Below, in pieces: positions 1 through 55,716 of a stretch of 55,716 nucleotides of DNA. The stretch is from Bacteroidales bacterium (GTDB lineage: Bacteria; Bacteroidota; Bacteroidia; Bacteroidales; F082). The translations under genes were made by a program, and so were the position numbers. Below the pieces are notes generated by a model. It had not been told where the DNA came from. It saw nothing but the letters and a program-made list of their open reading frames with translations, and did no database searches. How positions within the stretch are numbered: the stretch's first letter is position 1; the number at the start of each line of letters is the position of its first letter. Location: the NCBI GenBank assembly GCA_017460915.1, contig JAFUAA010000014.1, positions 1 through 55,716 on the forward strand, read 5' to 3'.

Positions 1-134
1 ACACTACCGTCCTGAAAACCTTGTTCGGCTTATCTAACTTCAACAATGTCAAAGAACAAATTGATAATAGTGAACTGTTATTATTTTAAGTTAAACATTC
101 AAATTAAAACCGTCCAATTTTTTAGTGGACACTA
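1..134 (+). mobile_element. 3' end of an insertion sequence
   Basis: The transposase tail is followed after about 20 bp by CGTCCAATTTTTTAGTGGAC (111-130), an AT-rich segment with internal dyad GTCCA...TGGAC. This is the sort of sequence found at the ends of Bacteroidetes IS elements. The exact outer boundary and any target duplication cannot be set because the other end is outside the window. The element abuts the broken RHS gene, which fits a decaying region. Confidence 0.45.
3..89 (+). CDS. C-terminal end of an insertion-sequence transposase (partial)
   Basis: An open frame runs in from the window edge and ends at TAA 87-89. Its last 28 codons read TTVLKTLFGLSNFNNVKEQI followed by DNSELLLF, which looks like the C-terminus of an IS4-type Bacteroidetes transposase. 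Only this end is in the window, so catalytic residues cannot be checked. The family call rests on resemblance of the tail and on the terminal repeat-like sequence just downstream; it could belong to a different DDE family. Confidence 0.5.
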   Translation, partial: TTVLKTLFGLSNFNNVKEQIDNSELLLF

Positions 135-139
135 ATGAT

Positions 140-2752
140 TTAGTGTGATGAAATGTTGTCATTTTCTATTTCAGCGGATTTGCAATCTAGCAGGCTGACT
201 AAGATATTACCGATGTGCTTTTTACAGTAATCAGCGGGCATATCTTGGCATCCGGAAATTCTGATTAGTTTAGACGAACAACATGATTCACGAGAGAAGC
301 CGCCGAATTCGAATACAAATTCAAGAATATCTTCATCAAACACTGCCATATCAAATTTGACTTTCTCTTTCTTACAAATGCCACAAATAAGGGAAGATGG
401 AATGTTCGAAATCATTTCATAATCGAAACCTCGTTTAAGAATAATTCTTTGCCTCATATCGGATTCGTTGACATTCAAATACGTCCCAACAAGAACTTCC
501 GAATTGAGAAACGAACGCAGGAACAGTGTGTCGATATAGCCATCGCAACCTGTTTCCATTACCATCCATTTCCTTTTACTGTCTCCTTCAATAACAACAA
601 GTCCTTCATCTAGTGGCGAGCCATCAGCGTGTTTAATTTGAAAGGAAAAAAGCGAACCTCGCCTTTCGGATATTTCAAGCGATGATGAAACGGAAAACAA
701 ATCATCAGACAAAATGACCTTTAACTTCTCATGGCGTAATTTATAAGAACTATTTATCACATCAGATAATATCATTTGTGGGGTTCCTTCGTAGGTGTCT
801 GGGTAAACAAATTGATAATAACCGGCTTCATTTTTTACCAATCTAACACACTTCAAAGACTGTTGTTGATACAATAGTGAAATAAAGGCCCACCATTCTG
901 CCGAACCAATTGTCCCAGTAAAACCAAGACTTCTGCAAATTTCTTCAAGAGTATCAGGCACACAATACGAGGGCTTATTTTGAGGGTTGTCTTTCACTCC
1001 AAAATCATAGACGTCCTTTGGCATCTCCCTATACCCTGAAAAGCCAAAGCCAAAACTATTTTGTCCATTATAACGGGAGTAAGAACCACCTATGCCAATG
1101 CCCCAGATATCACCATGAACAGAGGCCCCAATATTCGCTCCAAAGCCATAAGAATACTGGCCTGTAGCCAAGCCATAACCGCAAAGTCCTGTCACTCCAA
1201 CACCCAAATTGCATGCACCACCTGCTGAAATCCCATAATTTACGGAAAGTGATCCCGTCAGCGTACTATTTCGGAAATCATAGCCGACGCCCAAAGTCAG
1301 ATTTGCGCCAACACTACCAATGTGTAGCCCTAATTCGCCATAAACGCCAACAGAACTGATTCCGTCGTTGTCAAAGCCAAGATTCAATCCAACACCCCCA
1401 AAAGCCAAAATTCACACCAGCGCTTACGCTTGTCAAGCCATATGTTCCATCCTCCCTTTTTCCGTATCCAACTCCTCCTATCAGGAACCACTCTCCATCC
1501 GGGTCCATATACCTCAACGGGTTATTTAAGCAATAAGCATACCTGTTGAAGCTCTGCGAAAAATCGGATGCCTGCACATAGTTATCCACGGAGAGGAACG
1601 AGCTCATCACCGGTCGTACACGCGGCCGTTCATGTTGATGAGGTTGAAGGCGTTGAGATGCTCGTGGCCAGTGAAGCCTCTATCGAACATGGGCTGTTGC
1701 GCCGCGGTGCCCGTCCATGTGTCGGGGTCGCGCATGTTGCCCCAAGCGTCGAAGCTCTGCACGCGCTACACATACCCATCGGCGTCGGTAATCGTCGTCC
1801 AACTACCGAGGTGGTCCATGCAAATATAGTAAAAGCTGTTTAAAAAATGGCCGCCATGAGCCATAAACATATCAACGGCAAACACGCCCAAAGGTCCACT
1901 AATGAATGTGTACTTTTCAACGTTCCCGTTGTGTTCGACGAATTCACAGTTGCCGATGTATGTTTTCTCATAATGAGCGCCGTCCGAAGTCTCCGCTCGC
2001 ATTCTCGTCCTCTGATGGTCAAATCCATAGTCGAAATCTATCGTAGGTGTCATGAAATCACCTGCTATATGACTCACCTTGTCGAACATCGTATAGGTGA
2101 TGGTCTGCTCCGCCAATGGGTTCTCCATCGTCACCGCACTTATGGCATGGGGCTTCAACACCCCGTTGTCGTCGTAGGTATTGTATTGCGCATTGCCGAA
2201 CACCGTATGCCCATCCGCCTCCTTTGATAGGATTCGTCCGAAAGCGTCATAGACCATGTCGCTGCTCACCGTTCCGTTCAGGGTGACGGTCGTCAGGCGG
2301 TTCAGATAGACGTATGTGAAAGCCTCACTGTTCGGCATGGCGAATTTGTCTTCCGTTCGTGCCGCTAAACTACTAAAATCATCGTAACCGTACGAAAAAC
2401 TTTGGATAATTTCTCCATTTGCCCAGAAATCGTCGCTTTCAACCTATGGGACTCGTCAAATTCCCGAGAATTTATGATGCCATCGCCGAGCTTGTATCTC
2501 TTGATTTGCCCAAACTCGTCGACCTCAAAGTTTCCCACATCGGTAGGCCTGCCTCGCTTTTTATCTTCGTAAGATAGCCGAGGCCATTGTATTCTTTGCG
2601 AATCGAATAACCCGTTGGATAGGTCTCTTTCCTCACCATAGAATGGTCCCTTCTCCTTTCCCATTTTCTGTTCTGGCCACACCGTGGGCGTGGCGCAATG
2701 CTCCCGAAAGGATCAAGCAGAGCATCAGAACTAATTTTGATAATGTTTTCAT
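140..2752 (-). pseudogene. RHS-repeat protein gene with frameshifts and a nonsense codon
   Basis: Reading the minus strand from ATG 2752, a hydrophobic signal-like start (MKTLSKLVLMLCLILSGA) is followed, in changing frames, by RHS/YD-repeat sequence (TYPTGYSIRKEYNGLGYLTKI; VDEFGQIKRYKLGDG; VYDAFGRILSKEADG), the RHS core (HLNAFNLINMNGRVYDPV, then SFNRYAYCLNNPLRYMDPDGE), and a 420-codon glycine-rich variable C-terminus ending at 140. Breaks seen: frame changes near 2635 and 2530, a one-base loss in an A-run near 2410, an in-frame TAG at 1768-1766 (probably a former CAG in GYVQRVQSFDAWGN), a one-base loss near 1610 and a one-base change in a T/G run near 1400. Intact RHS proteins are secreted polymorphic toxins or surface shells. 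The long C-terminus is still open, so decay is recent or some shifts are sequencing errors. Its tail (CGIC motif, no toxin motif I recognise) is unassigned. Confidence 0.7.
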
Positions 2753-2778
2753 CGTGTATTAGGTTAAAAATCACGATG

Positions 2779-2786
2779 CAAAAGTA
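2779..2786 (-). promoter_or_regulatory. -7 box of the RHS gene promoter
   Basis: The minus strand reads TACTTTTG, matching the Bacteroidetes -7 consensus TAnnTTTG, 26 bp upstream of ATG 2752. Confidence 0.5.
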
Positions 2787-3246
2787 TTGGGACTCTAAAA
2801 TCCCTGCAAAAACATGTTGGTTAGGGTTTTTGATTAACGTTTTATTAATCCAAATACACACGCGAAGAATCATACTGCTTGTCTTCAAACAATATATTGC
2901 CGAGAGTCAATAATCTGGTGGTCTTTTCTTCCTCGTCTGCCGAAAGTGCAACCAAGTGTTTTAAGCTCTTTATGACTGAATCCGAACCATAATGCGTGTT
3001 ATAATAGGCAAATATGGTTTTGTTCGTCATAAGGTCTCTATAATGGAGATTGTCAAAATCAGGCATGTTCGCCAATGCTTCATCATAGTAGAATGCTGCA
3101 CTGTCTTTCTGGTTGGCAACGTCATATTGTATCCCCAAATTATACAGTAAGACAGGTATTCCGTATTTAGATGTCGGCTCTCGTCGGCAATAAATATAAT
3201 GGGTGCGGGTCTCCAAGAAGGCAATGGCTTTGGGGGCGGCATCGGT

Positions 3247-3310
3247 GGCGGACGCATGCGATGCGTCCCTACACGGGTTCGGTCGTAGGGACACACCGCG
3301 TGTGTCCGCC
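3247..3310 (+). repeat. Two GTAGGGACGC-type palindromes inside the TPR pseudogene
   Basis: GGACGCATGCGATGCGTCC with a flanking CTAC (3247-3272) and GTAGGGACACACCGCGTGTG ending in TCC (3285-3310) are hairpin-forming repeats in opposite orientation, separated by 12 bp. They belong to the same family as 3426-3504, 3582-3609 and 47530-47557. Confidence 0.75.
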
Positions 3311-3425
3311 AACGCCATTAACGAATCGAAATACCCCACCGCCTGCTGCAATTCGGTGCAGTTGGTCTGGTCGTAGTCGTTCTTGTACAGCAATTCCGCC
3401 GCCAACAATTGGTAATAATGTTCAT

Positions 3426-3504
3426 TGTAGAGACGCATTGCATGCGTCTCCAGGGAATCGCCCTTGGGGGGTGTTGGGAGACGCAAGCATTGCGTCTCTA
3501 CAGG
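3426..3504 (+). repeat. Two GTAGAGACGC-type palindromes inside the TPR pseudogene
   Basis: Copies at 3426-3453 (arms GAGACGCA / TGCGTCTC) and 3476-3504 (arms GAGACGCAA / TTGCGTCTC then TAC) lie 22 bp apart in opposite orientation. Each has the outer motif TGTAGAGACGC on one side. Confidence 0.75.
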
Positions 3505-3581
3505 CCAAAAGGCATTGCAACGCGTGTCGGGCTGCCGCCACATCAGGCTGTCGATGGCTTGCAATGCAGAGTCAGCCAACG

Positions 3582-3609
3582 GTAGAGACGTGCCGTGGCG
3601 CGTCTCTAC
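3582..3609 (+). repeat. GTAGAGACGC-type palindrome inside the TPR pseudogene
   Basis: A near-perfect hairpin with arms GTAGAGACG and CGTCTCTAC around TGCCGTGGCG. It sits in the region coding for the start of the mature protein. Confidence 0.75.
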
Positions 3610-3671
3610 ATTGGAGGTGCAGGCGGATGGCAAGGCCGGCCCCAACAACAATGCCGTATTTTCATACAGCG

Positions 3672-3679
3672 CAAAGATA
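3672..3679 (-). promoter_or_regulatory. -7 box close to the TPR pseudogene start
   Basis: The minus strand reads TATCTTTG, ending six bases before ATG 3665. Such a short gap implies an almost leaderless transcript, if the promoter still works. Confidence 0.5.
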
Positions 3680-3707
3680 GGGGTTTTTCAGAAAACTCAA
3701 GTGTTGT

Positions 3708-4607
3708 CTACTTGAAATTCCTATCCAGGAAATCCTGCGCTTCCTTCATACCGCCATCGCGGGCTTTGGTCATCAACAGCTTGGCGTAGGTTGGGTCTTG
3801 CTGCACGCCTTCGCCTGTGTAGTACATCAGGCCAAGGCGGTATTGCGCGCTCGAAATGTTCTTGTCGGCAGCGGGTTGGTAGTATTCAACGGCTTTTCTG
3901 AGGTCTTTCGTCACCCCGATGCCGAAGTAATAGCTGTCGCCCATCTGCGACAGGGCGTAGGCATTGCCCGCATCGGCGGCATCGGTCCACCATCGGATGG
4001 CAGTCTTTTCGTCTTTCGCAATGCCCATTCCATAGAAATAGCAGTTGCCGAGGTTGAGCATGGCTTGGGCATCGCCGCCTGCCGCGCCTTTCTTGTACCA
4101 CTCAAAAGCCTTGGCGGGATCGGCTTTCACGGCTGTTCCCATACGGTAGAAGTTGCCCAACGAGTTGCAGGCGGCGGGATTGTCTTGGTTGGCCGCCCTG
4201 ATGTACCATTTGTAGGCTTCGTTCACGTCCTTGTCGACACCCCAACCGTTTTCGTAGCAAACGCCAAACATGTTTTGGTAGTCGGCCCTGCCTTGCTCGG
4301 CATGGTAGCGAATGCTGTCGATTTGCTCCGTGGCCTGTTCTTCCAAAGTCTTTCTTTTTCCATTCAGTTGACTGAAATCGAGCGGCTTGCCTTCTTCGAG
4401 CTTCAGCACGGGGCCAGTGGATTGCGAGAGGCCGTTGTCGAAAGCGGTGCCCTTCTCCTGCACAGGAATCTGCCGCATGGGTGACACGGGCACGCCCTGA
4501 GGCACATAGACCTCTTTTTGCTCGGGTTGTTCTTGCTTTTTATCGTCTTTTTGCCCGCAGGCTACCATCACAAGAGCAAAAAAGGTTAATACTAGTAATT
4601 TCTTCAT
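3708..4607 (-). CDS. Sel1-like repeat lipoprotein
   Basis: A 299-residue protein with a lipoprotein signal (MKKLLVLTFFALVMVAC, lipobox VMVAC) and, from about residue 100, a series of 36-residue Sel1/TPR-like repeats, e.g. AQAMLNLGNCYFYGMGIAKD and AQYRLGLMYYTGEGVQQD. Sel1 repeats form alpha/alpha superhelices that mediate protein contacts; no catalytic motif is seen, so a periplasmic or outer-membrane scaffold role is inference. The gene begins 23 bp after the YafQ-type toxin stop and may share its transcript. Confidence 0.85.
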   Translation of the reverse strand: MKKLLVLTFFALVMVACGQKDDKKQEQPEQKEVYVPQGVPVSPMRQIPVQEKGTAFDNGLSQSTGPVLKLEEGKPLDFSQLNGKRKTLEEQATEQIDSIRYHAEQGRADYQNMFGVCYENGWGVDKDVNEAYKWYIRAANQDNPAACNSLGNFYRMGTAVKADPAKAFEWYKKGAAGGDAQAMLNLGNCYFYGMGIAKDEKTAIRWWTDAADAGNAYALSQMGDSYYFGIGVTKDLRKAVEYYQPAADKNISSAQYRLGLMYYTGEGVQQDPTYAKLLMTKARDGGMKEAQDFLDRNFK

Positions 4608-4630
4608 TTCTCGTTTGCAGATTGTTGTGT

Positions 4631-4903
4631 TTAAAACACATCTTCGTGGGTTCCAGTATCAAGCAAATAAAGCACACAACGGCCTTTTATGATTCGATAG
4701 ACCAAAATCCAATCAAATTGAATATGGCATTCTCGGTAAGCTTTATAATTACCAGAAAGTTGATGATCCTTGTGCTTGGGGTCAAGTGGAATGCCTTCCG
4801 CTAATTGACGCACTATGGTATTGAGCAGAGTGAGGTCAAGCCCTCTTTTTTTAGCCAGTTTGTATGATTTCTTATACCTACTGGAATATTCAATGCTCAT
4901 CAT
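4631..4903 (-). CDS. YafQ/RelE-family type II toxin
   Basis: A 90-residue protein with the RelE-fold signature of the YafQ branch: KDHQLSGNYKAYRECHI, FDWILVYRI and a C-terminal LLDTGTHEDVF (conserved His near the end). YafQ toxins are ribosome-dependent mRNA endonucleases neutralised by an adjacent antitoxin. The gene lies 3 bp downstream of the antitoxin gene. Either of two consecutive ATGs (4903, 4900) could be the start. Confidence 0.85.
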   Translation of the reverse strand: MMSIEYSSRYKKSYKLAKKRGLDLTLLNTIVRQLAEGIPLDPKHKDHQLSGNYKAYRECHIQFDWILVYRIIKGRCVLYLLDTGTHEDVF

Positions 4904-4906
4904 AGC

Positions 4907-5107
4907 CTATTCGTTTATTTTTTTCAAATAGTCATCAAAATCGTTGCATTTCGTGGTGCGTCCTTGTTTAAAGTCATCAATGGCCTCATCGAGGCCGCTT
5001 CTCTTTGATGTTTTAAGCTTGTTGACACCCTCCAGTTTCAACAATGCGGCAATCAAACCTTTCAAAGCCGGATTTGTAGCATCGTATTGCAAAGTGATTG
5101 TTTCCAT
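4907..5107 (-). CDS. Antitoxin partner of the YafQ-type toxin
   Basis: A 66-residue protein (METITLQYDATNPALKGLIA...) encoded directly upstream of the toxin with a 3-bp gap, the usual type II order. The C-terminal half (FKQGRTTKCNDFDDYLKKINE region) is charged and typical of the toxin-wrapping tail of short Bacteroidetes antitoxins. I see no clear DNA-binding fold, so the class is not assigned. A TATCTTTG box lies upstream. Confidence 0.7.
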   Translation of the reverse strand: METITLQYDATNPALKGLIAALLKLEGVNKLKTSKRSGLDEAIDDFKQGRTTKCNDFDDYLKKINE

Positions 5108-5133
5108 TTCTTCTTGCTTTTACTAACCGCTGG

Positions 5134-5141
5134 CAAAGATA
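5134..5141 (-). promoter_or_regulatory. -7 box of the toxin-antitoxin operon
   Basis: The minus strand reads TATCTTTG, 26 bp before the antitoxin ATG, with no other gene start nearby. Confidence 0.6.
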
Positions 5142-5186
5142 ATGCTTTTTCCGAAATAAATGTGCTTTTGTAATTATTTGGAAAAA

Positions 5187-7466
5187 CTACTTGATTTGAA
5201 ACCTTACGCCCAAATAGCCCCTGATGCCGCTCAGCGGACCCCACACCATCGAGGCATCGAAGTCCTCGCTGGTCGGGTCGTTGGCCGAGATGATAGGATA
5301 GTCCTGGGTGTAGTTGGTCAGGTTCTCGCCGCCCACATAGAGTTCCCAGTTTTTGCCCAGCTTCTTCGTAATCTGCGCATTCATAATCACATAGAACGGC
5401 GAGCGCTTGATGTTCTGGCCGTTGGCCACAGCGGTGGCGTTACCTGCCAAGTTGGGCACGCGGCTGTCGCCATTGAACTGCGTCGTGAAGTCGAACTGCC
5501 ACGTTCCAGGCGCATACGACATTGTCACCAAACTCTTGTAGCGGTTGACGAAAGGTTTCTCGCGAAGCGTGTCGTTGATGGTCATCTTCACGTCGTTGTA
5601 GCGGAAGGCCAAAGTCAGGTCGAAGTCCTTGAAAATCTCGCAGTTGGCCTCGATTTGGACGCTGTTGGAATAAGACTTTCCATCGAGGTTATAGATGCGC
5701 GTCTCGTGGGCATCGGCATCGCGGTCGAGGACGATTTGGTTCAAGAAATCAGTGCGGTAGAAATCGGCCTGCAAGGTCAACTCGCGCCAGCCGAGGTTGA
5801 AGGTCTTGGTCAGGTTGAGGCCCGTGTTCCAAGCCTCTTCCATCTTTGGCGTATCGACAAAGACGATTTCGCGCGCCGAGGCGAGCATCGTCGAGTTCTC
5901 GGCCAACACATTGGGCGAACGGTAGCCTTTGCCTGCCGAGAGACGGAAAGTCCAAGTCTTGGTAGGCTCGTAGCGCACGTGCACACGCGGCGTGTAGAGC
6001 AGCTTTTGGTAATAGGTGTTGTAGTCGCCCCTCATGCCGACGATGAAGCTCCAATGGTCGTAGTCGTTGTAGGTGTATTCGGCAAAGATGCCAGGCACGT
6101 GCTCGGTGCGGCCATAGAGGCTGTCGGTCAGAATCTGGTCGGAATGGCCACGTTCGGTGCGGCGCAGGTGTTCCTTGTATTTGTCGTAGGAATAGCTGGC
6201 ACCCACGGAGTATTTGTGCATCGTGTTGGAAATGTATGAGTTAAAGAGCACGTTGGCATAGTAGGAATACTGCTCGGCGTGATAGAGATTGGTGTTGAAA
6301 TAGGCCGAATGCATCTTGTGGTAGGTGAACTGCTGTTGGATGCCGAGGCTGGTCTCCACGCGATCGAAGAGGAAACCTGTCTTGGAAAAAGCCTCGTAGC
6401 GTTGCGTGTTGATGCCGAAGCCCAAACTGTCGGCAACCGAGCCTTCATGCAGGTGTCCGCCCGGCACGAACCCGATTTGTCCGCCATAGCGGTCTTCCTT
6501 CAAGGCCTTCACGCCCCAGAAGCCTTCAAACCATTCGTTGGCGTAGTTGTAGCAGGCGAAAACGTTGTATTGGGTCACCTGCGGGTCGTCCACGAAATGG
6601 TCGCCGTTGTAGTCCATCGTCATGAAATTGTGGTTGACGTGGCCCAAGAGCATCATGCTACCGCGTTTTCCGACATTCCAGCGCGTGTTGAAGTTGAACT
6701 CGGCCATGCCCATCGTGTTGCCGAAGAGGTTGAGGAAAAGTTTCTCGCTCTCGCCCACTTCGGGTTTCTTGTAATCCACATTAATCTGTCCGCTGATGGA
6801 CTCGTAACCGTTTCTCACAGAGGAAGTTCCCTTCGATACCTGGATGGCTTTCATCCAGTTGCCAGGCACGTAGTTGAGGCCAAAGGACGAGGCCACGCCA
6901 CGGAAATTGGGCATGTTCTCGGCCAACATCTGGGTATAGAGCCCGCTCAAGCCCAACAGCTCGATTTGCTTCGCTCCCGTGACGGCATCGCTGTAGGTGA
7001 CATCCACCGAAGCATTGTTCTCGAAGCTCTCGGCGAGGCTGCAGCAGGCGGCGCGACGCAGGCTCTGCGTGGTGATGGTTTGCACGGCCATAGGTTCGAG
7101 GGCCGAGATGAAAGTGGCTTTTTGTCGGGCCTCGATTTCCACCTCGTTGAGCATGTGTATCGAATGGAAAACGTGGTCGTAATGCACGGGCTCGAACATG
7201 TGGTGCACCGTGTCGTTTTCATAGCTGATGCAACTGAAAACGAGGCATCCGATTTCGCCGTGGACGGGGATTTTGTAGCGTCCGTTGGCATCGGTCACCA
7301 CGCCTTGGTTGACGATTTTCCAATATACGTTGACGCCAGGCAGCGGTGTGCGTTCGCCGTTTTCGGCTTCTTCGTAGACGGTGCCTTCAATGAAACTTTG
7401 GGCAAAAGCACCCATTGAGAAGGCCATTAATAAAAAGGTGATTAAGGATAATTTATTGGTTTTCAT
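5187..7466 (-). CDS. TonB-dependent outer-membrane receptor
   Basis: A 759-residue protein: signal peptide ending GAFAQ (about 1-22), a carboxypeptidase-regulatory-like beta domain at about 24-110 (TVYEEAENGERTPLPGVNVY), a plug domain at about 120-220, then a 22-stranded barrel region ending in IRGYLGVRFQIK. Length and order fit the ligand-gated TonB-dependent transporter family. No SusD partner is encoded beside it, so a glycan-uptake role is not supported. The gene follows a small HYC/CC-motif protein on the same strand, an arrangement seen with metal or heme type receptors in Bacteroidetes; the substrate is unknown. Two palindromes lie in the 98-bp gap upstream. Confidence 0.9.
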   Translation of the reverse strand: MKTNKLSLITFLLMAFSMGAFAQSFIEGTVYEEAENGERTPLPGVNVYWKIVNQGVVTDANGRYKIPVHGEIGCLVFSCISYENDTVHHMFEPVHYDHVFHSIHMLNEVEIEARQKATFISALEPMAVQTITTQSLRRAACCSLAESFENNASVDVTYSDAVTGAKQIELLGLSGLYTQMLAENMPNFRGVASSFGLNYVPGNWMKAIQVSKGTSSVRNGYESISGQINVDYKKPEVGESEKLFLNLFGNTMGMAEFNFNTRWNVGKRGSMMLLGHVNHNFMTMDYNGDHFVDDPQVTQYNVFACYNYANEWFEGFWGVKALKEDRYGGQIGFVPGGHLHEGSVADSLGFGINTQRYEAFSKTGFLFDRVETSLGIQQQFTYHKMHSAYFNTNLYHAEQYSYYANVLFNSYISNTMHKYSVGASYSYDKYKEHLRRTERGHSDQILTDSLYGRTEHVPGIFAEYTYNDYDHWSFIVGMRGDYNTYYQKLLYTPRVHVRYEPTKTWTFRLSAGKGYRSPNVLAENSTMLASAREIVFVDTPKMEEAWNTGLNLTKTFNLGWRELTLQADFYRTDFLNQIVLDRDADAHETRIYNLDGKSYSNSVQIEANCEIFKDFDLTLAFRYNDVKMTINDTLREKPFVNRYKSLVTMSYAPGTWQFDFTTQFNGDSRVPNLAGNATAVANGQNIKRSPFYVIMNAQITKKLGKNWELYVGGENLTNYTQDYPIISANDPTSEDFDASMVWGPLSGIRGYLGVRFQIK

Positions 7467-7505
7467 TGTATTTCAGATTTAAAATTAAAGAATTAAGGAT
7501 TGTAG

Positions 7506-7526
7506 GGCTGTCACACCGAGGCAGCC
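7506..7526 (+). repeat. TGTAGGG(C/T)TGTCAC palindrome, copy 1
   Basis: GGCTGTCACACCGAGGCAGC plus C: arms GGCTG / CAGCC, preceded by TGTAG. The same design with different arm bases (GGTTG / CAACC) occurs at 34803-34823. Confidence 0.6.
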
Positions 7527-7535
7527 TTTTGTTTT

Positions 7536-7555
7536 GCCGGATTTCAAATCCGCCA
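7536..7555 (+). repeat. CGGATTT/AAATCCG palindrome
   Basis: GCCGGATTTCAAATCCGCCA, a 7-bp perfect inverted repeat with one central base. Short elements of this kind are scattered between genes in many Bacteroidetes. It sits between the HYC/CC gene and the TonB receptor gene, so it may affect the joint transcript. Confidence 0.55.
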
Positions 7556-7564
7556 GAACAAAAA

Positions 7565-8023
7565 TCAGAAAACCAAAGGATTCAACTTCAATTGCGAGAA
7601 GAAAACCAGCCGCAATTTGCCGACAGGCAAAAGTGGGATTTTCTGCATCGCAAACCAGTCGGACACCTGTTTTGCCTTCAGCGACAATTCAAAAACGTCG
7701 AAATGAAGGAAGGCAAGGGGCTGGAAATGAAGCGTAAGGTGTTTTTCGGACGAAAAAGTGAAACTATCGGTGAATTGTATCTTGCTGCCGAAATCGTCGC
7801 AGCAACATTTCGACTCGAAATGTACTGCAACGGTATGGTTTTCATGCATTTCATCATCGCATTGGCCAAGGCAATGAGGCTGGATCGGAGAAGCCAAGCT
7901 GATACTGCTCGTGAGCTGACGGCTCGTCCTGCAATAATGGAATCGCACGTCCCAGCCTATCGAGACGAACAGCACCACAAGGGCCATCAGAAGCGAACCA
8001 ATTTGCAGAAATCGTTTTTTCAT
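7565..8023 (-). CDS. Small membrane-anchored protein with HYC and CCC motifs
   Basis: A 152-residue protein from ATG 8023 (MKKRFLQIGSLLMALVVLF...). It has one N-terminal hydrophobic segment, then FHYC, an isolated CLGQCDDEMHENH stretch and KCCCDDF. This pattern resembles the HYC_CC_PP family found beside TonB-dependent receptors in Bacteroidetes; Cys and His richness suggests metal binding, which is inference. It precedes the receptor gene on the same strand. The longer frame from 8101 is rejected because a TATTTTTG box lies at 8028-8035, inside that extension. Confidence 0.6.
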   Translation of the reverse strand: MKKRFLQIGSLLMALVVLFVSIGWDVRFHYCRTSRQLTSSISLASPIQPHCLGQCDDEMHENHTVAVHFESKCCCDDFGSKIQFTDSFTFSSEKHLTLHFQPLAFLHFDVFELSLKAKQVSDWFAMQKIPLLPVGKLRLVFFSQLKLNPLVF

Positions 8024-8027
8024 GGCG

Positions 8028-8035
8028 CAAAAATA
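8028..8035 (-). promoter_or_regulatory. -7 box of the HYC/CC gene
   Basis: The minus strand reads TATTTTTG and ends four bases before ATG 8023, implying a leaderless or near-leaderless mRNA. The divergent nitroreductase -7 box lies only 11 bp away. Confidence 0.5.
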
Positions 8036-8046
8036 ATGAAAATCTG

Positions 8047-8054
8047 TATCTTTG
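8047..8054 (+). promoter_or_regulatory. -7 box of the nitroreductase gene
   Basis: TATCTTTG, 60 bp upstream of ATG 8115. Confidence 0.55.
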
Positions 8055-8114
8055 TAGCGGGTTTGGGAAACAAATCCATCACAAATCGAAAACAAATCCA
8101 ATCATTACGGAATT

Positions 8115-8756
8115 ATGGCAGACGGATACCTTGAAAAACGCTACGAAGAGGTCTTTGGCGCAGGTGCCAAGAAGACCGTCGTGAAACATACCTCCATCGA
8201 GACGCTGATGGAGAAAAACCGCAGTTATCGCGGCTATCAGAAGGACTTTGTGGTGAAGCGTGAGATGCTGGAACGCATCGTAGCGGTGAACACCAAAATC
8301 GCCTCGGCGAAGAACCAGCAAGTGCTTCGCTTCAAGTTGGTTACGAAAGAGACGGGCGCCGACTTCGTCCTGCAAAACATGAAACTCGGCGGACTGCTAC
8401 CCGAGTTGCACCTGCCCTTCGCCGGCACTGAACCCGAGGCCTTCATCATCATTTGCAGCACTGCGCCCGAAAGCAAATTTGTGGACATCGACCTCGGCAT
8501 TGCTGCACAAAGCATGTTGCTGAAAGCCAACGAAATGGGGCTGAACGGCATTATGATTGGCGCATTCAACAAGGCAAAAATTACTGAACATTTCGCCTTG
8601 CCCTACGAACCGCTGTTGATGCTAGCCATCGGCAAGGGGAACGAGAGAATCAAGTTGGAGCCTGTGGATGCAGGCGACAAATTGGCGTATTACCGCGATG
8701 CGGACGGCGTGCAGTTTGTGCCGAAAATTCGATGGGAACAATTAATCATTGAATGA
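8115..8756 (+). CDS. Nitroreductase family FMN oxidoreductase
   Basis: A 213-residue protein with the family's N-terminal NRSYRGYQ motif (about residues 36-43; an Arg/Ser pair that binds FMN phosphate in relatives), a central segment AKNQQVLRFKLVT and the GLNGIMIGAF loop. These enzymes are NAD(P)H-dependent flavoproteins acting on nitro compounds, quinones or unknown cellular substrates. The first 30 residues (YLEKRYEEVFGAGAKK) precede the core. It stands alone between a divergent gene and a repeat element; physiological substrate unknown. Confidence 0.85.
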   Translation: MADGYLEKRYEEVFGAGAKKTVVKHTSIETLMEKNRSYRGYQKDFVVKREMLERIVAVNTKIASAKNQQVLRFKLVTKETGADFVLQNMKLGGLLPELHLPFAGTEPEAFIIICSTAPESKFVDIDLGIAAQSMLLKANEMGLNGIMIGAFNKAKITEHFALPYEPLLMLAIGKGNERIKLEPVDAGDKLAYYRDADGVQFVPKIRWEQLIIE

Positions 8757-8766
8757 TTTCTCTCAC

Positions 8767-8863
8767 GCTTCGCGTCATTGCGAGGAACGAAGCAATCCAG
8801 ATAATGAATCTATGTTCTGGATTGCTTCACTCCGTTGCTCTCCGTTCGCAATGACGCAAAGCG
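8767..8863 (+). repeat. CGTCATTGCGAGGAACGAAGC inverted-repeat element
   Basis: The left arm carries GCGTCATTGCGAGGAACGAA then GCAATCCAG; the right arm reads CTGGATTGCTTC ... CGCAATGACGC. They enclose a 16-bp AT-rich loop, giving a long imperfect hairpin. This is the widespread 'CGTCATTGCGAG' intergenic repeat of Bacteroidetes and other phyla. The right arm is longer, with an extra CTCCGTTGCTCT stretch. It separates the nitroreductase gene from the ATPase promoter. Confidence 0.8.
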
Positions 8864-8867
8864 ATGC

Positions 8868-8928
8868 AAAAATCGCACTCATATAGTGCATTTTTTTGAA
8901 AAAATCGCATTCGCATAGTGCATTTTTT
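8868..8928 (+). promoter_or_regulatory. Two direct repeats (period 32 bp) upstream of an ATPase promoter
   Basis: Two 29-bp copies at 8868-8896 and 8900-8928 match at 26 of 29 positions. Each contains a dyad, GCACTCATATAGTGC in the first and GCATTCGCATAGTGC in the second, bordered by A5 and T6 runs. The second copy ends two bases before the -7 box. The spacing of about three helical turns and position suggest operators for the ATPase gene; the binder is unknown. Confidence 0.7.
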
Positions 8929-8929
8929 G

Positions 8930-8937
8930 TATTTTTG
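8930..8937 (+). promoter_or_regulatory. -7 box of the ATPase gene
   Basis: TATTTTTG directly after the second 29-bp repeat and 22 bp before ATG 8960. Confidence 0.65.
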
Positions 8938-8959
8938 CAGCGTTAAATGCCAAGCAACA

Positions 8960-10129
8960 ATGGAAAAGCTGTATGAATTCATGGAGAAACAACTTGAGGA
9001 AACCACAAGTAGTTTCATCCGTTACAAGTACGATTCGATTCATTGGGAAAACCGCATGTTGGGGTTGGTAGGTCCGAGAGGCGTGGGAAAAACCACGCTT
9101 TTTCTCCAGCACATCAAGAACAACCATTCGCTGCGCGACACGCTGTATGTCACCGCCGACCACCTGTATTTCTCGACGCATAGCCTTTACGAGACCGCCG
9201 AAAGTTTCAATAAGCAAGGAGGCCGTTTCTTCTTCATCGACGAAGTACACAAATACAGCAACTGGTCGCAGGAACTGAAACTGATGTACGATTCCTTACC
9301 CGACCTTCATGTCTATTTTACGGGTTCTTCCATTCTCGACATCGAGAAGGGAGAAGCCGACTTGAGCCGCCGTGCCCCGAAATACCTGATGCAAGGGTTG
9401 TCGTTCAGGGAGTTTTTGGCCATTCGCCACCAAATCGATTGTCCAATCTTCAGTTTGGAGCAAATCCTGAACCACGAAGCCCGCATCCCGAATGTGAAGC
9501 ATCCGTTGATGTATTTCAAGGCGTATCTGAAAGACGGCTATTATCCTTTCGGTCAGGACTTCGACTTTGATACGGAGCTGAACCAAGTCATTACGCGCAC
9601 CATCGAGATAGACATCCCGCAATTTGCCAACATGAACATCGGAACGGCCAAGAAACTCAAGAAACTGATGGTCATTTTGGCTGAACTGGTGCCTTACAAA
9701 CCCAATATGACCAGCCTTGGGAGTCAAATCCTGGCCAGTCGCAACAATGTGGAAGACTATCTGACTTATATGGAAAAGGCGGGACTTCTCGCACAATTGC
9801 GCGATGGCACGGGTGGTTTGGGCGAACTCGACAAAGTGGAGAAAGTCTATCTCGACAATACCAACCTGATGTACAGTTTAGGCGATGGGCAGGAAGACGC
9901 TGGCACGGTAAGAGAGACCTTTTTCTATAACCAAATGCGCGTCAATCATAAAGTTACATCATCCCCGATTTCCGATTTCGAGATTCAAGGCAAGACCTTT
10001 GAAGTGGGTGGGAAAAACAAGGGCAAACGGCAAATCACCGATGCTGCGGAAGGCTATGTGGTAAAAGATGACATTGAATTCGGCCATGGCAATGTGATTC
10101 CCATTTGGGCGTTTGGGCTGAATTATTAA
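8960..10129 (+). CDS. AAA ATPase with DUF4143-type C-terminus (copy 1)
   Basis: A 389-residue protein from ATG 8960; the frame is open further upstream but the promoter at 8930 makes this start likely. Walker A GPRGVGKTT begins near residue 38, Walker B is FFFIDEVHKY, and a sensor-like FTGSSILDI follows. The C-terminal half ends in FEVGGKNKGKRQI, the variant nuclease-like segment of one DUF4143 subgroup. These common bacterial ATPases have no settled function; proposed roles include nucleic-acid or host-defence related activity. It is one of four such genes in the window, each with a repeat array at its promoter. Its stop lies 7 bp from the convergent BlaR1-TonB gene. Confidence 0.85.
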   Translation: MEKLYEFMEKQLEETTSSFIRYKYDSIHWENRMLGLVGPRGVGKTTLFLQHIKNNHSLRDTLYVTADHLYFSTHSLYETAESFNKQGGRFFFIDEVHKYSNWSQELKLMYDSLPDLHVYFTGSSILDIEKGEADLSRRAPKYLMQGLSFREFLAIRHQIDCPIFSLEQILNHEARIPNVKHPLMYFKAYLKDGYYPFGQDFDFDTELNQVITRTIEIDIPQFANMNIGTAKKLKKLMVILAELVPYKPNMTSLGSQILASRNNVEDYLTYMEKAGLLAQLRDGTGGLGELDKVEKVYLDNTNLMYSLGDGQEDAGTVRETFFYNQMRVNHKVTSSPISDFEIQGKTFEVGGKNKGKRQITDAAEGYVVKDDIEFGHGNVIPIWAFGLNY

Positions 10130-10136
10130 TGGTTTA

Positions 10137-12176
10137 TTACAATTTGAAGAACACGGGTAATTGGTAATTTACCCGAACCGGTTCTCCCTTCATTTTTCCA
10201 GGTTTCCATTTCGGCATGGCTTTCACCACGCGGACAGCCTCCTCGTCGCAACCGCCACCAATGCCTTTCAAAACTTTGACTTCATTGATGCTTCCGTCTT
10301 TCTCGACAACGAAACTGACAAACACACGACCAGAAATTTCCTTGTCTTTTGCCTCTTGTGGATATACTATATTCTTGGCCACATAATCCATCAAAGCTTG
10401 TTCTCCCCCTGGATATTGAGGCATTTCCTCAACGATTTGATAGACACCGCTTTTGTCGGGCTTCATGTCAGCTTTGCTTATCTCCGATTTCTTAATTGGG
10501 CTCTCCGGCTCATCATTGTTCAACTTGAAATTGATGGGAATCTGATAACTGACCCGAACAGGCTTCCCGTCTTTTTTGCCAGGCGCCCATTTCGGCAACG
10601 CCTTGATGACGCGCACAGCCTCTTCGTCGCAGCCGCCACCGATGCCACGCAACGCTTTTACGTTGGAAACGCTACCGTCTTTCTCGATAACGAAACCGAT
10701 AAACACGCGGCTCTGGATTTCCTTCTCTTTGGCTTCCTCTGGATAGACCACGTTTTTGGCCACATGTTCCATCAGTGCCTTTTCGCCGCCAGGAAAGCGC
10801 GGCATTTCATCAACGATTTGATAAACGGTGTCTTCTTTGGATGTGGCTACATCCAACAGCGTTTCGAAAAGACTTCCGGAAATGCTGAACGGCTCAATTT
10901 TGTATGTCGCCGTATCGCCTCTTTTCTCTGTTTCGGTAAGGTAGAAGTTGTTTGCTGGTGAACCATCTGCATCGAAAGAGGTGACGGTAATCTTTTTGCA
11001 AGGCTCGCCCGTCGTTGGGTCGAGGGCATCGGAAGTCTCAAACCTGACATAACTTCCGTCTTCGCCATAAATCACGGTGTCCTTCAATTGAATAGGCGCA
11101 CCGTCATCGTTGTAGATTTCAAACTGACCCATTTCCACTGTGATGGGTTTCTTCTCGACCTTTTGTTCTTGCGCCGACACTTTCGTGTTGACGATCAGCA
11201 GCATTGCCAGCACGGGCAATGTGGCCAAGAGCCTCCACCAGAGGCCCTTAGCCTTTTCATTTCTTGTAATCATCTTGATCCTTTTTTTAGTTAGGATTAA
11301 ACTGAAGTTATTGCTAATTCCACTGAAATCTGCGGCCGTGCACTGCTGCAAAATCAGCATCATATAGTTTCGTTTGTCAACGCTGGTGGCCACCACGTCG
11401 CGGTCGGCTTGGTATTCGTGAAGGCTCTGCAACTCCTTCTTGTACAGATAGATGAACGGATTGAACCATTGCAGGATTTTCATTGTTTCCACAAAGAGGA
11501 TATCGGCGGAATGGCCGTGGGCGATGTGGCTTCGCTCGTGGCGGACGATGTCGGGCGCCACGCTTTCGTCGGGAAAGAAGGCATAGCGCAGGAAGGAGAA
11601 CGAGCCTTGTGGGGTTGGCCCTTCGACAGGCTCAGGGACCTTAGCTTTAGCGGTCGTTGAGCCTGCCGAAACGCCGCCGTGGGTGGCTTGATATGTCGGC
11701 TTAGTGACCGAGAGAAACACGGCCGTGTAGCCTTCGCGTTTCTCCTTGGGCGAACGGAGGATGAGTACGACGATTTTGCCCAACTTGAAGAGCAATAGCA
11801 GCGTCGTCACGCCAACACCTATTAAATAAATGCCGACGACGATGCTCCAAATGCTGAGGTGCGGCCGCGATGCCGTTTCGCTCATCGCAACGGTTTCGGG
11901 CAAGGCCGCTCCGCTTTCGGGCATGACGGTGATTTCGGCCAAAAGGGTGCCACCTAACAGGTTCTGCTTCAAGTGAACCATTTGCGGCGCACTTTGTCCC
12001 ATCTGTAAGCCGATGAAAGGCAGGGCCAATGAGAACAGCATCGCCGTCAACAGGAACAACCGATTGAATTGCAGGCGGTTGCCGTTGCTGAACAGGAGTC
12101 GATAGACCAACCAAAGCACAACGATTCCCGCCGTGATGGGGAGCAGATGACCGATGATGAGTTGTTGCGCGTTCAT
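10137..12176 (-). CDS. BlaR1/MecR1-type M56 peptidase fused to two TonB C-terminal domains
   Basis: A 679-residue membrane protein: helices near 8-28, 35-55 and 105-135, the M56 zinc motif HERSH with downstream HGHSAD, another helix (LLATLPVLAMLLIV) and then two tandem TonB C-terminal domains of about 100 residues each (about 455-555 and 580-679), both with PGGE, YPEEAK/YPQEAK and the repeated GGGCDEEAVRV. BlaR1-like proteins sense envelope signals and cleave a BlaI repressor; TonB domains contact outer-membrane receptors. The duplicated TonB domains are close in sequence, a recent duplication. A palindromic repeat is inserted in frame (translated KVPEPVEGPT) just before the M56 motif. It follows the BlaI-type gene by 3 bp. 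Confidence 0.88.
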   Translation of the reverse strand: MNAQQLIIGHLLPITAGIVVLWLVYRLLFSNGNRLQFNRLFLLTAMLFSLALPFIGLQMGQSAPQMVHLKQNLLGGTLLAEITVMPESGAALPETVAMSETASRPHLSIWSIVVGIYLIGVGVTTLLLLFKLGKIVVLILRSPKEKREGYTAVFLSVTKPTYQATHGGVSAGSTTAKAKVPEPVEGPTPQGSFSFLRYAFFPDESVAPDIVRHERSHIAHGHSADILFVETMKILQWFNPFIYLYKKELQSLHEYQADRDVVATSVDKRNYMMLILQQCTAADFSGISNNFSLILTKKRIKMITRNEKAKGLWWRLLATLPVLAMLLIVNTKVSAQEQKVEKKPITVEMGQFEIYNDDGAPIQLKDTVIYGEDGSYVRFETSDALDPTTGEPCKKITVTSFDADGSPANNFYLTETEKRGDTATYKIEPFSISGSLFETLLDVATSKEDTVYQIVDEMPRFPGGEKALMEHVAKNVVYPEEAKEKEIQSRVFIGFVIEKDGSVSNVKALRGIGGGCDEEAVRVIKALPKWAPGKKDGKPVRVSYQIPINFKLNNDEPESPIKKSEISKADMKPDKSGVYQIVEEMPQYPGGEQALMDYVAKNIVYPQEAKDKEISGRVFVSFVVEKDGSINEVKVLKGIGGGCDEEAVRVVKAMPKWKPGKMKGEPVRVNYQLPVFFKL
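11617..11675 (+). repeat. CTTCGACAGGCTCAGGGACC inverted repeat inside a gene
   Basis: Arms GGCCCTTCGACAGGCTCAGG(GACC) at 11617-11640 and GGTCGTTGAGCCTGCCGAAA(CGCC) at 11652-11675 form a hairpin with an 11-bp loop. It is the well-known Bacteroidetes 'CCTGAGCCTGTCGAAGG' repeat and is carried in frame by the BlaR1-TonB gene. A single arm occurs in frame at 15785-15808. Confidence 0.8.
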
Positions 12177-12179
12177 GGT

Positions 12180-12554
12180 TTATTTCCCTTCATCGTTGAT
12201 GGCCTCGTCGATGACCTTCTTCAGGGCTTCGAGTTCTTCGAGGCTGAAGTTTTCCTTTTTGGCGAAGGCCGACACGAGGTCGAGATAGGAATTGTTGAAA
12301 TAGCGTTCCACCACGCTGCCGAGGAAGCGTTGCGAGTATTCCTCCTTGGTGACGGCTGGGCTGTAGCGATGCGCGCGACAGAAGGTTTCGTGTTTCACGA
12401 AGCCTTTGTTTTCCAATATCTTGATGACGGTAAGCACCGTGTTGTAGGCTGGCTTGGGCTCGGGGAATGCCGCCATAATCTCGTTGGCAAAGCCTTGACC
12501 GATCGTCCAAAGCACTTGCATCACTTGTTCTTCTCCTTTGGTTAACTTTTTCAT
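12180..12554 (-). CDS. BlaI/MecI/CopY-family repressor
   Basis: A 124-residue winged-helix protein from ATG 12554 (MKKLTKGEEQVMQVLW...), with the family's N-terminal helices, PAYNTVLTVIKILENKGFV recognition region and HETFCRAHRYSP wing. Family members bind dyad operators as dimers and are inactivated by proteolysis through a BlaR1 partner, here encoded 3 bp downstream. The TTG two codons earlier is possible but less likely. It lies 21 bp after the LRR gene on the same strand, so the three may form one transcript. Confidence 0.9.
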   Translation of the reverse strand: MKKLTKGEEQVMQVLWTIGQGFANEIMAAFPEPKPAYNTVLTVIKILENKGFVKHETFCRAHRYSPAVTKEEYSQRFLGSVVERYFNNSYLDLVSAFAKKENFSLEELEALKKVIDEAINDEGK

Positions 12555-12575
12555 TTTCAATGTTTTTATGGTTTG

Positions 12576-13631
12576 TCAATAGTTTATGTTTATTGTTTTG
12601 CTGATTTGGATCAGTCGCATTTTGTCTTTGTCCGACAAGACGAAATCATTGTCACGTAAAATCAGGATTTCCATCTCTGGCTTTTCCGCAAGTTCCCAAG
12701 GGAAGCGTTCCAACAGGTTGTGTTCGGCATCGAACTCGTAGAGTGCTTTCATCTTCGACAAATCGGGCAGGTCCAAGAGATGGTTGAAACCCACTCCAAA
12801 GCGTTCAATGGAATCCATTTCCATAATCCACTCGGACAGGAAATGCAGTTCGTTGTGGTGGATGTAGAAATATTTCAGATGCTTCAGGTTGCGCAACGTG
12901 TCGGGAATCACCTCGATTTGGTTGAACGACAGGAAAAGTTGCTGCAAACCGTCCATATTGCCTACAAAATCAGGGATTTTTGTGAGATGGTTTTTGTAGA
13001 AATCGAGGTGCTTCAATTCCTTGAAACCCTTCAGCACTTCGGGGATTTCCTCAAACTCGTTTTCATAGAAAATCAGGCTTTTCATGTGTTTCAAGTTGGC
13101 AAAAGATTTGGGTAACGAATGCAATTTGTTTTTTGCCAAATTGAGGCTTTCGCAATGCAGCCGACCTATGTTGTCGGGCAGTTTCTTGATATCGTTGCCA
13201 CCGATGAGGATTTGCTTCGCCTTGGAAAGATGCCGTATGTCGGCTCTATTGGGTTTCAACTGATTGAAATTCAATGTGATTTCTTCCAAACTATCCAGAT
13301 GCATAACCCATCTCGGGATGTGGCGGATACGGTTGCCCTCCAAATTGAGTGCCTTCAAACGTTTGCACTTTTTGATGCTCGACGGAATGCGGTCGAGTTG
13401 GTCGTTGGTCAAGTTCAGGCGCTCGATGCAGTTGTCTTCGGGGAAGTCGATTTCGCGAATTTCGCAACGGTCGAGCGTGACGATTTGTGGATTTTCTTCC
13501 CATCCTTTCAGTTGATCTTCGTTGAAATAACCATAAAACGGCGTTTTGGCGAGCGGTCGGGTCATGCATGAAAACATGACGCAACTCGCTGTAAAACAAA
13601 TCAAAAGATGAATTTCCTTCCTAATGACCAA
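12576..13631 (-). CDS. Leucine-rich-repeat lipoprotein
   Basis: A 351-residue protein with a TTG start after a TATGTTTG box, a signal with lipobox-like CVMFSC, and about ten 22-23-residue leucine-rich repeats from about 65 on (e.g. RLKALNLEGNRIRHIP, GLQQLFLSFNQIEVIP). LRR proteins bind proteins or glycans; no enzyme motif is present. Export to the envelope is inferred from the N-terminus. It is the first gene of a possible LRR-BlaI-BlaR1 operon, so a sensor or surface role tied to that system is possible but unproved. Confidence 0.8.
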   Translation of the reverse strand: MVIRKEIHLLICFTASCVMFSCMTRPLAKTPFYGYFNEDQLKGWEENPQIVTLDRCEIREIDFPEDNCIERLNLTNDQLDRIPSSIKKCKRLKALNLEGNRIRHIPRWVMHLDSLEEITLNFNQLKPNRADIRHLSKAKQILIGGNDIKKLPDNIGRLHCESLNLAKNKLHSLPKSFANLKHMKSLIFYENEFEEIPEVLKGFKELKHLDFYKNHLTKIPDFVGNMDGLQQLFLSFNQIEVIPDTLRNLKHLKYFYIHHNELHFLSEWIMEMDSIERFGVGFNHLLDLPDLSKMKALYEFDAEHNLLERFPWELAEKPEMEILILRDNDFVLSDKDKMRLIQISKTININY

Positions 13632-13645
13632 TGGTTTTTACGCTG

Positions 13646-13653
13646 CAAACATA
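13646..13653 (-). promoter_or_regulatory. -7 box of the LRR gene
   Basis: The minus strand reads TATGTTTG, 14 bp before the TTG start; this position supports the TTG. Confidence 0.55.
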
Positions 13654-13754
13654 CAGAATTTTTGAATATACAACTATTTTATTAGTTATTTTATTGTGTT
13701 TTTCTCGAAAATATTTTTTTTCGCGTTTTTTCATTTGGTTTGCAAAATTATTTC

Positions 13755-13762
13755 TATTTTTG
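13755..13762 (+). promoter_or_regulatory. -7 box of the tRNA-Thr gene
   Basis: TATTTTTG, 18 bp upstream of the tRNA 5' end, with a TTTG at 13734-13737 at the usual -33 distance. Confidence 0.65.
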
Positions 13763-13780
13763 CAGTCTCAAATCAGAGAA

Positions 13781-13853
<73 letters not shown>

Positions 13854-13857
13854 CAAA

Positions 13858-13889
13858 TCAAAAAAGAGTTCCAATTGGAACTCTTTTTT
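13858..13889. terminator. Bidirectional intrinsic terminator
   Basis: GAGTTCCAATTGGAACTC is a perfect palindrome bordered by A6 on the left and T6 on the right. It can end the tRNA transcript on the plus strand and the ATPase gene (stop at 13893) on the minus strand. Confidence 0.85.
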
Positions 13890-13892
13890 GAT

Positions 13893-15233
13893 TTAGATGG
13901 GTTTGAAAACATACACTGGGTTGTCAAACTCCGTCGGCTGAAGGTACATCAACATGTAAACAGGCCAATAATCCACATTCCCATGTAGTTCATAATTGCC
14001 GCTTGAAAACACTATGGCGGAACGGATGTCATAGTCCTTGTTCGCCACCACATTGCTCAATGCATTGTGTCGCTTGTAGTCTTTGCCCGACTTGATTTCG
14101 ATAGGCAGAAGTTGTCCGTTGTGTTCAACCACAAAATCCAATTCTCCCTGTTTTTTGCTGTTGATATAATAAAGCGAATACCCATGAGCATGAAACTCTT
14201 GTGCAGCAAAATTCTCAAAAATGGCTCCGAAGTTGATATTGGTTTCACCCGTGATGATTTTCAGTTGGAATTGACGAGAATAAAGACATGCCAGAAGCCC
14301 GACATCGTTGAGAAACAGTTTGAACAGGTTGCGCTGTTCGTTGAGTTTCAAAGGTAGGCGTGGCTCTTCGACATTATAAGTGGGCAAGGCGACACCAGCA
14401 TCGGCAAGCCAAAGGAAACTATTCTTGTAACGCTCGAACTTTGCTTTTTCATGAAGCGACTTCAAGATAAATCGCTTGTTCTTCGCATTCAGTTCAGAAA
14501 GAATCATGTCGAAGATGTCCTTGATATAAAGGCGGTTGTTAGGATCATATTTAGCAATGTCCCTGCGGTAAAGGTTGACAATGATTTCCTGCTCCTGCCT
14601 GACAATTTGCAGATTGTTGGTTTCCAAATATTTGACGACAACTGCGGGCATTCCACCCACCACAAGGTAAAGTTGCAAAAGTTCAAGCATTTTCTCATGG
14701 ATGACGCTATCGACAGACCTGTGGTTTGCATAGCAAGAACTTAAATGTGCCATGACCTCAACACTCATGCCAACAGCACTCGAAAACTCTTCAAAGTCAA
14801 GTGGATTCAGTTCTTTTTCAGCCAAATAGCCGACAGGGACACTCCGCAAGTCGCTCAACTCGACGCCCAATAACGACCCGCTCATCACATAGCGATAACT
14901 CCCCTCATCGACTAAGAACTTGATTGAAGTGACAATCTCGGGACACTCTTGCACCTCATCAAAGAAAATCAGAGTTTCGCCTGGAACCAATTGCATCTCT
15001 GTCAGAGCAGACAAACGGAGCAAGGTTTCTTTGGCATCACGAGGATGCTCGAAAATGGTCTTTAACTTCGGATTTTCAATGAAGTTCAGTTCAACAAAGT
15101 GGTTGAAGCACTCCATGCCTACTCTACGAATGGCATAGGTTTTGCCTACTTGTCGGGCTCCCGAAACCAAAAGCGCCTTTTCATTGTTTTCAAAAAAAGA
15201 GCGTAAATAACTGTATATCTTTCTATTAATCAT
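13893..15233 (-). CDS. AAA ATPase with DUF4143 domain (copy 2)
   Basis: A 446-residue protein with Walker A GARQVGKTY (residues 25-33), Walker B LIFFDEVQECP, sensor-like YVMSGSLLGV, then the DUF4143 part containing YINSKKQGELDFVVEHNGQL and PIEIKSGKDY, which reads like the D...ExK core of a PD-(D/E)XK nuclease fold. Full length for the family. Function is not established for the family. Three repeats at 33-bp period lie immediately upstream of the start codon; the gene stands alone, divergent from the DUF4175 gene. Confidence 0.88.
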   Translation of the reverse strand: MINRKIYSYLRSFFENNEKALLVSGARQVGKTYAIRRVGMECFNHFVELNFIENPKLKTIFEHPRDAKETLLRLSALTEMQLVPGETLIFFDEVQECPEIVTSIKFLVDEGSYRYVMSGSLLGVELSDLRSVPVGYLAEKELNPLDFEEFSSAVGMSVEVMAHLSSCYANHRSVDSVIHEKMLELLQLYLVVGGMPAVVVKYLETNNLQIVRQEQEIIVNLYRRDIAKYDPNNRLYIKDIFDMILSELNAKNKRFILKSLHEKAKFERYKNSFLWLADAGVALPTYNVEEPRLPLKLNEQRNLFKLFLNDVGLLACLYSRQFQLKIITGETNINFGAIFENFAAQEFHAHGYSLYYINSKKQGELDFVVEHNGQLLPIEIKSGKDYKRHNALSNVVANKDYDIRSAIVFSSGNYELHGNVDYWPVYMLMYLQPTEFDNPVYVFKPI

Positions 15234-15240
15234 AAATAAC

Positions 15241-15321
15241 GACTTTTTCTAACCAATTCTGCAGCTTGATTTGCCACTTTTCCAACCATTATTAAGGCTG
15301 TTTTTGCCACTTTTCTAACTT
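15241..15321 (-). promoter_or_regulatory. Three direct repeats (period 33 bp) before ATPase copy 2
   Basis: On the plus strand the units are GACTTTTTCTAACCA (15241-15255), CCACTTTTCCAACCA (15274-15288) and CCACTTTTCTAACTT (15307-15321), each exactly 33 bp apart; the second and third also share a preceding TTG. Read on the minus strand they give GTTAGAAAAGTGGCAA-type units, the last one ending eight bases before ATG 15233. A weak -7-like TATTATTG on the minus strand at 15331-15338 would place all three in the leader. Confidence 0.65.
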
Positions 15322-15381
15322 TTCAAAGTGCAATAATAGGAAGATTTCTTGAATAGACAAACCCAATTGAGGAAAAAAACG

Positions 15382-15389
15382 TACTTTTG
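15382..15389 (+). promoter_or_regulatory. -7 box of the DUF4175-ybeY-mnmG operon
   Basis: TACTTTTG, 20 bp upstream of ATG 15410. Confidence 0.6.
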
Positions 15390-15409
15390 CAAAATATTCT
15401 ATATTGGAT

Positions 15410-18400
15410 ATGTCTGCACCAAACAAATTGATAGAAAAGATAGAAGGCTTCACGCGGAAATACTACCTTAACCGCTTGATACAAGGCGTGTTGGTGGGTG
15501 CCGTGCTGTGGATTGTCTTCTACCTGCTCATCAACGGGCTGGAGTATTTCTCATGGTTTCCGCCCAAGGGACGTTTCGTGTTGTTCCTGTTTTTGCTGGC
15601 AGGTAGCGCTTTTGTTGCGGTGTATTATTTCCTCATCCCGCTCATCAACCTCATTCGATTCCGCAAGAAGATGTCTGTGGAGCAAGCCTCGACGCTCATC
15701 GGAAAGTTTTTCCCTGAAATCAAGGACAAACTGCTGAATACCATACAATTGAGTAAGCTGATGGAGGACTCTAAGAATAATGTCGGCCCTTCGATAGGCT
15801 CAGGAACCTTGGATGACAACGCTTTATTGGCCGCCACCATCGAGCAGCGCAGTGCACGCCTCTCCCCTATCCGTTTCTCTGATGCCGTCGACTTGCGCGG
15901 CAACCTGAAATATCTGGGCATTTTTTTCGGCCTACTCCTTTTATTAATATTGCTGATGGTGTTCCTGCCTTCGTTTGCCGTGCAACCCACGCAGCGCATC
16001 GTCAACTACGAGCAGCATTTCGAGAAGCCCCTCCCCTATCAAGTCGAGTTTTCGCAAGATGAAATCGAGACCACCCAAGGCGCGGAGGTGAAATTCAACA
16101 TCCACGTCATCGGCGACCGCATCCCGGACGCCTTCTATGTGAAAAGCGAGCTGGGGCAGCAACTGATGACCAAAGTCTCCACCAACGATTTCAGCTACAC
16201 GTTCAAAAACCTCTACAAAGATTTGGATTTCAACGTGATGGGAGGTGAATACAACAGTCAGCCCATCCACATCACGGTGCACCCCAACCCTACCCTACTC
16301 TCCTATCGCTGCGAGATGCACTATCCAGCCTATCTACACCGCGCCGCCGAGACGATGGAAGGCAAGACCCGCCTCTTCGTCCCGCAAGGCACGCGCCTGA
16401 TTTTCAACTTCGTGACTCGCGACACCGAGCAACTGCAAATCCTCAAAGATTCGACGCTGACCGATTTGGGAAAAACCAATGATGTTTTTGAATACCAATT
16501 CGTTGCCTCCAACTCCACCCAGTTCGATGCCAAGGTGCAAAACACGTGGAACGCCACCATCGACCCACTGCGGTTTTCTGTGGATGTGCTACCCGATGCC
16601 TATCCCGACATCCGCGTGGAGTCGTTCGACGAGCAACTTTCCACGGATGTGTATTTCTCGGGTCTCGTCACCGACGATTATGGCTTCAGCCGCCTGACCT
16701 TCAACTGCACAGTGAAGGAGCCCATCGAAAAGAACATCGTCAAATCCGTGCCCATCGACTTGAAGCAAACCCGAACCTCATTTTTCTACCAGTTCAATAT
16801 GGACAGTCTCGGCATCATGCCCGGACAGAATATGGAGGTCTACTTCGAGATTTGGGACAACGACGGTTTCCACGGCCCGAAGTCGAAGCGTTCCGAGACT
16901 TTCACTTACTATAAACCCTCCGAGGCCGCCTTGGACAGCATCGCCAACCAAGAGTCGGAAGACATTATGGAACGCCTTTCGGAGAAGTCGCAAGAGGCTG
17001 ACAAACTGCAAGATGAAATCGAGAAGATGTTGCAAGACCTCATCCAGAAGAAGGATTTGGACTGGTCCGACAAAGAGAAGATGAAAGAGCTGATGGAGAA
17101 GCAGAAAGAGATTCAGGACGAATGGAACAAGCTGCAGGAAGAGCAGGAGAAACTGTCCGATTTCATGAAGGAACACGACATCGCCAACGAAGACCTCATC
17201 AAGAAGCAAGAACAGATAAATAAGTTGTTCGATGAAGTCATCCCCGAGGAGCTTCAGAAGATGATGGAGCAAATCGACAAGCTGCTTGAGGAAATGCCGC
17301 GTGAGCAGATGCAACAGACCATGCAGGACATCAAGAAAAACAACCAGAAGATGCAGGAGCTGCTCGACCGCAACCTAGCGCTTTTGGAACAACTGAAGAT
17401 GGAGAAAGACCTCAACGACTTGGCCAACAAGTTGGATCAACTCGGCGAGGAACTGCAAAAGCAAAACACTGAAAATCAGAATAAAGAAGCAGGGGAGGAG
17501 AGTGACCAAAAATCGGCCGAGGAAGCCAAGGAGGAATTCGACAAGATGATGGACGAACTCGACCAACTGCTGGAGAAAAACCAAGAACTGCAAGACCCAT
17601 TCAACCTCGAAAAAGACGAGGAAATGGAGCAGAGCATTGACCAGAACCTTCAAGACGCCATGCAGAATGAGCAGAATGGCGAACAACAGCAATCGCAACA
17701 AAACAAGAACGAAGCCGGGCAAAAGATGAAGCAGATGGCCAACCAAATGATGATGCAGATGCAGATGGCTGGCATGGAACAGATGGCCGAAGACGCCCAT
17801 TTGGTGCGCATTCTGCTCGAAAACGTGGTGCACGCCTCGCACGAGCAAGAAGCGCTGATGATTGAAATCGGAGCGCTGCGCACCGACGACCCTTCACTAA
17901 CCGAAAAAATCATCCACCAAAAGGATGTGGCCGACAACTTCAACATGGTCCGCGACTCGTTGCGCAGCATGGCCATGCGCCAGCCAATGATCATGAACTA
18001 CATCTTCGATGAGCTGCACATCATCGAAAACCAGACCCAAAACGCAATGAAACAACTCAACGACTTGAAGCTGTCGCAAGCCACCCGCCACCAACAAACC
18101 GCCATGATGTCGATGAACAACCTGGCGCTAATGCTGGCCGAGTCGCTGGAGGACATGGAAAACAGCATGGAAGCGATGGGCATGCCCATGCCCAACAGCA
18201 AGCCAAAGCCCGGACAAGGAAGCCAAAGCTTGAAGAACATGCAGCAGATGCAACAGCAACTCAGCGAACAGCTGAAGCAAATGCAACAGCAAATGGAGCA
18301 GGGGCAACAAACGCCCAACTCGATGAGCGAAGAGTTTGCCCGCATGGCCGCCGAACAGGAAATGTTGCGCCAAGGCATGCAACAGATGCTCAACGACATG

Positions 18401-18751
18401 AAGGAAAACGGACAAATCGGCGACGACGGCATGAACGAAATCATTAAGGACATGGAAAAACTGGAAGAGGAACTGGTGAACAAGAAAACCAACCGACAGA
18501 TGATTGAACGCAGCCAAAGAATCGAGTCGAGAATGCTGGAGTCACAGAAAGCGCAGGAGAAGCGCGAACAGGAGGAGAAACGCAAGTCCAACGAGTATAA
18601 AGGTTCGCAATTCGAGCGAAAGATAGACGAATATCTCTATGAGCAAACGCTCAAGAAAAACCAGGAGTTCCTGAGAAGTAACCCCATCGAATACGCTCCT
18701 TATTACCAGAACAAAATCAACGAGTATTACTTGAAGAAAAACACGCACTAA
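15410..18751 (+). CDS. DUF4175-family membrane protein with long coiled coil
   Basis: A 1113-residue protein. Two N-terminal helices (about 24-45 and 57-80) and one near 170-195, then a beta-rich periplasmic-type region to about 520 and a very long charged coiled coil, followed by a Met/Gln-rich segment (KQMQQQMEQGQQTPNSMS) and a basic tail. This layout matches the DUF4175 family of Bacteroidetes, whose function is unknown. The next genes are ybeY (1 bp away) and mnmG, a conserved order, so expression with translation-related genes is likely. A single arm of the CTTCGACAGGCTCAGG repeat is carried in frame at 15785-15808. Start chosen at ATG 15410 rather than TTG 15404. Confidence 0.82.
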   Translation: MSAPNKLIEKIEGFTRKYYLNRLIQGVLVGAVLWIVFYLLINGLEYFSWFPPKGRFVLFLFLLAGSAFVAVYYFLIPLINLIRFRKKMSVEQASTLIGKFFPEIKDKLLNTIQLSKLMEDSKNNVGPSIGSGTLDDNALLAATIEQRSARLSPIRFSDAVDLRGNLKYLGIFFGLLLLLILLMVFLPSFAVQPTQRIVNYEQHFEKPLPYQVEFSQDEIETTQGAEVKFNIHVIGDRIPDAFYVKSELGQQLMTKVSTNDFSYTFKNLYKDLDFNVMGGEYNSQPIHITVHPNPTLLSYRCEMHYPAYLHRAAETMEGKTRLFVPQGTRLIFNFVTRDTEQLQILKDSTLTDLGKTNDVFEYQFVASNSTQFDAKVQNTWNATIDPLRFSVDVLPDAYPDIRVESFDEQLSTDVYFSGLVTDDYGFSRLTFNCTVKEPIEKNIVKSVPIDLKQTRTSFFYQFNMDSLGIMPGQNMEVYFEIWDNDGFHGPKSKRSETFTYYKPSEAALDSIANQESEDIMERLSEKSQEADKLQDEIEKMLQDLIQKKDLDWSDKEKMKELMEKQKEIQDEWNKLQEEQEKLSDFMKEHDIANEDLIKKQEQINKLFDEVIPEELQKMMEQIDKLLEEMPREQMQQTMQDIKKNNQKMQELLDRNLALLEQLKMEKDLNDLANKLDQLGEELQKQNTENQNKEAGEESDQKSAEEAKEEFDKMMDELDQLLEKNQELQDPFNLEKDEEMEQSIDQNLQDAMQNEQNGEQQQSQQNKNEAGQKMKQMANQMMMQMQMAGMEQMAEDAHLVRILLENVVHASHEQEALMIEIGALRTDDPSLTEKIIHQKDVADNFNMVRDSLRSMAMRQPMIMNYIFDELHIIENQTQNAMKQLNDLKLSQATRHQQTAMMSMNNLALMLAESLEDMENSMEAMGMPMPNSKPKPGQGSQSLKNMQQMQQQLSEQLKQMQQQMEQGQQTPNSMSEEFARMAAEQEMLRQGMQQMLNDMKENGQIGDDGMNEIIKDMEKLEEELVNKKTNRQMIERSQRIESRMLESQKAQEKREQEEKRKSNEYKGSQFERKIDEYLYEQTLKKNQEFLRSNPIEYAPYYQNKINEYYLKKNTH
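15785..15808 (+). repeat. Single arm of the CTTCGACAGGCTCAGG repeat in coding sequence
   Basis: GGCCCTTCGATAGGCTCAGG then AACC matches the left arm at 11617-11640 with two differences. No second arm follows, so it is a half element translated as GPSIGSGTL in the DUF4175 protein. Confidence 0.65.
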
Positions 18752-18752
18752 G

Positions 18753-19184
18753 ATGATTAGATTCAGCACATTGGATGTGGAGATGCCACCTATCGAACCA
18801 CAGCGCGACAAGTATTGGATTATCGCCGTGGCCGAAGGCTATGGCAAGTCGGTAGGGGAGTTGTACTACTATTTCTGTAGCGATGACAAGTTGTTGGAAA
18901 TCAACAAGGAGCGTCTCGGACACGATTTCTACACCGACATTGTGACTTTTCCGCTGACCGATTGCGAAACCGTACTTTCGAGCGAGTTCTGCATCAGCGT
19001 CGACCGCATCAAGGAGAATGCAAAGACCTTTGGAAAGACTTATGAGAGCGAATTGCACCGCGTCATGATTCATGGCGTGCTGCATCTCATCGGCTTCGAT
19101 GACCATACTGATGAAGACGAAAAAACAATGCGTGAGAAAGAGGATGAAGCATTGAAATTATTGAATATCAATCTATTAAAGTGA
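18753..19184 (+). CDS. ybeY: rRNA maturation endoribonuclease YbeY
   Basis: A 143-residue protein with the zinc motif HGVLHLIGFDDHTDED (three histidines) near residues 108-123 and the upstream DFYTDIVTFPL segment. YbeY is a single-strand endoribonuclease acting in 16S rRNA 3'-end processing and ribosome quality control. It starts 1 bp after the DUF4175 stop and is followed after 28 bp by mnmG. Confidence 0.95.
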   Translation: MIRFSTLDVEMPPIEPQRDKYWIIAVAEGYGKSVGELYYYFCSDDKLLEINKERLGHDFYTDIVTFPLTDCETVLSSEFCISVDRIKENAKTFGKTYESELHRVMIHGVLHLIGFDDHTDEDEKTMREKEDEALKLLNINLLK

Positions 19185-19185
19185 T

Positions 19186-19201
19186 TGTTTCCCGTGAAAC
19201 A
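19186..19201. promoter_or_regulatory. parS-like site (15 of 16 match)
   Basis: TGTTTCCCGTGAAACA differs from the ParB-binding consensus TGTTTCACGTGAAACA at one position. It lies in the 28-bp gap between ybeY and mnmG. mnmG (gidA) is near the origin in many bacteria, which makes a centromere role plausible. Confidence 0.6.
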
Positions 19202-19212
19202 CCCAAGATAAA

Positions 19213-21087
19213 ATGTATTTTGAACCTTATGATATCATCGTTGTTGGAGCCGGTCACGCCGGATGTGAGGCCGCTGCCGCTGCTTCCAATATGGGTAGCA
19301 AGGTGTTGCTCATCACCATGGACTTGCGCCTGATGGCTTCCATGTCGTGCAATCCCGCCATGGGCGGCATCGCCAAGGGACAAATCGTGCGCGAAATCGA
19401 CGCCATGGGCGGCTATTCGGGCGTCGTCTCCGACCGCACGATGATCCAGTTCCGAATGCTCAACAAGTCGAAAGGTCCCGCTATGTGGAGTCCACGATGC
19501 CAAAGCGACAAGATGATGTTTTCGGCCGAATGGCGCAGTCTTTTGGAGAAAACACCCCATCTGGATTTCTGGCAAGATACGGTGACAGGACTGATTATCA
19601 AAGGCGACCAGGTGAAGGGCGTGAAAACGATGATGGGTGGCGAAATCGGAAGCAAAGCCGTCATCCTCACCAACGGTACTTTTTTAAACGGATTGATACA
19701 TATCGGTGAACAGCATTTTTCGGGAGGTAGAATGGGCGAGGTGGCAGTACATGGATTCACCGAACAACTGAAAGAAATAGGTTTTGAAGCCAAACGACTA
19801 AAAACCGGTACGCCAGTACGCATCGACGGAAGAACCATCGATTTCAGCAAACTCATCGAGCAAAAAGGCGACGACGAAGTGGTCGGGTTTTCGTACACCG
19901 AACCCTTCAGGATCACCAAGCAAAGGAGCTGCTGGATAGCGCACACCTCGCTAAAAGTACACGAAACGCTACGGAAAGGATTCAAGCATTCTCCTATGTT
20001 CAATGGCAGAATCCAAGGCGTTGGACCGAGATATTGCCCAAGCATCGAGGACAAGATTGAGCGTTTTGCAGGTAAGGATTCACACCAACTCTTTGTGGAA
20101 CCCGAAGGCTGGACCACCGAAGAGTATTATCTCAACGGTTTCAGTTCGTCTTTGCCAGATTATATCCAATATGAAGCTCTTCGACAAATCGAAGGCTTCG
20201 AAAATGCCAAGATTTTCCGCCCAGGATATGCCATCGAATATGATTACTTTCCACCCGAACAATTGCATCACTCGCTTGAGACAAGACTGATACACGGTCT
20301 TTATTTCGCTGGACAAATCAATGGAACAACGGGCTATGAAGAAGCCGCTTGTCAAGGGATGATGGCGGGAATCAACGCAAGCTTGATGCTGAAAGACGAA
20401 AAGCCACTGGTTTTGTCACGTTCAGAGGCCTATATCGGGGTTTTGATTGACGATTTGATCACGAAAGGTGTCGACGAACCTTATAGAATGTTTACGAGTA
20501 GGGCGGAATACCGCATCTTACTGAGGCAAGACAATGCCGACACGCGCCTAACAGAAATGTCGCACAAATTAGGATTGGCCAAAGACGAACGCTATCAACA
20601 TTACTCGAGAAAAAAAGAAAAGGTCGCCGAAATCATGGAGTTTCTACAAGAAAACCACGTCTACCCCGATCAAATCAATGGGTTATTGGAAGAAAAGGGA
20701 AGCTCAGCCATTGACCAAAAAACGCGGATGAGCTATATATTGCTCAGACCACAACTCGATTTGTTTGACTTGGTCAAACATGTTGAATCACTTGCAGAAC
20801 GCTATGACACCACTGACCGATTTATAAGAGAATGTCTCGAAGAAGCGGAAATCCTCATCAAATACGACAGTTATATCCAAAAAGAGAATGAGCTTGCCGA
20901 CAAATTAAATCGGCTGGAGAACGTAAAACTGCCATCGGATTTCGATTTCCAAAGTTTACAATCCCTGTCGTATGAGTCAAGAGAAAAATTGAACCAATAC
21001 AAACCCGAAACCTTGGGACAAGCCTCAAGGATAAGCGGGATTTCGCCAGCCGATATCAACGTATTGGCCATATTCTTAGGTAGATAG
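19213..21087 (+). CDS. mnmG: tRNA U34 carboxymethylaminomethyl synthesis enzyme MnmG
   Basis: A 624-residue FAD protein of normal family length: dinucleotide motif VVGAGHAGCEAA near residue 9, CNPAMGGIAKGQIVREIDA, the GTPVRIDGRTIDFS segment, AGQINGTTGYEEAACQG, and the C-terminal helical domain ending SPADINVLAIFLGR. With MnmE it makes the cmnm5U34 modification on tRNAs reading NNA/NNG codons. The gene is flanked on both sides by parS-like sites. Confidence 0.97.
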   Translation: MYFEPYDIIVVGAGHAGCEAAAAASNMGSKVLLITMDLRLMASMSCNPAMGGIAKGQIVREIDAMGGYSGVVSDRTMIQFRMLNKSKGPAMWSPRCQSDKMMFSAEWRSLLEKTPHLDFWQDTVTGLIIKGDQVKGVKTMMGGEIGSKAVILTNGTFLNGLIHIGEQHFSGGRMGEVAVHGFTEQLKEIGFEAKRLKTGTPVRIDGRTIDFSKLIEQKGDDEVVGFSYTEPFRITKQRSCWIAHTSLKVHETLRKGFKHSPMFNGRIQGVGPRYCPSIEDKIERFAGKDSHQLFVEPEGWTTEEYYLNGFSSSLPDYIQYEALRQIEGFENAKIFRPGYAIEYDYFPPEQLHHSLETRLIHGLYFAGQINGTTGYEEAACQGMMAGINASLMLKDEKPLVLSRSEAYIGVLIDDLITKGVDEPYRMFTSRAEYRILLRQDNADTRLTEMSHKLGLAKDERYQHYSRKKEKVAEIMEFLQENHVYPDQINGLLEEKGSSAIDQKTRMSYILLRPQLDLFDLVKHVESLAERYDTTDRFIRECLEEAEILIKYDSYIQKENELADKLNRLENVKLPSDFDFQSLQSLSYESREKLNQYKPETLGQASRISGISPADINVLAIFLGR

Positions 21088-21092
21088 AAAAA

Positions 21093-21108
21093 TGTTCCAC
21101 ATGAAACA
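21093..21108. promoter_or_regulatory. parS-like site (14 of 16 match)
   Basis: TGTTCCACATGAAACA, five bases after the mnmG stop, differs from TGTTTCACGTGAAACA at positions 5 and 9; position 5 is variable in known sites. It pairs with the site at 19186-19201, about 1.9 kb away. Confidence 0.5.
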
Positions 21109-21116
21109 CAACAAAA

Positions 21117-21995
21117 ATGAACAATAAATGTCCATGGTGCGAATCTGACAAAGCACAAATCAACCTATGGCTGAAAGATGAATTCCTCAGCCACGAAGAC
21201 TTCCATATATGCGAATGCCTAGGCTGTGGGTTGCTCTACACAATGCCCCGCCCAAACAAAGACAAAATTGGAGCATACTACAAGTCAGAAGAATACTACA
21301 GCCACCAAGAAAACAAAAAGGGTTTCATACCAAAAATCTATGAAACGGTAAAATCCTTCAACCTGAAGAACAAATACAAAATGGCAACTGCGGAGAAAAC
21401 ACAAGGAAAACTGCTTGACATAGGATGCGGGGTAGGTGATTTCATCCACACCGCAGAACAAAAAGGCTGGGAGTGCTTGGGCGTAGAACCCTCAGAGGAC
21501 GCAAGAAACATCGCAAAGACAAGGATTAATGCCAATATCATTGAAAGCGAGGAATTGGAACAAATACCCAACGAAAGCTTTGATGTCATCACCATGTGGC
21601 ACGTCTTGGAACATGTCGACAATTTAAAATGGCAAGTCGAACAATTACAACGTATTGTCAAACAAAATGGAAGGATAGTCATCGCCGTGCCGAACTACAA
21701 ATCCTACGACGGGCAATTTTACGAAAACCTTTGGGCGGCCTACGATGTGCCTCGACACTTGAGCCACTTCAACAAAAGTACAATAACTAAAATATTCAAA
21801 TCCAATGGATTAGAATTAAAAAAGACCAAAAAACTAACTTGGGATGCATATTACATATCCTATATGAGCGAGCAATATAAGCATCATTCTTTCGCATTAT
21901 TGCGCGGTGCTTATAGAGGTTTCATCTCAAATTGCAAAGCAAGACGGTCAGGAGAATGGTCAAGCATGGTATATGTTTTTGAGAAAAAACAGTAA
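21117..21995 (+). CDS. Class I SAM-dependent methyltransferase with N-terminal Cys cluster
   Basis: A 292-residue protein. The N-terminus has CPWC and CECLGCG, probably a small zinc-binding knuckle. The Rossmann SAM motif is LLDIGCGVGDFI (about residue 98), followed by CLGVEPSEDARN and FDVITMWHVLEHV. Such proteins methylate sugars or small molecules; the Cys cluster is shared with methyltransferases of surface-polysaccharide loci. Substrate unknown. It lies downstream of mnmG and the second parS-like site. Confidence 0.85.
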   Translation: MNNKCPWCESDKAQINLWLKDEFLSHEDFHICECLGCGLLYTMPRPNKDKIGAYYKSEEYYSHQENKKGFIPKIYETVKSFNLKNKYKMATAEKTQGKLLDIGCGVGDFIHTAEQKGWECLGVEPSEDARNIAKTRINANIIESEELEQIPNESFDVITMWHVLEHVDNLKWQVEQLQRIVKQNGRIVIAVPNYKSYDGQFYENLWAAYDVPRHLSHFNKSTITKIFKSNGLELKKTKKLTWDAYYISYMSEQYKHHSFALLRGAYRGFISNCKARRSGEWSSMVYVFEKKQ

Positions 21996-22150
21996 ATCGA
22001 AATTTCGGCCATTTTCGTGCGATTTAAAGCGTTTTGGGACAAAAAAGACAGAAAGCCCATGAAGACAAAAGAAAGCCGTTAAAAACGAAGGAATTGTAAG
22101 TGTCAGTAAATCAACGAATAAATGCCGATGTACAAAAAGTCGGAAGAAAA

Positions 22151-25135
22151 ATGAAACACAAAAGGAAAAAACGTACAGGAAACCTCCTCATACTATCAGG
22201 TCTTGCCTTACTCATGGCCGCAAGCCTGTTTTTCCGTTTTTCCTTGAACGAAAAGTCCATCAGCAAAAAACTACAACGGTCAATATTAAGCATTGACCGA
22301 GAGATACAACAACTCATAGACAAAGGGCTCAATCACGACGAGCTGGAAAAAACGCACACCGGACTTTTTGTGTATATGAACGACACCTTAGTGTTTTGGA
22401 ACCGCAACGATGCCAGCCCAAGGCTGATGAAACGCAAGGTCGAAATAGGACACGACACCATTTGCCATTTACTTTCGGCCGACTACTACGTGAAATCACA
22501 CCAAAACGGCTCGATGAATTACATCGTCTTCAGAACACTGAACACGAATTACCAAATTGAGAATCGCTATTTCGAAACAAGCTGCAGAAGCATACCAAGG
22601 TTCGTCAAGGCGAAAGTCGAATTCGAAAATGCCCTTGACGGAGAGCCCATTGTAAACACAAAAGGAAAGCTGCTCACAAGATGCAATATCGTCGGACAGC
22701 CAACTATAAGGAAACCCTTCAACTATTGGTGGATACCCATAGCTTTGCTCATCATCAGCGGAGCATTAATAAGAATAAGAAAAACCGAAAAGAAAAGCCG
22801 CAATCTGCACATTGAAAGCGGCTTAGGTGGCATCTTACTTGGTGCCATCATCGCAACCTATGTTTACCACAGAATCGAGACCAAACGCGAAAACCAGAAC
22901 ATGATTGCCACCGCTGAAAGCTTATTAAAGAAAAGAGACGAAAACTTTGAGGCCTCGTATAAACTCTTTGCCGACAAAATCAAGGAGGATACCATCTTCC
23001 GCGAAATGCTGTTCTCCGAAAGCAATGTTCTCGCCGACGTTGTCATGGGATACGCGAAAGAACTTCTCTTCGACGAAACGATGAAAGGCTACGTCACATC
23101 GCTCACCGTTTGTGCGCCAAAGGAGGAAATCACCATCCAACCTGAAGGGTATGACACCGATTGCGACAACTACTTCCTCGAAAAACTAGCCAACAACAAG
23201 CAAAAAAGGGTAGGGGACGGCCTGTATTTCATTGATTACTACACCCTTGACCCGAATTATTTAGGGAAAACTTGCATTCTATCGGCAGATTCGATGCAGC
23301 AAAAAACGCTCTATTTCGAGTTTTACAAACCCATTGCGCCCGAAGGGTTCAGTTTCCCACAGATGCTTCAGAAAGCCGACAACCAAAATCTGCACGACTA
23401 CTCGGTGGCCAATTTCCGCGACAATATCCTTGTCTACAAATATGGGAAATACATCTATCCCAACTTCCAAAAAAGTCTAAACATCAAAGACCGCGAATTC
23501 ACCTGGGACGCAAACTACAAGCATTATTCCATCAAAGAAAGCGACACCGATGCATTGGTGGTCAGTGCGCCACAAAAAAGCTTCACACAAATCACGGCAC
23601 CTTTTGCACTGTTTTTCCTTTGCCTTGTCGTTCCCTACTTGTTGATTATTTGGCTCATAATACCCAAACAACAACACACGTGGAGAGACCGCACACTGCG
23701 CCAACGCCTACAAAACATCATCCTCATCACCTTGGGCGTTTCGGCCTTTGCCGTGGTACCCTTTTCGCTGTTATTCATGCGGAACATCTACAACCAGAAA
23801 ACCACGGACACACAATTTGAAACCACAAGAACCTTAGCCAACGAAATACAAAACGACATCGACATCGCCCCAACGTTGCGAACTGCATCAAGAGACACAT
23901 GGACTGAAATCCTGCAACACTACGCGGCCAATTTCTTCACCGACTTGAACCTTTACAATTACAACGGAAGGCTCATTGCCACAACTCGTCCAGAGATTCT
24001 CGAAATGCATCTGCAAGCTCCGATAATGAATGCCGAAGCCTATCAAAACATGTACCGCAACAAGGCATTGTATTACACCCACGAGGAGCATCTTGGCAAA
24101 GGGGTCTACGAATCGACATACATCCCATTAAACGACGCAAACGGTAACACACTGGCCTATTTGAACACGCCATATTTCTCAAGTGTCACGGATCTACACA
24201 ACGAGATGCTGAATTTCATCCTCACCTATCTCAACATCATCCTCATCATTCTCGGAATCGCCTTGATTGTCGTCCTTCGGCTGACCAAACGACTGACCGA
24301 ACCGCTGTCCCTGATACAGGCCAATATGCGCGGCGTGAAAATCGACCAAAAGAACGAGCCCATCGAATGGAACAGAAACGACGAAATCGGGGCTTTGGTG
24401 AAGCAATACAACCAACTCATCGTGGAACTAGAAAAGAGCGCCGCCGAGCTGAAACGCACCACGACCGAGTCGGCGTGGCGTGGCGTGGCACGCCAGGTGG
24501 CGCACGAAATCAAGAACTCGCTCACGCCGATGCGCCTCAGCGTGCAACTGCTGCAACGCAAAATGGACAGCGGCAACGCCACGCCTGAACAAATACAGCG
24601 CACTACCCACACCCTGATTGAACAGATAGACGCCCTTTCCGACATCGCCTCCTCCTTCTCGACCTACGCCAAACTGCCCGAAAACCATCCCCAGCCCTTG
24701 GATTTGGCCGAATTGGTGGGCAATGTTGTGAACCTATACAACAACGCCGAAAACATCGAGTTCCATTACGACTACGACAAGGAAAAAGACCACACCTTCA
24801 ACGGCGACAAGACCCACCTCAACAGCGCCGTCAGCAACCTGGTCAAAAACGCCACGCAAGCCATCGGATCGAAGCCTGACGGTCGCATTGATGTGGAGCT
24901 GAAATCAACAGAGACACAGTTCATCATCAGCGTAAAAGACAACGGCAAGGGCATCAAGGAAGAGGACAAGGACCGCATTTTCCTGCCCAATTTCACCACC
25001 AAAACGGGAGGCTCAGGCGTCGGTCTTTCCTTGACTTACAACATCGTCACTTCCGCAGGAGGCACGATTTCATTCGAAAGCCAAGAAGGGGAGGGAGCAA
25101 AGTTTGAAATAGTTTTACCCAAAACAATGGCATAA
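22151..25135 (+). CDS. NtrY-like membrane sensor histidine kinase
   Basis: About 994 residues from ATG 22151 (a GTG 17 codons upstream at 22100 is also possible). An N-terminal helix, paired helices near 195-245, further membrane helices near 480-540 and near 680, then HAMP (LTKRLTEPLSLIQANMRG), an H-box VAHEIKNSLTPMRLS (phospho-His), N-box AVSNLVKNATQAI, and G-boxes VKDNGKGIKEED and GGSGVGLSLTYNIV. The H-box and domain order are those of NtrY-type kinases. No response regulator is encoded beside it, so its partner is elsewhere. Confidence 0.9.
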   Translation: MKHKRKKRTGNLLILSGLALLMAASLFFRFSLNEKSISKKLQRSILSIDREIQQLIDKGLNHDELEKTHTGLFVYMNDTLVFWNRNDASPRLMKRKVEIGHDTICHLLSADYYVKSHQNGSMNYIVFRTLNTNYQIENRYFETSCRSIPRFVKAKVEFENALDGEPIVNTKGKLLTRCNIVGQPTIRKPFNYWWIPIALLIISGALIRIRKTEKKSRNLHIESGLGGILLGAIIATYVYHRIETKRENQNMIATAESLLKKRDENFEASYKLFADKIKEDTIFREMLFSESNVLADVVMGYAKELLFDETMKGYVTSLTVCAPKEEITIQPEGYDTDCDNYFLEKLANNKQKRVGDGLYFIDYYTLDPNYLGKTCILSADSMQQKTLYFEFYKPIAPEGFSFPQMLQKADNQNLHDYSVANFRDNILVYKYGKYIYPNFQKSLNIKDREFTWDANYKHYSIKESDTDALVVSAPQKSFTQITAPFALFFLCLVVPYLLIIWLIIPKQQHTWRDRTLRQRLQNIILITLGVSAFAVVPFSLLFMRNIYNQKTTDTQFETTRTLANEIQNDIDIAPTLRTASRDTWTEILQHYAANFFTDLNLYNYNGRLIATTRPEILEMHLQAPIMNAEAYQNMYRNKALYYTHEEHLGKGVYESTYIPLNDANGNTLAYLNTPYFSSVTDLHNEMLNFILTYLNIILIILGIALIVVLRLTKRLTEPLSLIQANMRGVKIDQKNEPIEWNRNDEIGALVKQYNQLIVELEKSAAELKRTTTESAWRGVARQVAHEIKNSLTPMRLSVQLLQRKMDSGNATPEQIQRTTHTLIEQIDALSDIASSFSTYAKLPENHPQPLDLAELVGNVVNLYNNAENIEFHYDYDKEKDHTFNGDKTHLNSAVSNLVKNATQAIGSKPDGRIDVELKSTETQFIISVKDNGKGIKEEDKDRIFLPNFTTKTGGSGVGLSLTYNIVTSAGGTISFESQEGEGAKFEIVLPKTMA

Positions 25136-25149
25136 TCCAAAGAAATACC

Positions 25150-25157
25150 TAATTTTG
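25150..25157 (+). promoter_or_regulatory. -7 box of the hicBA operon
   Basis: TAATTTTG, 17 bp before the hicB ATG. Confidence 0.6.
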
Positions 25158-25174
25158 CAAACAAAAATCCAACT

Positions 25175-25405
25175 ATGAAGAATCGTACTTATAAAATTAA
25201 CCTCAGAAAAGAAGAAGAGGGTGGCTATACGGTATTTGTTCCATCGTTATCAGGATGCATAACCTATGGTGAGACCGTTGATGAAGCCATTGAAATGGCC
25301 AAGGAAGCCATTGAATTGTATATTGAAGAGCTACAAGATCGCGGGGACTATGTCCCAGATGACAGTAATATGTTGGAATACTCTCTGAATTTGATGGTCG
25401 TATGA
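25175..25405 (+). CDS. hicB: HicB-family antitoxin
   Basis: A 76-residue protein with the HicB partial RNase-H fold: GGYTVFVPSLSGCITYGETVDEAIEMAKEAIELYIEELQ. HicB neutralises the HicA mRNA interferase. It lacks an obvious added C-terminal DNA-binding domain. Its stop overlaps the hicA start (ATGA), the antitoxin-first order. Confidence 0.92.
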   Translation: MKNRTYKINLRKEEEGGYTVFVPSLSGCITYGETVDEAIEMAKEAIELYIEELQDRGDYVPDDSNMLEYSLNLMVV

Positions 25406-25593
25406 ACTTAAGTCCAAATTATTTGATACGATTGCTTGAAGAAAATGGTTATGTTTTCAAAAGAGTAAAAGGTTCGCATTGATTGTATTATAATCCCGTA
25501 AACAATAAGACCATAATCGTTCCGTTTCATAATGGTAAAGACTTGAAAAAAGGTACATTTATGGCCATTATGAAACAGGCTGGTATCGAATAA
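25402..25593 (+). pseudogene. hicA: hicA toxin gene interrupted by an in-frame TGA
   Basis: From ATG 25402 the frame reads LIRLLEENGYVFKRVKGSH, then TGA at 25480-25482, then LYYNPVNNKTIIVPFHNGKD and a normal HicA end MKQAGIE at TAA 25593. The HicA catalytic His (GSH) is present but the stop follows directly, cutting a 63-codon gene at codon 27. TGA is used as a normal stop elsewhere in the window, so recoding is unlikely. The rest of the gene is undamaged, suggesting recent loss of the toxin while the antitoxin remains. Confidence 0.85.
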
Positions 25594-25601
25594 ACAATAA
25601 A

Positions 25602-27095
25602 ATGACCGAAAACAAACTAGGCTCCTTGGCGAAGCAAACCGCCATTTACGGCTTGAGCAGCATCATCGGCAGGTTCTTGAACTACCTGCTAGTGCCGCTT
25701 TACACTTATAAAATCGCTGCCGAGTCGGGCGGCTACGGCATCGTCACCAACTTGTATGCCTACACCGCTCTGCTGCTCGTCATTCTCACTTTCGGCATGG
25801 AGACCACCTTCTTCCGCTTCTCCAACAAGGAAGGCGTGAACCCCGACAAGGCGTTTTCCACCTCGGCGCTGGCCGTGGGTTTTGTGGCCTTGCTGTTCGT
25901 AACCTTGGTCAGCGTTTTCTTGAAGCCTATATCAAGTGCCTTGGACTATTCGGCCCATCCCGAATTTGTCGAAATCATGGCCATCATCGTGGCTTTGGAT
26001 GCGTTCCAAGCCATCCTCTTTGCTCGCTTGCGTTACGAGAATAAGGCCATCAAGTTTGCCACGCTGAAGCTGTTGTTCATCTTCCTCAACATCGGAATGA
26101 ATCTGTTCATTTTCCTCGTCGCTCCCAGCCTGAAAGAAAGCCATCCCGCGCTGATGGGTTGGTACGAAACGAGCTACCAAGTCGGCTATATCTTCATCGT
26201 CAACCTCATCTGCACGGGTCTCATCACTTTAGGTTTCATTCCCGAAATCAAGAAGTTGCGTTTCGTCCTCGACCGCGCCTTGCTGAAACAGATGCTCAAC
26301 TACACTTGGCCCCTGTTGCTTTTAGGCTTGGCAGGCATCCTCAACCAAGTGGCCGACAAAATCTGTTACCGCTTCATCGTGCCGGGCAAGGAAGGTGAGG
26401 TGCAACTCGGCATCTATGGCGCCTGCGTGAAAATAGCGATGATCATGGCGATGATTACGCAAGCCTTCCGCTATGCCTATGAGCCTTTCGTCTTCGGCGG
26501 CAAGCGCGACAAGGAGGACCGCCAAACCCAAGCCTCGGTGATGAAATATTTCATCATCTTCACGCTGCTGGCTTTCCTCGCCGTGGTGATGTATATGCCC
26601 ATTCTGAAACACATCATCAAGAGCGACTATTGGGAGGGCCTGCGTGTCATTCCCATCGTGATGATGGCCGAGATTTTCATGGGCATTTATTTCAACCTCT
26701 CGTTCTGGTACAAACTCATCGACGAGACGTGGTGGGGCGCCATCTTCAGCGCCATCGGCTGCGCAGTGCTATTAGCCATCAACTTCATCTTCGTGCCCCG
26801 ATACGGCTACATGGCTTGTGCTTGGGGCGGCTTTGCGGGCTATGGCGTTTGTATGGTGTTGTCCTATTTCGTCGGGCAAAAGAAAGCCCCAATTCCCTAC
26901 GACCTAAAATCAGCGTTCCTCTATTTCGCCGTGGCTATCGCGCTTTATTTCGTCCAGAAATACATCCACATCGAGAGCACCATTCTGACCTTGGTCGTGA
27001 ACACGGGTCTGTTGCTAGTTTTCTTTGCCATCATCTGCTGGCGGGAGAAGGATTTGGTGAAGGGCGTTTTGGGGTGGATTAGGAGAAGAAAGTAA
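25602..27095 (+). CDS. Polysaccharide (oligosaccharide) flippase, Wzx-like
   Basis: A 497-residue integral membrane protein with about 14 hydrophobic segments (e.g. LLLGLAGILNQVADKI, YFIIFTLLAFLAVVMYM) of the MOP/Wzx export family that flips undecaprenyl-linked oligosaccharides. The N-terminal GLSSIIGRFLNYLLVPLYT is typical of the family. It starts 9 bp after hicA, probably an accident of insertion of the TA pair, and is distant from the sugar genes at 39-51 kb. Confidence 0.9.
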   Translation: MTENKLGSLAKQTAIYGLSSIIGRFLNYLLVPLYTYKIAAESGGYGIVTNLYAYTALLLVILTFGMETTFFRFSNKEGVNPDKAFSTSALAVGFVALLFVTLVSVFLKPISSALDYSAHPEFVEIMAIIVALDAFQAILFARLRYENKAIKFATLKLLFIFLNIGMNLFIFLVAPSLKESHPALMGWYETSYQVGYIFIVNLICTGLITLGFIPEIKKLRFVLDRALLKQMLNYTWPLLLLGLAGILNQVADKICYRFIVPGKEGEVQLGIYGACVKIAMIMAMITQAFRYAYEPFVFGGKRDKEDRQTQASVMKYFIIFTLLAFLAVVMYMPILKHIIKSDYWEGLRVIPIVMMAEIFMGIYFNLSFWYKLIDETWWGAIFSAIGCAVLLAINFIFVPRYGYMACAWGGFAGYGVCMVLSYFVGQKKAPIPYDLKSAFLYFAVAIALYFVQKYIHIESTILTLVVNTGLLLVFFAIICWREKDLVKGVLGWIRRRK

Positions 27096-27110
27096 ACTCA
27101 ATGGTTTTTT

Positions 27111-27201
27111 AAACTCGTAGAAAAAAATGTAGTTTCAATGCCAAAAGTCGTCTGAAAAAGTGTAATTTTGCAGCGGAAAGTCGTCAAGAAAAATGTCATT
27201 T
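27111..27201 (+). promoter_or_regulatory. Three direct repeats (period exactly 33 bp) at ATPase copy 3 promoter
   Basis: 25-bp units start at 27111, 27144 and 27177. They agree at 17 of 25 positions with the pattern AAA-s-TCGT, then a run of A, TGT and TTT (units 2 and 3 both begin AAAGTCGTC). Unit 2 ends inside the -7 box and unit 3 ends four bases before the ATG, so the array spans the promoter and the leader. Confidence 0.7.
27163..27170 (+). promoter_or_regulatory. -7 box of ATPase copy 3
   Basis: TAATTTTG formed by the end of the second 33-bp-period repeat, 35 bp before ATG 27206. Confidence 0.6.
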
Positions 27202-27205
27202 GATT

Positions 27206-28507
27206 ATGTATAGAGCTGTAATTGAGGATTTAATACACTGGAAACAAAGCACCAACAGAAAACCGCTCATCCTGCAAGGCGCACGACAGGTGGGCAAAAC
27301 CTACATTCTGAAGGAATTCGGGCGTTCGGAGTATGCCAAAACGGTGCACATCAGCTTCGACCGCGACGAAAAGGCGCGGCAGTTCTTCAGCGAAGGTGGC
27401 GGTGCGGAAAGGATTGTCAGGTTGCTTTCGGCGCATACCGAAACCGACATCACTGCAGGCGACACCCTTGTCATTCTCGATGAAATACAAGAATGTCCTG
27501 CCGCATTGGAATCGTTGAAGTATTTCCAAGAGGAAATGCCTCAATATCACATCGTTGTGGCGGGTTCGCTGTTGTGGATTTCCATGCACGGCAACGCCTC
27601 GTTTCCGGTTGGCAAGGTTGACATGATGCGGTTGTTTCCCATGACATACGAGGAATTTCTTGCCGCCATGGGCCGACAAAGCCTGTTGAAAGCCTTGCAG
27701 GAGCAGGATTGGGAAGTCATTAATAACATGAACGAGGTCTATATTGACTTTTTGCGGCAATATTATTATGTTGGCGGTATGCCCGAGGCGGTGCTAGCCT
27801 ACACTGAAGGCCGCGGTCTGAAGGAAGTGCGACAGATTCAGGAGCGGATTTTGGCGGCCTATCGCTTCGATTTCTCGAAACACGCACCCTCCAGCGAAGT
27901 GCCGCGCATCGGTATGGTGTGGGACAGCATCCCTGCGCAACTGGCCAAAGACAACAAGAAATTCATTTACGGCGCACTGAAAAAAGGCGCGCGTGCCTCC
28001 CAATTCGAGATGGCAATACAGTGGCTCAACGATGCCGGACTGGTCCACAAAGTGAATCGGGTGAGCGACATCAAAATGCCGCTCAAATTCTACGAGGATT
28101 TTTCGGCCTTCAAACTGTTTCTCCTCGACGTGGGCCTGATGGGGGCCATGGTGAATGCACCTGCGTCTTTGGTACTCATCGGCAACGACATCTTCAAGGA
28201 ATACAAAGGCGCGTTCACCGAACTGTTTGCCTATACCCAATTGGTCACAACGGGCATTCCTGTTTATTACCATAGCGTCGACAATTCCACCATCGAGATT
28301 GATTTTGCCGTGCAAATCGGGGAAAACGTCTATCCCGTTGAGGTGAAATCTGAAGTCAGTTTGCAGTCCAAGTCATTGAAGACCTTCATCCAAGACCACC
28401 CCGAATTGAAGGCTTTGCGGCTGTCCATGCAGAACCACATCGTCCAAGGCTGGGTGGAGAACCTTCCGCTTTTCGCGTTCAAGGAAGCGCTGAAAGCGAG
28501 ATCATAA
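27206..28507 (+). CDS. AAA ATPase with DUF4143 domain (copy 3)
   Basis: A 433-residue protein from ATG 27206 (a TTG two codons upstream is less likely). Walker A GARQVGKTY at residues 25-33, Walker B LVILDEIQECP, sensor-like IVVAGSLLWI, winged-helix-like middle region, and C-terminal IEIDFAVQIGENVYPVEVKSE with D...ExK spacing of a nuclease-like fold. Same subgroup as copy 2, from which it clearly differs in sequence. Solitary gene with its own repeat array; role unknown. Confidence 0.88.
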   Translation: MYRAVIEDLIHWKQSTNRKPLILQGARQVGKTYILKEFGRSEYAKTVHISFDRDEKARQFFSEGGGAERIVRLLSAHTETDITAGDTLVILDEIQECPAALESLKYFQEEMPQYHIVVAGSLLWISMHGNASFPVGKVDMMRLFPMTYEEFLAAMGRQSLLKALQEQDWEVINNMNEVYIDFLRQYYYVGGMPEAVLAYTEGRGLKEVRQIQERILAAYRFDFSKHAPSSEVPRIGMVWDSIPAQLAKDNKKFIYGALKKGARASQFEMAIQWLNDAGLVHKVNRVSDIKMPLKFYEDFSAFKLFLLDVGLMGAMVNAPASLVLIGNDIFKEYKGAFTELFAYTQLVTTGIPVYYHSVDNSTIEIDFAVQIGENVYPVEVKSEVSLQSKSLKTFIQDHPELKALRLSMQNHIVQGWVENLPLFAFKEALKARS

Positions 28508-28584
28508 CTCCATCTGCTGTAAGGAAGATGATTTGGTGAATCTATAAAAAGGCAAACATACGGAAATCGCACTTGGAAATCAGG

Positions 28585-29325
28585 CTATTTCCTTTCTTTT
28601 CCAGAAATTACGCATCGGTCATCATTGCAGATAGGAATTCCTTCAAAAAAGTCGAAGTCCAAGTCTTGGCGATAAATGGAGTCGAAATCAATTTCTTGGA
28701 TATGGTCGAAGTCGATTTGCCACAGTTGGGTCGTCGTGATGGCCGAACCCGAAGTGGGCGTGGTGGTAAGCTGTTTCAAGACACGGTTGTCCTTGCTGAC
28801 GATGAACTCACACGGAAGCCCAATGTTTCCCGTCACCTTTGGCCCATTGCTGAAGATATGATTCGTTATGTTGTTGAGGCTTTCCAAATTATAGTCCTTT
28901 CCTTGGTTTTGTTGGTCAAAATCGGGGTCGTCATCGAGGAAACACAGCACCTTGCCATCATAAAAGCCATAGCGTTCCAACTCCTCGCGACAATACTTGA
29001 TGCCTCCCGTGCTTTCGCTGACGAAATAAAACTTCACATCCTCTCGATGCTGGGCATAGGCATGCGCATAGGTTCTTTGCAGATGTTGTGAGCAAGCCCC
29101 GCAACCCGTACTGTAAATCATCACGACTTTGAAATGTGTCGTGTCGGAGACAATCATTTCTTTCAATTGTTCAGCATTGAGGCATTCTATGAAATCATGC
29201 TTCTGAGCATAACGCTCGTTCCAACGGTTGGGAGTGGCCACTTGGAACCTGATGCAGGATTGGATGGCCAAAACGAAAAGAAACGCTGCCGCAATGGCAC
29301 TGGTTTTTACGATTTTTGCGCACAT
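28585..29325 (-). CDS. Thioredoxin-like-fold lipoprotein
   Basis: A 246-residue protein with an N-terminal helix and lipobox-like LAIQSC, then VVMIYSTGCGACSQHLQRTY, a CxxC centre (CGAC) in the position of a thioredoxin active site. The rest (YREELERYGF, FLDDDPDFDQ) is family-specific and unfamiliar. A periplasmic thiol-disulfide function is inferred from the CxxC. It is convergent with the ATPase gene. Confidence 0.65.
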   Translation of the reverse strand: MCAKIVKTSAIAAAFLFVLAIQSCIRFQVATPNRWNERYAQKHDFIECLNAEQLKEMIVSDTTHFKVVMIYSTGCGACSQHLQRTYAHAYAQHREDVKFYFVSESTGGIKYCREELERYGFYDGKVLCFLDDDPDFDQQNQGKDYNLESLNNITNHIFSNGPKVTGNIGLPCEFIVSKDNRVLKQLTTTPTSGSAITTTQLWQIDFDHIQEIDFDSIYRQDLDFDFFEGIPICNDDRCVISGKERK

Positions 29326-29434
29326 AATGATAGGTGTTAATGGTTAAACAATATCTTTACCTTATATCGTCTGTGTCTTGAAAATCTTACAGATTGGCGG
29401 CAAAAAACTTATGTTTTCTGGCAATCTGCATATG

Positions 29435-29477
29435 AAAAAACGCCCCAATCCGAATGAAGGATTGAGGCGTTTTTCGG
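29435..29477 (-). terminator. Intrinsic terminator
   Basis: AAAACGCC-CAATCC-gaatgaa-GGATTG-GGCGTTTTT forms a strong hairpin; on the minus strand a T run follows. It ends the 31903-29492 transcript, 15 bp after the stop. Confidence 0.85.
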
Positions 29478-29491
29478 ATTCAAAAGCGACA

Positions 29492-29992
29492 TTACTTGAA
29501 CATATCATCAGTAAGTTTGAAGGTGTAAGTTCGTGTTCCAACATATCCTTCATCGTCAGGATTGCAAGTCCAAGCTTCACGCTTAAAGAATAAACGCTGA
29601 TTTTCCGTGGCGTTCTCGTCATGGCAGTAGGTGATGGTAGAGGCACCATCAGAACTACGGATGAATCTGACGCTGTCATAGTCAGAGGAAAGGATTCTGA
29701 AAGCGTCTTGTGTAGAGACATTTCCTATGCCTTCATATATGAAGATGGGCAGTTCTTCGTATTGTCCATTCTGTATGCTGGAAGGGGTTGGGTAGAACAC
29801 GGCTGTATTCTTCTTGACGAGGTTTCCCAAGCTCCATCCTTCAAAAGTAATGGTATCTATTGCGATAGTTGGATTGTAGACCGCTTTAAACTCCACAGGA
29901 ACGCGAGGTTTGCATGAAGCGATGGTTAAAGTGACAAGCAAGACAGCTAATACTGCTATTCTTTTTGATGTGAAATGAATTCTGTGCTTCAT
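29492..29992 (-). CDS. Small lipoprotein of unknown function
   Basis: A 166-residue protein with a signal ending VTLTIASC (lipobox). The mature part is beta-rich (FKAVYNPTIAIDTITFEGWS; TYTFKLTDDMFK) and I recognise no family. It begins 24 bp after the metalloprotease-like gene and ends at the terminator, so the two are probably co-transcribed and may act together at the cell surface. Confidence 0.6.
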   Translation of the reverse strand: MKHRIHFTSKRIAVLAVLLVTLTIASCKPRVPVEFKAVYNPTIAIDTITFEGWSLGNLVKKNTAVFYPTPSSIQNGQYEELPIFIYEGIGNVSTQDAFRILSSDYDSVRFIRSSDGASTITYCHDENATENQRLFFKREAWTCNPDDEGYVGTRTYTFKLTDDMFK

Positions 29993-30016
29993 ATTTCTAT
30001 TCTCCTTTTTTGTTTG

Positions 30017-31903
30017 TTAGTAGCCATAGTTAGTAAACAATTGGTTGATTTGCGTGGTTTTATTTGGATAGTTGGTGAGAAGTTTTGATTTCAGCTGACC
30101 TCCAGTTTTTGTAGTGCTTGTCAAGCAATTATAAATAGGAGATAAGTTGCTGAAATTTCCTATTTGCAAGTTGTCAACAATGTTGTTGAGATAAGCATCC
30201 GTCATGCCATTCACTCTTGTCGAGTTGGTTTCTTGTGAATTGTCGACCACATCCCAAAGCAAACCCGAAAGCAACCAGAAGTTCTTCTCTCTATTAGGCA
30301 CTTCATCTTGAAGTTTTGAGGGGGTGGTTCTCATTCTATAATTCTCGAGATAGTCGGCATACAAACTGTAGTAGTAGTTGTTGAGCACAGCGAAACAGCA
30401 GAAATCTGCCCAACCTTCACACAAAGCGATTAACTGCCCACTTGCAACAGAAGGTTTGGTACCGTCCTGATACGGGTCATGATTTGAGTTTCCCAAGATG
30501 TTTTCGAATTCGCGTCGGACAAACTCACTCCAAAAACTTTCACCTGCTTTGGTACCATGACTGAAATGACCACTTTCATGGAAAGATAGTTTATCTATGC
30601 ACATAGAATTCTGAACCGAATTTGTCATAATTAATACCATATCAGGATAAAGGTTTCTGAACAGCAGGTTGAATTGTGTAAGGATAGGGTAAGTAGCAGG
30701 CATGAAGTATTTCAGCCAATCCGAGAGGACACCATTGTAAGTGACACTCCATGCATATTTTTTTGCCATAGGAGTTGCTCCCATATAGCCATCAATGTTG
30801 GAAGGGATAACCCAAATGTTTGCATTATTGTGTAACCCTGTAACACCACGGGGTTCCATGTGTTGGTTGTATTTGTACAAGCTATTACTCACTGTGGCTT
30901 TGTACCAAAGATGGGGATTGGTATTTGCAATTCTTATCTCTATGTTGGGGCCTGAAGAACCCTGGTTCATGTAGGTTACCGCATCAGAAGTGGCAATGCC
31001 AAGCATTTCATTCCAACTTTTTCTGATAATGTAGTCGCCATTGCGCCAAGTGGCTCTCACTTTTACTTCGCCACGCATTTTCTTGTTCAGTTTGAAGTGC
31101 CCGTTGGCATCAGTATAAACTGGATAAGGAATGCCCCATCTTACAATCTGAAGTTTTGTGTTGCTAACAGGTGCATATTCGTTACCATTGGTTTGTACCT
31201 TAAGGATGCCTTCAGGGTAGTAGTTACCACTGCCTTTGGTTGTTTCAGGTAAGGCAAGGTATTCTGAAAGGGTCTCGGTGCTTAAATTCTCTCCATTGTA
31301 TTTGATGCCTAACTGGTCGGCATTACCTGTAAGAACATATGAAACAACGGTCAAGTCAAATTGTTCTTCATCAGGATCGAAAAGAGTATCGATTACCGTG
31401 TAGGGGACATTGGGGAGGACATCTCCAATTGGAATGCTCGCATATAGCGGGTCGAATTTGTTCTGCGTAGCTGTTGACAGTGAAAGGTAGCTACCTTCTT
31501 CAACAACTTCGTTTTGAATCGGATAATTGAACAACGCATAAGTGTTGCACAGCGAATCGAGCAATGTAAGGTGCTCATCAGTGGTAGGGTTGAACTGTAC
31601 ATAGTAATGAGTTGGGATAACAATCATCAAACCATGGTTAGAATTGGCGTTAATGAAATTGGCAGCGGCACGCATGTTTCTTAAGGAAAAGGGGATGCCT
31701 CTGTCGGTTCCGATAGTCATCCTGCTTGAACCATCACTATCTTTGGCACCGCCGATGGGAAGTTCAGAGGTAGTGTAAGAAAGAGGTGAAGACCCATCTT
31801 GAGGTTGCATTTCCGATGTCGCTTCTTGCTTTTTACAACTGGAAGCAATGCAAGCCACAGCCAGAAGCATTAGCATTGTTTTGAGTTTTGTCGATTTAAA
31901 CAT
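30017..31903 (-). CDS. Putative zinc metalloprotease lipoprotein (HExxH/EGWAD)
   Basis: A 628-residue protein with lipobox CIASSC, a carboxypeptidase-regulatory-like insert (TDANGHFKLNKKMRGEVKVRA) near residues 270-300, then LSFHESGHFSHG (HExxH) near residue 440 and LCEGWADFCC about 60 residues later, supplying the likely third zinc ligand Glu. The combination suggests a gluzincin-like peptidase on the surface. I cannot place it in a named MEROPS family. Its gene is divergent from a LuxR-type regulator, with two dyads between them. Confidence 0.6.
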   Translation of the reverse strand: MFKSTKLKTMLMLLAVACIASSCKKQEATSEMQPQDGSSPLSYTTSELPIGGAKDSDGSSRMTIGTDRGIPFSLRNMRAAANFINANSNHGLMIVIPTHYYVQFNPTTDEHLTLLDSLCNTYALFNYPIQNEVVEEGSYLSLSTATQNKFDPLYASIPIGDVLPNVPYTVIDTLFDPDEEQFDLTVVSYVLTGNADQLGIKYNGENLSTETLSEYLALPETTKGSGNYYPEGILKVQTNGNEYAPVSNTKLQIVRWGIPYPVYTDANGHFKLNKKMRGEVKVRATWRNGDYIIRKSWNEMLGIATSDAVTYMNQGSSGPNIEIRIANTNPHLWYKATVSNSLYKYNQHMEPRGVTGLHNNANIWVIPSNIDGYMGATPMAKKYAWSVTYNGVLSDWLKYFMPATYPILTQFNLLFRNLYPDMVLIMTNSVQNSMCIDKLSFHESGHFSHGTKAGESFWSEFVRREFENILGNSNHDPYQDGTKPSVASGQLIALCEGWADFCCFAVLNNYYYSLYADYLENYRMRTTPSKLQDEVPNREKNFWLLSGLLWDVVDNSQETNSTRVNGMTDAYLNNIVDNLQIGNFSNLSPIYNCLTSTTKTGGQLKSKLLTNYPNKTTQINQLFTNYGY

Positions 31904-31990
31904 TTTACTGATTTTTAATTGTTAAACATTGAGTTGATTTTTTGTTTTCGAAAATACTATAAAAGTATTCTACCTAGATGATACCGTCAT

Positions 31991-32042
31991 TACCCACTCG
32001 GGTAGTATTACTGAAAATGACAAAAAACTACCCATTCGGGTA
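31991..32042. promoter_or_regulatory. Two TACCC-n4-GGGTA operators between divergent genes
   Basis: TACCCACTCGGGTA (31991-32004) and TACCCATTCGGGTA (32029-32042) are 14-bp dyads 38 bp apart that differ at one loop base. They lie upstream of the likely -33 regions of both the metalloprotease-like gene (minus) and the LuxR-type gene (plus), the place expected for an activator. Confidence 0.7.
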
Positions 32043-32082
32043 ATGAAAACAGACTAATATTCGGATTTTTATGAAATTATCG

Positions 32083-32090
32083 TATTTTTG
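32083..32090 (+). promoter_or_regulatory. -7 box of the LuxR-type regulator gene
   Basis: TATTTTTG, 20 bp before ATG 32111. Confidence 0.65.
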
Positions 32091-32110
32091 CAGCTATAAA
32101 TAATAAGAAA

Positions 32111-32866
32111 ATGGAGAAAAAAGAATTCGTAATTAATAAGTTTTACCAGCCTATTGGCATAACGGAAAGAGATTATCAGCAAGCCCAGTTATTTATTGAT
32201 GCGGCCCAGGCGTTTGCACAGACTTCTTATCAAACCATCTACATTGTAGATTATTTCAGAAATGATTTCTTATTTGTCTCGGATAATCCAATTTTCAGTT
32301 GCGGTTATTCCGTTGAGCAAATCAAAGCAGAAGGCTATGCTTTTTTTGTTCACAACACAGTAGAAGCAGAGTTTTTTTTACTGTCTGAGATACAGGAAGC
32401 AAGTCTTTCCGCATTTAACCATATACCACTAATTGAAAAGAAAAAATGTATGGTATCATATGATTTCCATTTAATTACAAATCAACGAAAGCTATTGGTG
32501 AACCACAAATTGTCACCTTTGGCTTTTGATGCGTCGGGACGAATGTGGTTAGCACTTTGTGTGGCTTCATTTTCAGCGCATCGTGAGATAGGTCATATAC
32601 AGTTTTACCGGTTGCTTACGCAAAAGTTTAGCGAATACTCACTTTTGGAGCATAACTGGATAGAGCTTAAAGAAATCACCTTGAAACCAGAGGAAAAAGA
32701 AATGCTAGTTCTGTCATCTCGTGGTTTTTCTGTAAGTGAGATTGCCGAAAGAATGTATAAATCACAAGATACTGTGAAATTGTATCGAAAACAGTTGTTT
32801 GACAAGTTGGATGCTAGAAATATCATTGAGGCATTATCCTATGCCGTTAATTACGGATTGTTATAG
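32111..32866 (+). CDS. LuxR-type transcriptional regulator with PAS-like sensor
   Basis: A 251-residue protein. The C-terminal 65 residues hold a LuxR/FixJ helix-turn-helix (MLVLSSRGFSVSEIAERMYK, SQDTVKLYRKQLFDKLDARN). The N-terminal part (YQTIYIVDYFRNDFLFVSDN and on) resembles a PAS-like sensor used in Bacteroidales regulators of this type. It probably binds the TACCC-n4-GGGTA dyads between itself and the metalloprotease-like operon; that is inference from position. Confidence 0.85.
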   Translation: MEKKEFVINKFYQPIGITERDYQQAQLFIDAAQAFAQTSYQTIYIVDYFRNDFLFVSDNPIFSCGYSVEQIKAEGYAFFVHNTVEAEFFLLSEIQEASLSAFNHIPLIEKKKCMVSYDFHLITNQRKLLVNHKLSPLAFDASGRMWLALCVASFSAHREIGHIQFYRLLTQKFSEYSLLEHNWIELKEITLKPEEKEMLVLSSRGFSVSEIAERMYKSQDTVKLYRKQLFDKLDARNIIEALSYAVNYGLL

Positions 32867-32873
32867 TTTTCCT

Positions 32874-32972
32874 CTAACATTCCTTAGCAATCCGGTTCAT
32901 TTCCTTCAAGATATGCTTCAGATTCTCAGGCTTGGTCAGGTTGAGCCAGTCGCAGAAGGTGATGCCCAATCT
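32874..32972 (-). other. In-frame remnant after the ATPase stop codon
   Basis: Directly after the TGA that ends the fourth ATPase, 32 sense codons remain open in the same frame (RLGITFCDWLNLTKPENLKH, then ILKEMNRIAKEC) and end at TAG 32876-32874. The composition is protein-like. It may be a former C-terminus cut off by the TGA or an unrelated gene tail. Confidence 0.35.
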
Positions 32973-34107
32973 TCAAGGAGTCATCAAGGTATCCAGATAG
33001 TTTTCGGGAGTAATCACCACGGTTTCCTTCACGGGGTAAGCCTCCAAGAAGCTCTTGGGGAAATGCGCTTTCTTTTCGGGATGCCATTTCATCTCGAATG
33101 CGGTCATTTGGCCGTCACATTCCTCAACGAGGTCAATCTCCTGCTGCTGGGTGGTGCGCCAAAAATAGGAATTGCAGAGATGCTCGTTGTAATGGTTTCG
33201 CTTTTTTCGCTCAGCGATGAAGAAGTTTTCCCACAAAGGCCCCATGTCGCCACGCAAGGAAACGGGCACAAACTGCTGAATGACAGCGTTTCGCACACCT
33301 GTATCGTAAAAATAGACTTTCTTGCTTTTTTTCAGTTCGTTTCTCAGGTTGCGGTTGAGTCCAGTCAAACGGAACACCACATAGCATTTCTCCAACAAGT
33401 CGATGTATTTGTCGATGGTCTTGCTGTCGGTTTGCAGCATTTTGGCCAATTCGTTCGTCGAGACTTCACTTCCCATCTGAAACGCAAGAGCCTGCACCAA
33501 TTTCTCGACCAATTCGGGCTTGCGAATGTCGCCTAACGAGAAGATGTCCTTATATAAATAACTTTGTGTCAGTTCGGTAAGGTATCTTCGAGCCTGTTCA
33601 GGGTGCTGGATGATGTCTGGATAGCTGCCGTATATCAGCCGGTTTTCCAAAGTCCGTTTTTCTTCGAGCAGGCCGTAAGTCTGCACGATTTCGGCACTTG
33701 ATATGGGATAGAGATGGTATTCCGATTTGCGTCCCGTAAGGGGGGGCGTTTAGCCGGTTGCGCAACTCGAAAGCGGACGAGCCGGTGGCTATCACCTGAA
33801 TATCCTTGAAATTGTCAACGATGAGTTTCAGCGTCAGGCCGATGTTGTCCACCTTTTGCGCCTCATCGATAATAACGAGTTTGTTGGTTCCAATCAGCAT
33901 TTTCAGTTTGGCCACATTGGTGTTTTCCAATAGGTTGCGCGCTTCTGTTTCGTCGCAATTGAGCATCAAGACGGGCTGGTTGCTTTCATTCGCCAATAGG
34001 CTGAGCAAGGTGGTCTTTCCCACCTGACGGGCACCCACCAGCACGATGGCTTTGCCATGATATAGTTGTCTTTCTATGACTTCTTTTAATGCTCTTTGTA
34101 TCATCAT
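32973..34107 (-). pseudogene. AAA ATPase with DUF4143 domain (copy 4), frameshifted in a G7 tract
   Basis: From ATG 34107 the frame carries Walker A GARQVGKTT (residues 25-33), LVIIDEAQKVDN and VIATGSSAFELRNRLN, then shifts at a run of seven G (plus strand 33740-33746). With one fewer base the protein continues PLTGRKSEYHLYPISSAEIV into the other open frame, through DUF4143 and a nuclease-like EIDLVEECDG...AFEMKW to 32973. Joined length would be about 378 residues, normal for this subgroup. Phase variation, true decay and sequencing error are all possible. Confidence 0.85.
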
Positions 34108-34123
34108 ATTTGTATTAGTGCTG

Positions 34124-34131
34124 CAAAAATA
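34124..34131 (-). promoter_or_regulatory. -7 box of ATPase copy 4
   Basis: The minus strand reads TATTTTTG, 16 bp before ATG 34107 and four bases after the promoter-proximal repeat. Confidence 0.6.
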
Positions 34132-34135
34132 TGAA

Positions 34136-34188
34136 TTTTTTGGAATATAATCCAAAATTTTGGTATTTTTTTTGGAATATAATCCAAA
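34136..34188 (-). promoter_or_regulatory. Two direct repeats (period 32 bp) upstream of ATPase copy 4
   Basis: Two identical 21-bp copies at 34136-34156 and 34168-34188 contain the dyad TTGGAATATAATCCAA preceded by a T run. The period is 32 bp and the proximal copy abuts the -7 box, the same geometry as at 8868-8937 although the sequence is unrelated. Confidence 0.72.
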
Positions 34189-34287
34189 TAATTGAGATTT
34201 ATAGGGAAGTTGTGTCACAACGGTTACTGTAACCGTGGTTGCATAAAGCAAAAACATAAAATTCAGGCCTAAACCAAATATTTATCC

Positions 34288-34295
34288 TATTTTTG
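34288..34295 (+). promoter_or_regulatory. -7 box of the dut operon
   Basis: TATTTTTG, 41 bp before the dut ATG. Confidence 0.6.
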
Positions 34296-34336
34296 CGTTC
34301 ACAAAACAACACGTTAAATTTGTCAAATTCGTCGAT

Positions 34337-34774
34337 ATGAAATTGGACATCGTCAATACCTCCAACAATCCCTTGCCGGCCTACGAGACCGCGAACTCCG
34401 CCGGCATGGATCTCCGCGCCTATCTTCCCGATGGCCCGATGACTCTTGAACCCATGCAACGTGGCCTCGTTCCCACGGGACTTTATATGGAAATCCCCGA
34501 AGGCTACGAAGGCCAGGTGCGGCCCCGCAGCGGCTTGGCGCTCAAAAGCGGCATCACCGTCCTCAATTCGCCTGGCACCATCGACGCCGACTATCGCGGG
34601 CAGATTTGCGTCATTCTGATTAATTTGTCCGACAAGCCTTTCGTCATCAACAGCGGCGACCGCATCGCGCAGATGGTCTTCGCCCGTTGCGAACAGATGG
34701 AGCCCGTGGCCGTGGAAACGCTTTCGGAGACCGAACGCGGCGCTGGCGGATTTGGTCATACTGGAAAAAATTGA
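34337..34774 (+). CDS. dut: dUTP diphosphatase
   Basis: A 145-residue trimeric-type dUTPase with all five motifs in order: [33 protein letters not shown] with catalytic Asp, [12 protein letters not shown] and the C-terminal [12 protein letters not shown]. It hydrolyses dUTP to dUMP, keeping uracil out of DNA. First gene of a conserved Bacteroidales series dut-TPR-DUF4292-EnvC. Confidence 0.97.
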
Positions 34775-34802
34775 AGTAGGTGGTAGGAAGTAAGAAATGT
34801 AG

Positions 34803-34823
34803 GGTTGTCACATTGTGGCAACC
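34803..34823 (+). repeat. TGTAGGG(C/T)TGTCAC palindrome, copy 2
   Basis: Arms GGTTG and CAACC around TCACATTGTGG, preceded by TGTAG. The arms differ from copy 1 (7506-7526) but pairing is kept. Confidence 0.6.
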
Positions 34824-34846
34824 GAAATAGTCAAAATATTGAAATT

Positions 34847-36463
34847 ATGAAATATAGGATAATAATATTGTCTCTGTTTTTGGGCGTCTCGATGTGGGGC
34901 GTTTCCCAAACCATGCCGTCCGAATTTGAAGGCAAGCCCGACAAACGCAAGAACGCCACCTATTTCTCCAACGGCCTGCAAAGCAAGTACCGCGAGGACA
35001 CCGACGGCGCCATCCGCAACTTCGAGCAAGCCCTTCTTTATATGCCCGACGATGCCGCCTCGATGTTCGAGCTGAGCGAGCAATACTACAACGCCAGTCG
35101 CCTCGAAGACGCCTTCAAGATGATCCAAAAAGCCGCCGAAATCGACCCTGAGAACAAGTGGTACCAAATGCGGCTGGGCTTGTTTTACCGCGAATTGGGC
35201 CAATATGACGACTTCATCAACTTGTACGAAAACCTGACAAAGACTTATCCCGACGACCTCGATATGCTCAGCGAACTTATTGATGCTTACCTGATTACGG
35301 AAGAATACGACAAGGCTTTGGCAAAAATGGATGTGTTGGAAGAGCAAATCGGACAAAACGAGTTCATCACCCAACAACGTCTCGGCATCTACAAACAGCA
35401 AGGCCAGACCAAGAAGCTGATTGCCGAACTCGAGAAACTCATAGAACAAGAACCCGAAAACGCCCGCTATTATTCCATGCTCGCTCAGGTATATGCCGAA
35501 AGCGGCAAAGAAAAGGAAGCCTTGAAAACCTACGAGAAAATCAAGGAAATCAACCCGAGCGACCCATACATCAACATCTCGCTCTTGGAGTTTTACGAGA
35601 AAAACGGCGACAAGGAAAAGGCCTTCAACGAACTACTCTCGGCCATCCGCAACAAGAACCTCGACCTCAGCACCAAGTCGAACATCTACGACTATTGGGT
35701 GCAGAAAAACGAGAATTCCAAACAGCTGAACGAGCAAGTCCGCCAATGCGGCGAAGCTTTCGTGGCGACCCATCCCGACGACAAACTGGGCTATCTTATC
35801 CTCGGCTCTTATTATATGATTGAGCAAAACGCGGTGAAATCCAAGGAGTTGTACCAAAAATCGCTGGCCATCGATAGCACCGACTTCTATTCGTGGCAAA
35901 ACCTCATCATCAGCGAGTCGCGACTCAACGAGAACGAGAATGTGCGCCAACACGCCATCGCCGCCCTGAAATACTACCCGATGCAGTCCGTTTTCTATTG
36001 GTATGCGGGCGTGGCCAGCGCCGTCCAACAGATGAACGACGATGCCATCACCTACTTGGAAAAGGGTAGGAGATACACCACCGACAAGGTGCAAATGGCC
36101 AATTTCGATGCTTTCCTTGGCGACCTCTACCACGAGCAAGGCGACGAGGAAAAGGCTTTCGATGCCTACGAACGAACACTACGCAACGACCCTGACAATG
36201 TATTGGTGCTCAACAACTACGCCTATTATCTCGCCGTGAAAAACCAGGATTTGGACAAGGCCTTAGAGATGTCCACCAAAGCCATCGCTGCCGAGCCCGA
36301 CAACCCGACTTATCTCGACACTCACGCTTGGGTGCTCTACATGCGCGGCGACTACAAGGAAGCCGAAAAACACATGAAGAAGGCCTTGAAACTGCTGAAA
36401 GAGCCCGACGAGACTTATACCAAGCATTATGAGGCTATCCTGCAGAAGTTGGGCAAAAACTAA
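34847..36463 (+). CDS. Tetratricopeptide-repeat protein
   Basis: A 538-residue exported protein from ATG 34847 (signal MKYRIIILSLFLGVSMWGVS) with about 10-12 TPR units, e.g. AIRNFEQALLYMPDDAASMF and AFDAYERTLRNDPDNVLVLN. TPRs make protein-binding superhelices. The conserved place between dut and DUF4292/EnvC suggests an envelope-assembly role. The frame is open upstream, but the extension carries the palindrome at 34803, so the later ATG is preferred. Confidence 0.88.
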   Translation: MKYRIIILSLFLGVSMWGVSQTMPSEFEGKPDKRKNATYFSNGLQSKYREDTDGAIRNFEQALLYMPDDAASMFELSEQYYNASRLEDAFKMIQKAAEIDPENKWYQMRLGLFYRELGQYDDFINLYENLTKTYPDDLDMLSELIDAYLITEEYDKALAKMDVLEEQIGQNEFITQQRLGIYKQQGQTKKLIAELEKLIEQEPENARYYSMLAQVYAESGKEKEALKTYEKIKEINPSDPYINISLLEFYEKNGDKEKAFNELLSAIRNKNLDLSTKSNIYDYWVQKNENSKQLNEQVRQCGEAFVATHPDDKLGYLILGSYYMIEQNAVKSKELYQKSLAIDSTDFYSWQNLIISESRLNENENVRQHAIAALKYYPMQSVFYWYAGVASAVQQMNDDAITYLEKGRRYTTDKVQMANFDAFLGDLYHEQGDEEKAFDAYERTLRNDPDNVLVLNNYAYYLAVKNQDLDKALEMSTKAIAAEPDNPTYLDTHAWVLYMRGDYKEAEKHMKKALKLLKEPDETYTKHYEAILQKLGKN

Positions 36464-36492
36464 TTGGAACGAAATTTGAAGTAAAACCTATT

Positions 36493-37044
36493 GTGTCAAA
36501 ACAAATTGCCATAGCATTGTTGGCCCTTTCATTAGTCGCCGTTTCCTGCGCTTCGCGGAAGAAAACCGTCGCGCCCGAAACGCCGCAATCGTTTGAATGG
36601 CTGACCTCGAATATGAGCATCCAAGCCGAGGGCAACGGCATGTCGTTCAACGACTTGTCAGGCCAAATGCGGATGCGCAAGGACAGCCTCATTTGGCTCT
36701 CGGTGACGGCCACGATGGGCGTGGAAGTGCTACGCGCCAAGGTCAGCACCGATTCGGTTTGGGTCATCAACCGCTTGGAAAAGACCTATTTGGCTGAGCC
36801 TTTGGACAGCCTCGCCTTGCAACTTGGCGTGCCGTTCAGCCTGCCTTGGGTGCAAACTTTGCTCTTGGACAATAACCAAGGCCTTCCGCCCGTTGAGAAT
36901 CAGACGGTGCAGTTGAAGACCTTCCTTATGGGCGGTCTCGCGGCTAAGGTGAAATACACTAACATCAAATTGGACCAGCCCCCCATTTTTCCGCTGAAAA
37001 TCACCGACAAAATGGAACGCATACGATTGAAGAAACAACCATGA
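36493..37044 (+). CDS. DUF4292-family lipoprotein
   Basis: A 183-residue protein with a GTG start, lipobox VAVSC, and the DUF4292 pattern MRMRKDSLIWLSVTATMGVE, RLEKTYLAEPL. The fold resembles LolA/outer-membrane lipoprotein sorting factors in relatives; function is not proved. Its stop overlaps the EnvC-like start by four bases (ATGA). Confidence 0.8.
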   Translation: MSKQIAIALLALSLVAVSCASRKKTVAPETPQSFEWLTSNMSIQAEGNGMSFNDLSGQMRMRKDSLIWLSVTATMGVEVLRAKVSTDSVWVINRLEKTYLAEPLDSLALQLGVPFSLPWVQTLLLDNNQGLPPVENQTVQLKTFLMGGLAAKVKYTNIKLDQPPIFPLKITDKMERIRLKKQP

Positions 37045-38357
37045 AAAGACTTTCTATCATATTGGTTTTGTTGCTTGTAGCTGTTTCTACTCCTTCGTTT
37101 GCCCAAAAGACGAAAGGCAAGTCGAAAAAGCAGCTGCAAAGCGAAATCACTTCCCTGCAAAACGAAATCTCGACCGCCAACAAACTGCTGAAGAAGACCT
37201 CGAAGGACAAGGAAATGACCCTCAACGAAGTCAACCTATTGGACAAGAAAATCAAGCAGCGCGAGAAGCTCATCACCGCCTACAACGAACAAATCGCCGT
37301 CCTCGACGAGGAAATCAGCAAGGGGCAGAGCAACATCGCCAGCCTCAATTCCGACTTGGGCAAGCTGCGCAAGGAATATTCAAAGATGGTCGCCTTCGCC
37401 AACAAAAACCGCAGCCATTACAACAATCTGGAATTCATCTTTGCCTCGAAGGACTTCAACCAAGCCTTCAGCCGAATGCGCTACATTAGGCAGTTCAGCG
37501 AGTCGCGCCAAATCAAGATGGAACAAATCGCCACCACCGAGAAACGCATCAGTGACGAGGTGGAGGCCAGCCAGAAAGCCCGCGAAGAACAAGCCGCCAT
37601 GCTGAAAGACGAAAAAGCCCAGCAAGACGCCCTAAAGACCGAAAAGGAAGACCTGAACAAGCAAGTGGCCAACCTTAAGAAAAAAGAAGGCAGCATCCAG
37701 CAGGACATCAAGAACAAGCAGCAGCAGGCGCAGAAACTACAAAAGGCCATAGATGACATCATCGCCGAGGAAATCCGTGCAGCCAACGAAAGGCGCCGTC
37801 TGGAGGAGGAGAAAGCACGGAAAGAAGCCGAAAAGAAAGCCAAGGCCAACAAAGAGAAAGCCACCACGACTCCCAAGCCCTCAACTCCGAACCCTGCTCC
37901 GAAAGACAAAGGCATGGCCTTGACACCGTCCGAAAAGACCCTTTCCTCGAGCTTCGTCAGCAACAAGGGCAAACTGCCCTGGCCCGTGGAGCGCGGCGTC
38001 ATTTCATCGTCATACGGCAAACACGCTTCGGTGGTGTCGAGCAAAGTGACCGTCACCAACAACGGCATCGACATCGCCACGACCGAAGGCGCCAAGGCCC
38101 GTGCCGTCTTCGACGGCGAAGTGGCCAGCGTCACCAAACTGACTGGTGCCAACACGGTGGTCATCATCCGCCACGGCGAATATTTCACCGTGTATTCCAA
38201 CCTTGAAAATGTCACCGTCAAGCGCGGCGACAGGGTGAAGACCAAGCAGAATATCGGTACAATTCACACCAACAAGACGGAAAACAAGACCGAACTGCAC
38301 TTTGAACTGCTCAAGGAAACCACACGACAAAACCCATCAAACTGGCTTTCAAATTAA
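37041..38357 (+). CDS. EnvC-like protein with degenerate M23 domain
   Basis: A 438-residue exported protein: signal ending PSFAQ, a long coiled coil (about 25-260), a linker rich in Lys/Pro, and a C-terminal LytM/M23 domain (PWPVERGVISSSYGKHAS on). In active M23 enzymes the zinc ligands come from HxxxD and HxH; here the first reads NNGID, with Asn for His, and the second reads ELHFEL. It is therefore probably a non-catalytic activator of amidases at division, as EnvC is. It follows the DUF4292 gene with overlap. Confidence 0.88.
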   Translation: MKRLSIILVLLLVAVSTPSFAQKTKGKSKKQLQSEITSLQNEISTANKLLKKTSKDKEMTLNEVNLLDKKIKQREKLITAYNEQIAVLDEEISKGQSNIASLNSDLGKLRKEYSKMVAFANKNRSHYNNLEFIFASKDFNQAFSRMRYIRQFSESRQIKMEQIATTEKRISDEVEASQKAREEQAAMLKDEKAQQDALKTEKEDLNKQVANLKKKEGSIQQDIKNKQQQAQKLQKAIDDIIAEEIRAANERRRLEEEKARKEAEKKAKANKEKATTTPKPSTPNPAPKDKGMALTPSEKTLSSSFVSNKGKLPWPVERGVISSSYGKHASVVSSKVTVTNNGIDIATTEGAKARAVFDGEVASVTKLTGANTVVIIRHGEYFTVYSNLENVTVKRGDRVKTKQNIGTIHTNKTENKTELHFELLKETTRQNPSNWLSN

Positions 38358-38542
38358 TGAAAATGAGACACAAAATACTGATATTGTTTTTGTTAGGCTT
38401 GATTTTAACGGTATCTTCCTGCAAGACCAAGGAAGTGCCAGGGCGGCGACGCACTCCACGTCACTGCAACACCTGCACTAAATGGAGTTATGCTCCACAG
38501 GACACCCCCGAAACATTACTTCTAAACAGCGATGAAGCCTGA
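38357..38542 (+). CDS. Small lipoprotein, 61 residues
   Basis: Begins at ATG 38357 overlapping the EnvC stop (TAATG). Lipobox LTVSSC, then a basic CNTCTKW motif. No family recognised; the tight coupling to neighbours on both sides (the next gene starts inside it) supports its being real. Small lipoproteins in this position are common in the Bacteroidales envelope. Confidence 0.6.
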   Translation: MKMRHKILILFLLGLILTVSSCKTKEVPGRRRTPRHCNTCTKWSYAPQDTPETLLLNSDEA

Positions 38543-39149
38543 GGAACTCGAACTCTTGAAGCGTTATTTCCCTGAAGCCTCGGTTGCATTGGTGGACTCC
38601 ATTTTTGAGCAACGCCACTTTAGATTGCACTTCAAACGGCCACGCGCTTCTAAACTGGGCGATTTCCGTCCGCCAAGGACCAAAAACGATATTTGCTCCA
38701 TCACCCTCAACTTGGACTTGAACCCTTACCAAATGCTCGTCACTTACGTTCACGAAGTGGCGCATTATGATGTGTATCAACAATATGGATCACGGAAAGT
38801 GCAACCTCATGGCACGGAATGGCAAACGATATTTGCCACGCTCTTGCAGCCGTTCATGACCGAAACAATTCTTCCGAAAGATGTGCTCGCAGCATTGTTC
38901 AAGCATTTGCAGCACATCAAAGCCAGCAGCACCGCCGACCAGAACCTGCAACGCATCATGCGGCAATACGACAAGCATCCCGAATCGGTCAGCACCGTGG
39001 AAAGTTTGCCTGACGGTGCCAGATTTGTGCTGAGAAACGGTCTCGTTTTCCAAAAAGGGGAGAAGCAACGCACCCGCTACAAGTGCTATTGCGAAAGCAA
39101 CGGACGCTGGTATTTCGTTGCAGCCTTGGCAGAAGTGAAAGCTTTATGA
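38532..39149 (+). CDS. SprT-like zinc metalloprotein
   Basis: A 205-residue protein with the SprT/SprT-like zinc motif TYVHEVAHYDVYQQYG (HExxH) near residue 76, followed by HGTEWQTIFATLLQ, whose His is a likely third ligand. SprT-like proteins include DNA-protein crosslink proteases. The C-terminal part (RYKCYCESNGRWYFV) lacks a full four-Cys zinc ribbon. It overlaps the small lipoprotein gene by 11 bp. Confidence 0.85.
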   Translation: MKPEELELLKRYFPEASVALVDSIFEQRHFRLHFKRPRASKLGDFRPPRTKNDICSITLNLDLNPYQMLVTYVHEVAHYDVYQQYGSRKVQPHGTEWQTIFATLLQPFMTETILPKDVLAALFKHLQHIKASSTADQNLQRIMRQYDKHPESVSTVESLPDGARFVLRNGLVFQKGEKQRTRYKCYCESNGRWYFVAALAEVKAL

Positions 39150-39177
39150 CAAACCTTCCCTGTGTTAATTAATTCCT

Positions 39178-39185
39178 TATCTTTG
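39178..39185 (+). promoter_or_regulatory. -7 box of gmd
   Basis: TATCTTTG, 17 bp before ATG 39203. Confidence 0.65.
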
Positions 39186-39202
39186 CGCCAAATTCAACAG
39201 CT

Positions 39203-40285
39203 ATGGGCAAAACAGCATTACTTACCGGCATCACTGGCCAGGACGGTTCTTTCCTTGCCGAATTCCTTTTGGAAAAAGGTTATGACGTACATGGCATCAT
39301 CCGCCGTTCGTCATCGTTCAACACAGGTCGTATCGAACACCTATATTTGGACGAATGGGTGCGCGACATGAAAAACAAACGCCTGCTCACCTTGCACTAC
39401 GGCGACATGACCGACTCGTCGTCGCTGGTGCGCATCATCCAGAAGGTGCAACCCGACGAAATCTATAATTTGGCCGCACAAAGCCATGTAAAAGTCTCGT
39501 TCGACTGCCCCGAATACACCGCCGAAGCCGACGCTGTGGGCACGCTTCGTCTTCTCGAAGCCGTGCGCATCCTCGGATTGGAAAAGAAGTGCAAAATCTA
39601 TCAAGCCTCCACCTCCGAGTTGTTTGGCAAAGTGCAAGAAGTGCCGCAAAAGGAAACGACGCCGTTCTATCCACGTTCGCCCTATGGCGTGGCCAAACAA
39701 TATGGCTTTTGGATTGTGAAAAACTATCGCGAAAGCTACGGTATGTTCGCCGTCAACGGCATCCTCTTCAACCACGAGAGCGAACGCCGCGGCGAGACTT
39801 TCGTCACACGTAAGATCACGCTGGCCGCTGCCCGCATCAAGCAAGGGCACCAGGACAAGCTTTATCTGGGCAACCTCAATGCGCTCCGCGACTGGGGCTA
39901 TGCCAAGGACTACGTGGAGTGCATGTGGCTCATCCTGCAACAGGAACAGCCTGAGGACTTCGTCATCGCCACGGGCGAATACCACACCGTCCGCGAATTC
40001 TGCACGTTGGCCTTCAAGCATGTCGGCATCGACTTGCGTTGGGAAGGCGAAGGCGTGGACGAAAAAGGCATCGATGCGGTCACGGGCAAGGTGCTCGTCG
40101 AGGTGGACCAACGTTTCTTCCGTCCCGCCGAAGTGGAACAGCTCTTGGGCGACCCCACCAAGGCCAAGACACTTTTGGGTTGGAATCCGAGGAAGACTTC
40201 GTTTGAGGAGCTGGTCAAAATCATGGTCGACCATGATATGCGCTTCGTTAAGAAACTCTATCTGAAAGCCCATATGGAGGATTAG
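39203..40285 (+). CDS. gmd: GDP-mannose 4,6-dehydratase
   Basis: A 360-residue short-chain dehydrogenase with NADP motif [28 protein letters not shown], and catalytic [17 protein letters not shown] (YxxxK). It converts GDP-mannose to GDP-4-keto-6-deoxymannose, the first step to GDP-L-fucose. Its normal partner fcl lies 652 bp downstream, after the GxxExxY cassette, so an insertion seems to have parted a former gmd-fcl pair. Confidence 0.97.
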
Positions 40286-40308
40286 GTCACATGGATAATA
40301 GTTTTAAT

Positions 40309-40403
40309 GTCACACAGATTGCACAGATGACACAGATATTGCTCGCCTTTGGCGAACAGTTACTGTAGTCAAAAATCTGTGAAATCCGTGTAATCTGTGT
40401 GAC
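40309..40403. repeat. Composite CACAGATT palindrome, copy 1
   Basis: Left arm (40309-40340) has CACACAGATTGCACAGATGA, continuing CACAGATATT; right arm (40371-40403) carries AAATCTGTGAAATCCGTGTA, continuing ATCTGTGTGAC. The arms pair at 27 of 32 positions. Each arm holds three units of about 10 bp based on CACAGATT. The interior has a smaller hairpin TCGCC-TTT-GGCGA at 40343-40355. Confidence 0.8.
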
Positions 40404-40421
40404 AAAAATAGAGGAAACAAA

Positions 40422-40793
40422 ATGACAGACAACGAATTGACATACGAAATTAGAGGTGCCATATTTGACGTTTACAACGAGCTTGGGCCAGGTTTGTTGG
40501 AATCTGTATATGAAGAAGCTTTGGCTTTTGAACTGAAGAAGCGAAGATTGGAAGTGGCAAGACAGGTTGAGGTTCCCATCATATACAAAGGTAATGAACT
40601 CAAAACCCCTCTTCGCCTGGATTTACTCGTTAATAATCAAGTAATTGTCGAATTGAAATCTGTTGAAGAGATGAAGCCTGTGTTTTCAAAACAACTGCTA
40701 ACCTACCTAAAACTTCTTGATAAACATGTAGGACTATTGGTAAACTTCAATACAAGTAATCTAAGGGAAAGCATCAAAAGGATAGTTAATTAA
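40422..40793 (+). CDS. GxxExxY protein (PD-(D/E)XK nuclease-like)
   Basis: A 123-residue protein with the family motif GPGLLESVYEEAL (G-x2-E-x2-Y) near residues 24-30, then LRLDLLVNNQVIVELKS, which has the D...E-x-K arrangement of the PD-(D/E)XK nuclease fold, and QLLTYLKLLDKHVGLLVNFN. No function is established for the family; similarity to Holliday-junction-resolvase-like nucleases is by fold only. The gene is AT-richer than its sugar-gene neighbours and lies between two composite palindromes, like a cassette inserted between gmd and fcl. Confidence 0.9.
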   Translation: MTDNELTYEIRGAIFDVYNELGPGLLESVYEEALAFELKKRRLEVARQVEVPIIYKGNELKTPLRLDLLVNNQVIVELKSVEEMKPVFSKQLLTYLKLLDKHVGLLVNFNTSNLRESIKRIVN

Positions 40794-40800
40794 GCCAAAC

Positions 40801-40900
40801 AAATAGCACAAATGGCACAGATTTATTATTCGCGTTTTTCTGATATACAGCACTTCACCGTCAGGTGAACAAATCTGTGAAATCCGTGCAATCTTTGTGA
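40801..40900. repeat. Composite CACAGATT palindrome, copy 2
   Basis: The right arm (40871-40900) carries AAATCTGTGAAATCCGTGCA, continuing ATCTTTGTGA, matching copy 1 at 28 of 30 positions. The left arm (ATAGCACAAATGGCACAGAT region, 40803-40827) has lost one unit. The inner hairpin is TTCACC-GTCA-GGTGAA (40854-40869): unlike copy 1 in sequence, alike in form. Confidence 0.75.
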
Positions 40901-40937
40901 AAACAACGATGAGAAAAAAGAAATAAATCAGAGTGAA

Positions 40938-41879
40938 ATGAATAAAGATTCCATAATTTATGTAGCTGGTCACAGAGGAATGGTGGGAAGCGCCATCGTG
41001 CGTGAACTGCAACGCCAAGGCTACACCAATATCATCACCCGCACCCACAAGGAACTGGATTTGACCCGTCAGGAGGCCGTTGAGGCTTTCTTCGAGGCCG
41101 AAAAACCCCAGTATGTGTTTTTGGCCGCCGCCAAAGTGGGCGGCATCGTCGCCAACCAATCTGCCCTCGCCGACTTCATGTACGACAACATGGTTCTCGA
41201 GATGAACGTCATCCACTCGGCTTGGAAAAACGGCTGCAAGAAGTTGGAGTTCCTCGGCTCTTCGTGCATCTATCCGCGCATGGTCCCGCAACCGATGAAG
41301 GAAAATTGCCTGCTCACGGGCGAGTTGGAGAAGACCAACGAAGCCTACGCCTTGGCAAAAATCAGCGGGCTGAAGTATTGCGAATTCCTCAACCGCCAGT
41401 ACGGCACGGACTATATTAGCGTCATGCCGACCAATCTCTATGGCCCCAACGATAACTACCACCCCGAGCACAGCCATGTGTTGCCCGCCTTGATCCGTCG
41501 GTTCCACGAAGCCAAGATGCAAGGCTTGAAGGAAGTCACCTGCTGGGGCGACGGCTCGCCGCTGCGCGAGTTCCTTTATGTGGACGACCTCGCCAACCTT
41601 TGCGTCTTCCTGATGAACAACTACAGCGGCAACGAAACCGTCAACGCCGGTACGGGCAAAGAACTGTCCATCAAGGAACTGACGGAATTGGTCGCCAAAG
41701 TCATCGGCTATGCAGGCGAAATCAAGTGGGACACCACCCGCCCCAACGGCACGCCACGCAAGCTCCTCGATGTGAGCAAGACGACCGCCTTGGGCTGGAC
41801 CTACAAGACCGAACTGGAAGACGGCATCCGACTGGCTTATGACGACTTCTTGAATAACCCAATGCGTGCAGAAAGATGA
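40938..41879 (+). CDS. fcl: GDP-L-fucose synthase
   Basis: A 313-residue epimerase/reductase of the WcaG type: VAGHRGMVGSAIVREL (NADP motif), GSSCIYPRMVPQPMKE, and YALAKISGLKYCE (YxxxK). It turns GDP-4-keto-6-deoxymannose into GDP-L-fucose. The stop overlaps the next gene's start (ATGA), and translational coupling runs through to the mutarotase gene. Confidence 0.97.
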   Translation: MNKDSIIYVAGHRGMVGSAIVRELQRQGYTNIITRTHKELDLTRQEAVEAFFEAEKPQYVFLAAAKVGGIVANQSALADFMYDNMVLEMNVIHSAWKNGCKKLEFLGSSCIYPRMVPQPMKENCLLTGELEKTNEAYALAKISGLKYCEFLNRQYGTDYISVMPTNLYGPNDNYHPEHSHVLPALIRRFHEAKMQGLKEVTCWGDGSPLREFLYVDDLANLCVFLMNNYSGNETVNAGTGKELSIKELTELVAKVIGYAGEIKWDTTRPNGTPRKLLDVSKTTALGWTYKTELEDGIRLAYDDFLNNPMRAER

Positions 41880-43045
41880 CCAAAAAAGTATTTGTTTCAG
41901 GCTGTTACGACCTTTTGCACAGCGGTCACGTCGAGTTTTTCCGCCAAGCGGCGCAGTTCGGCGACTTGTATGTCGGCATCGGTTCCGACAAGACCATCCT
42001 GCACTACAAAAAACACAAGACACTTTATCCCGAGCATGAACGCCTCTTCATGGTGAAGGCGGTCCGCTATGTGAAAGACGCATTCATCAACGATGGCGAC
42101 GGCGTGATGGACTTCATCGGAACGGTTGACAGACTGAAACCCGATGTTTTCGTCGTCAACGAGGACGGCTCTTCAGAAGAAAAACGCCGTTTTTGCGAAG
42201 AACGTGGCATCGAATATGTGGTGCTGCAACGCACGCCTTCCGAAGGTCTGGAAGCACGTTCTTCCACTTCGCTGAAACAGGATATTTGCCAAATCCCCAC
42301 CCGCCTCGACTTGGCTGGCACTTGGATCGACCAACCTTACGTGTCGTGTTTTGCCCCAGGCTGGGCCATCACCATCTCCCTTGAGCCCACTTTCGAGGTG
42401 CGCGAACGCTGCGGCCTTTCGACCTCTACGCGCAACATGATCAAGCGCATCTGGCCGATGAAGTTGCCTGATATGGATCCCGAAACCCTCGCCAAACTCG
42501 TCTTCTGCTTCGAGAACGACCCCGAACGCAGCGACGGCATCATCAGCGGGGCGCAAGATTCCATCGGCATCTGTATGCCTGGCTTGGCAAGGCATTACTA
42601 CGACAAACTCTATTGGCCCATCAAGATTGAGACTTGCCAGGACGATGCCGTTTTGGATTGGCTCGAAAACCATCTTGTGATGGTCCCGATGGAGCCGCGC
42701 CGCCTGGGTTGCTCGGTGGTGGAAGGCAAGGACATCACGGAGCCGAAGGTCAGGGTTTTGGCCAAGGCCGCCGACGACTGTTGGGATGCCATCATGAACC
42801 AAGACCTGCTCGCTTTCGCAAAAGCCTACAAGGCTTCTTTCAACGCCCAAACCGCCATGTTCCCCGCCATGATTCAAGGCTCGGTGCAGAGTTACATCGA
42901 CCGTTATTCCGCTTTGGATGACGTTTTGGCTTGGAAGATGCCTGGCGCAGGTGGCGGTGGCTATCTGGCCTGCGTGGTCAAGGATGCTGTTACGTTCAGC
43001 CAAAAAAAGCAAGAGGCTATCACGCTAAGAATCAGAAGAAAATGA
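41876..43045 (+). CDS. Nucleotidyltransferase fused to GHMP-kinase-like domain
   Basis: A 389-residue two-part protein. Residues 1-135 are a cytidylyltransferase-like domain (GCYDLLHSGHVEFF with HSGH at 15-18; ARSSTSLK in place of the ISSTxxR motif). The remainder resembles GHMP kinases: PTRLDLAGTWIDQP (sugar-binding motif), SGAQDSIGICMPGL and PGAGGGGYLACVV (glycine-rich motif 3). The classic PxxxGLGSS ATP loop is not evident and the domain is shorter than usual, so kinase activity is doubtful. Position between fcl and the fucose permease suggests activation or salvage of a sugar such as fucose; the exact reaction is unknown. Confidence 0.7.
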   Translation: MTKKVFVSGCYDLLHSGHVEFFRQAAQFGDLYVGIGSDKTILHYKKHKTLYPEHERLFMVKAVRYVKDAFINDGDGVMDFIGTVDRLKPDVFVVNEDGSSEEKRRFCEERGIEYVVLQRTPSEGLEARSSTSLKQDICQIPTRLDLAGTWIDQPYVSCFAPGWAITISLEPTFEVRERCGLSTSTRNMIKRIWPMKLPDMDPETLAKLVFCFENDPERSDGIISGAQDSIGICMPGLARHYYDKLYWPIKIETCQDDAVLDWLENHLVMVPMEPRRLGCSVVEGKDITEPKVRVLAKAADDCWDAIMNQDLLAFAKAYKASFNAQTAMFPAMIQGSVQSYIDRYSALDDVLAWKMPGAGGGGYLACVVKDAVTFSQKKQEAITLRIRRK

Positions 43046-44340
43046 ATAAAATCGTCGAAAAGAAATACCTGCTGGCTTTCATTTTGGTGACCTGCTGTTT
43101 CGCCCTTTGGGGCTTTGCCAACGACATCACCAACCCCATGGTGAAGGCCTTCTCCAAAATCTTCCGCATGAGCGTCACCGATGGCGCCTTGGTGCAACTA
43201 GCCTTTTATGGCGGCTATTTCTGCATGGCGCTGCCTGCCGCACTGTTCGTCAAGAAGCATTCCTTCAAGGCGGGCCTGCTGATGGGTCTCGGGTTGTACG
43301 CCCTCGGCGCCTTGATGTTCATTCCCGCCAAGGCCACAGGCAGTTACTATCCGTTCTTGATTGCTTACTTTGTACTCACTTGCGGCCTCTCCTTCCTCGA
43401 AACCACGGCCAATCCGTTCATCCTCTCGTTGGGCGACAAAGCGACCGCAACACGTCGCCTCAACCTTGCCCAAGCCTTCAATCCCATTGGCTCGCTGGCC
43501 GGCATGTTCGTGGCGATGCAGTTCATCCAGGCCAAACTCAACCCGATGAGCACCGAAGAACGCGCCCTGCTCGACCCACAACAATTTGAAGCCGTAAAAA
43601 GCGCCGAATTGGCCGTGCTTTGCAAACCCTACGTCATCATTGGCTTGGTGCTTGTGGCGTTTTTTGTGGTGATTTTGTTCAGCGTGAAGAACGCGGCAAA
43701 AACGCAAGACGAAAGTGCCGACAGCCATTTTGGCCCCACCGTGAGACGCCTTTGGCAAAACAAACCCTATCGCTACGGCGTGGTGGCGCAGTTTTTCTAC
43801 GTGGGCGTGCAAATCATGTGCTGGACCTTCATCATCCAATACGGCACGCGCGTCTTCATGAACGAAGGCATGACCGAGCAAGCCGCCGAGGTGCTTTCGC
43901 AACGCTACAACATCGTGGCGATGGCCATTTTCTGCGTGAGCCGCTTCATCTGCACCTTCCTGCTGAAATACATCCATCCTTCCAAACTGCTGACTTACTT
44001 TGGCATTGCGGGTGCCATCTTGGTGTTAGGTGTCATCTTCCTTGACGGTCGCGCCGGAATGTATTGTCTCGTGGCCATCTCCGCCTGCATGAGTCTGATG
44101 TTCCCGACCATCTATGGCATCGCCTTGACCGACACGGGCGAAGACGCCAAACTGGGTGCGGCGGGACTCATCATGGCCATCTTGGGCGGCTCGGTGTTGC
44201 CGCCATTGCAAGCCCGCATCATCGATGGCGGCGGACTGGGCAGCATCCCTGCGGTCAACCTGAGCTTCGTGTTGCCGCTCGTCTGCTTCGTCGTCATCGT
44301 CATTTACGGACGTTTCATCACTACATCAGACAAACCATGA
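43042..44340 (+). CDS. fucP: L-fucose permease, MFS
   Basis: A 432-residue 12-helix transporter starting at ATG 43042 (overlaps the previous stop, ATGA). FucP-family signs include LWGFANDITNPMVKAF in the first helix (Asp and Asn of the substrate path), GLSFLETTANPFILSLG and MFPTIYGIALTDTG. FucP is an L-fucose/H+ symporter. With the mutarotase and the fused enzyme it indicates uptake of free fucose alongside de novo GDP-fucose synthesis. Confidence 0.9.
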   Translation: MNKIVEKKYLLAFILVTCCFALWGFANDITNPMVKAFSKIFRMSVTDGALVQLAFYGGYFCMALPAALFVKKHSFKAGLLMGLGLYALGALMFIPAKATGSYYPFLIAYFVLTCGLSFLETTANPFILSLGDKATATRRLNLAQAFNPIGSLAGMFVAMQFIQAKLNPMSTEERALLDPQQFEAVKSAELAVLCKPYVIIGLVLVAFFVVILFSVKNAAKTQDESADSHFGPTVRRLWQNKPYRYGVVAQFFYVGVQIMCWTFIIQYGTRVFMNEGMTEQAAEVLSQRYNIVAMAIFCVSRFICTFLLKYIHPSKLLTYFGIAGAILVLGVIFLDGRAGMYCLVAISACMSLMFPTIYGIALTDTGEDAKLGAAGLIMAILGGSVLPPLQARIIDGGGLGSIPAVNLSFVLPLVCFVVIVIYGRFITTSDKP

Positions 44341-44660
44341 AAAGATATTGCCAAACCCTCCAACTCGTCAACGACCCCGAACTCATTGCGAAATATTGCG
44401 AAATCCATGCCCATGTGTGGCCCGAAATCGTCGAAGGGCAACGCCAAGTAGGCATCCTTGACATGCAGATTTATCGCTTTGAAAACCATGTCTTCATGAT
44501 TTGCGACACCATGGACGATTTCGATTGGGAAAAAGACATGGCCCGACTGGCCGGATTGCCCCGCCAGGCCGAATGGGAAGCCTATGTGGCTCAATGCCAA
44601 GGCGCCGACCCCAATTTGCCTTCGACGGGAAAATGGAAATTAATGGAAAGAATTTTTTGA
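44337..44660 (+). CDS. L-rhamnose/L-fucose mutarotase family protein
   Basis: A 107-residue protein starting in the ATGA overlap with fucP. Motifs KYCEIHAHVWPEIVEGQRQV and FMICDTMDDFDWEKDMARLA are those of the RhaM-type mutarotases (dimeric alpha/beta barrels) that interconvert sugar anomers. Placement after fucP favours L-fucose as substrate. Last gene of the tightly overlapped fcl run. Confidence 0.88.
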   Translation: MKRYCQTLQLVNDPELIAKYCEIHAHVWPEIVEGQRQVGILDMQIYRFENHVFMICDTMDDFDWEKDMARLAGLPRQAEWEAYVAQCQGADPNLPSTGKWKLMERIF

Positions 44661-44680
44661 AGATATAAAAACTTTTGTCG

Positions 44681-44688
44681 TAGATTTG
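44681..44688 (+). promoter_or_regulatory. -7 box of the CapD-like gene
   Basis: TAGATTTG, 20 bp before ATG 44709; a possible internal promoter after the fucose genes. Confidence 0.45.
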
Positions 44689-44708
44689 CAAGTTCAAATC
44701 GATTGCCT

Positions 44709-46622
44709 ATGTATAAACTCTTTACGCGTTTTTGCAATTTCATATTTGGTAAACACAAAAGCAACACTTTGCCGCGTTTTTGGATTCTGGCAGCGGATAT
44801 GGTGATTGTCGTTTTTGCGTATGTGATTGCGATTTTTATGCTGTATTTCAAGGATTTAAAAGATTCAACATTCGATTGGGGCCGCATCTGGCTAGTACCC
44901 GTGGCCTACCTTGTCGCTTTCCTCATCACGCGAACCTACGATGGCATGTTGCGTTATTCGGGTTTCAACGACATCCGAAAGATTTTCGCGACTTGCACCT
45001 CCACGTTGGCGATATTGATCATCTCCAAACTGGGCCTAAGCCAAATTGGGCCTTCGCTGGTCACCGTTATCTTCCCGCGCTACGTGACCATGATTTATCA
45101 CTACCTCATCACGATGGTGCTAATGATCATCATGCGCTTCGCCATCCGACGGCTGTATAACGAAGTCTACAAAAGCAGCGCTGACAAGCTGAACACCCTC
45201 ATCTACGGCGCTGGCGACGGCGGCACCATGCTGATGCGGACGCTGAGCCAAGACACCATCTCGAAATTCAAAATCAGGGCTTTCGTTGACGACGACCCCA
45301 AACGCGCCAAGTCGCAAATCAACACCATCAAGGTGTATTCACCCGAGAAGGCCATGACACCCGAGTTCATCAAGAAGTATGATATTGACGTGATGATTGT
45401 GGCCATCCCCAGCCTACCCGACGAACGCAAAAAGGAAATCATCAAACAAGGCTTGGGGCTCAACCTTATCGTGAAGTCCATCCCGTCGTTCGACAAATGG
45501 GTGGACGGCAAACTGTCGACCAACCAAATCCAAGACATCAAGATCGAAGATCTTTTGGGTCGCAAGCCCATCATCCTGGGCAAGAGCAACGTGATTCGCG
45601 AAATCAACGACAAAATGGTGCTCGTCACAGGTGCCGCAGGTTCCATCGGAAGCGAGATTTGTCGCCAGTTGATGCACTACAATCCCACCAAACTCATCAT
45701 GCTCGACCAAGCCGAGTCGCCCATGTACGACTTCCAGTTCGAGATGAACAACACGGAGGATTTCAAGGAGATGCGCGACCGCATGGCCTTTGTCATCACC
45801 AACGTGAAAGACCCCGTTCGCATGAGCGAGGTGTTTGAAAAATACCGTCCGCAAGTGGTGTTCCATGCCGCAGCCTACAAGCATGTGCCCTTCATGGAGG
45901 AGAATGCCTACGAAGCCGTGTTTGTCAACGTGTTTGGCACGAAACTCGTGGCCGACCTCGCCGTTGAATACGGCGTGGAGAAGTTCGTCATGATTTCGAC
46001 TGACAAGGCTGTCAACCCAACCAACGTGATGGGCGCAACGAAGCGCATCGCCGAGATTTACACGCAAAGCCGCACGGGCAAAACCAAGTTCATCACCACG
46101 CGATTCGGCAACGTGCTGGGCTCGAACGGTTCCGTCGTCCCGCTGTTCCGCAAGCAAATCGCCCAAGGTGGCCCCATCACCGTTACCGACCGTCGCATCA
46201 CGCGCTTCTTCATGACCATCCCCGAGGCCTGCAGCCTCGTCCTCGAAGCGGGTTCCATCGGCGAAGGCGGCGACATTTTCGTCTTCGACATGGGCGAGAA
46301 AGTCAGGATCTGGGACCTCGCCGAAAAGATGCGCCAACTAGCCCATCGCCCCGATGTGGAAATCATCGAGACAGGGCTCCGTCCGGGCGAGAAACTTTAC
46401 GAAGAAGTGCTGGCCAACAAGGAGAACACCATCAAGACTGACAATGAGAAGATTATGCACGCGTTTGTGCGCAAATACGAGACCTCGGAAGTGGATGCCA
46501 TGATAGAGAAATTGCATGAGCAACTCGAGACCTGCGACGAGATGAAGATTGTGGCCCAAATGAAGGCCATCGTGCCCGAATTCAAGAGCAACAACAGCAT
46601 TTTCAGCACGTTGGACAAATAA
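44709..46622 (+). CDS. Nucleotide-sugar 4,6-dehydratase, CapD/PglF-like
   Basis: A 637-residue membrane protein: four N-terminal helices to about 130, a CoA-binding-like Rossmann domain (LIYGAGDGGTMLMRTL), then an extended SDR domain with VTGAAGSIGSEICRQL, AAAYKHVPFMEENA and SMISTDKAVNPTNVMGATKR, in which the usual catalytic Tyr is replaced by Met (MxxxK), a hallmark of this family. It makes UDP-4-keto-6-deoxy sugars for surface glycans. ATG 44709 is used; the TTG two codons earlier is less likely. Confidence 0.92.
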   Translation: MYKLFTRFCNFIFGKHKSNTLPRFWILAADMVIVVFAYVIAIFMLYFKDLKDSTFDWGRIWLVPVAYLVAFLITRTYDGMLRYSGFNDIRKIFATCTSTLAILIISKLGLSQIGPSLVTVIFPRYVTMIYHYLITMVLMIIMRFAIRRLYNEVYKSSADKLNTLIYGAGDGGTMLMRTLSQDTISKFKIRAFVDDDPKRAKSQINTIKVYSPEKAMTPEFIKKYDIDVMIVAIPSLPDERKKEIIKQGLGLNLIVKSIPSFDKWVDGKLSTNQIQDIKIEDLLGRKPIILGKSNVIREINDKMVLVTGAAGSIGSEICRQLMHYNPTKLIMLDQAESPMYDFQFEMNNTEDFKEMRDRMAFVITNVKDPVRMSEVFEKYRPQVVFHAAAYKHVPFMEENAYEAVFVNVFGTKLVADLAVEYGVEKFVMISTDKAVNPTNVMGATKRIAEIYTQSRTGKTKFITTRFGNVLGSNGSVVPLFRKQIAQGGPITVTDRRITRFFMTIPEACSLVLEAGSIGEGGDIFVFDMGEKVRIWDLAEKMRQLAHRPDVEIIETGLRPGEKLYEEVLANKENTIKTDNEKIMHAFVRKYETSEVDAMIEKLHEQLETCDEMKIVAQMKAIVPEFKSNNSIFSTLDK

Positions 46623-46754
46623 TCCAAGAGGCAGCCCCTATTCACCAACCCGCCTTACCGCATCGCACGAGCCACCGACGCCTCCGCTCGTAGCGAAAAT
46701 CCTTTTCCGTTGGGTGAAATAAAAGCCAACATTTGCCGTTCTACGAAAAAGAAT

Positions 46755-46762
46755 TATCTTTG
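46755..46762 (+). promoter_or_regulatory. -7 box of the DUF3298-type lipoprotein gene
   Basis: TATCTTTG, 29 bp before ATG 46792. The remaining upstream gap from 46623 holds a possible hairpin ACGAGC...GCTCGT and nothing else I can name. Confidence 0.6.
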
Positions 46763-46791
46763 CCACATTGAACATTTAAAAATCAATCGTC

Positions 46792-47523
46792 ATGAAAAAG
46801 TTGTTCTTACCTATCGCGCTGCTCCTTTTGGTCGCGGCCAGCTGCAATCCAAAAGACCCAAACGAAGTCGACGTGGAGACCTATTCCCTGTGCGACAGCG
46901 TTTTCATCGAAAGCGAATATGGCGACGGCTATTCCCGTTTCAATGTCAACCTCGACCTGCCCGTCACCAAAAACCAGACCTTGCGCCAAAACATTCTCCA
47001 TTGGATGCTCTCGGAAGAAACGGATGACCCCGTCAGCTACCTCGAGATGCTGAGAGACGGTTTCTTTGGGGAAGATGGCAGCGAACCTCGTTCAGTATAC
47101 GAAGACAATTATTCCCTTTCGGAACAAACCGACAAATACGTGACCTACACAACAGAAGGCTACGAATATACAGGCGGTGCCCATGCCATGCCGTGGTATA
47201 ATGGCACCACATTCAGCAAAATCGACGGCAGCATTGTGGGTTACGACCTGTTTGTCGACCCTGAACAATTGATAGGAATCATTGCGGAAAACATTAAAAA
47301 CCAATATTTTGAAAAAGACGCTGAAGAGGGTCTCTTCCCTGAATACGAAGAAATCACCACGCTGCCTGCCAGTGAGCCTTGGATTGAAACCGACAGCGTT
47401 GTGTTTTGCTACCAAGCCTATGAAATAGCATCCTACGCCGCCGGCATGCCCTTGTGCAAAATCGCATTGACCGACCTGAAACCTTATTTGAGCGAGAAAG
47501 GAAAAACATTTTTGAATCCGTAA
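46792..47523 (+). CDS. RsiV/DUF3298-like lipoprotein
   Basis: A 243-residue lipoprotein (lipobox LVAASC) with the DUF3298/RsiV signs YTTEGYEYTGGAHAMPW and VVFCYQAYEIASYAAGM. RsiV homologues bind lysozyme or act as anti-sigma factors; no sigma gene is beside it, so the function here is open. It has its own promoter inside the polysaccharide region. Confidence 0.8.
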   Translation: MKKLFLPIALLLLVAASCNPKDPNEVDVETYSLCDSVFIESEYGDGYSRFNVNLDLPVTKNQTLRQNILHWMLSEETDDPVSYLEMLRDGFFGEDGSEPRSVYEDNYSLSEQTDKYVTYTTEGYEYTGGAHAMPWYNGTTFSKIDGSIVGYDLFVDPEQLIGIIAENIKNQYFEKDAEEGLFPEYEEITTLPASEPWIETDSVVFCYQAYEIASYAAGMPLCKIALTDLKPYLSEKGKTFLNP

Positions 47524-47529
47524 AATCCT

Positions 47530-47557
47530 GTAGAGACGCAAAATTTTGCGTCTCCAC
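47530..47557 (+). repeat. GTAGAGACGC-type palindrome, intergenic copy
   Basis: GAGACGCAAAA and TTTTGCGTCTC make a perfect 22-bp palindrome at 47533-47554, preceded by TGTA and followed by CACA. Same family as the five copies at 3247-3609. No T run follows, so a terminator role is not supported. Confidence 0.75.
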
Positions 47558-47574
47558 ACAACAATTCATTATCA

Positions 47575-48627
47575 ATGAACAATTACTGCATCATCATGGC
47601 CGGCGGCATAGGAAGCCGCTTCTGGCCCCTCAGCAAGGACAATTATCCCAAGCAATTCCTCGATATATTAGGCACGGGAAAGAGCTTCATCCGCAGCACC
47701 TACGAACGCTTCAGCCCCGTCATCCCCGACGAGAACTTCCTCGTGGTGACCAACAAGGCTTACAAGCACCTCGTTTTGGAGCACCTGCCCATGCTCAAGC
47801 CCGACCAAGTGCTTTGCGAGCCGACGCGACGCAACACGGCGCCTTGCATCGCCTACGCGGCCTATCACATCCAAAGCCGCTGCAAGGATGCCAACATCGT
47901 CATCACCCCCGCTGACCACTTGGTGACCAACGAAACCGAGTTCCAACGCATCATCCGCTTGGGTTTCGGCTTTTTGACCCAAAAACCGCAGGCCTTGATG
48001 ACCATCGGCATCAAGCCGAGCCGACCTGAGACGGGCTATGGCTACATCGAAGTGCCCAAACAGAACGTGCTGCCCGAGGTCGTGAAGGTGGAAATGTTCA
48101 AGGAAAAACCCGACTACGACACCGCCGTGAAGTTCGTCGCCGAAGGCAACTACTTCTGGAACAGTGGCATCTTCCTCTGGACCTTGGACGGCATCATGCA
48201 GGCCTTCAAGACCTATCTGCCTGAGATGGTGGAAGTGTTCGAGAAAGGCATCTTCAACTTCGGCACGCCCGAGGAGCAGGACTTCATCAACGACCATTTT
48301 ACGGACTGCCCCAACATCAGCATCGACTACGGCGTGATGGAGAAGTCGCCCAACACCTTCACCATCCCCGCCGACTTCGGCTGGAGCGACATCGGCACGT
48401 GGGGCTCGCTGTTCACCCACGCCAGGAAGGACGAAAACGGCAACGCTTTGCGCGGCAAGGTGGTCTCGGTCGATAACAAGAACACCATCGTCAACATCGA
48501 AGAAGGCACCGAAGCCGTGGTGGAAGGCTTGGAGGACTACCTCGTGGCCTACCGCGACCACTCGCTCCTCGTGTGCAAGCTGCATGACGAGCAACAAATC
48601 AAGGTTTGGATTGAGGGATTGAAGTGA
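47575..48627 (+). CDS. manC: Mannose-1-phosphate guanylyltransferase
   Basis: A 350-residue nucleotidyltransferase: IIMAGGIGSRFWPLSKDNYPKQFLD (pyrophosphorylase signature), EPTRRNTAPCIAYA and ITPADHLV. It makes GDP-mannose, the substrate of gmd at 39203. It has only the GTP-transferase part, without the C-terminal isomerase of bifunctional ManC enzymes. Its TGA overlaps the next ATG. Confidence 0.94.
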   Translation: MNNYCIIMAGGIGSRFWPLSKDNYPKQFLDILGTGKSFIRSTYERFSPVIPDENFLVVTNKAYKHLVLEHLPMLKPDQVLCEPTRRNTAPCIAYAAYHIQSRCKDANIVITPADHLVTNETEFQRIIRLGFGFLTQKPQALMTIGIKPSRPETGYGYIEVPKQNVLPEVVKVEMFKEKPDYDTAVKFVAEGNYFWNSGIFLWTLDGIMQAFKTYLPEMVEVFEKGIFNFGTPEEQDFINDHFTDCPNISIDYGVMEKSPNTFTIPADFGWSDIGTWGSLFTHARKDENGNALRGKVVSVDNKNTIVNIEEGTEAVVEGLEDYLVAYRDHSLLVCKLHDEQQIKVWIEGLK

Positions 48628-49382
48628 TGGAGCAGCCGTTGGTTTCGGTCATCATGCCCAGCTATAACGCTGAGCAATTCATTGCCGAAAGCATTGAATC
48701 GGTGTTGCATCAAACTTATCAAAACTGGGAATTGGTCGTCACCGACGATTGTTCAAGCGACCGAACGCCCGAAATCGTCCAATCCTATTGCGACAAAGAC
48801 TCGAGAATTCATTTTGCCATCGCCAAAAGGCATTCCGGCATCGCAGGCACACGCAACCAATGCATTGCAAGGGCTAAAGGACGTTTCATCGCTTTTCTTG
48901 ATAACGACGACCTTTGGCATCCGGAAAAACTAGAAAAGCAAATCCGTTTTATGCTTGAAAAAGGTTGTGCTTGCAGTTATTCGGCTTATGAACTGTTGAG
49001 AGAAAACGGCACGCCTAAAGGCAAAACCATCAAAACGGCAGGTGTCATCAATTATGATCGATATTTGAGGAATACAATCATCGGTAGTGGCACCATTATG
49101 CTTGACCGCGAACAGACCGGTTCCTTGGTAATGCCCGACAATGCCACCAGTGATGACATGGCTCTTTGGTGCAAAATCCTCAAAGACGGTCATTTCGCTT
49201 ATCCCATTCCCGAAGTGCTCATGCTATACCGAGTCAGAAGCAATTCAGCATCTGCCAACAAATTCAAGGCCGCCAAAGATGTCTGGCTTGTTTATAGAAA
49301 ACAAGAGAAACTCTCATTTTTCCGTGCTTTGGGATGTTTTTTCGGCTATGCCTTCAACGCCATCAAAAAACGTCTACAATGA
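48627..49382 (+). CDS. Family 2 glycosyltransferase
   Basis: A 251-residue GT-A enzyme: VSVIMPSYNAEQFIAESIES, VTDDCSSDRTPEIVQ, FLDNDDLWHPEKLE (DxD-like) and TSDDMALWCKIL. It transfers a sugar, probably onto a lipid-linked oligosaccharide; specificity unknown. The start overlaps manC (TGATG) and the end overlaps the next gene (ATGA). Confidence 0.93.
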   Translation: MEQPLVSVIMPSYNAEQFIAESIESVLHQTYQNWELVVTDDCSSDRTPEIVQSYCDKDSRIHFAIAKRHSGIAGTRNQCIARAKGRFIAFLDNDDLWHPEKLEKQIRFMLEKGCACSYSAYELLRENGTPKGKTIKTAGVINYDRYLRNTIIGSGTIMLDREQTGSLVMPDNATSDDMALWCKILKDGHFAYPIPEVLMLYRVRSNSASANKFKAAKDVWLVYRKQEKLSFFRALGCFFGYAFNAIKKRLQ

Positions 49383-50200
49383 AAAACGAGCGGAACGACT
49401 GGAAGTACTATAACTATAGGAATGCTTGGCGGTTTGCCGGTCCTCCTCACGAAGAACAAAAGCTCAACGATGAAGCTTGCAAAAATCTTCTTCGCATGTC
49501 CGGTTTGATGGTAAGAAACACCTACGATTTTGATTGTAAGGAAGAAACTTGTTTCTGGAATCTCATCAAGGACCAATTTGGTGGTTTGAAAGAATTGACT
49601 TCCAACACGAGAAACCGCGTCACAAAATCCTTGGAATGCTTGGACTTCCAACGTGTTGATTTCTCCATGGTGCAAACTTTGGGTTATCCTATCTTGAAAG
49701 CGACTTTCGACGATTATGCCACCGTCGATCGACCCATGAACCAGCAGATCTTTGAGGATTATCTCCGACATTGCCAGTGCTGGGATTATGAATACTGGGG
49801 CGTCTTTGACAAGAATACCAACGAGTTCATTGGATTTTGCGCTAACAGATTATGGGAAAATGCGACAGAATATGGCATTATCGGAATATGGCCGCAATAT
49901 AAGCACAATGGTACTTTCCCATATTACGGTCTATTTTATGAAATGAACCGATATTACTTGCAAGAAAAAAGCTTCCGCTACGTCACCGATGGCTCGCGCA
50001 GCATCACCGAGCACTCCAATATCCAACAGTTTCTGGAAGAGAAGTTCCGTTTCCGCAAAGCCTACTGCCAACTGGCCGTGCATTACAAATGGTGGATGAA
50101 GATTGCGGTAAATTCCTTGTACCCATTCCGAAAAATCATAACTTTGCCGCGTGTTAAGGCAATACTCAACATGGAGGCCATGCAACGTGGCGAGAAATGA
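49379..50200 (+). CDS. Acetyltransferase-like protein of a polysaccharide locus
   Basis: A 273-residue protein from ATG 49379 (ATGA overlap with the glycosyltransferase). The middle (YWGVFDKNTNEFIGFCANRL, YGIIGIWPQYKHNGTFPYYG, YVTDGSRSITEHSNIQQFLE) has the order of a GNAT-type fold with an acceptor of unknown type. No unambiguous acetyl-CoA loop is readable, so the call is tentative. Translational coupling to both neighbours ties it to glycan synthesis. Confidence 0.5.
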   Translation: MKNERNDWKYYNYRNAWRFAGPPHEEQKLNDEACKNLLRMSGLMVRNTYDFDCKEETCFWNLIKDQFGGLKELTSNTRNRVTKSLECLDFQRVDFSMVQTLGYPILKATFDDYATVDRPMNQQIFEDYLRHCQCWDYEYWGVFDKNTNEFIGFCANRLWENATEYGIIGIWPQYKHNGTFPYYGLFYEMNRYYLQEKSFRYVTDGSRSITEHSNIQQFLEEKFRFRKAYCQLAVHYKWWMKIAVNSLYPFRKIITLPRVKAILNMEAMQRGEK

Positions 50201-50792
50201 ACACAAAATAGGATTCCTCTGCAAGTGGTGCTTCGACCGCGTCGTGGCACTCGTCGGGCTTGTGGTGCTCGCCGTGCCCCTGCTCGTCATCGCCATGCTC
50301 ATCAAAACGGACTCGAAAGGACCTGTTTTTTTCCTGCAATGGCGCATCGGTAAAGACGGCAAACCTTTCAGAATCTGTAAGTTCCGCACAATGACCCACC
50401 AATCGGAGGGCGACAGCATCACCACCGCCACCGACCCGCGCATCACCCAGATAGGCCACTGGCTGCGCCACAGCAAGGCAGACTGCCTCACCGAGTTGAT
50501 TAATGTCTTGGTTGGCCAGATGAGCCTCGTCGGGCCGCGCCCCGACGTGCCCGGCTATGCCGACCGGCTGCAAGGCGACGATAGAAAAATATTGCAACTC
50601 AGGCCTGGCATCACCGGCCCCGCCAGCATCAAATACCGCAACGAGGAGGAACTGCTCGCCCATCAGGCTGCCCCGAAAGCCTACAACGACACCGTCATTT
50701 GGCCCGACAAGGTGAAAATCAACCTGAACTATCTGGAAAACTGGACTTTTTTGGGCGACATCAAACTGATTTTCAAGACCGTATTCCATTGA
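50187..50792 (+). CDS. Undecaprenyl-phosphate sugar-1-phosphate transferase
   Basis: A 201-residue protein read from GTG 50187, overlapping the previous gene by 14 bp. One N-terminal helix (VVALVGLVVLAVPLLVIAML), then the conserved core GPVFFLQWRIGKDGKPFRICKFRTM, LPEL-like CLTELINVLVGQMSLVGPRPDVP and RPGITGPASI. It is a bacterial sugar transferase (PF02397) that loads the first sugar phosphate onto undecaprenyl phosphate. Last gene of the operon, followed by two hairpins. Confidence 0.9.
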   Translation: MARNEHKIGFLCKWCFDRVVALVGLVVLAVPLLVIAMLIKTDSKGPVFFLQWRIGKDGKPFRICKFRTMTHQSEGDSITTATDPRITQIGHWLRHSKADCLTELINVLVGQMSLVGPRPDVPGYADRLQGDDRKILQLRPGITGPASIKYRNEEELLAHQAAPKAYNDTVIWPDKVKINLNYLENWTFLGDIKLIFKTVFH

Positions 50793-50839
50793 GCCACGTA
50801 GTGGCGACAGGATATTAAGCAGGCGGCGCCAACCCCTGC

Positions 50840-50899
50840 TTTTTATGCCGTGGCCAGCGTTAGCTGACCACGGCATAAAAAAACCCCGTAGAAACGGGG
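50840..50899 (+). terminator. Paired hairpins after the polysaccharide operon
   Basis: TTTTTATGCCGTGG ... CCACGGCATAAAAA (50840-50881) forms a long stem with an inner CAGC-gtta-GCTG extension, and CCCCGTAGAAACGGGG (about 50884-50899) forms a second. T and A runs flank the first so it can act in both directions, facing the minus-strand tRNA-Asn. Confidence 0.75.
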
Positions 50900-50944
50900 A
50901 GAATCTACGAGGCCAAAAAATTAATAACATGAAACATAAAAATG

Positions 50945-51018
50945 CGCCCCCTTCAGGACTTGAACCTGAGACCCCCTGATTAACAGTCAGATGCTCTAAC
51001 CAACTGAGCTAAGGAGGC
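50945..51018 (-). tRNA. tRNA-Asn (GTT)
   Basis: Minus strand: acceptor GCCTCCT paired with AGGGGGC, discriminator G, D-arm TAGCTCAGTTGGTTAGAGC, anticodon stem TCTGA/TCAGG with loop CTGTTAA (anticodon GTT), T-loop GGTTCAAGTCC. CA follows the discriminator region, no full encoded CCA. Reads AAC/AAT. Confidence 0.94.
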
Positions 51019-51173
51019 TGCACAATGTCACAGAACTTATCTCTGATTTGCGGTTGCAAAAGTACAGCTTTTTTCATTACCCACAACAAATTTCCGTGGA
51101 AATTTTTATACTATTTTCTAATCGATTGTAAATCAACGAGAAAAAATTTATTCTAACCGCTTGTTTTTATTGC

Positions 51174-51181
51174 TATCTTTG
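51174..51181 (+). promoter_or_regulatory. -7 box of the PfkB-type kinase gene
   Basis: TATCTTTG, 21 bp before ATG 51203. Confidence 0.65.
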
Positions 51182-51202
51182 CAGCACATAAACAAATCAG
51201 AT

Positions 51203-52186
51203 ATGGCAAACCAGAGAATACTCGGAATCGGAAGCGCCTTGGTCGACATCTTGAGCCAAGTGCCCGACGAAAAAATCTTGAATGAATTAGGGCTGCCCAA
51301 GGGGAGCATGACCTACGTCGATGCCGACGCTGCCGTCAAAATCGGCGAACGACTGACCCAACTTTACGGCAGCCAACGCGCCTCAGGCGGCTCAACGGCC
51401 AACACCATGAGCGGACTGGCCCGCCTCGGCGTGGAATCAGGTTTCCTCAGCAAAATCGGCACCGACGAAGTGGGCGAGTTCTTCAAAATGCAAATGCTCG
51501 AAACCCTCGTGAAACCTCAACTGCTCACCTCCGACACGCCTTCGGGGCGTGCCATCGCCATGGTCACCCCCGACGGCGAACGCACTTTCGCCACCTGCCT
51601 TGGCGCCGCCGCTGAGATACGTCCCGACGACATCAAGCCCGAACTCTTCGAAGGTTGGGACATCTTCTACGTGGAAGGCTACCTCGTGGCCAACCCCACC
51701 CTGCTCGAAAAAGCATTAGACACCGCCTATGCCAAAGGTATGACAATAGCCATGGATATGGCCAGCTACAACGAAGTGGCCAAAAACCGCGAGCTGCTGC
51801 TCCGACTGCTCAACGACAGGTTGGACATCGTCTTCGCCAACGAACAGGAATCCTTCGCCTTGACGGGTCTTGAACCCGAAGCGGCTTTGCATTACATCGC
51901 CGAGCGTTGCCAAATCGCCGTGGTGAAAGTGGGAGCCAAAGGCGCTTTCGTCCAACGCGGTTCCGAAGTCGTCACCGTCCCGCCAATGAAAGCCGACGTC
52001 ATCGACACCACGGGCGCAGGCGACATGTGGGCCTCGGGCTTCCTCGCAGGACTGGTAAAAGGCGAAAACCTGGAGAAATGCGGCATGATGGGTGCCATCG
52101 TCGCCAAGAACATCATCGAAGTGATGGGCGCCAAGATGGATGCCACGCGCTGGGCAAAAATTCACGAGGCCATTGCAAAATTGTAA
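51203..52186 (+). CDS. PfkB-family carbohydrate kinase (adenosine kinase-like)
   Basis: A 327-residue ribokinase-fold protein: start region ILGIGSALVDILSQVPDE, GGSTANTMSGLARLG (PfkB signature 1), EQESFALTG and DTTGAGDMWASGFLAGL (signature 2, catalytic Asp in GAGD). The overall pattern is closest to the adenosine kinase/sugar kinase branch. Substrate cannot be set from sequence. ATG 51203 follows the promoter; the longer frame upstream is not used. Confidence 0.9.
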   Translation: MANQRILGIGSALVDILSQVPDEKILNELGLPKGSMTYVDADAAVKIGERLTQLYGSQRASGGSTANTMSGLARLGVESGFLSKIGTDEVGEFFKMQMLETLVKPQLLTSDTPSGRAIAMVTPDGERTFATCLGAAAEIRPDDIKPELFEGWDIFYVEGYLVANPTLLEKALDTAYAKGMTIAMDMASYNEVAKNRELLLRLLNDRLDIVFANEQESFALTGLEPEAALHYIAERCQIAVVKVGAKGAFVQRGSEVVTVPPMKADVIDTTGAGDMWASGFLAGLVKGENLEKCGMMGAIVAKNIIEVMGAKMDATRWAKIHEAIAKL

Positions 52187-52216
52187 ATAATTGAGCCGAG
52201 CAAAGACTATTTTTTG

Positions 52217-52224
52217 TATTTTTG
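52217..52224 (+). promoter_or_regulatory. -7 box of the EF-G paralog gene
   Basis: TATTTTTG, 56 bp before ATG 52281, leaving an AT-rich leader. Confidence 0.6.
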
Positions 52225-52280
52225 CACCCACTTATTTTTCGCGAAAAGTAAAAATTTAAAAATTAGACACTTAGATAACA

Positions 52281-54416
52281 ATGAAGGAATTCCAGACAAA
52301 AGACATCCGCAATGTTGCCCTCATCGGCGCAGCAAAGTCGGGTAAGACCACGCTTGCCGAAAACATGCTTTTCGAAGGCAAGCTCATCAACAGAAAAGGT
52401 AGCACCGATGAAAAGAACACCGTGTCTGACTACCGCCAAATCGAAATGGATCGCCAGATTTCGGTGAACGCCTCCATGATGTATACGCTTTACAACGACA
52501 AGAAAATCAACATCTTGGACACCCCTGGTTTCAGCGACTTCTCGGGCGACATCGTCAGCTGCCTCTATGCCGCCGACATGGCCGTTTGCACCGTCAACGC
52601 CCAATCGGGTGTTGAAGCCACCACCGAAAACGCCTGGCGCCATGCCGCCAACACGAACAAACCCGTCGTGTTCTTCATGAACCAACTCGACCACAGCAAC
52701 GCCAACTTCGACAACACCGTCCGCGAGCTGAAAGAATACTTCGGCGACAAGGTTACGCCTATCCAATATCCCGTCAACGCCGGTGAAGACTTCAACGCCG
52801 TCATCGACCTCATCATGATGAAGATGCTCGTCTTCAAGAACGGCAACGGAGCCCCCGAAATCCAGGACATCCCCGCTGCCGAAATGGCCAAGGCCGAAGA
52901 GCTACACAACAACCTCATCGAGCACGCCGCCGAAGGCGAAGAAGCCCTGATGGAGAAGTTCTTCGAAGAGATGACCCTGAGCGAGGAAGACATGGAACGC
53001 GGTATCCACCTGGGTATCGTCAACCGTGAGATGTTCCCCGTCCTCTGTGGCGCTGCCAAGCGCGGCGTGGGCGTCACCCGTCTGATGGAATTCATCATTA
53101 ACGCCTGCCAGTCGCCCGCCGACATGCCTGCCATCAAGGCCAACAACGGACAAGAGTTCCACAACAGCAACGACGACCCGACCGCCATGTTCATCTTCAA
53201 GGTGACCACCGAGCAAAACCTCGGCGATGTGGCTTGGATGCGCATCTACGGCGGCACCGTCAGCAAGAGCCAAGACCTCGTCAACCCACGCACGGGCAAC
53301 AAGGAACGCCTCTCGCAACTGCTCGTCTTCCGTGGCAAGAACCGCGAAGAAGTCGAAAAAGTCAACGCTGGCGACATCATCTGCACCATCAAGTTGAAGG
53401 ACGGCCGCATCGGCGACACCTTGGCCGACGCCAAGGCTGCCGAAGCCATCTTCCCCGAAATCCCGTTCCCAACGCCAGTGTTCTCCATCGCCGTCAAGGC
53501 CGTCAACTCACAGGAAGACGAAAAGCTGGGCACCATCCTCAACGATATGCACAAGACCGACCCGACCGTCATCAGCGGCATGTCGCGCGAGCTGCGCCAG
53601 AACATCCTGCAATGCCAAGGCGAATACCACTTCAACACCCTGAAATGGTACTTCGACAACGTCCATAAGATTGCCATCGAGACCATGTCGCCCAAGATCC
53701 CGTATCGCGAAACCATCACCAAGAGCGCCAGCGCCAGCTATCGCCACAAGAAACAGTCCGGTGGTAGCGGTCAGTTTGGTGAGGTGCACATGCAACTGGC
53801 TCCTTACTTCGAGGGTTACACCGACCCGAGCGAACTGCAAGTGCGCGACAAGCAGGAGTACGAACTGCCTTGGGGCGGCAAGCTCATCTTCGCCAACTGT
53901 GTCGTCGGTGGCGCCATCGATGCCCGCTTCATGCCCGCCATACTGAAGGGCGTCAACGAGCGTCTGGAGCAAGGCCCGCTGACGGGTAGCTACGCCCGCG
54001 ACATCATCGTCTACATCTACGACGGTAAGATGCACCCGGTCGACTCCAACGAAATGGCCTTTAAGATTGCCGGTCGTATGGCCTTCAGCGCCGCCTTTAA
54101 GAACGCTGGCCCGAAGATCATGGAGCCTATCTACGACCTCGACGTGCGCATGCCCGCCGACCTGATGGGTGCCGTGATGACCGACCTGCAAGGCCGCCGC
54201 GCCATCGTGATGGGTATGGACAGCGACCACAACTACCAGACCATCCACGCCAAGGTGCCGTTGGCCGAGATGGACCGTTACTCCACCTCGCTGAGCTCGC
54301 TCACCTCGGGCCGTGGCACCTTCACGATGAAGTATGCTGAATACCAGCAAGTACCCACCGACGTGCAGAACCGCCTCCTCAAGGAGTACGAAGAGAGCCA
54401 GAAGGAAGAAGAATAA
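52281..54416 (+). CDS. EF-G paralog (EF-G2-like) with altered GTPase motifs
   Basis: A 711-residue protein with all EF-G domains: G domain (GAAKSGKTTL at 16-25), domains II-III, domain IV (HKKQSGGSGQFGEVHMQL) and V (PADLMGAVMTDLQGRRAIV). In normal EF-G the G2/G3/G4 motifs read DTPGHVDF and NKMD; here they are DTPGFSDF (F84 for the catalytic His) and NQLD (134-137). Bacteroides EF-G2, an EF-G form reported to support translocation without GTP hydrolysis and to matter in gut colonisation, shows the same type of change. This protein likely belongs to that group. Single-gene unit with own promoter and terminator. Confidence 0.88.
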   Translation: MKEFQTKDIRNVALIGAAKSGKTTLAENMLFEGKLINRKGSTDEKNTVSDYRQIEMDRQISVNASMMYTLYNDKKINILDTPGFSDFSGDIVSCLYAADMAVCTVNAQSGVEATTENAWRHAANTNKPVVFFMNQLDHSNANFDNTVRELKEYFGDKVTPIQYPVNAGEDFNAVIDLIMMKMLVFKNGNGAPEIQDIPAAEMAKAEELHNNLIEHAAEGEEALMEKFFEEMTLSEEDMERGIHLGIVNREMFPVLCGAAKRGVGVTRLMEFIINACQSPADMPAIKANNGQEFHNSNDDPTAMFIFKVTTEQNLGDVAWMRIYGGTVSKSQDLVNPRTGNKERLSQLLVFRGKNREEVEKVNAGDIICTIKLKDGRIGDTLADAKAAEAIFPEIPFPTPVFSIAVKAVNSQEDEKLGTILNDMHKTDPTVISGMSRELRQNILQCQGEYHFNTLKWYFDNVHKIAIETMSPKIPYRETITKSASASYRHKKQSGGSGQFGEVHMQLAPYFEGYTDPSELQVRDKQEYELPWGGKLIFANCVVGGAIDARFMPAILKGVNERLEQGPLTGSYARDIIVYIYDGKMHPVDSNEMAFKIAGRMAFSAAFKNAGPKIMEPIYDLDVRMPADLMGAVMTDLQGRRAIVMGMDSDHNYQTIHAKVPLAEMDRYSTSLSSLTSGRGTFTMKYAEYQQVPTDVQNRLLKEYEESQKEEE

Positions 54417-54450
54417 AGAGAAAGAATTTTTTCATAAGTATTGCATTTTT

Positions 54451-54484
54451 CCCCGCCGCAAGTTTTTTTGTGGCGGGGTTTTTT
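54451..54484 (+). terminator. Intrinsic terminator of the EF-G paralog gene
   Basis: CCCCGCCGCAA-gttttttt-GTGGCGGGG followed by T6. The T run also lies just upstream of the next promoter. Confidence 0.9.
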
Positions 54485-54487
54485 GTT

Positions 54488-54495
54488 TATCTTTG
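54488..54495 (+). promoter_or_regulatory. -7 box close to the TPR regulator start
   Basis: TATCTTTG, ending five bases before ATG 54501, again implying a leaderless mRNA. Confidence 0.6.
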
Positions 54496-54500
54496 CAGGC

Positions 54501-55716
54501 ATGAAAACACGGCTTTTCCTATTCATCCTAACGCTAATGTTGGCCTTGTCGGCCTGCCACACGCCCACCAGCGAGGCGCGCCGCATGGTGCGCCGTGCCG
54601 AGCAGCTGGCCGACACCCTGACCGACAGCACCGTGCGCCTGATTGACAGCGTGTTGCATATGCCTGCGAGCTTCAAAGAAAGCGAGCGCATGGACATGGC
54701 CCTGCTGCAAGCCGAGGCCCTGTTGGGCGACCGTGGGCAGGAACTCTCGCCCGTGATGGACGACGACTTCTTCGACGACCGCCCCAACCTCAGCACCAGC
54801 CCCGAGCTGGAGCGTGCCGCCGACTATTACGCCGGGGAAAAAGAGTATGCCAAGGCCGCCCACGCCGCGCTCTACAGCGGCTTCGTGCAGCAACACTACG
54901 ACGAAAAGGAAGCCGCCATGCAGTCGTTCAAGGAGGCGGAACTATATGGAAAGATGGTGGAGACAGCCTTACCGTGGCGTTGGCGGATTATTGGATGGGG
55001 AAGATGTTGTTAGATGACAGAATGGAACAAGATGCATTGTCTTTACTTCAAACAGCTCTGCCCAATTTTGGCAACAACCTTTTAGACAGGGCTTTAACGC
55101 AAAACATAATGAGTATTTGTCATATGTTGCAAGGAGATTTCTACAACGCCGATATCTGTTTGAAACAGAGTTTGTTGGATGAGACAGACAGCCATTCCAA
55201 TTCTGACAAGGTGCATCACAGAATATGTAACAACTACGCAGTACTTTGTCGCCTGCAAGGGAAATATGACGAATCAAAAGCATACCTTAGGCAAATGGCA
55301 GGCCATTCCAACCTTGACGAAACCGAGATGTTTTTGTATCATCTCAATATGGCGAAAACGTTCATTGCAGAAAATGAGATGGATTCCGCCACACTGTATC
55401 TACGACAAGTCGAGGCATTGTTGCCCGACATGAAAATAAAGAGGGAGTCGCAAATTTCAGCATGCGGTTCCTTGTCTCAATTCGCCGAATGGCAAGGGGA
55501 TATCCAGAAGGCATTACGATTTAAGGCTCTGATGGAAGAACTCATGTCCAAAGGTGTTGGTCCAAAGTCAAGAGCAAAGCATCTACCGCATCCAAAGGCA
55601 ATTCGATTACGAGAGCCTGCAAAATGCAATGACCCAGAAAATCATTTCTAGGCATCGCATAATAATAATAATCAGCGCATTGCTATTAGCGGCATCTATC
55701 GTTATTATAGCTTTGC
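54501..55716 (+). pseudogene. TPR lipoprotein/regulator gene with two frameshifts (runs off window)
   Basis: From ATG 54501 a lipoprotein signal (MKTRLFLFILTLMLALSAC) and TPR-type sequence run to about 54957. One base is missing near there: frame 1 goes to WRWRIIGWGRCC and stops at 55013, whereas the next frame gives SLTVALADYWMGKMLLDD and more TPR sequence. A second shift (one extra G in AAAGGTG near 55555) sends the frame to a stop at 55651; without it the protein continues VLVQSQEQSIYRIQRQFDYE and a hydrophobic segment (IIIIISALLLAASIVIIAL) to the window end. The design, TPRs then a membrane helix, is that of Bacteroidales TPR signalling proteins, same family as 2845-3665. Frameshifts may be real or sequence errors. 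Confidence 0.75.

Follow-up and report, generated by a model that had tools for sequence, protein, structure and literature searches.

Direct-repeat arrays at the promoters of AAA/DUF4143 ATPase genes are probably read by the ATPases that they precede

Why does a bacterial ATPase gene carry a row of direct repeats of exactly regular period across its own promoter, and what reads them? The question is raised by a locus in the window, by which we mean the whole stretch of 55,716 nucleotides from a Bacteroidales bacterium that was analysed here. Three 25-bp units lie on the forward strand at 27111..27135, 27144..27168 and 27177..27201. The first is upstream of the promoter box; the second, with 0 mismatches to TCGTCNNAAAAANTGTNNTTT, overlaps it; and the third is in the leader, its last base 4 bp before the ATG at 27206. 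The box itself, TAATTTTG at 27163..27170 (+), fits TAnnTTTG, which we take to be the promoter box consensus of Bacteroidetes. Both spacings are 33 bp, the three units are identical at 17 of 25 columns, and the array scores 20.6 against a maximum of 11.6 among 100 dinucleotide shuffles. The unit positions, the 33-bp period, the 17/25 agreement and the coverage of box and leader had all been described in a first-pass annotation of this DNA, with which the recount agrees in every respect. Immediately upstream of the array, at 25602-27095 (+), is a gene for a 497-aa protein without Pfam match.

The gene behind the array (27206..28507, +), whose product is the proposed reader, encodes an AAA_14 domain (Pfam match, 27254..27661), an HTH-like region seen by eye from the sequence at about residues 226-290 (27881..28075), and DUF4143, whose Pfam match (27869..28351) spans both the HTH-like part and a nuclease-fold part with E364, D366, E379 and K381; all of these are on the plus strand. 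In 43 sequences, E364, E379 and K381 are invariant, and D366 and E339 are kept in at least 90%, so that the putative nuclease domain has the D...(D/E)xK signature of the PD-(D/E)XK superfamily. The gene belongs to the PADLOC type PDC-S01 (model PDLC04786, E 3e-172). Its codons 387-389, encoding Gln387 and Lys389 among others, lie at 28364..28372 (+), and to these residues we return below, as they covary with unit bases d3 and d4/d5.

Repeats of period 32 or 33 bp had also been ascribed to three other ATPase genes in the window, two or three copies at each, and they are indeed there. Upstream of the gene at 8960..10129 (+; AAA_14 plus a diverged DUF4143 by Pfam, PDC-S01 by PADLOC), the repeat scan finds two 32-bp units at 8865..8896, with an inner dyad GCACT...AGTGC, and 8897..8928 (both +), 32 bp apart and 88% identical; the DUF4143 match of this gene, 24.4 bits, is under the cut-off of 28.1. 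The gene at 13893..15233 (-; AAA_14 plus DUF4143 by Pfam, PDC-S01 by PADLOC) has three units of 33-bp period from the same kind of scan, GTTAGAAAAGTGGCAAAAAC at 15300..15319, GTTGGAAAAGTGGCAAATCA at 15267..15286 and GTTAGAAAAAGTCGTTATTT at 15234..15253 (all -), the last of which abuts the ATG. The fourth gene, starting at 34107 on the minus strand, is preceded by two 32-bp units found by repeat and dyad scan at 34136..34167, with the dyad TTTGGATTATATTCCAAA, and 34168..34199 (both -), 32 bp apart and 84% identical. Pfam places its AAA_14 part at 33598..34107 (-) in one frame and its DUF4143 part at 32973..33686 (-) in another. Although this gene is split over two frames in the present assembly, both its promoter dyad units are still alike. 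AAA_14 and DUF4143 both exceed their curated cut-offs in the genes at 13893 and 27206, and in the gene at 34107 over two frames. PADLOC models of PDC-S01 match three of the window proteins, those of the genes at 8960, 15233 and 27206, with best E values of 3e-172 (27206), 4e-188 and 1e-24, and a homologue from Glaesserella matches them as well.

Four genes share the design in the window, but the family is much larger in this genome of 2.98 Mb, where PF13635 (DUF4143) has 45 matches spread over many contigs, 41 of them over the cut-off, and AAA_14 has 66. Among 49 upstream regions scanned, two of them duplicates of others, 36 have their best self-match, weak ones included, at a lag of 32-34 or 64-66, and 7 have it at 23, which departs from the 32-33 bp proposed earlier. 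In the window and 20 other stretches of the genome, a score of at least 18 at lags 23, 31-34 or 64-67 was reached by 16 of 26 ATPase genes and by 3 of 151 other genes. Two of these three share their intergenic region with a divergent ATPase gene; the remaining one encodes DUF4143 but has no AAA match listed.

Is the design kept by relatives? A search of 21 genomes yielded 126 distinct ORFs. These come from the upper end of the PF13635 scores and are no random sample, nor did every genome contribute. After removal of a cut copy of another gene and a divergent neighbour sharing its array (both at locus L085), 124 remained, and 98 of them (100 of 126 before removal) have a significant upstream array, one that exceeds all 100 dinucleotide shuffles. 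The lags of the 98 arrays are 33 (28 arrays), 32 (21), 23 (21), 22 (6), 64-66 (6), 34 (3) and other values (13). On a FastTree tree of the proteins, one clade has 23 bp in 19 of 19, a clade of five has 22 bp throughout, and most other arrays are at 32-34; a few 22/23-bp arrays (L077, L105, L109) fall outside both short-period clades. When the 23-bp clade was enlarged to 89 genes, 19 earlier and 70 new, the top lag was 23 in 79 and 46 in 2, with scores of at least 14. A clade of ten with high DUF4143 scores (including L051, L053-L057 and L071-L073) is mostly without direct-repeat arrays; of 9 members, 7 have a hyphenated dyad in the 150 bp upstream that scores at least as high as the best of 20 mononucleotide shuffles, 5 of them higher. 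Diverged relatives gave outlier periods of 52, 16, 15 and 42 bp (L042 at C22:141172, L049, L050 and L122), and the units of L042 are long inverted repeats. It is tempting to see a strict quantisation by helical turns in 22-23, 32-34, 42 and 52 bp, but we keep this as a hint only because single genes also gave 13-20, 30, 40, 56, 59 and 61.

The clade to which the window gene belongs keeps its period of 32/33 bp across phyla. A sample of named genomes, consisting of the best 80 of 571 relatives together with five loci from viral contigs, covers Bacteroidota, Clostridia, Spirochaetes, Fibrobacter, Kiritimatiellae, Akkermansia and others. In 63 of these 85 loci the array exceeds all 60 shuffles, and 61 of the 63 are at lag 32, 33, 65 or 66; in the other 22 the upstream array is not significant against the 60 shuffles. 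Control windows from the same loci were significant at any lag in 19 of 240, with one at 33 and none at 32. Ten further copies, seven on plasmids of Bacteroides, Parabacteroides, Segatella, Glaesserella, Fusobacterium, Collinsella and Acinetobacter and three on phage-labelled contigs, were compared without shuffles, and all have their best lag at 32, 33 or 66, two of them weakly. The first-pass annotation had predicted that repeats of 32-33 bp would be overrepresented before homologous genes and would follow the protein type; the former is borne out by 61 of 63 arrays at lag 32, 33, 65 or 66 against a single control window of 240 at lag 32 or 33, and the latter by 19 of 19 and 81 of 89 genes at 23 or 46 in one clade, and by 32/33 in the clade of the window gene.

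What do the units look like, and how private are they? In the window clade, the motif of 24 columns is roughly TTC[GC]NNNN[AG][AG]AAAA[AG]TGT and occurs in 84 of 99 regions; 63 of them have two or more copies and 46 three or more. In the array-bearing clades, sites are typically two to four per gene, and up to six. Of 125 distances between neighbour sites, 88 are 33 bp, 31 are 32, five are 65/66 and one is 52. When the same regions were scanned with the core only, 63 had arrays in forward orientation only, seven on both strands, five in inverted orientation only, and 24 none. Inverted-only arrays are those of the window-clade homologues L211, L225, L146, L207 and L143. In three of these, residue 387 is Gln: none of the six sites of L211 and L225 shows a T at d3, and in L146 the G is displaced by one base towards the start, so that d3 in the fixed register is a T. 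The other two, L207 and L143, have Lys at 387, and 3 of their 4 sites carry T. The 23-bp clade has its own aligned motif of 13.1 bits, compared with 4.1-4.3 in five column-shuffled nulls that had fewer start points. Between orthologues in different genomes, the unit is kept while flanks and spacers differ, as judged by eye. It had been claimed that each gene has a repeat sequence of its own. This is true in part only, because the clade shares the AAAARTGT half while the other half varies; even so, when the next copy of a gene's own array was compared with the best match in 39 other upstream regions of this genome, the own copy won in 31 of 40 arrays, tied in 6 and lost in 3. The 27206 array is one of the ties (14/18 both ways). 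Its unit was also searched through the genome as a pattern with up to two mismatches, next to a control pattern. Besides its three own sites, there are one site with one mismatch (C19:29068) and six with two, two of which are upstream of other family ATPases (C26:9677, C22:29053); the control gave 4. No clear regulon of this unit emerges in this genome.

If the varying half is an address, the protein that reads it should carry a corresponding signature. Mutual information over a training set of 80 non-redundant protein-array pairs of the window clade singled out d3 with residue 387 and d4/d5 with residue 389, which are six and eight residues after the nuclease-motif lysine. Lys or Arg at 387 goes with T in 50 of 54 pairs; Gln387 goes with G in 13 of 17, and G is found in none of the 63 others. 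Lys389 is paired with C at d5 in 63 of 68, and Arg389 with A at d4 in 6 of 6. For their bases, the two residues rank first of 328 columns, with an excess of 0.51 bits (d3-387) and 0.48 bits (d5-389), compared with 0.24 and 0.23 for the runners-up and with 0.38 for the highest permuted value anywhere. It is to be noted that d10-171, d10-275, d9-142, d9-300, d9-363 and d9-2 are also above this permuted maximum, and that d5-389 is outranked by d9-2, d8-363 and d10-171 once the sets are pooled. Part of these extra pairs at d8, d9 and d10 probably comes from ancestry; residue 363 is also within the nuclease motif region. A further pair, d20 with residue 265, has z 4.3, and an alignment across clades places this residue off the column of residue 252, which is discussed below.

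Since the selection of training sites had used the whole motif, the test was repeated on held-out loci with a core-only rule. Ninety-six new loci gave 61 with arrays and 54 after the redundancy filter, of which 50 share less than 90% identity with any member of the training set. In these 50, Lys or Arg at 387 goes with T in 27 of 30, compared with 6 of 20 for other residues (P 3e-5), Gln387 with G in 4 of 12 compared with 2 of 38 (P 0.024), and Lys389 with TC in 23 of 43 compared with 0 of 7 (P 0.011). Among the 37 held-out loci below 70% identity, the first association remains (21/24 vs 3/13, P 2e-4), while Gln387-G (1/8 vs 2/29) and Lys389-TC (17/33 vs 0/4, P 0.11) lose significance. In this clade, held-out loci give weaker support than the training set did. 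Shared ancestry was addressed with tree-separated pairs, by simple counting on a tree built without the tested columns: over all 134 loci, residue 387 has 13 pairs for, 0 against and 6 ties (P 1e-4), and residue 389 has 5 for, 0 against and 3 ties (P 0.03); over the held-out 50, there are 4 for, 0 against and 4 ties (P 0.06).

The 23-bp clade offers a second view, from 75 non-redundant proteins, all of them used to find the associations. Here residue 252, in the HTH-like helix KLASMSEDTIASYINAF, tracks d16-d17, Asp going with C in 19 of 22 and Lys or Arg with G in 17 of 19. The bases at d6-d7 vary with residue 344, which immediately precedes the ECD motif: Lys is paired with G at d6 in 40 of 44 and Ser with C in 12 of 15. 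Both are first of 311 columns for their bases (0.75, 0.59, 0.65 and 0.66 bits; permuted maximum 0.36). For d16-252 the excess of 0.75 compares with 0.21 for the runner-up, and for d6-344 and d7-344 the excesses of 0.65 and 0.66 compare with 0.27 and 0.37. Tree-separated pairs are for the association by 10-0 (4 ties) with Asp252, 7-0 (1 tie) with Lys/Arg252, 11-0 (1 tie) with Lys344 and 5-0 (2 ties) with Ser344; the counts for Asn252, 4-0 with 5 ties, and for residue 388, 3-0 with 1 tie, fall short of significance. Thus, although the residues differ, the two clades agree in outline. In both, one half of the unit covaries with the nuclease-fold domain, and in the 23-bp clade the HTH-like helix, whose counterpart in the window protein is the HTH-like region described above, covaries with the other. 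In the window clade, the HTH-side half is nearly invariant, and for that reason its reader is a matter of inference. As a sole reader of the DNA, the winged-helix-like part had to be dropped for the window clade, whose two clearest columns lie in DUF4143. The nuclease-fold domain seems to read DNA alongside the HTH-like helix.

Since unit bases vary together with certain residues of the ATPase, it is probable that every such protein binds the array before the gene that encodes it and regulates that gene. We would picture this as follows. The promoter region of the gene carries two to four, sometimes up to six, direct sites of about 20 bp at intervals of 22-23 or 32-34 bp, which is two or three helical turns. 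Each site would be bipartite, with one half for the HTH-like helix to read and one for the PD-(D/E)XK-fold DUF4143 domain. With such two-domain reading of phased units, ATPase protomers, perhaps one per unit, could line up on one face of the DNA as a phased oligomer. The array covers or abuts the promoter, and the ATPase would most likely repress its own transcription, to be released by its ATP state, a partner or an invading element. For this reading as a whole, that is, an array of bipartite sites at the own promoter, bound by the encoded ATPase through two domains for autoregulation and likely repression, we estimate a probability of roughly three in four from the sequence comparisons. The first-pass idea of self-specific operators bound by the cognate ATPase is accordingly supported by covariation and clade tracking, with the refinement that the units are private only in part. 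A wider picture, in which self-addressed ATPase-nucleases use this composite reader and a simple amino-acid code to stay insulated from their paralogues, and in which the promoter array acts as a sensor of invaders that arms the protein, perhaps in defence, is tentative, and we would sooner bet against it than on it.

Where the arrays lie relative to the promoter box suits an operator. In a survey of TAnnTTTG without control, with the two L085 rows counted, 54 of 60 arrays in the 33 class have such a box. It falls within 26 of them, follows the array by at most 36 bp in 22 and by more in 2, and precedes it in 4. In the 22/23-bp class, a box accompanies 26 of 27, downstream of the array in 23, inside in 2 and upstream in 1; arrays that are mostly upstream of the box would also suit activation. 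The same survey bears on a different use of the array, namely as the target or parking site of a sequence-specific nuclease, whose intact PD-(D/E)XK site would idle on the self array until invasion frees it to cut matching or unguarded DNA. That DUF4143 residues covary with the unit, that the signature E...D...ExK is kept and that PADLOC lists the family as a phage-defence candidate are all in keeping with it; the usual location of the array on or beside the box is operator-like, and we consider a parking site unlikely.

An operator could also be bound by something other than the ATPase, and separate dimer sites for an unknown regulator had indeed been offered as the alternative. Position alone would be compatible with such a regulator. 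However, periods and motifs follow the ATPase clade over many genomes, residues inside the ATPase itself covary with unit bases, and within 1.2 kb of the seven plasmid copies the gene table, which is incomplete, has no annotated gene common to them all. We give this alternative very little chance. Still harder to believe is a role of the repeats in RNA, as leader structure or in translation control. Unit 3 of gene 27206 does lie in the leader beside the start codon, but arrays of 22/23 bp are usually upstream of the box (23/26), 5 of the 99 window-clade regions have their array confined to the opposite strand, and the covarying residues sit in domains of DNA-binding type.

Might the arrays instead belong to mobile elements, as their ends, att sites or replication iterons, given that genes of the family are found also on plasmids and on phage-labelled or viral contigs? 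This is just as scarcely credible as a role in RNA. Far downstream, in the final 300 bp of each locus, the window-clade motif appears in just 2 of 99, family matches are scattered over many contigs of this genome, and the period is specific to the protein. Forty-five scattered matches in one genome argue against a Rep iteron or origin, and the incomplete gene table names no replication initiator within 1.2 kb of the seven plasmid copies. The units, degenerate and mostly in 2-4 copies, do not fit a CRISPR array. Chance or low complexity, suggested by the AT-richness of these regions, is refuted by dinucleotide shuffles and three kinds of control.

How does this compare with known systems? Plasmids have autoregulatory arrays, the iterons of Rep and the direct repeats of parC bound by ParR, in which repeats are spaced by whole helical turns. 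The likeness is that a DNA-binding protein is encoded beside its own row of direct repeats, with autoregulation, which for the present arrays is a proposal; unlike Rep and ParR, the proposed reader here is an AAA ATPase with a nuclease-fold domain, and there are tens of paralogues in one genome, many of them with an array of their own. In archaea, Orc1/Cdc6, an AAA plus winged-helix protein, reads origin recognition boxes near its own gene. Here again an AAA protein with a winged-helix-type part has direct repeats nearby, but Orc1/Cdc6 is without nuclease domain and acts at origins, whereas the present arrays are at the promoters of many paralogues. BrickBuilt repeats have a unit length of 22-23 bp. 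They are minisatellite MITEs of Porphyromonas gingivalis, alike in being minisatellites of a Bacteroidales genome; as far as the accessible part of that account goes, they are one repeat family inside a MITE, (PMC4596501). The units here differ by gene, are located at promoters and go with the protein. BrickBuilt was set aside as not alike, and so, going by the parts of their description available, were the TAACTGA repeats of Beggiatoaceae.

The family itself has been met before. PDC-S01, the PADLOC single-gene candidate for phage defence with an AAA ATPase and a PD-(D/E)XK nuclease, is the same family as three of the window proteins. In the accessible parts of the literature, it is assigned to the PD-(D/E)XK superfamily and ranked as the fourth most common defence across prokaryotes, with validation pending for most PDCs (PMC12988326), and it is the most frequent individual locus in rumen genomes, with 10,358 (PMC13356809); these parts say nothing of repeats at promoters, of self-binding or of any recognition code (PMC12988326, PMC13356809). 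An AAA+ ATPase fused to an HTH and a RecB nuclease (arCOG03166) was noted, in the portion at hand, as a likely defence or plasmid gene (PMC4158269). Compared by description, its domain order is in outline like that of the window ATPases, and unlike the array-bearing window genes, it has no operator mentioned in that portion (PMC4158269). In the open-access literature, with preprints and the PDC-defining paper outside the scope, we found no description of such arrays, of a DNA target of PDC-S01, or of binding or expression of an array-bearing gene. The residue-base covariation is new evidence that the ATPase reads the array. If this is true, the code would give many PDC-S01 genes a predicted DNA ligand readable from sequence, so that binding, autoregulation and exchange of specificity become testable together. 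It would further suggest that a restriction-nuclease fold can serve as a sequence reader at a promoter. Self-addressed arrays would offer an explanation for the coexistence of about 40 paralogues in one genome, and an amino-acid code, if real, would help dozens of paralogues per cell stay insulated.

Two minor observations are to be added. TT_P0211 of Thermus thermophilus, a DUF4143 gene whose RNA was reported, in the part of the source available, to be 6.6-fold up with plasmid present in an Ago+ strain (PMC4406477), was considered as expression evidence and rejected: the gene that we take for TT_P0211 is without array, and its induction therefore has no bearing on arrays. This ATP-binding gene (L421; pTT27 209853-211073, -) has at its start a dyad, TGAATGACTATCATTCA, seen by eye. 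The other observation concerns a gene for a 400-aa protein without Pfam match (L045:2240-3439, C22:314239, +), which has a strong upstream array of 24-bp period with a score of 31.8 and lies in the same 10-kb stretch as an array-bearing ATPase gene; it is perhaps a member of an unrelated family with the same design.
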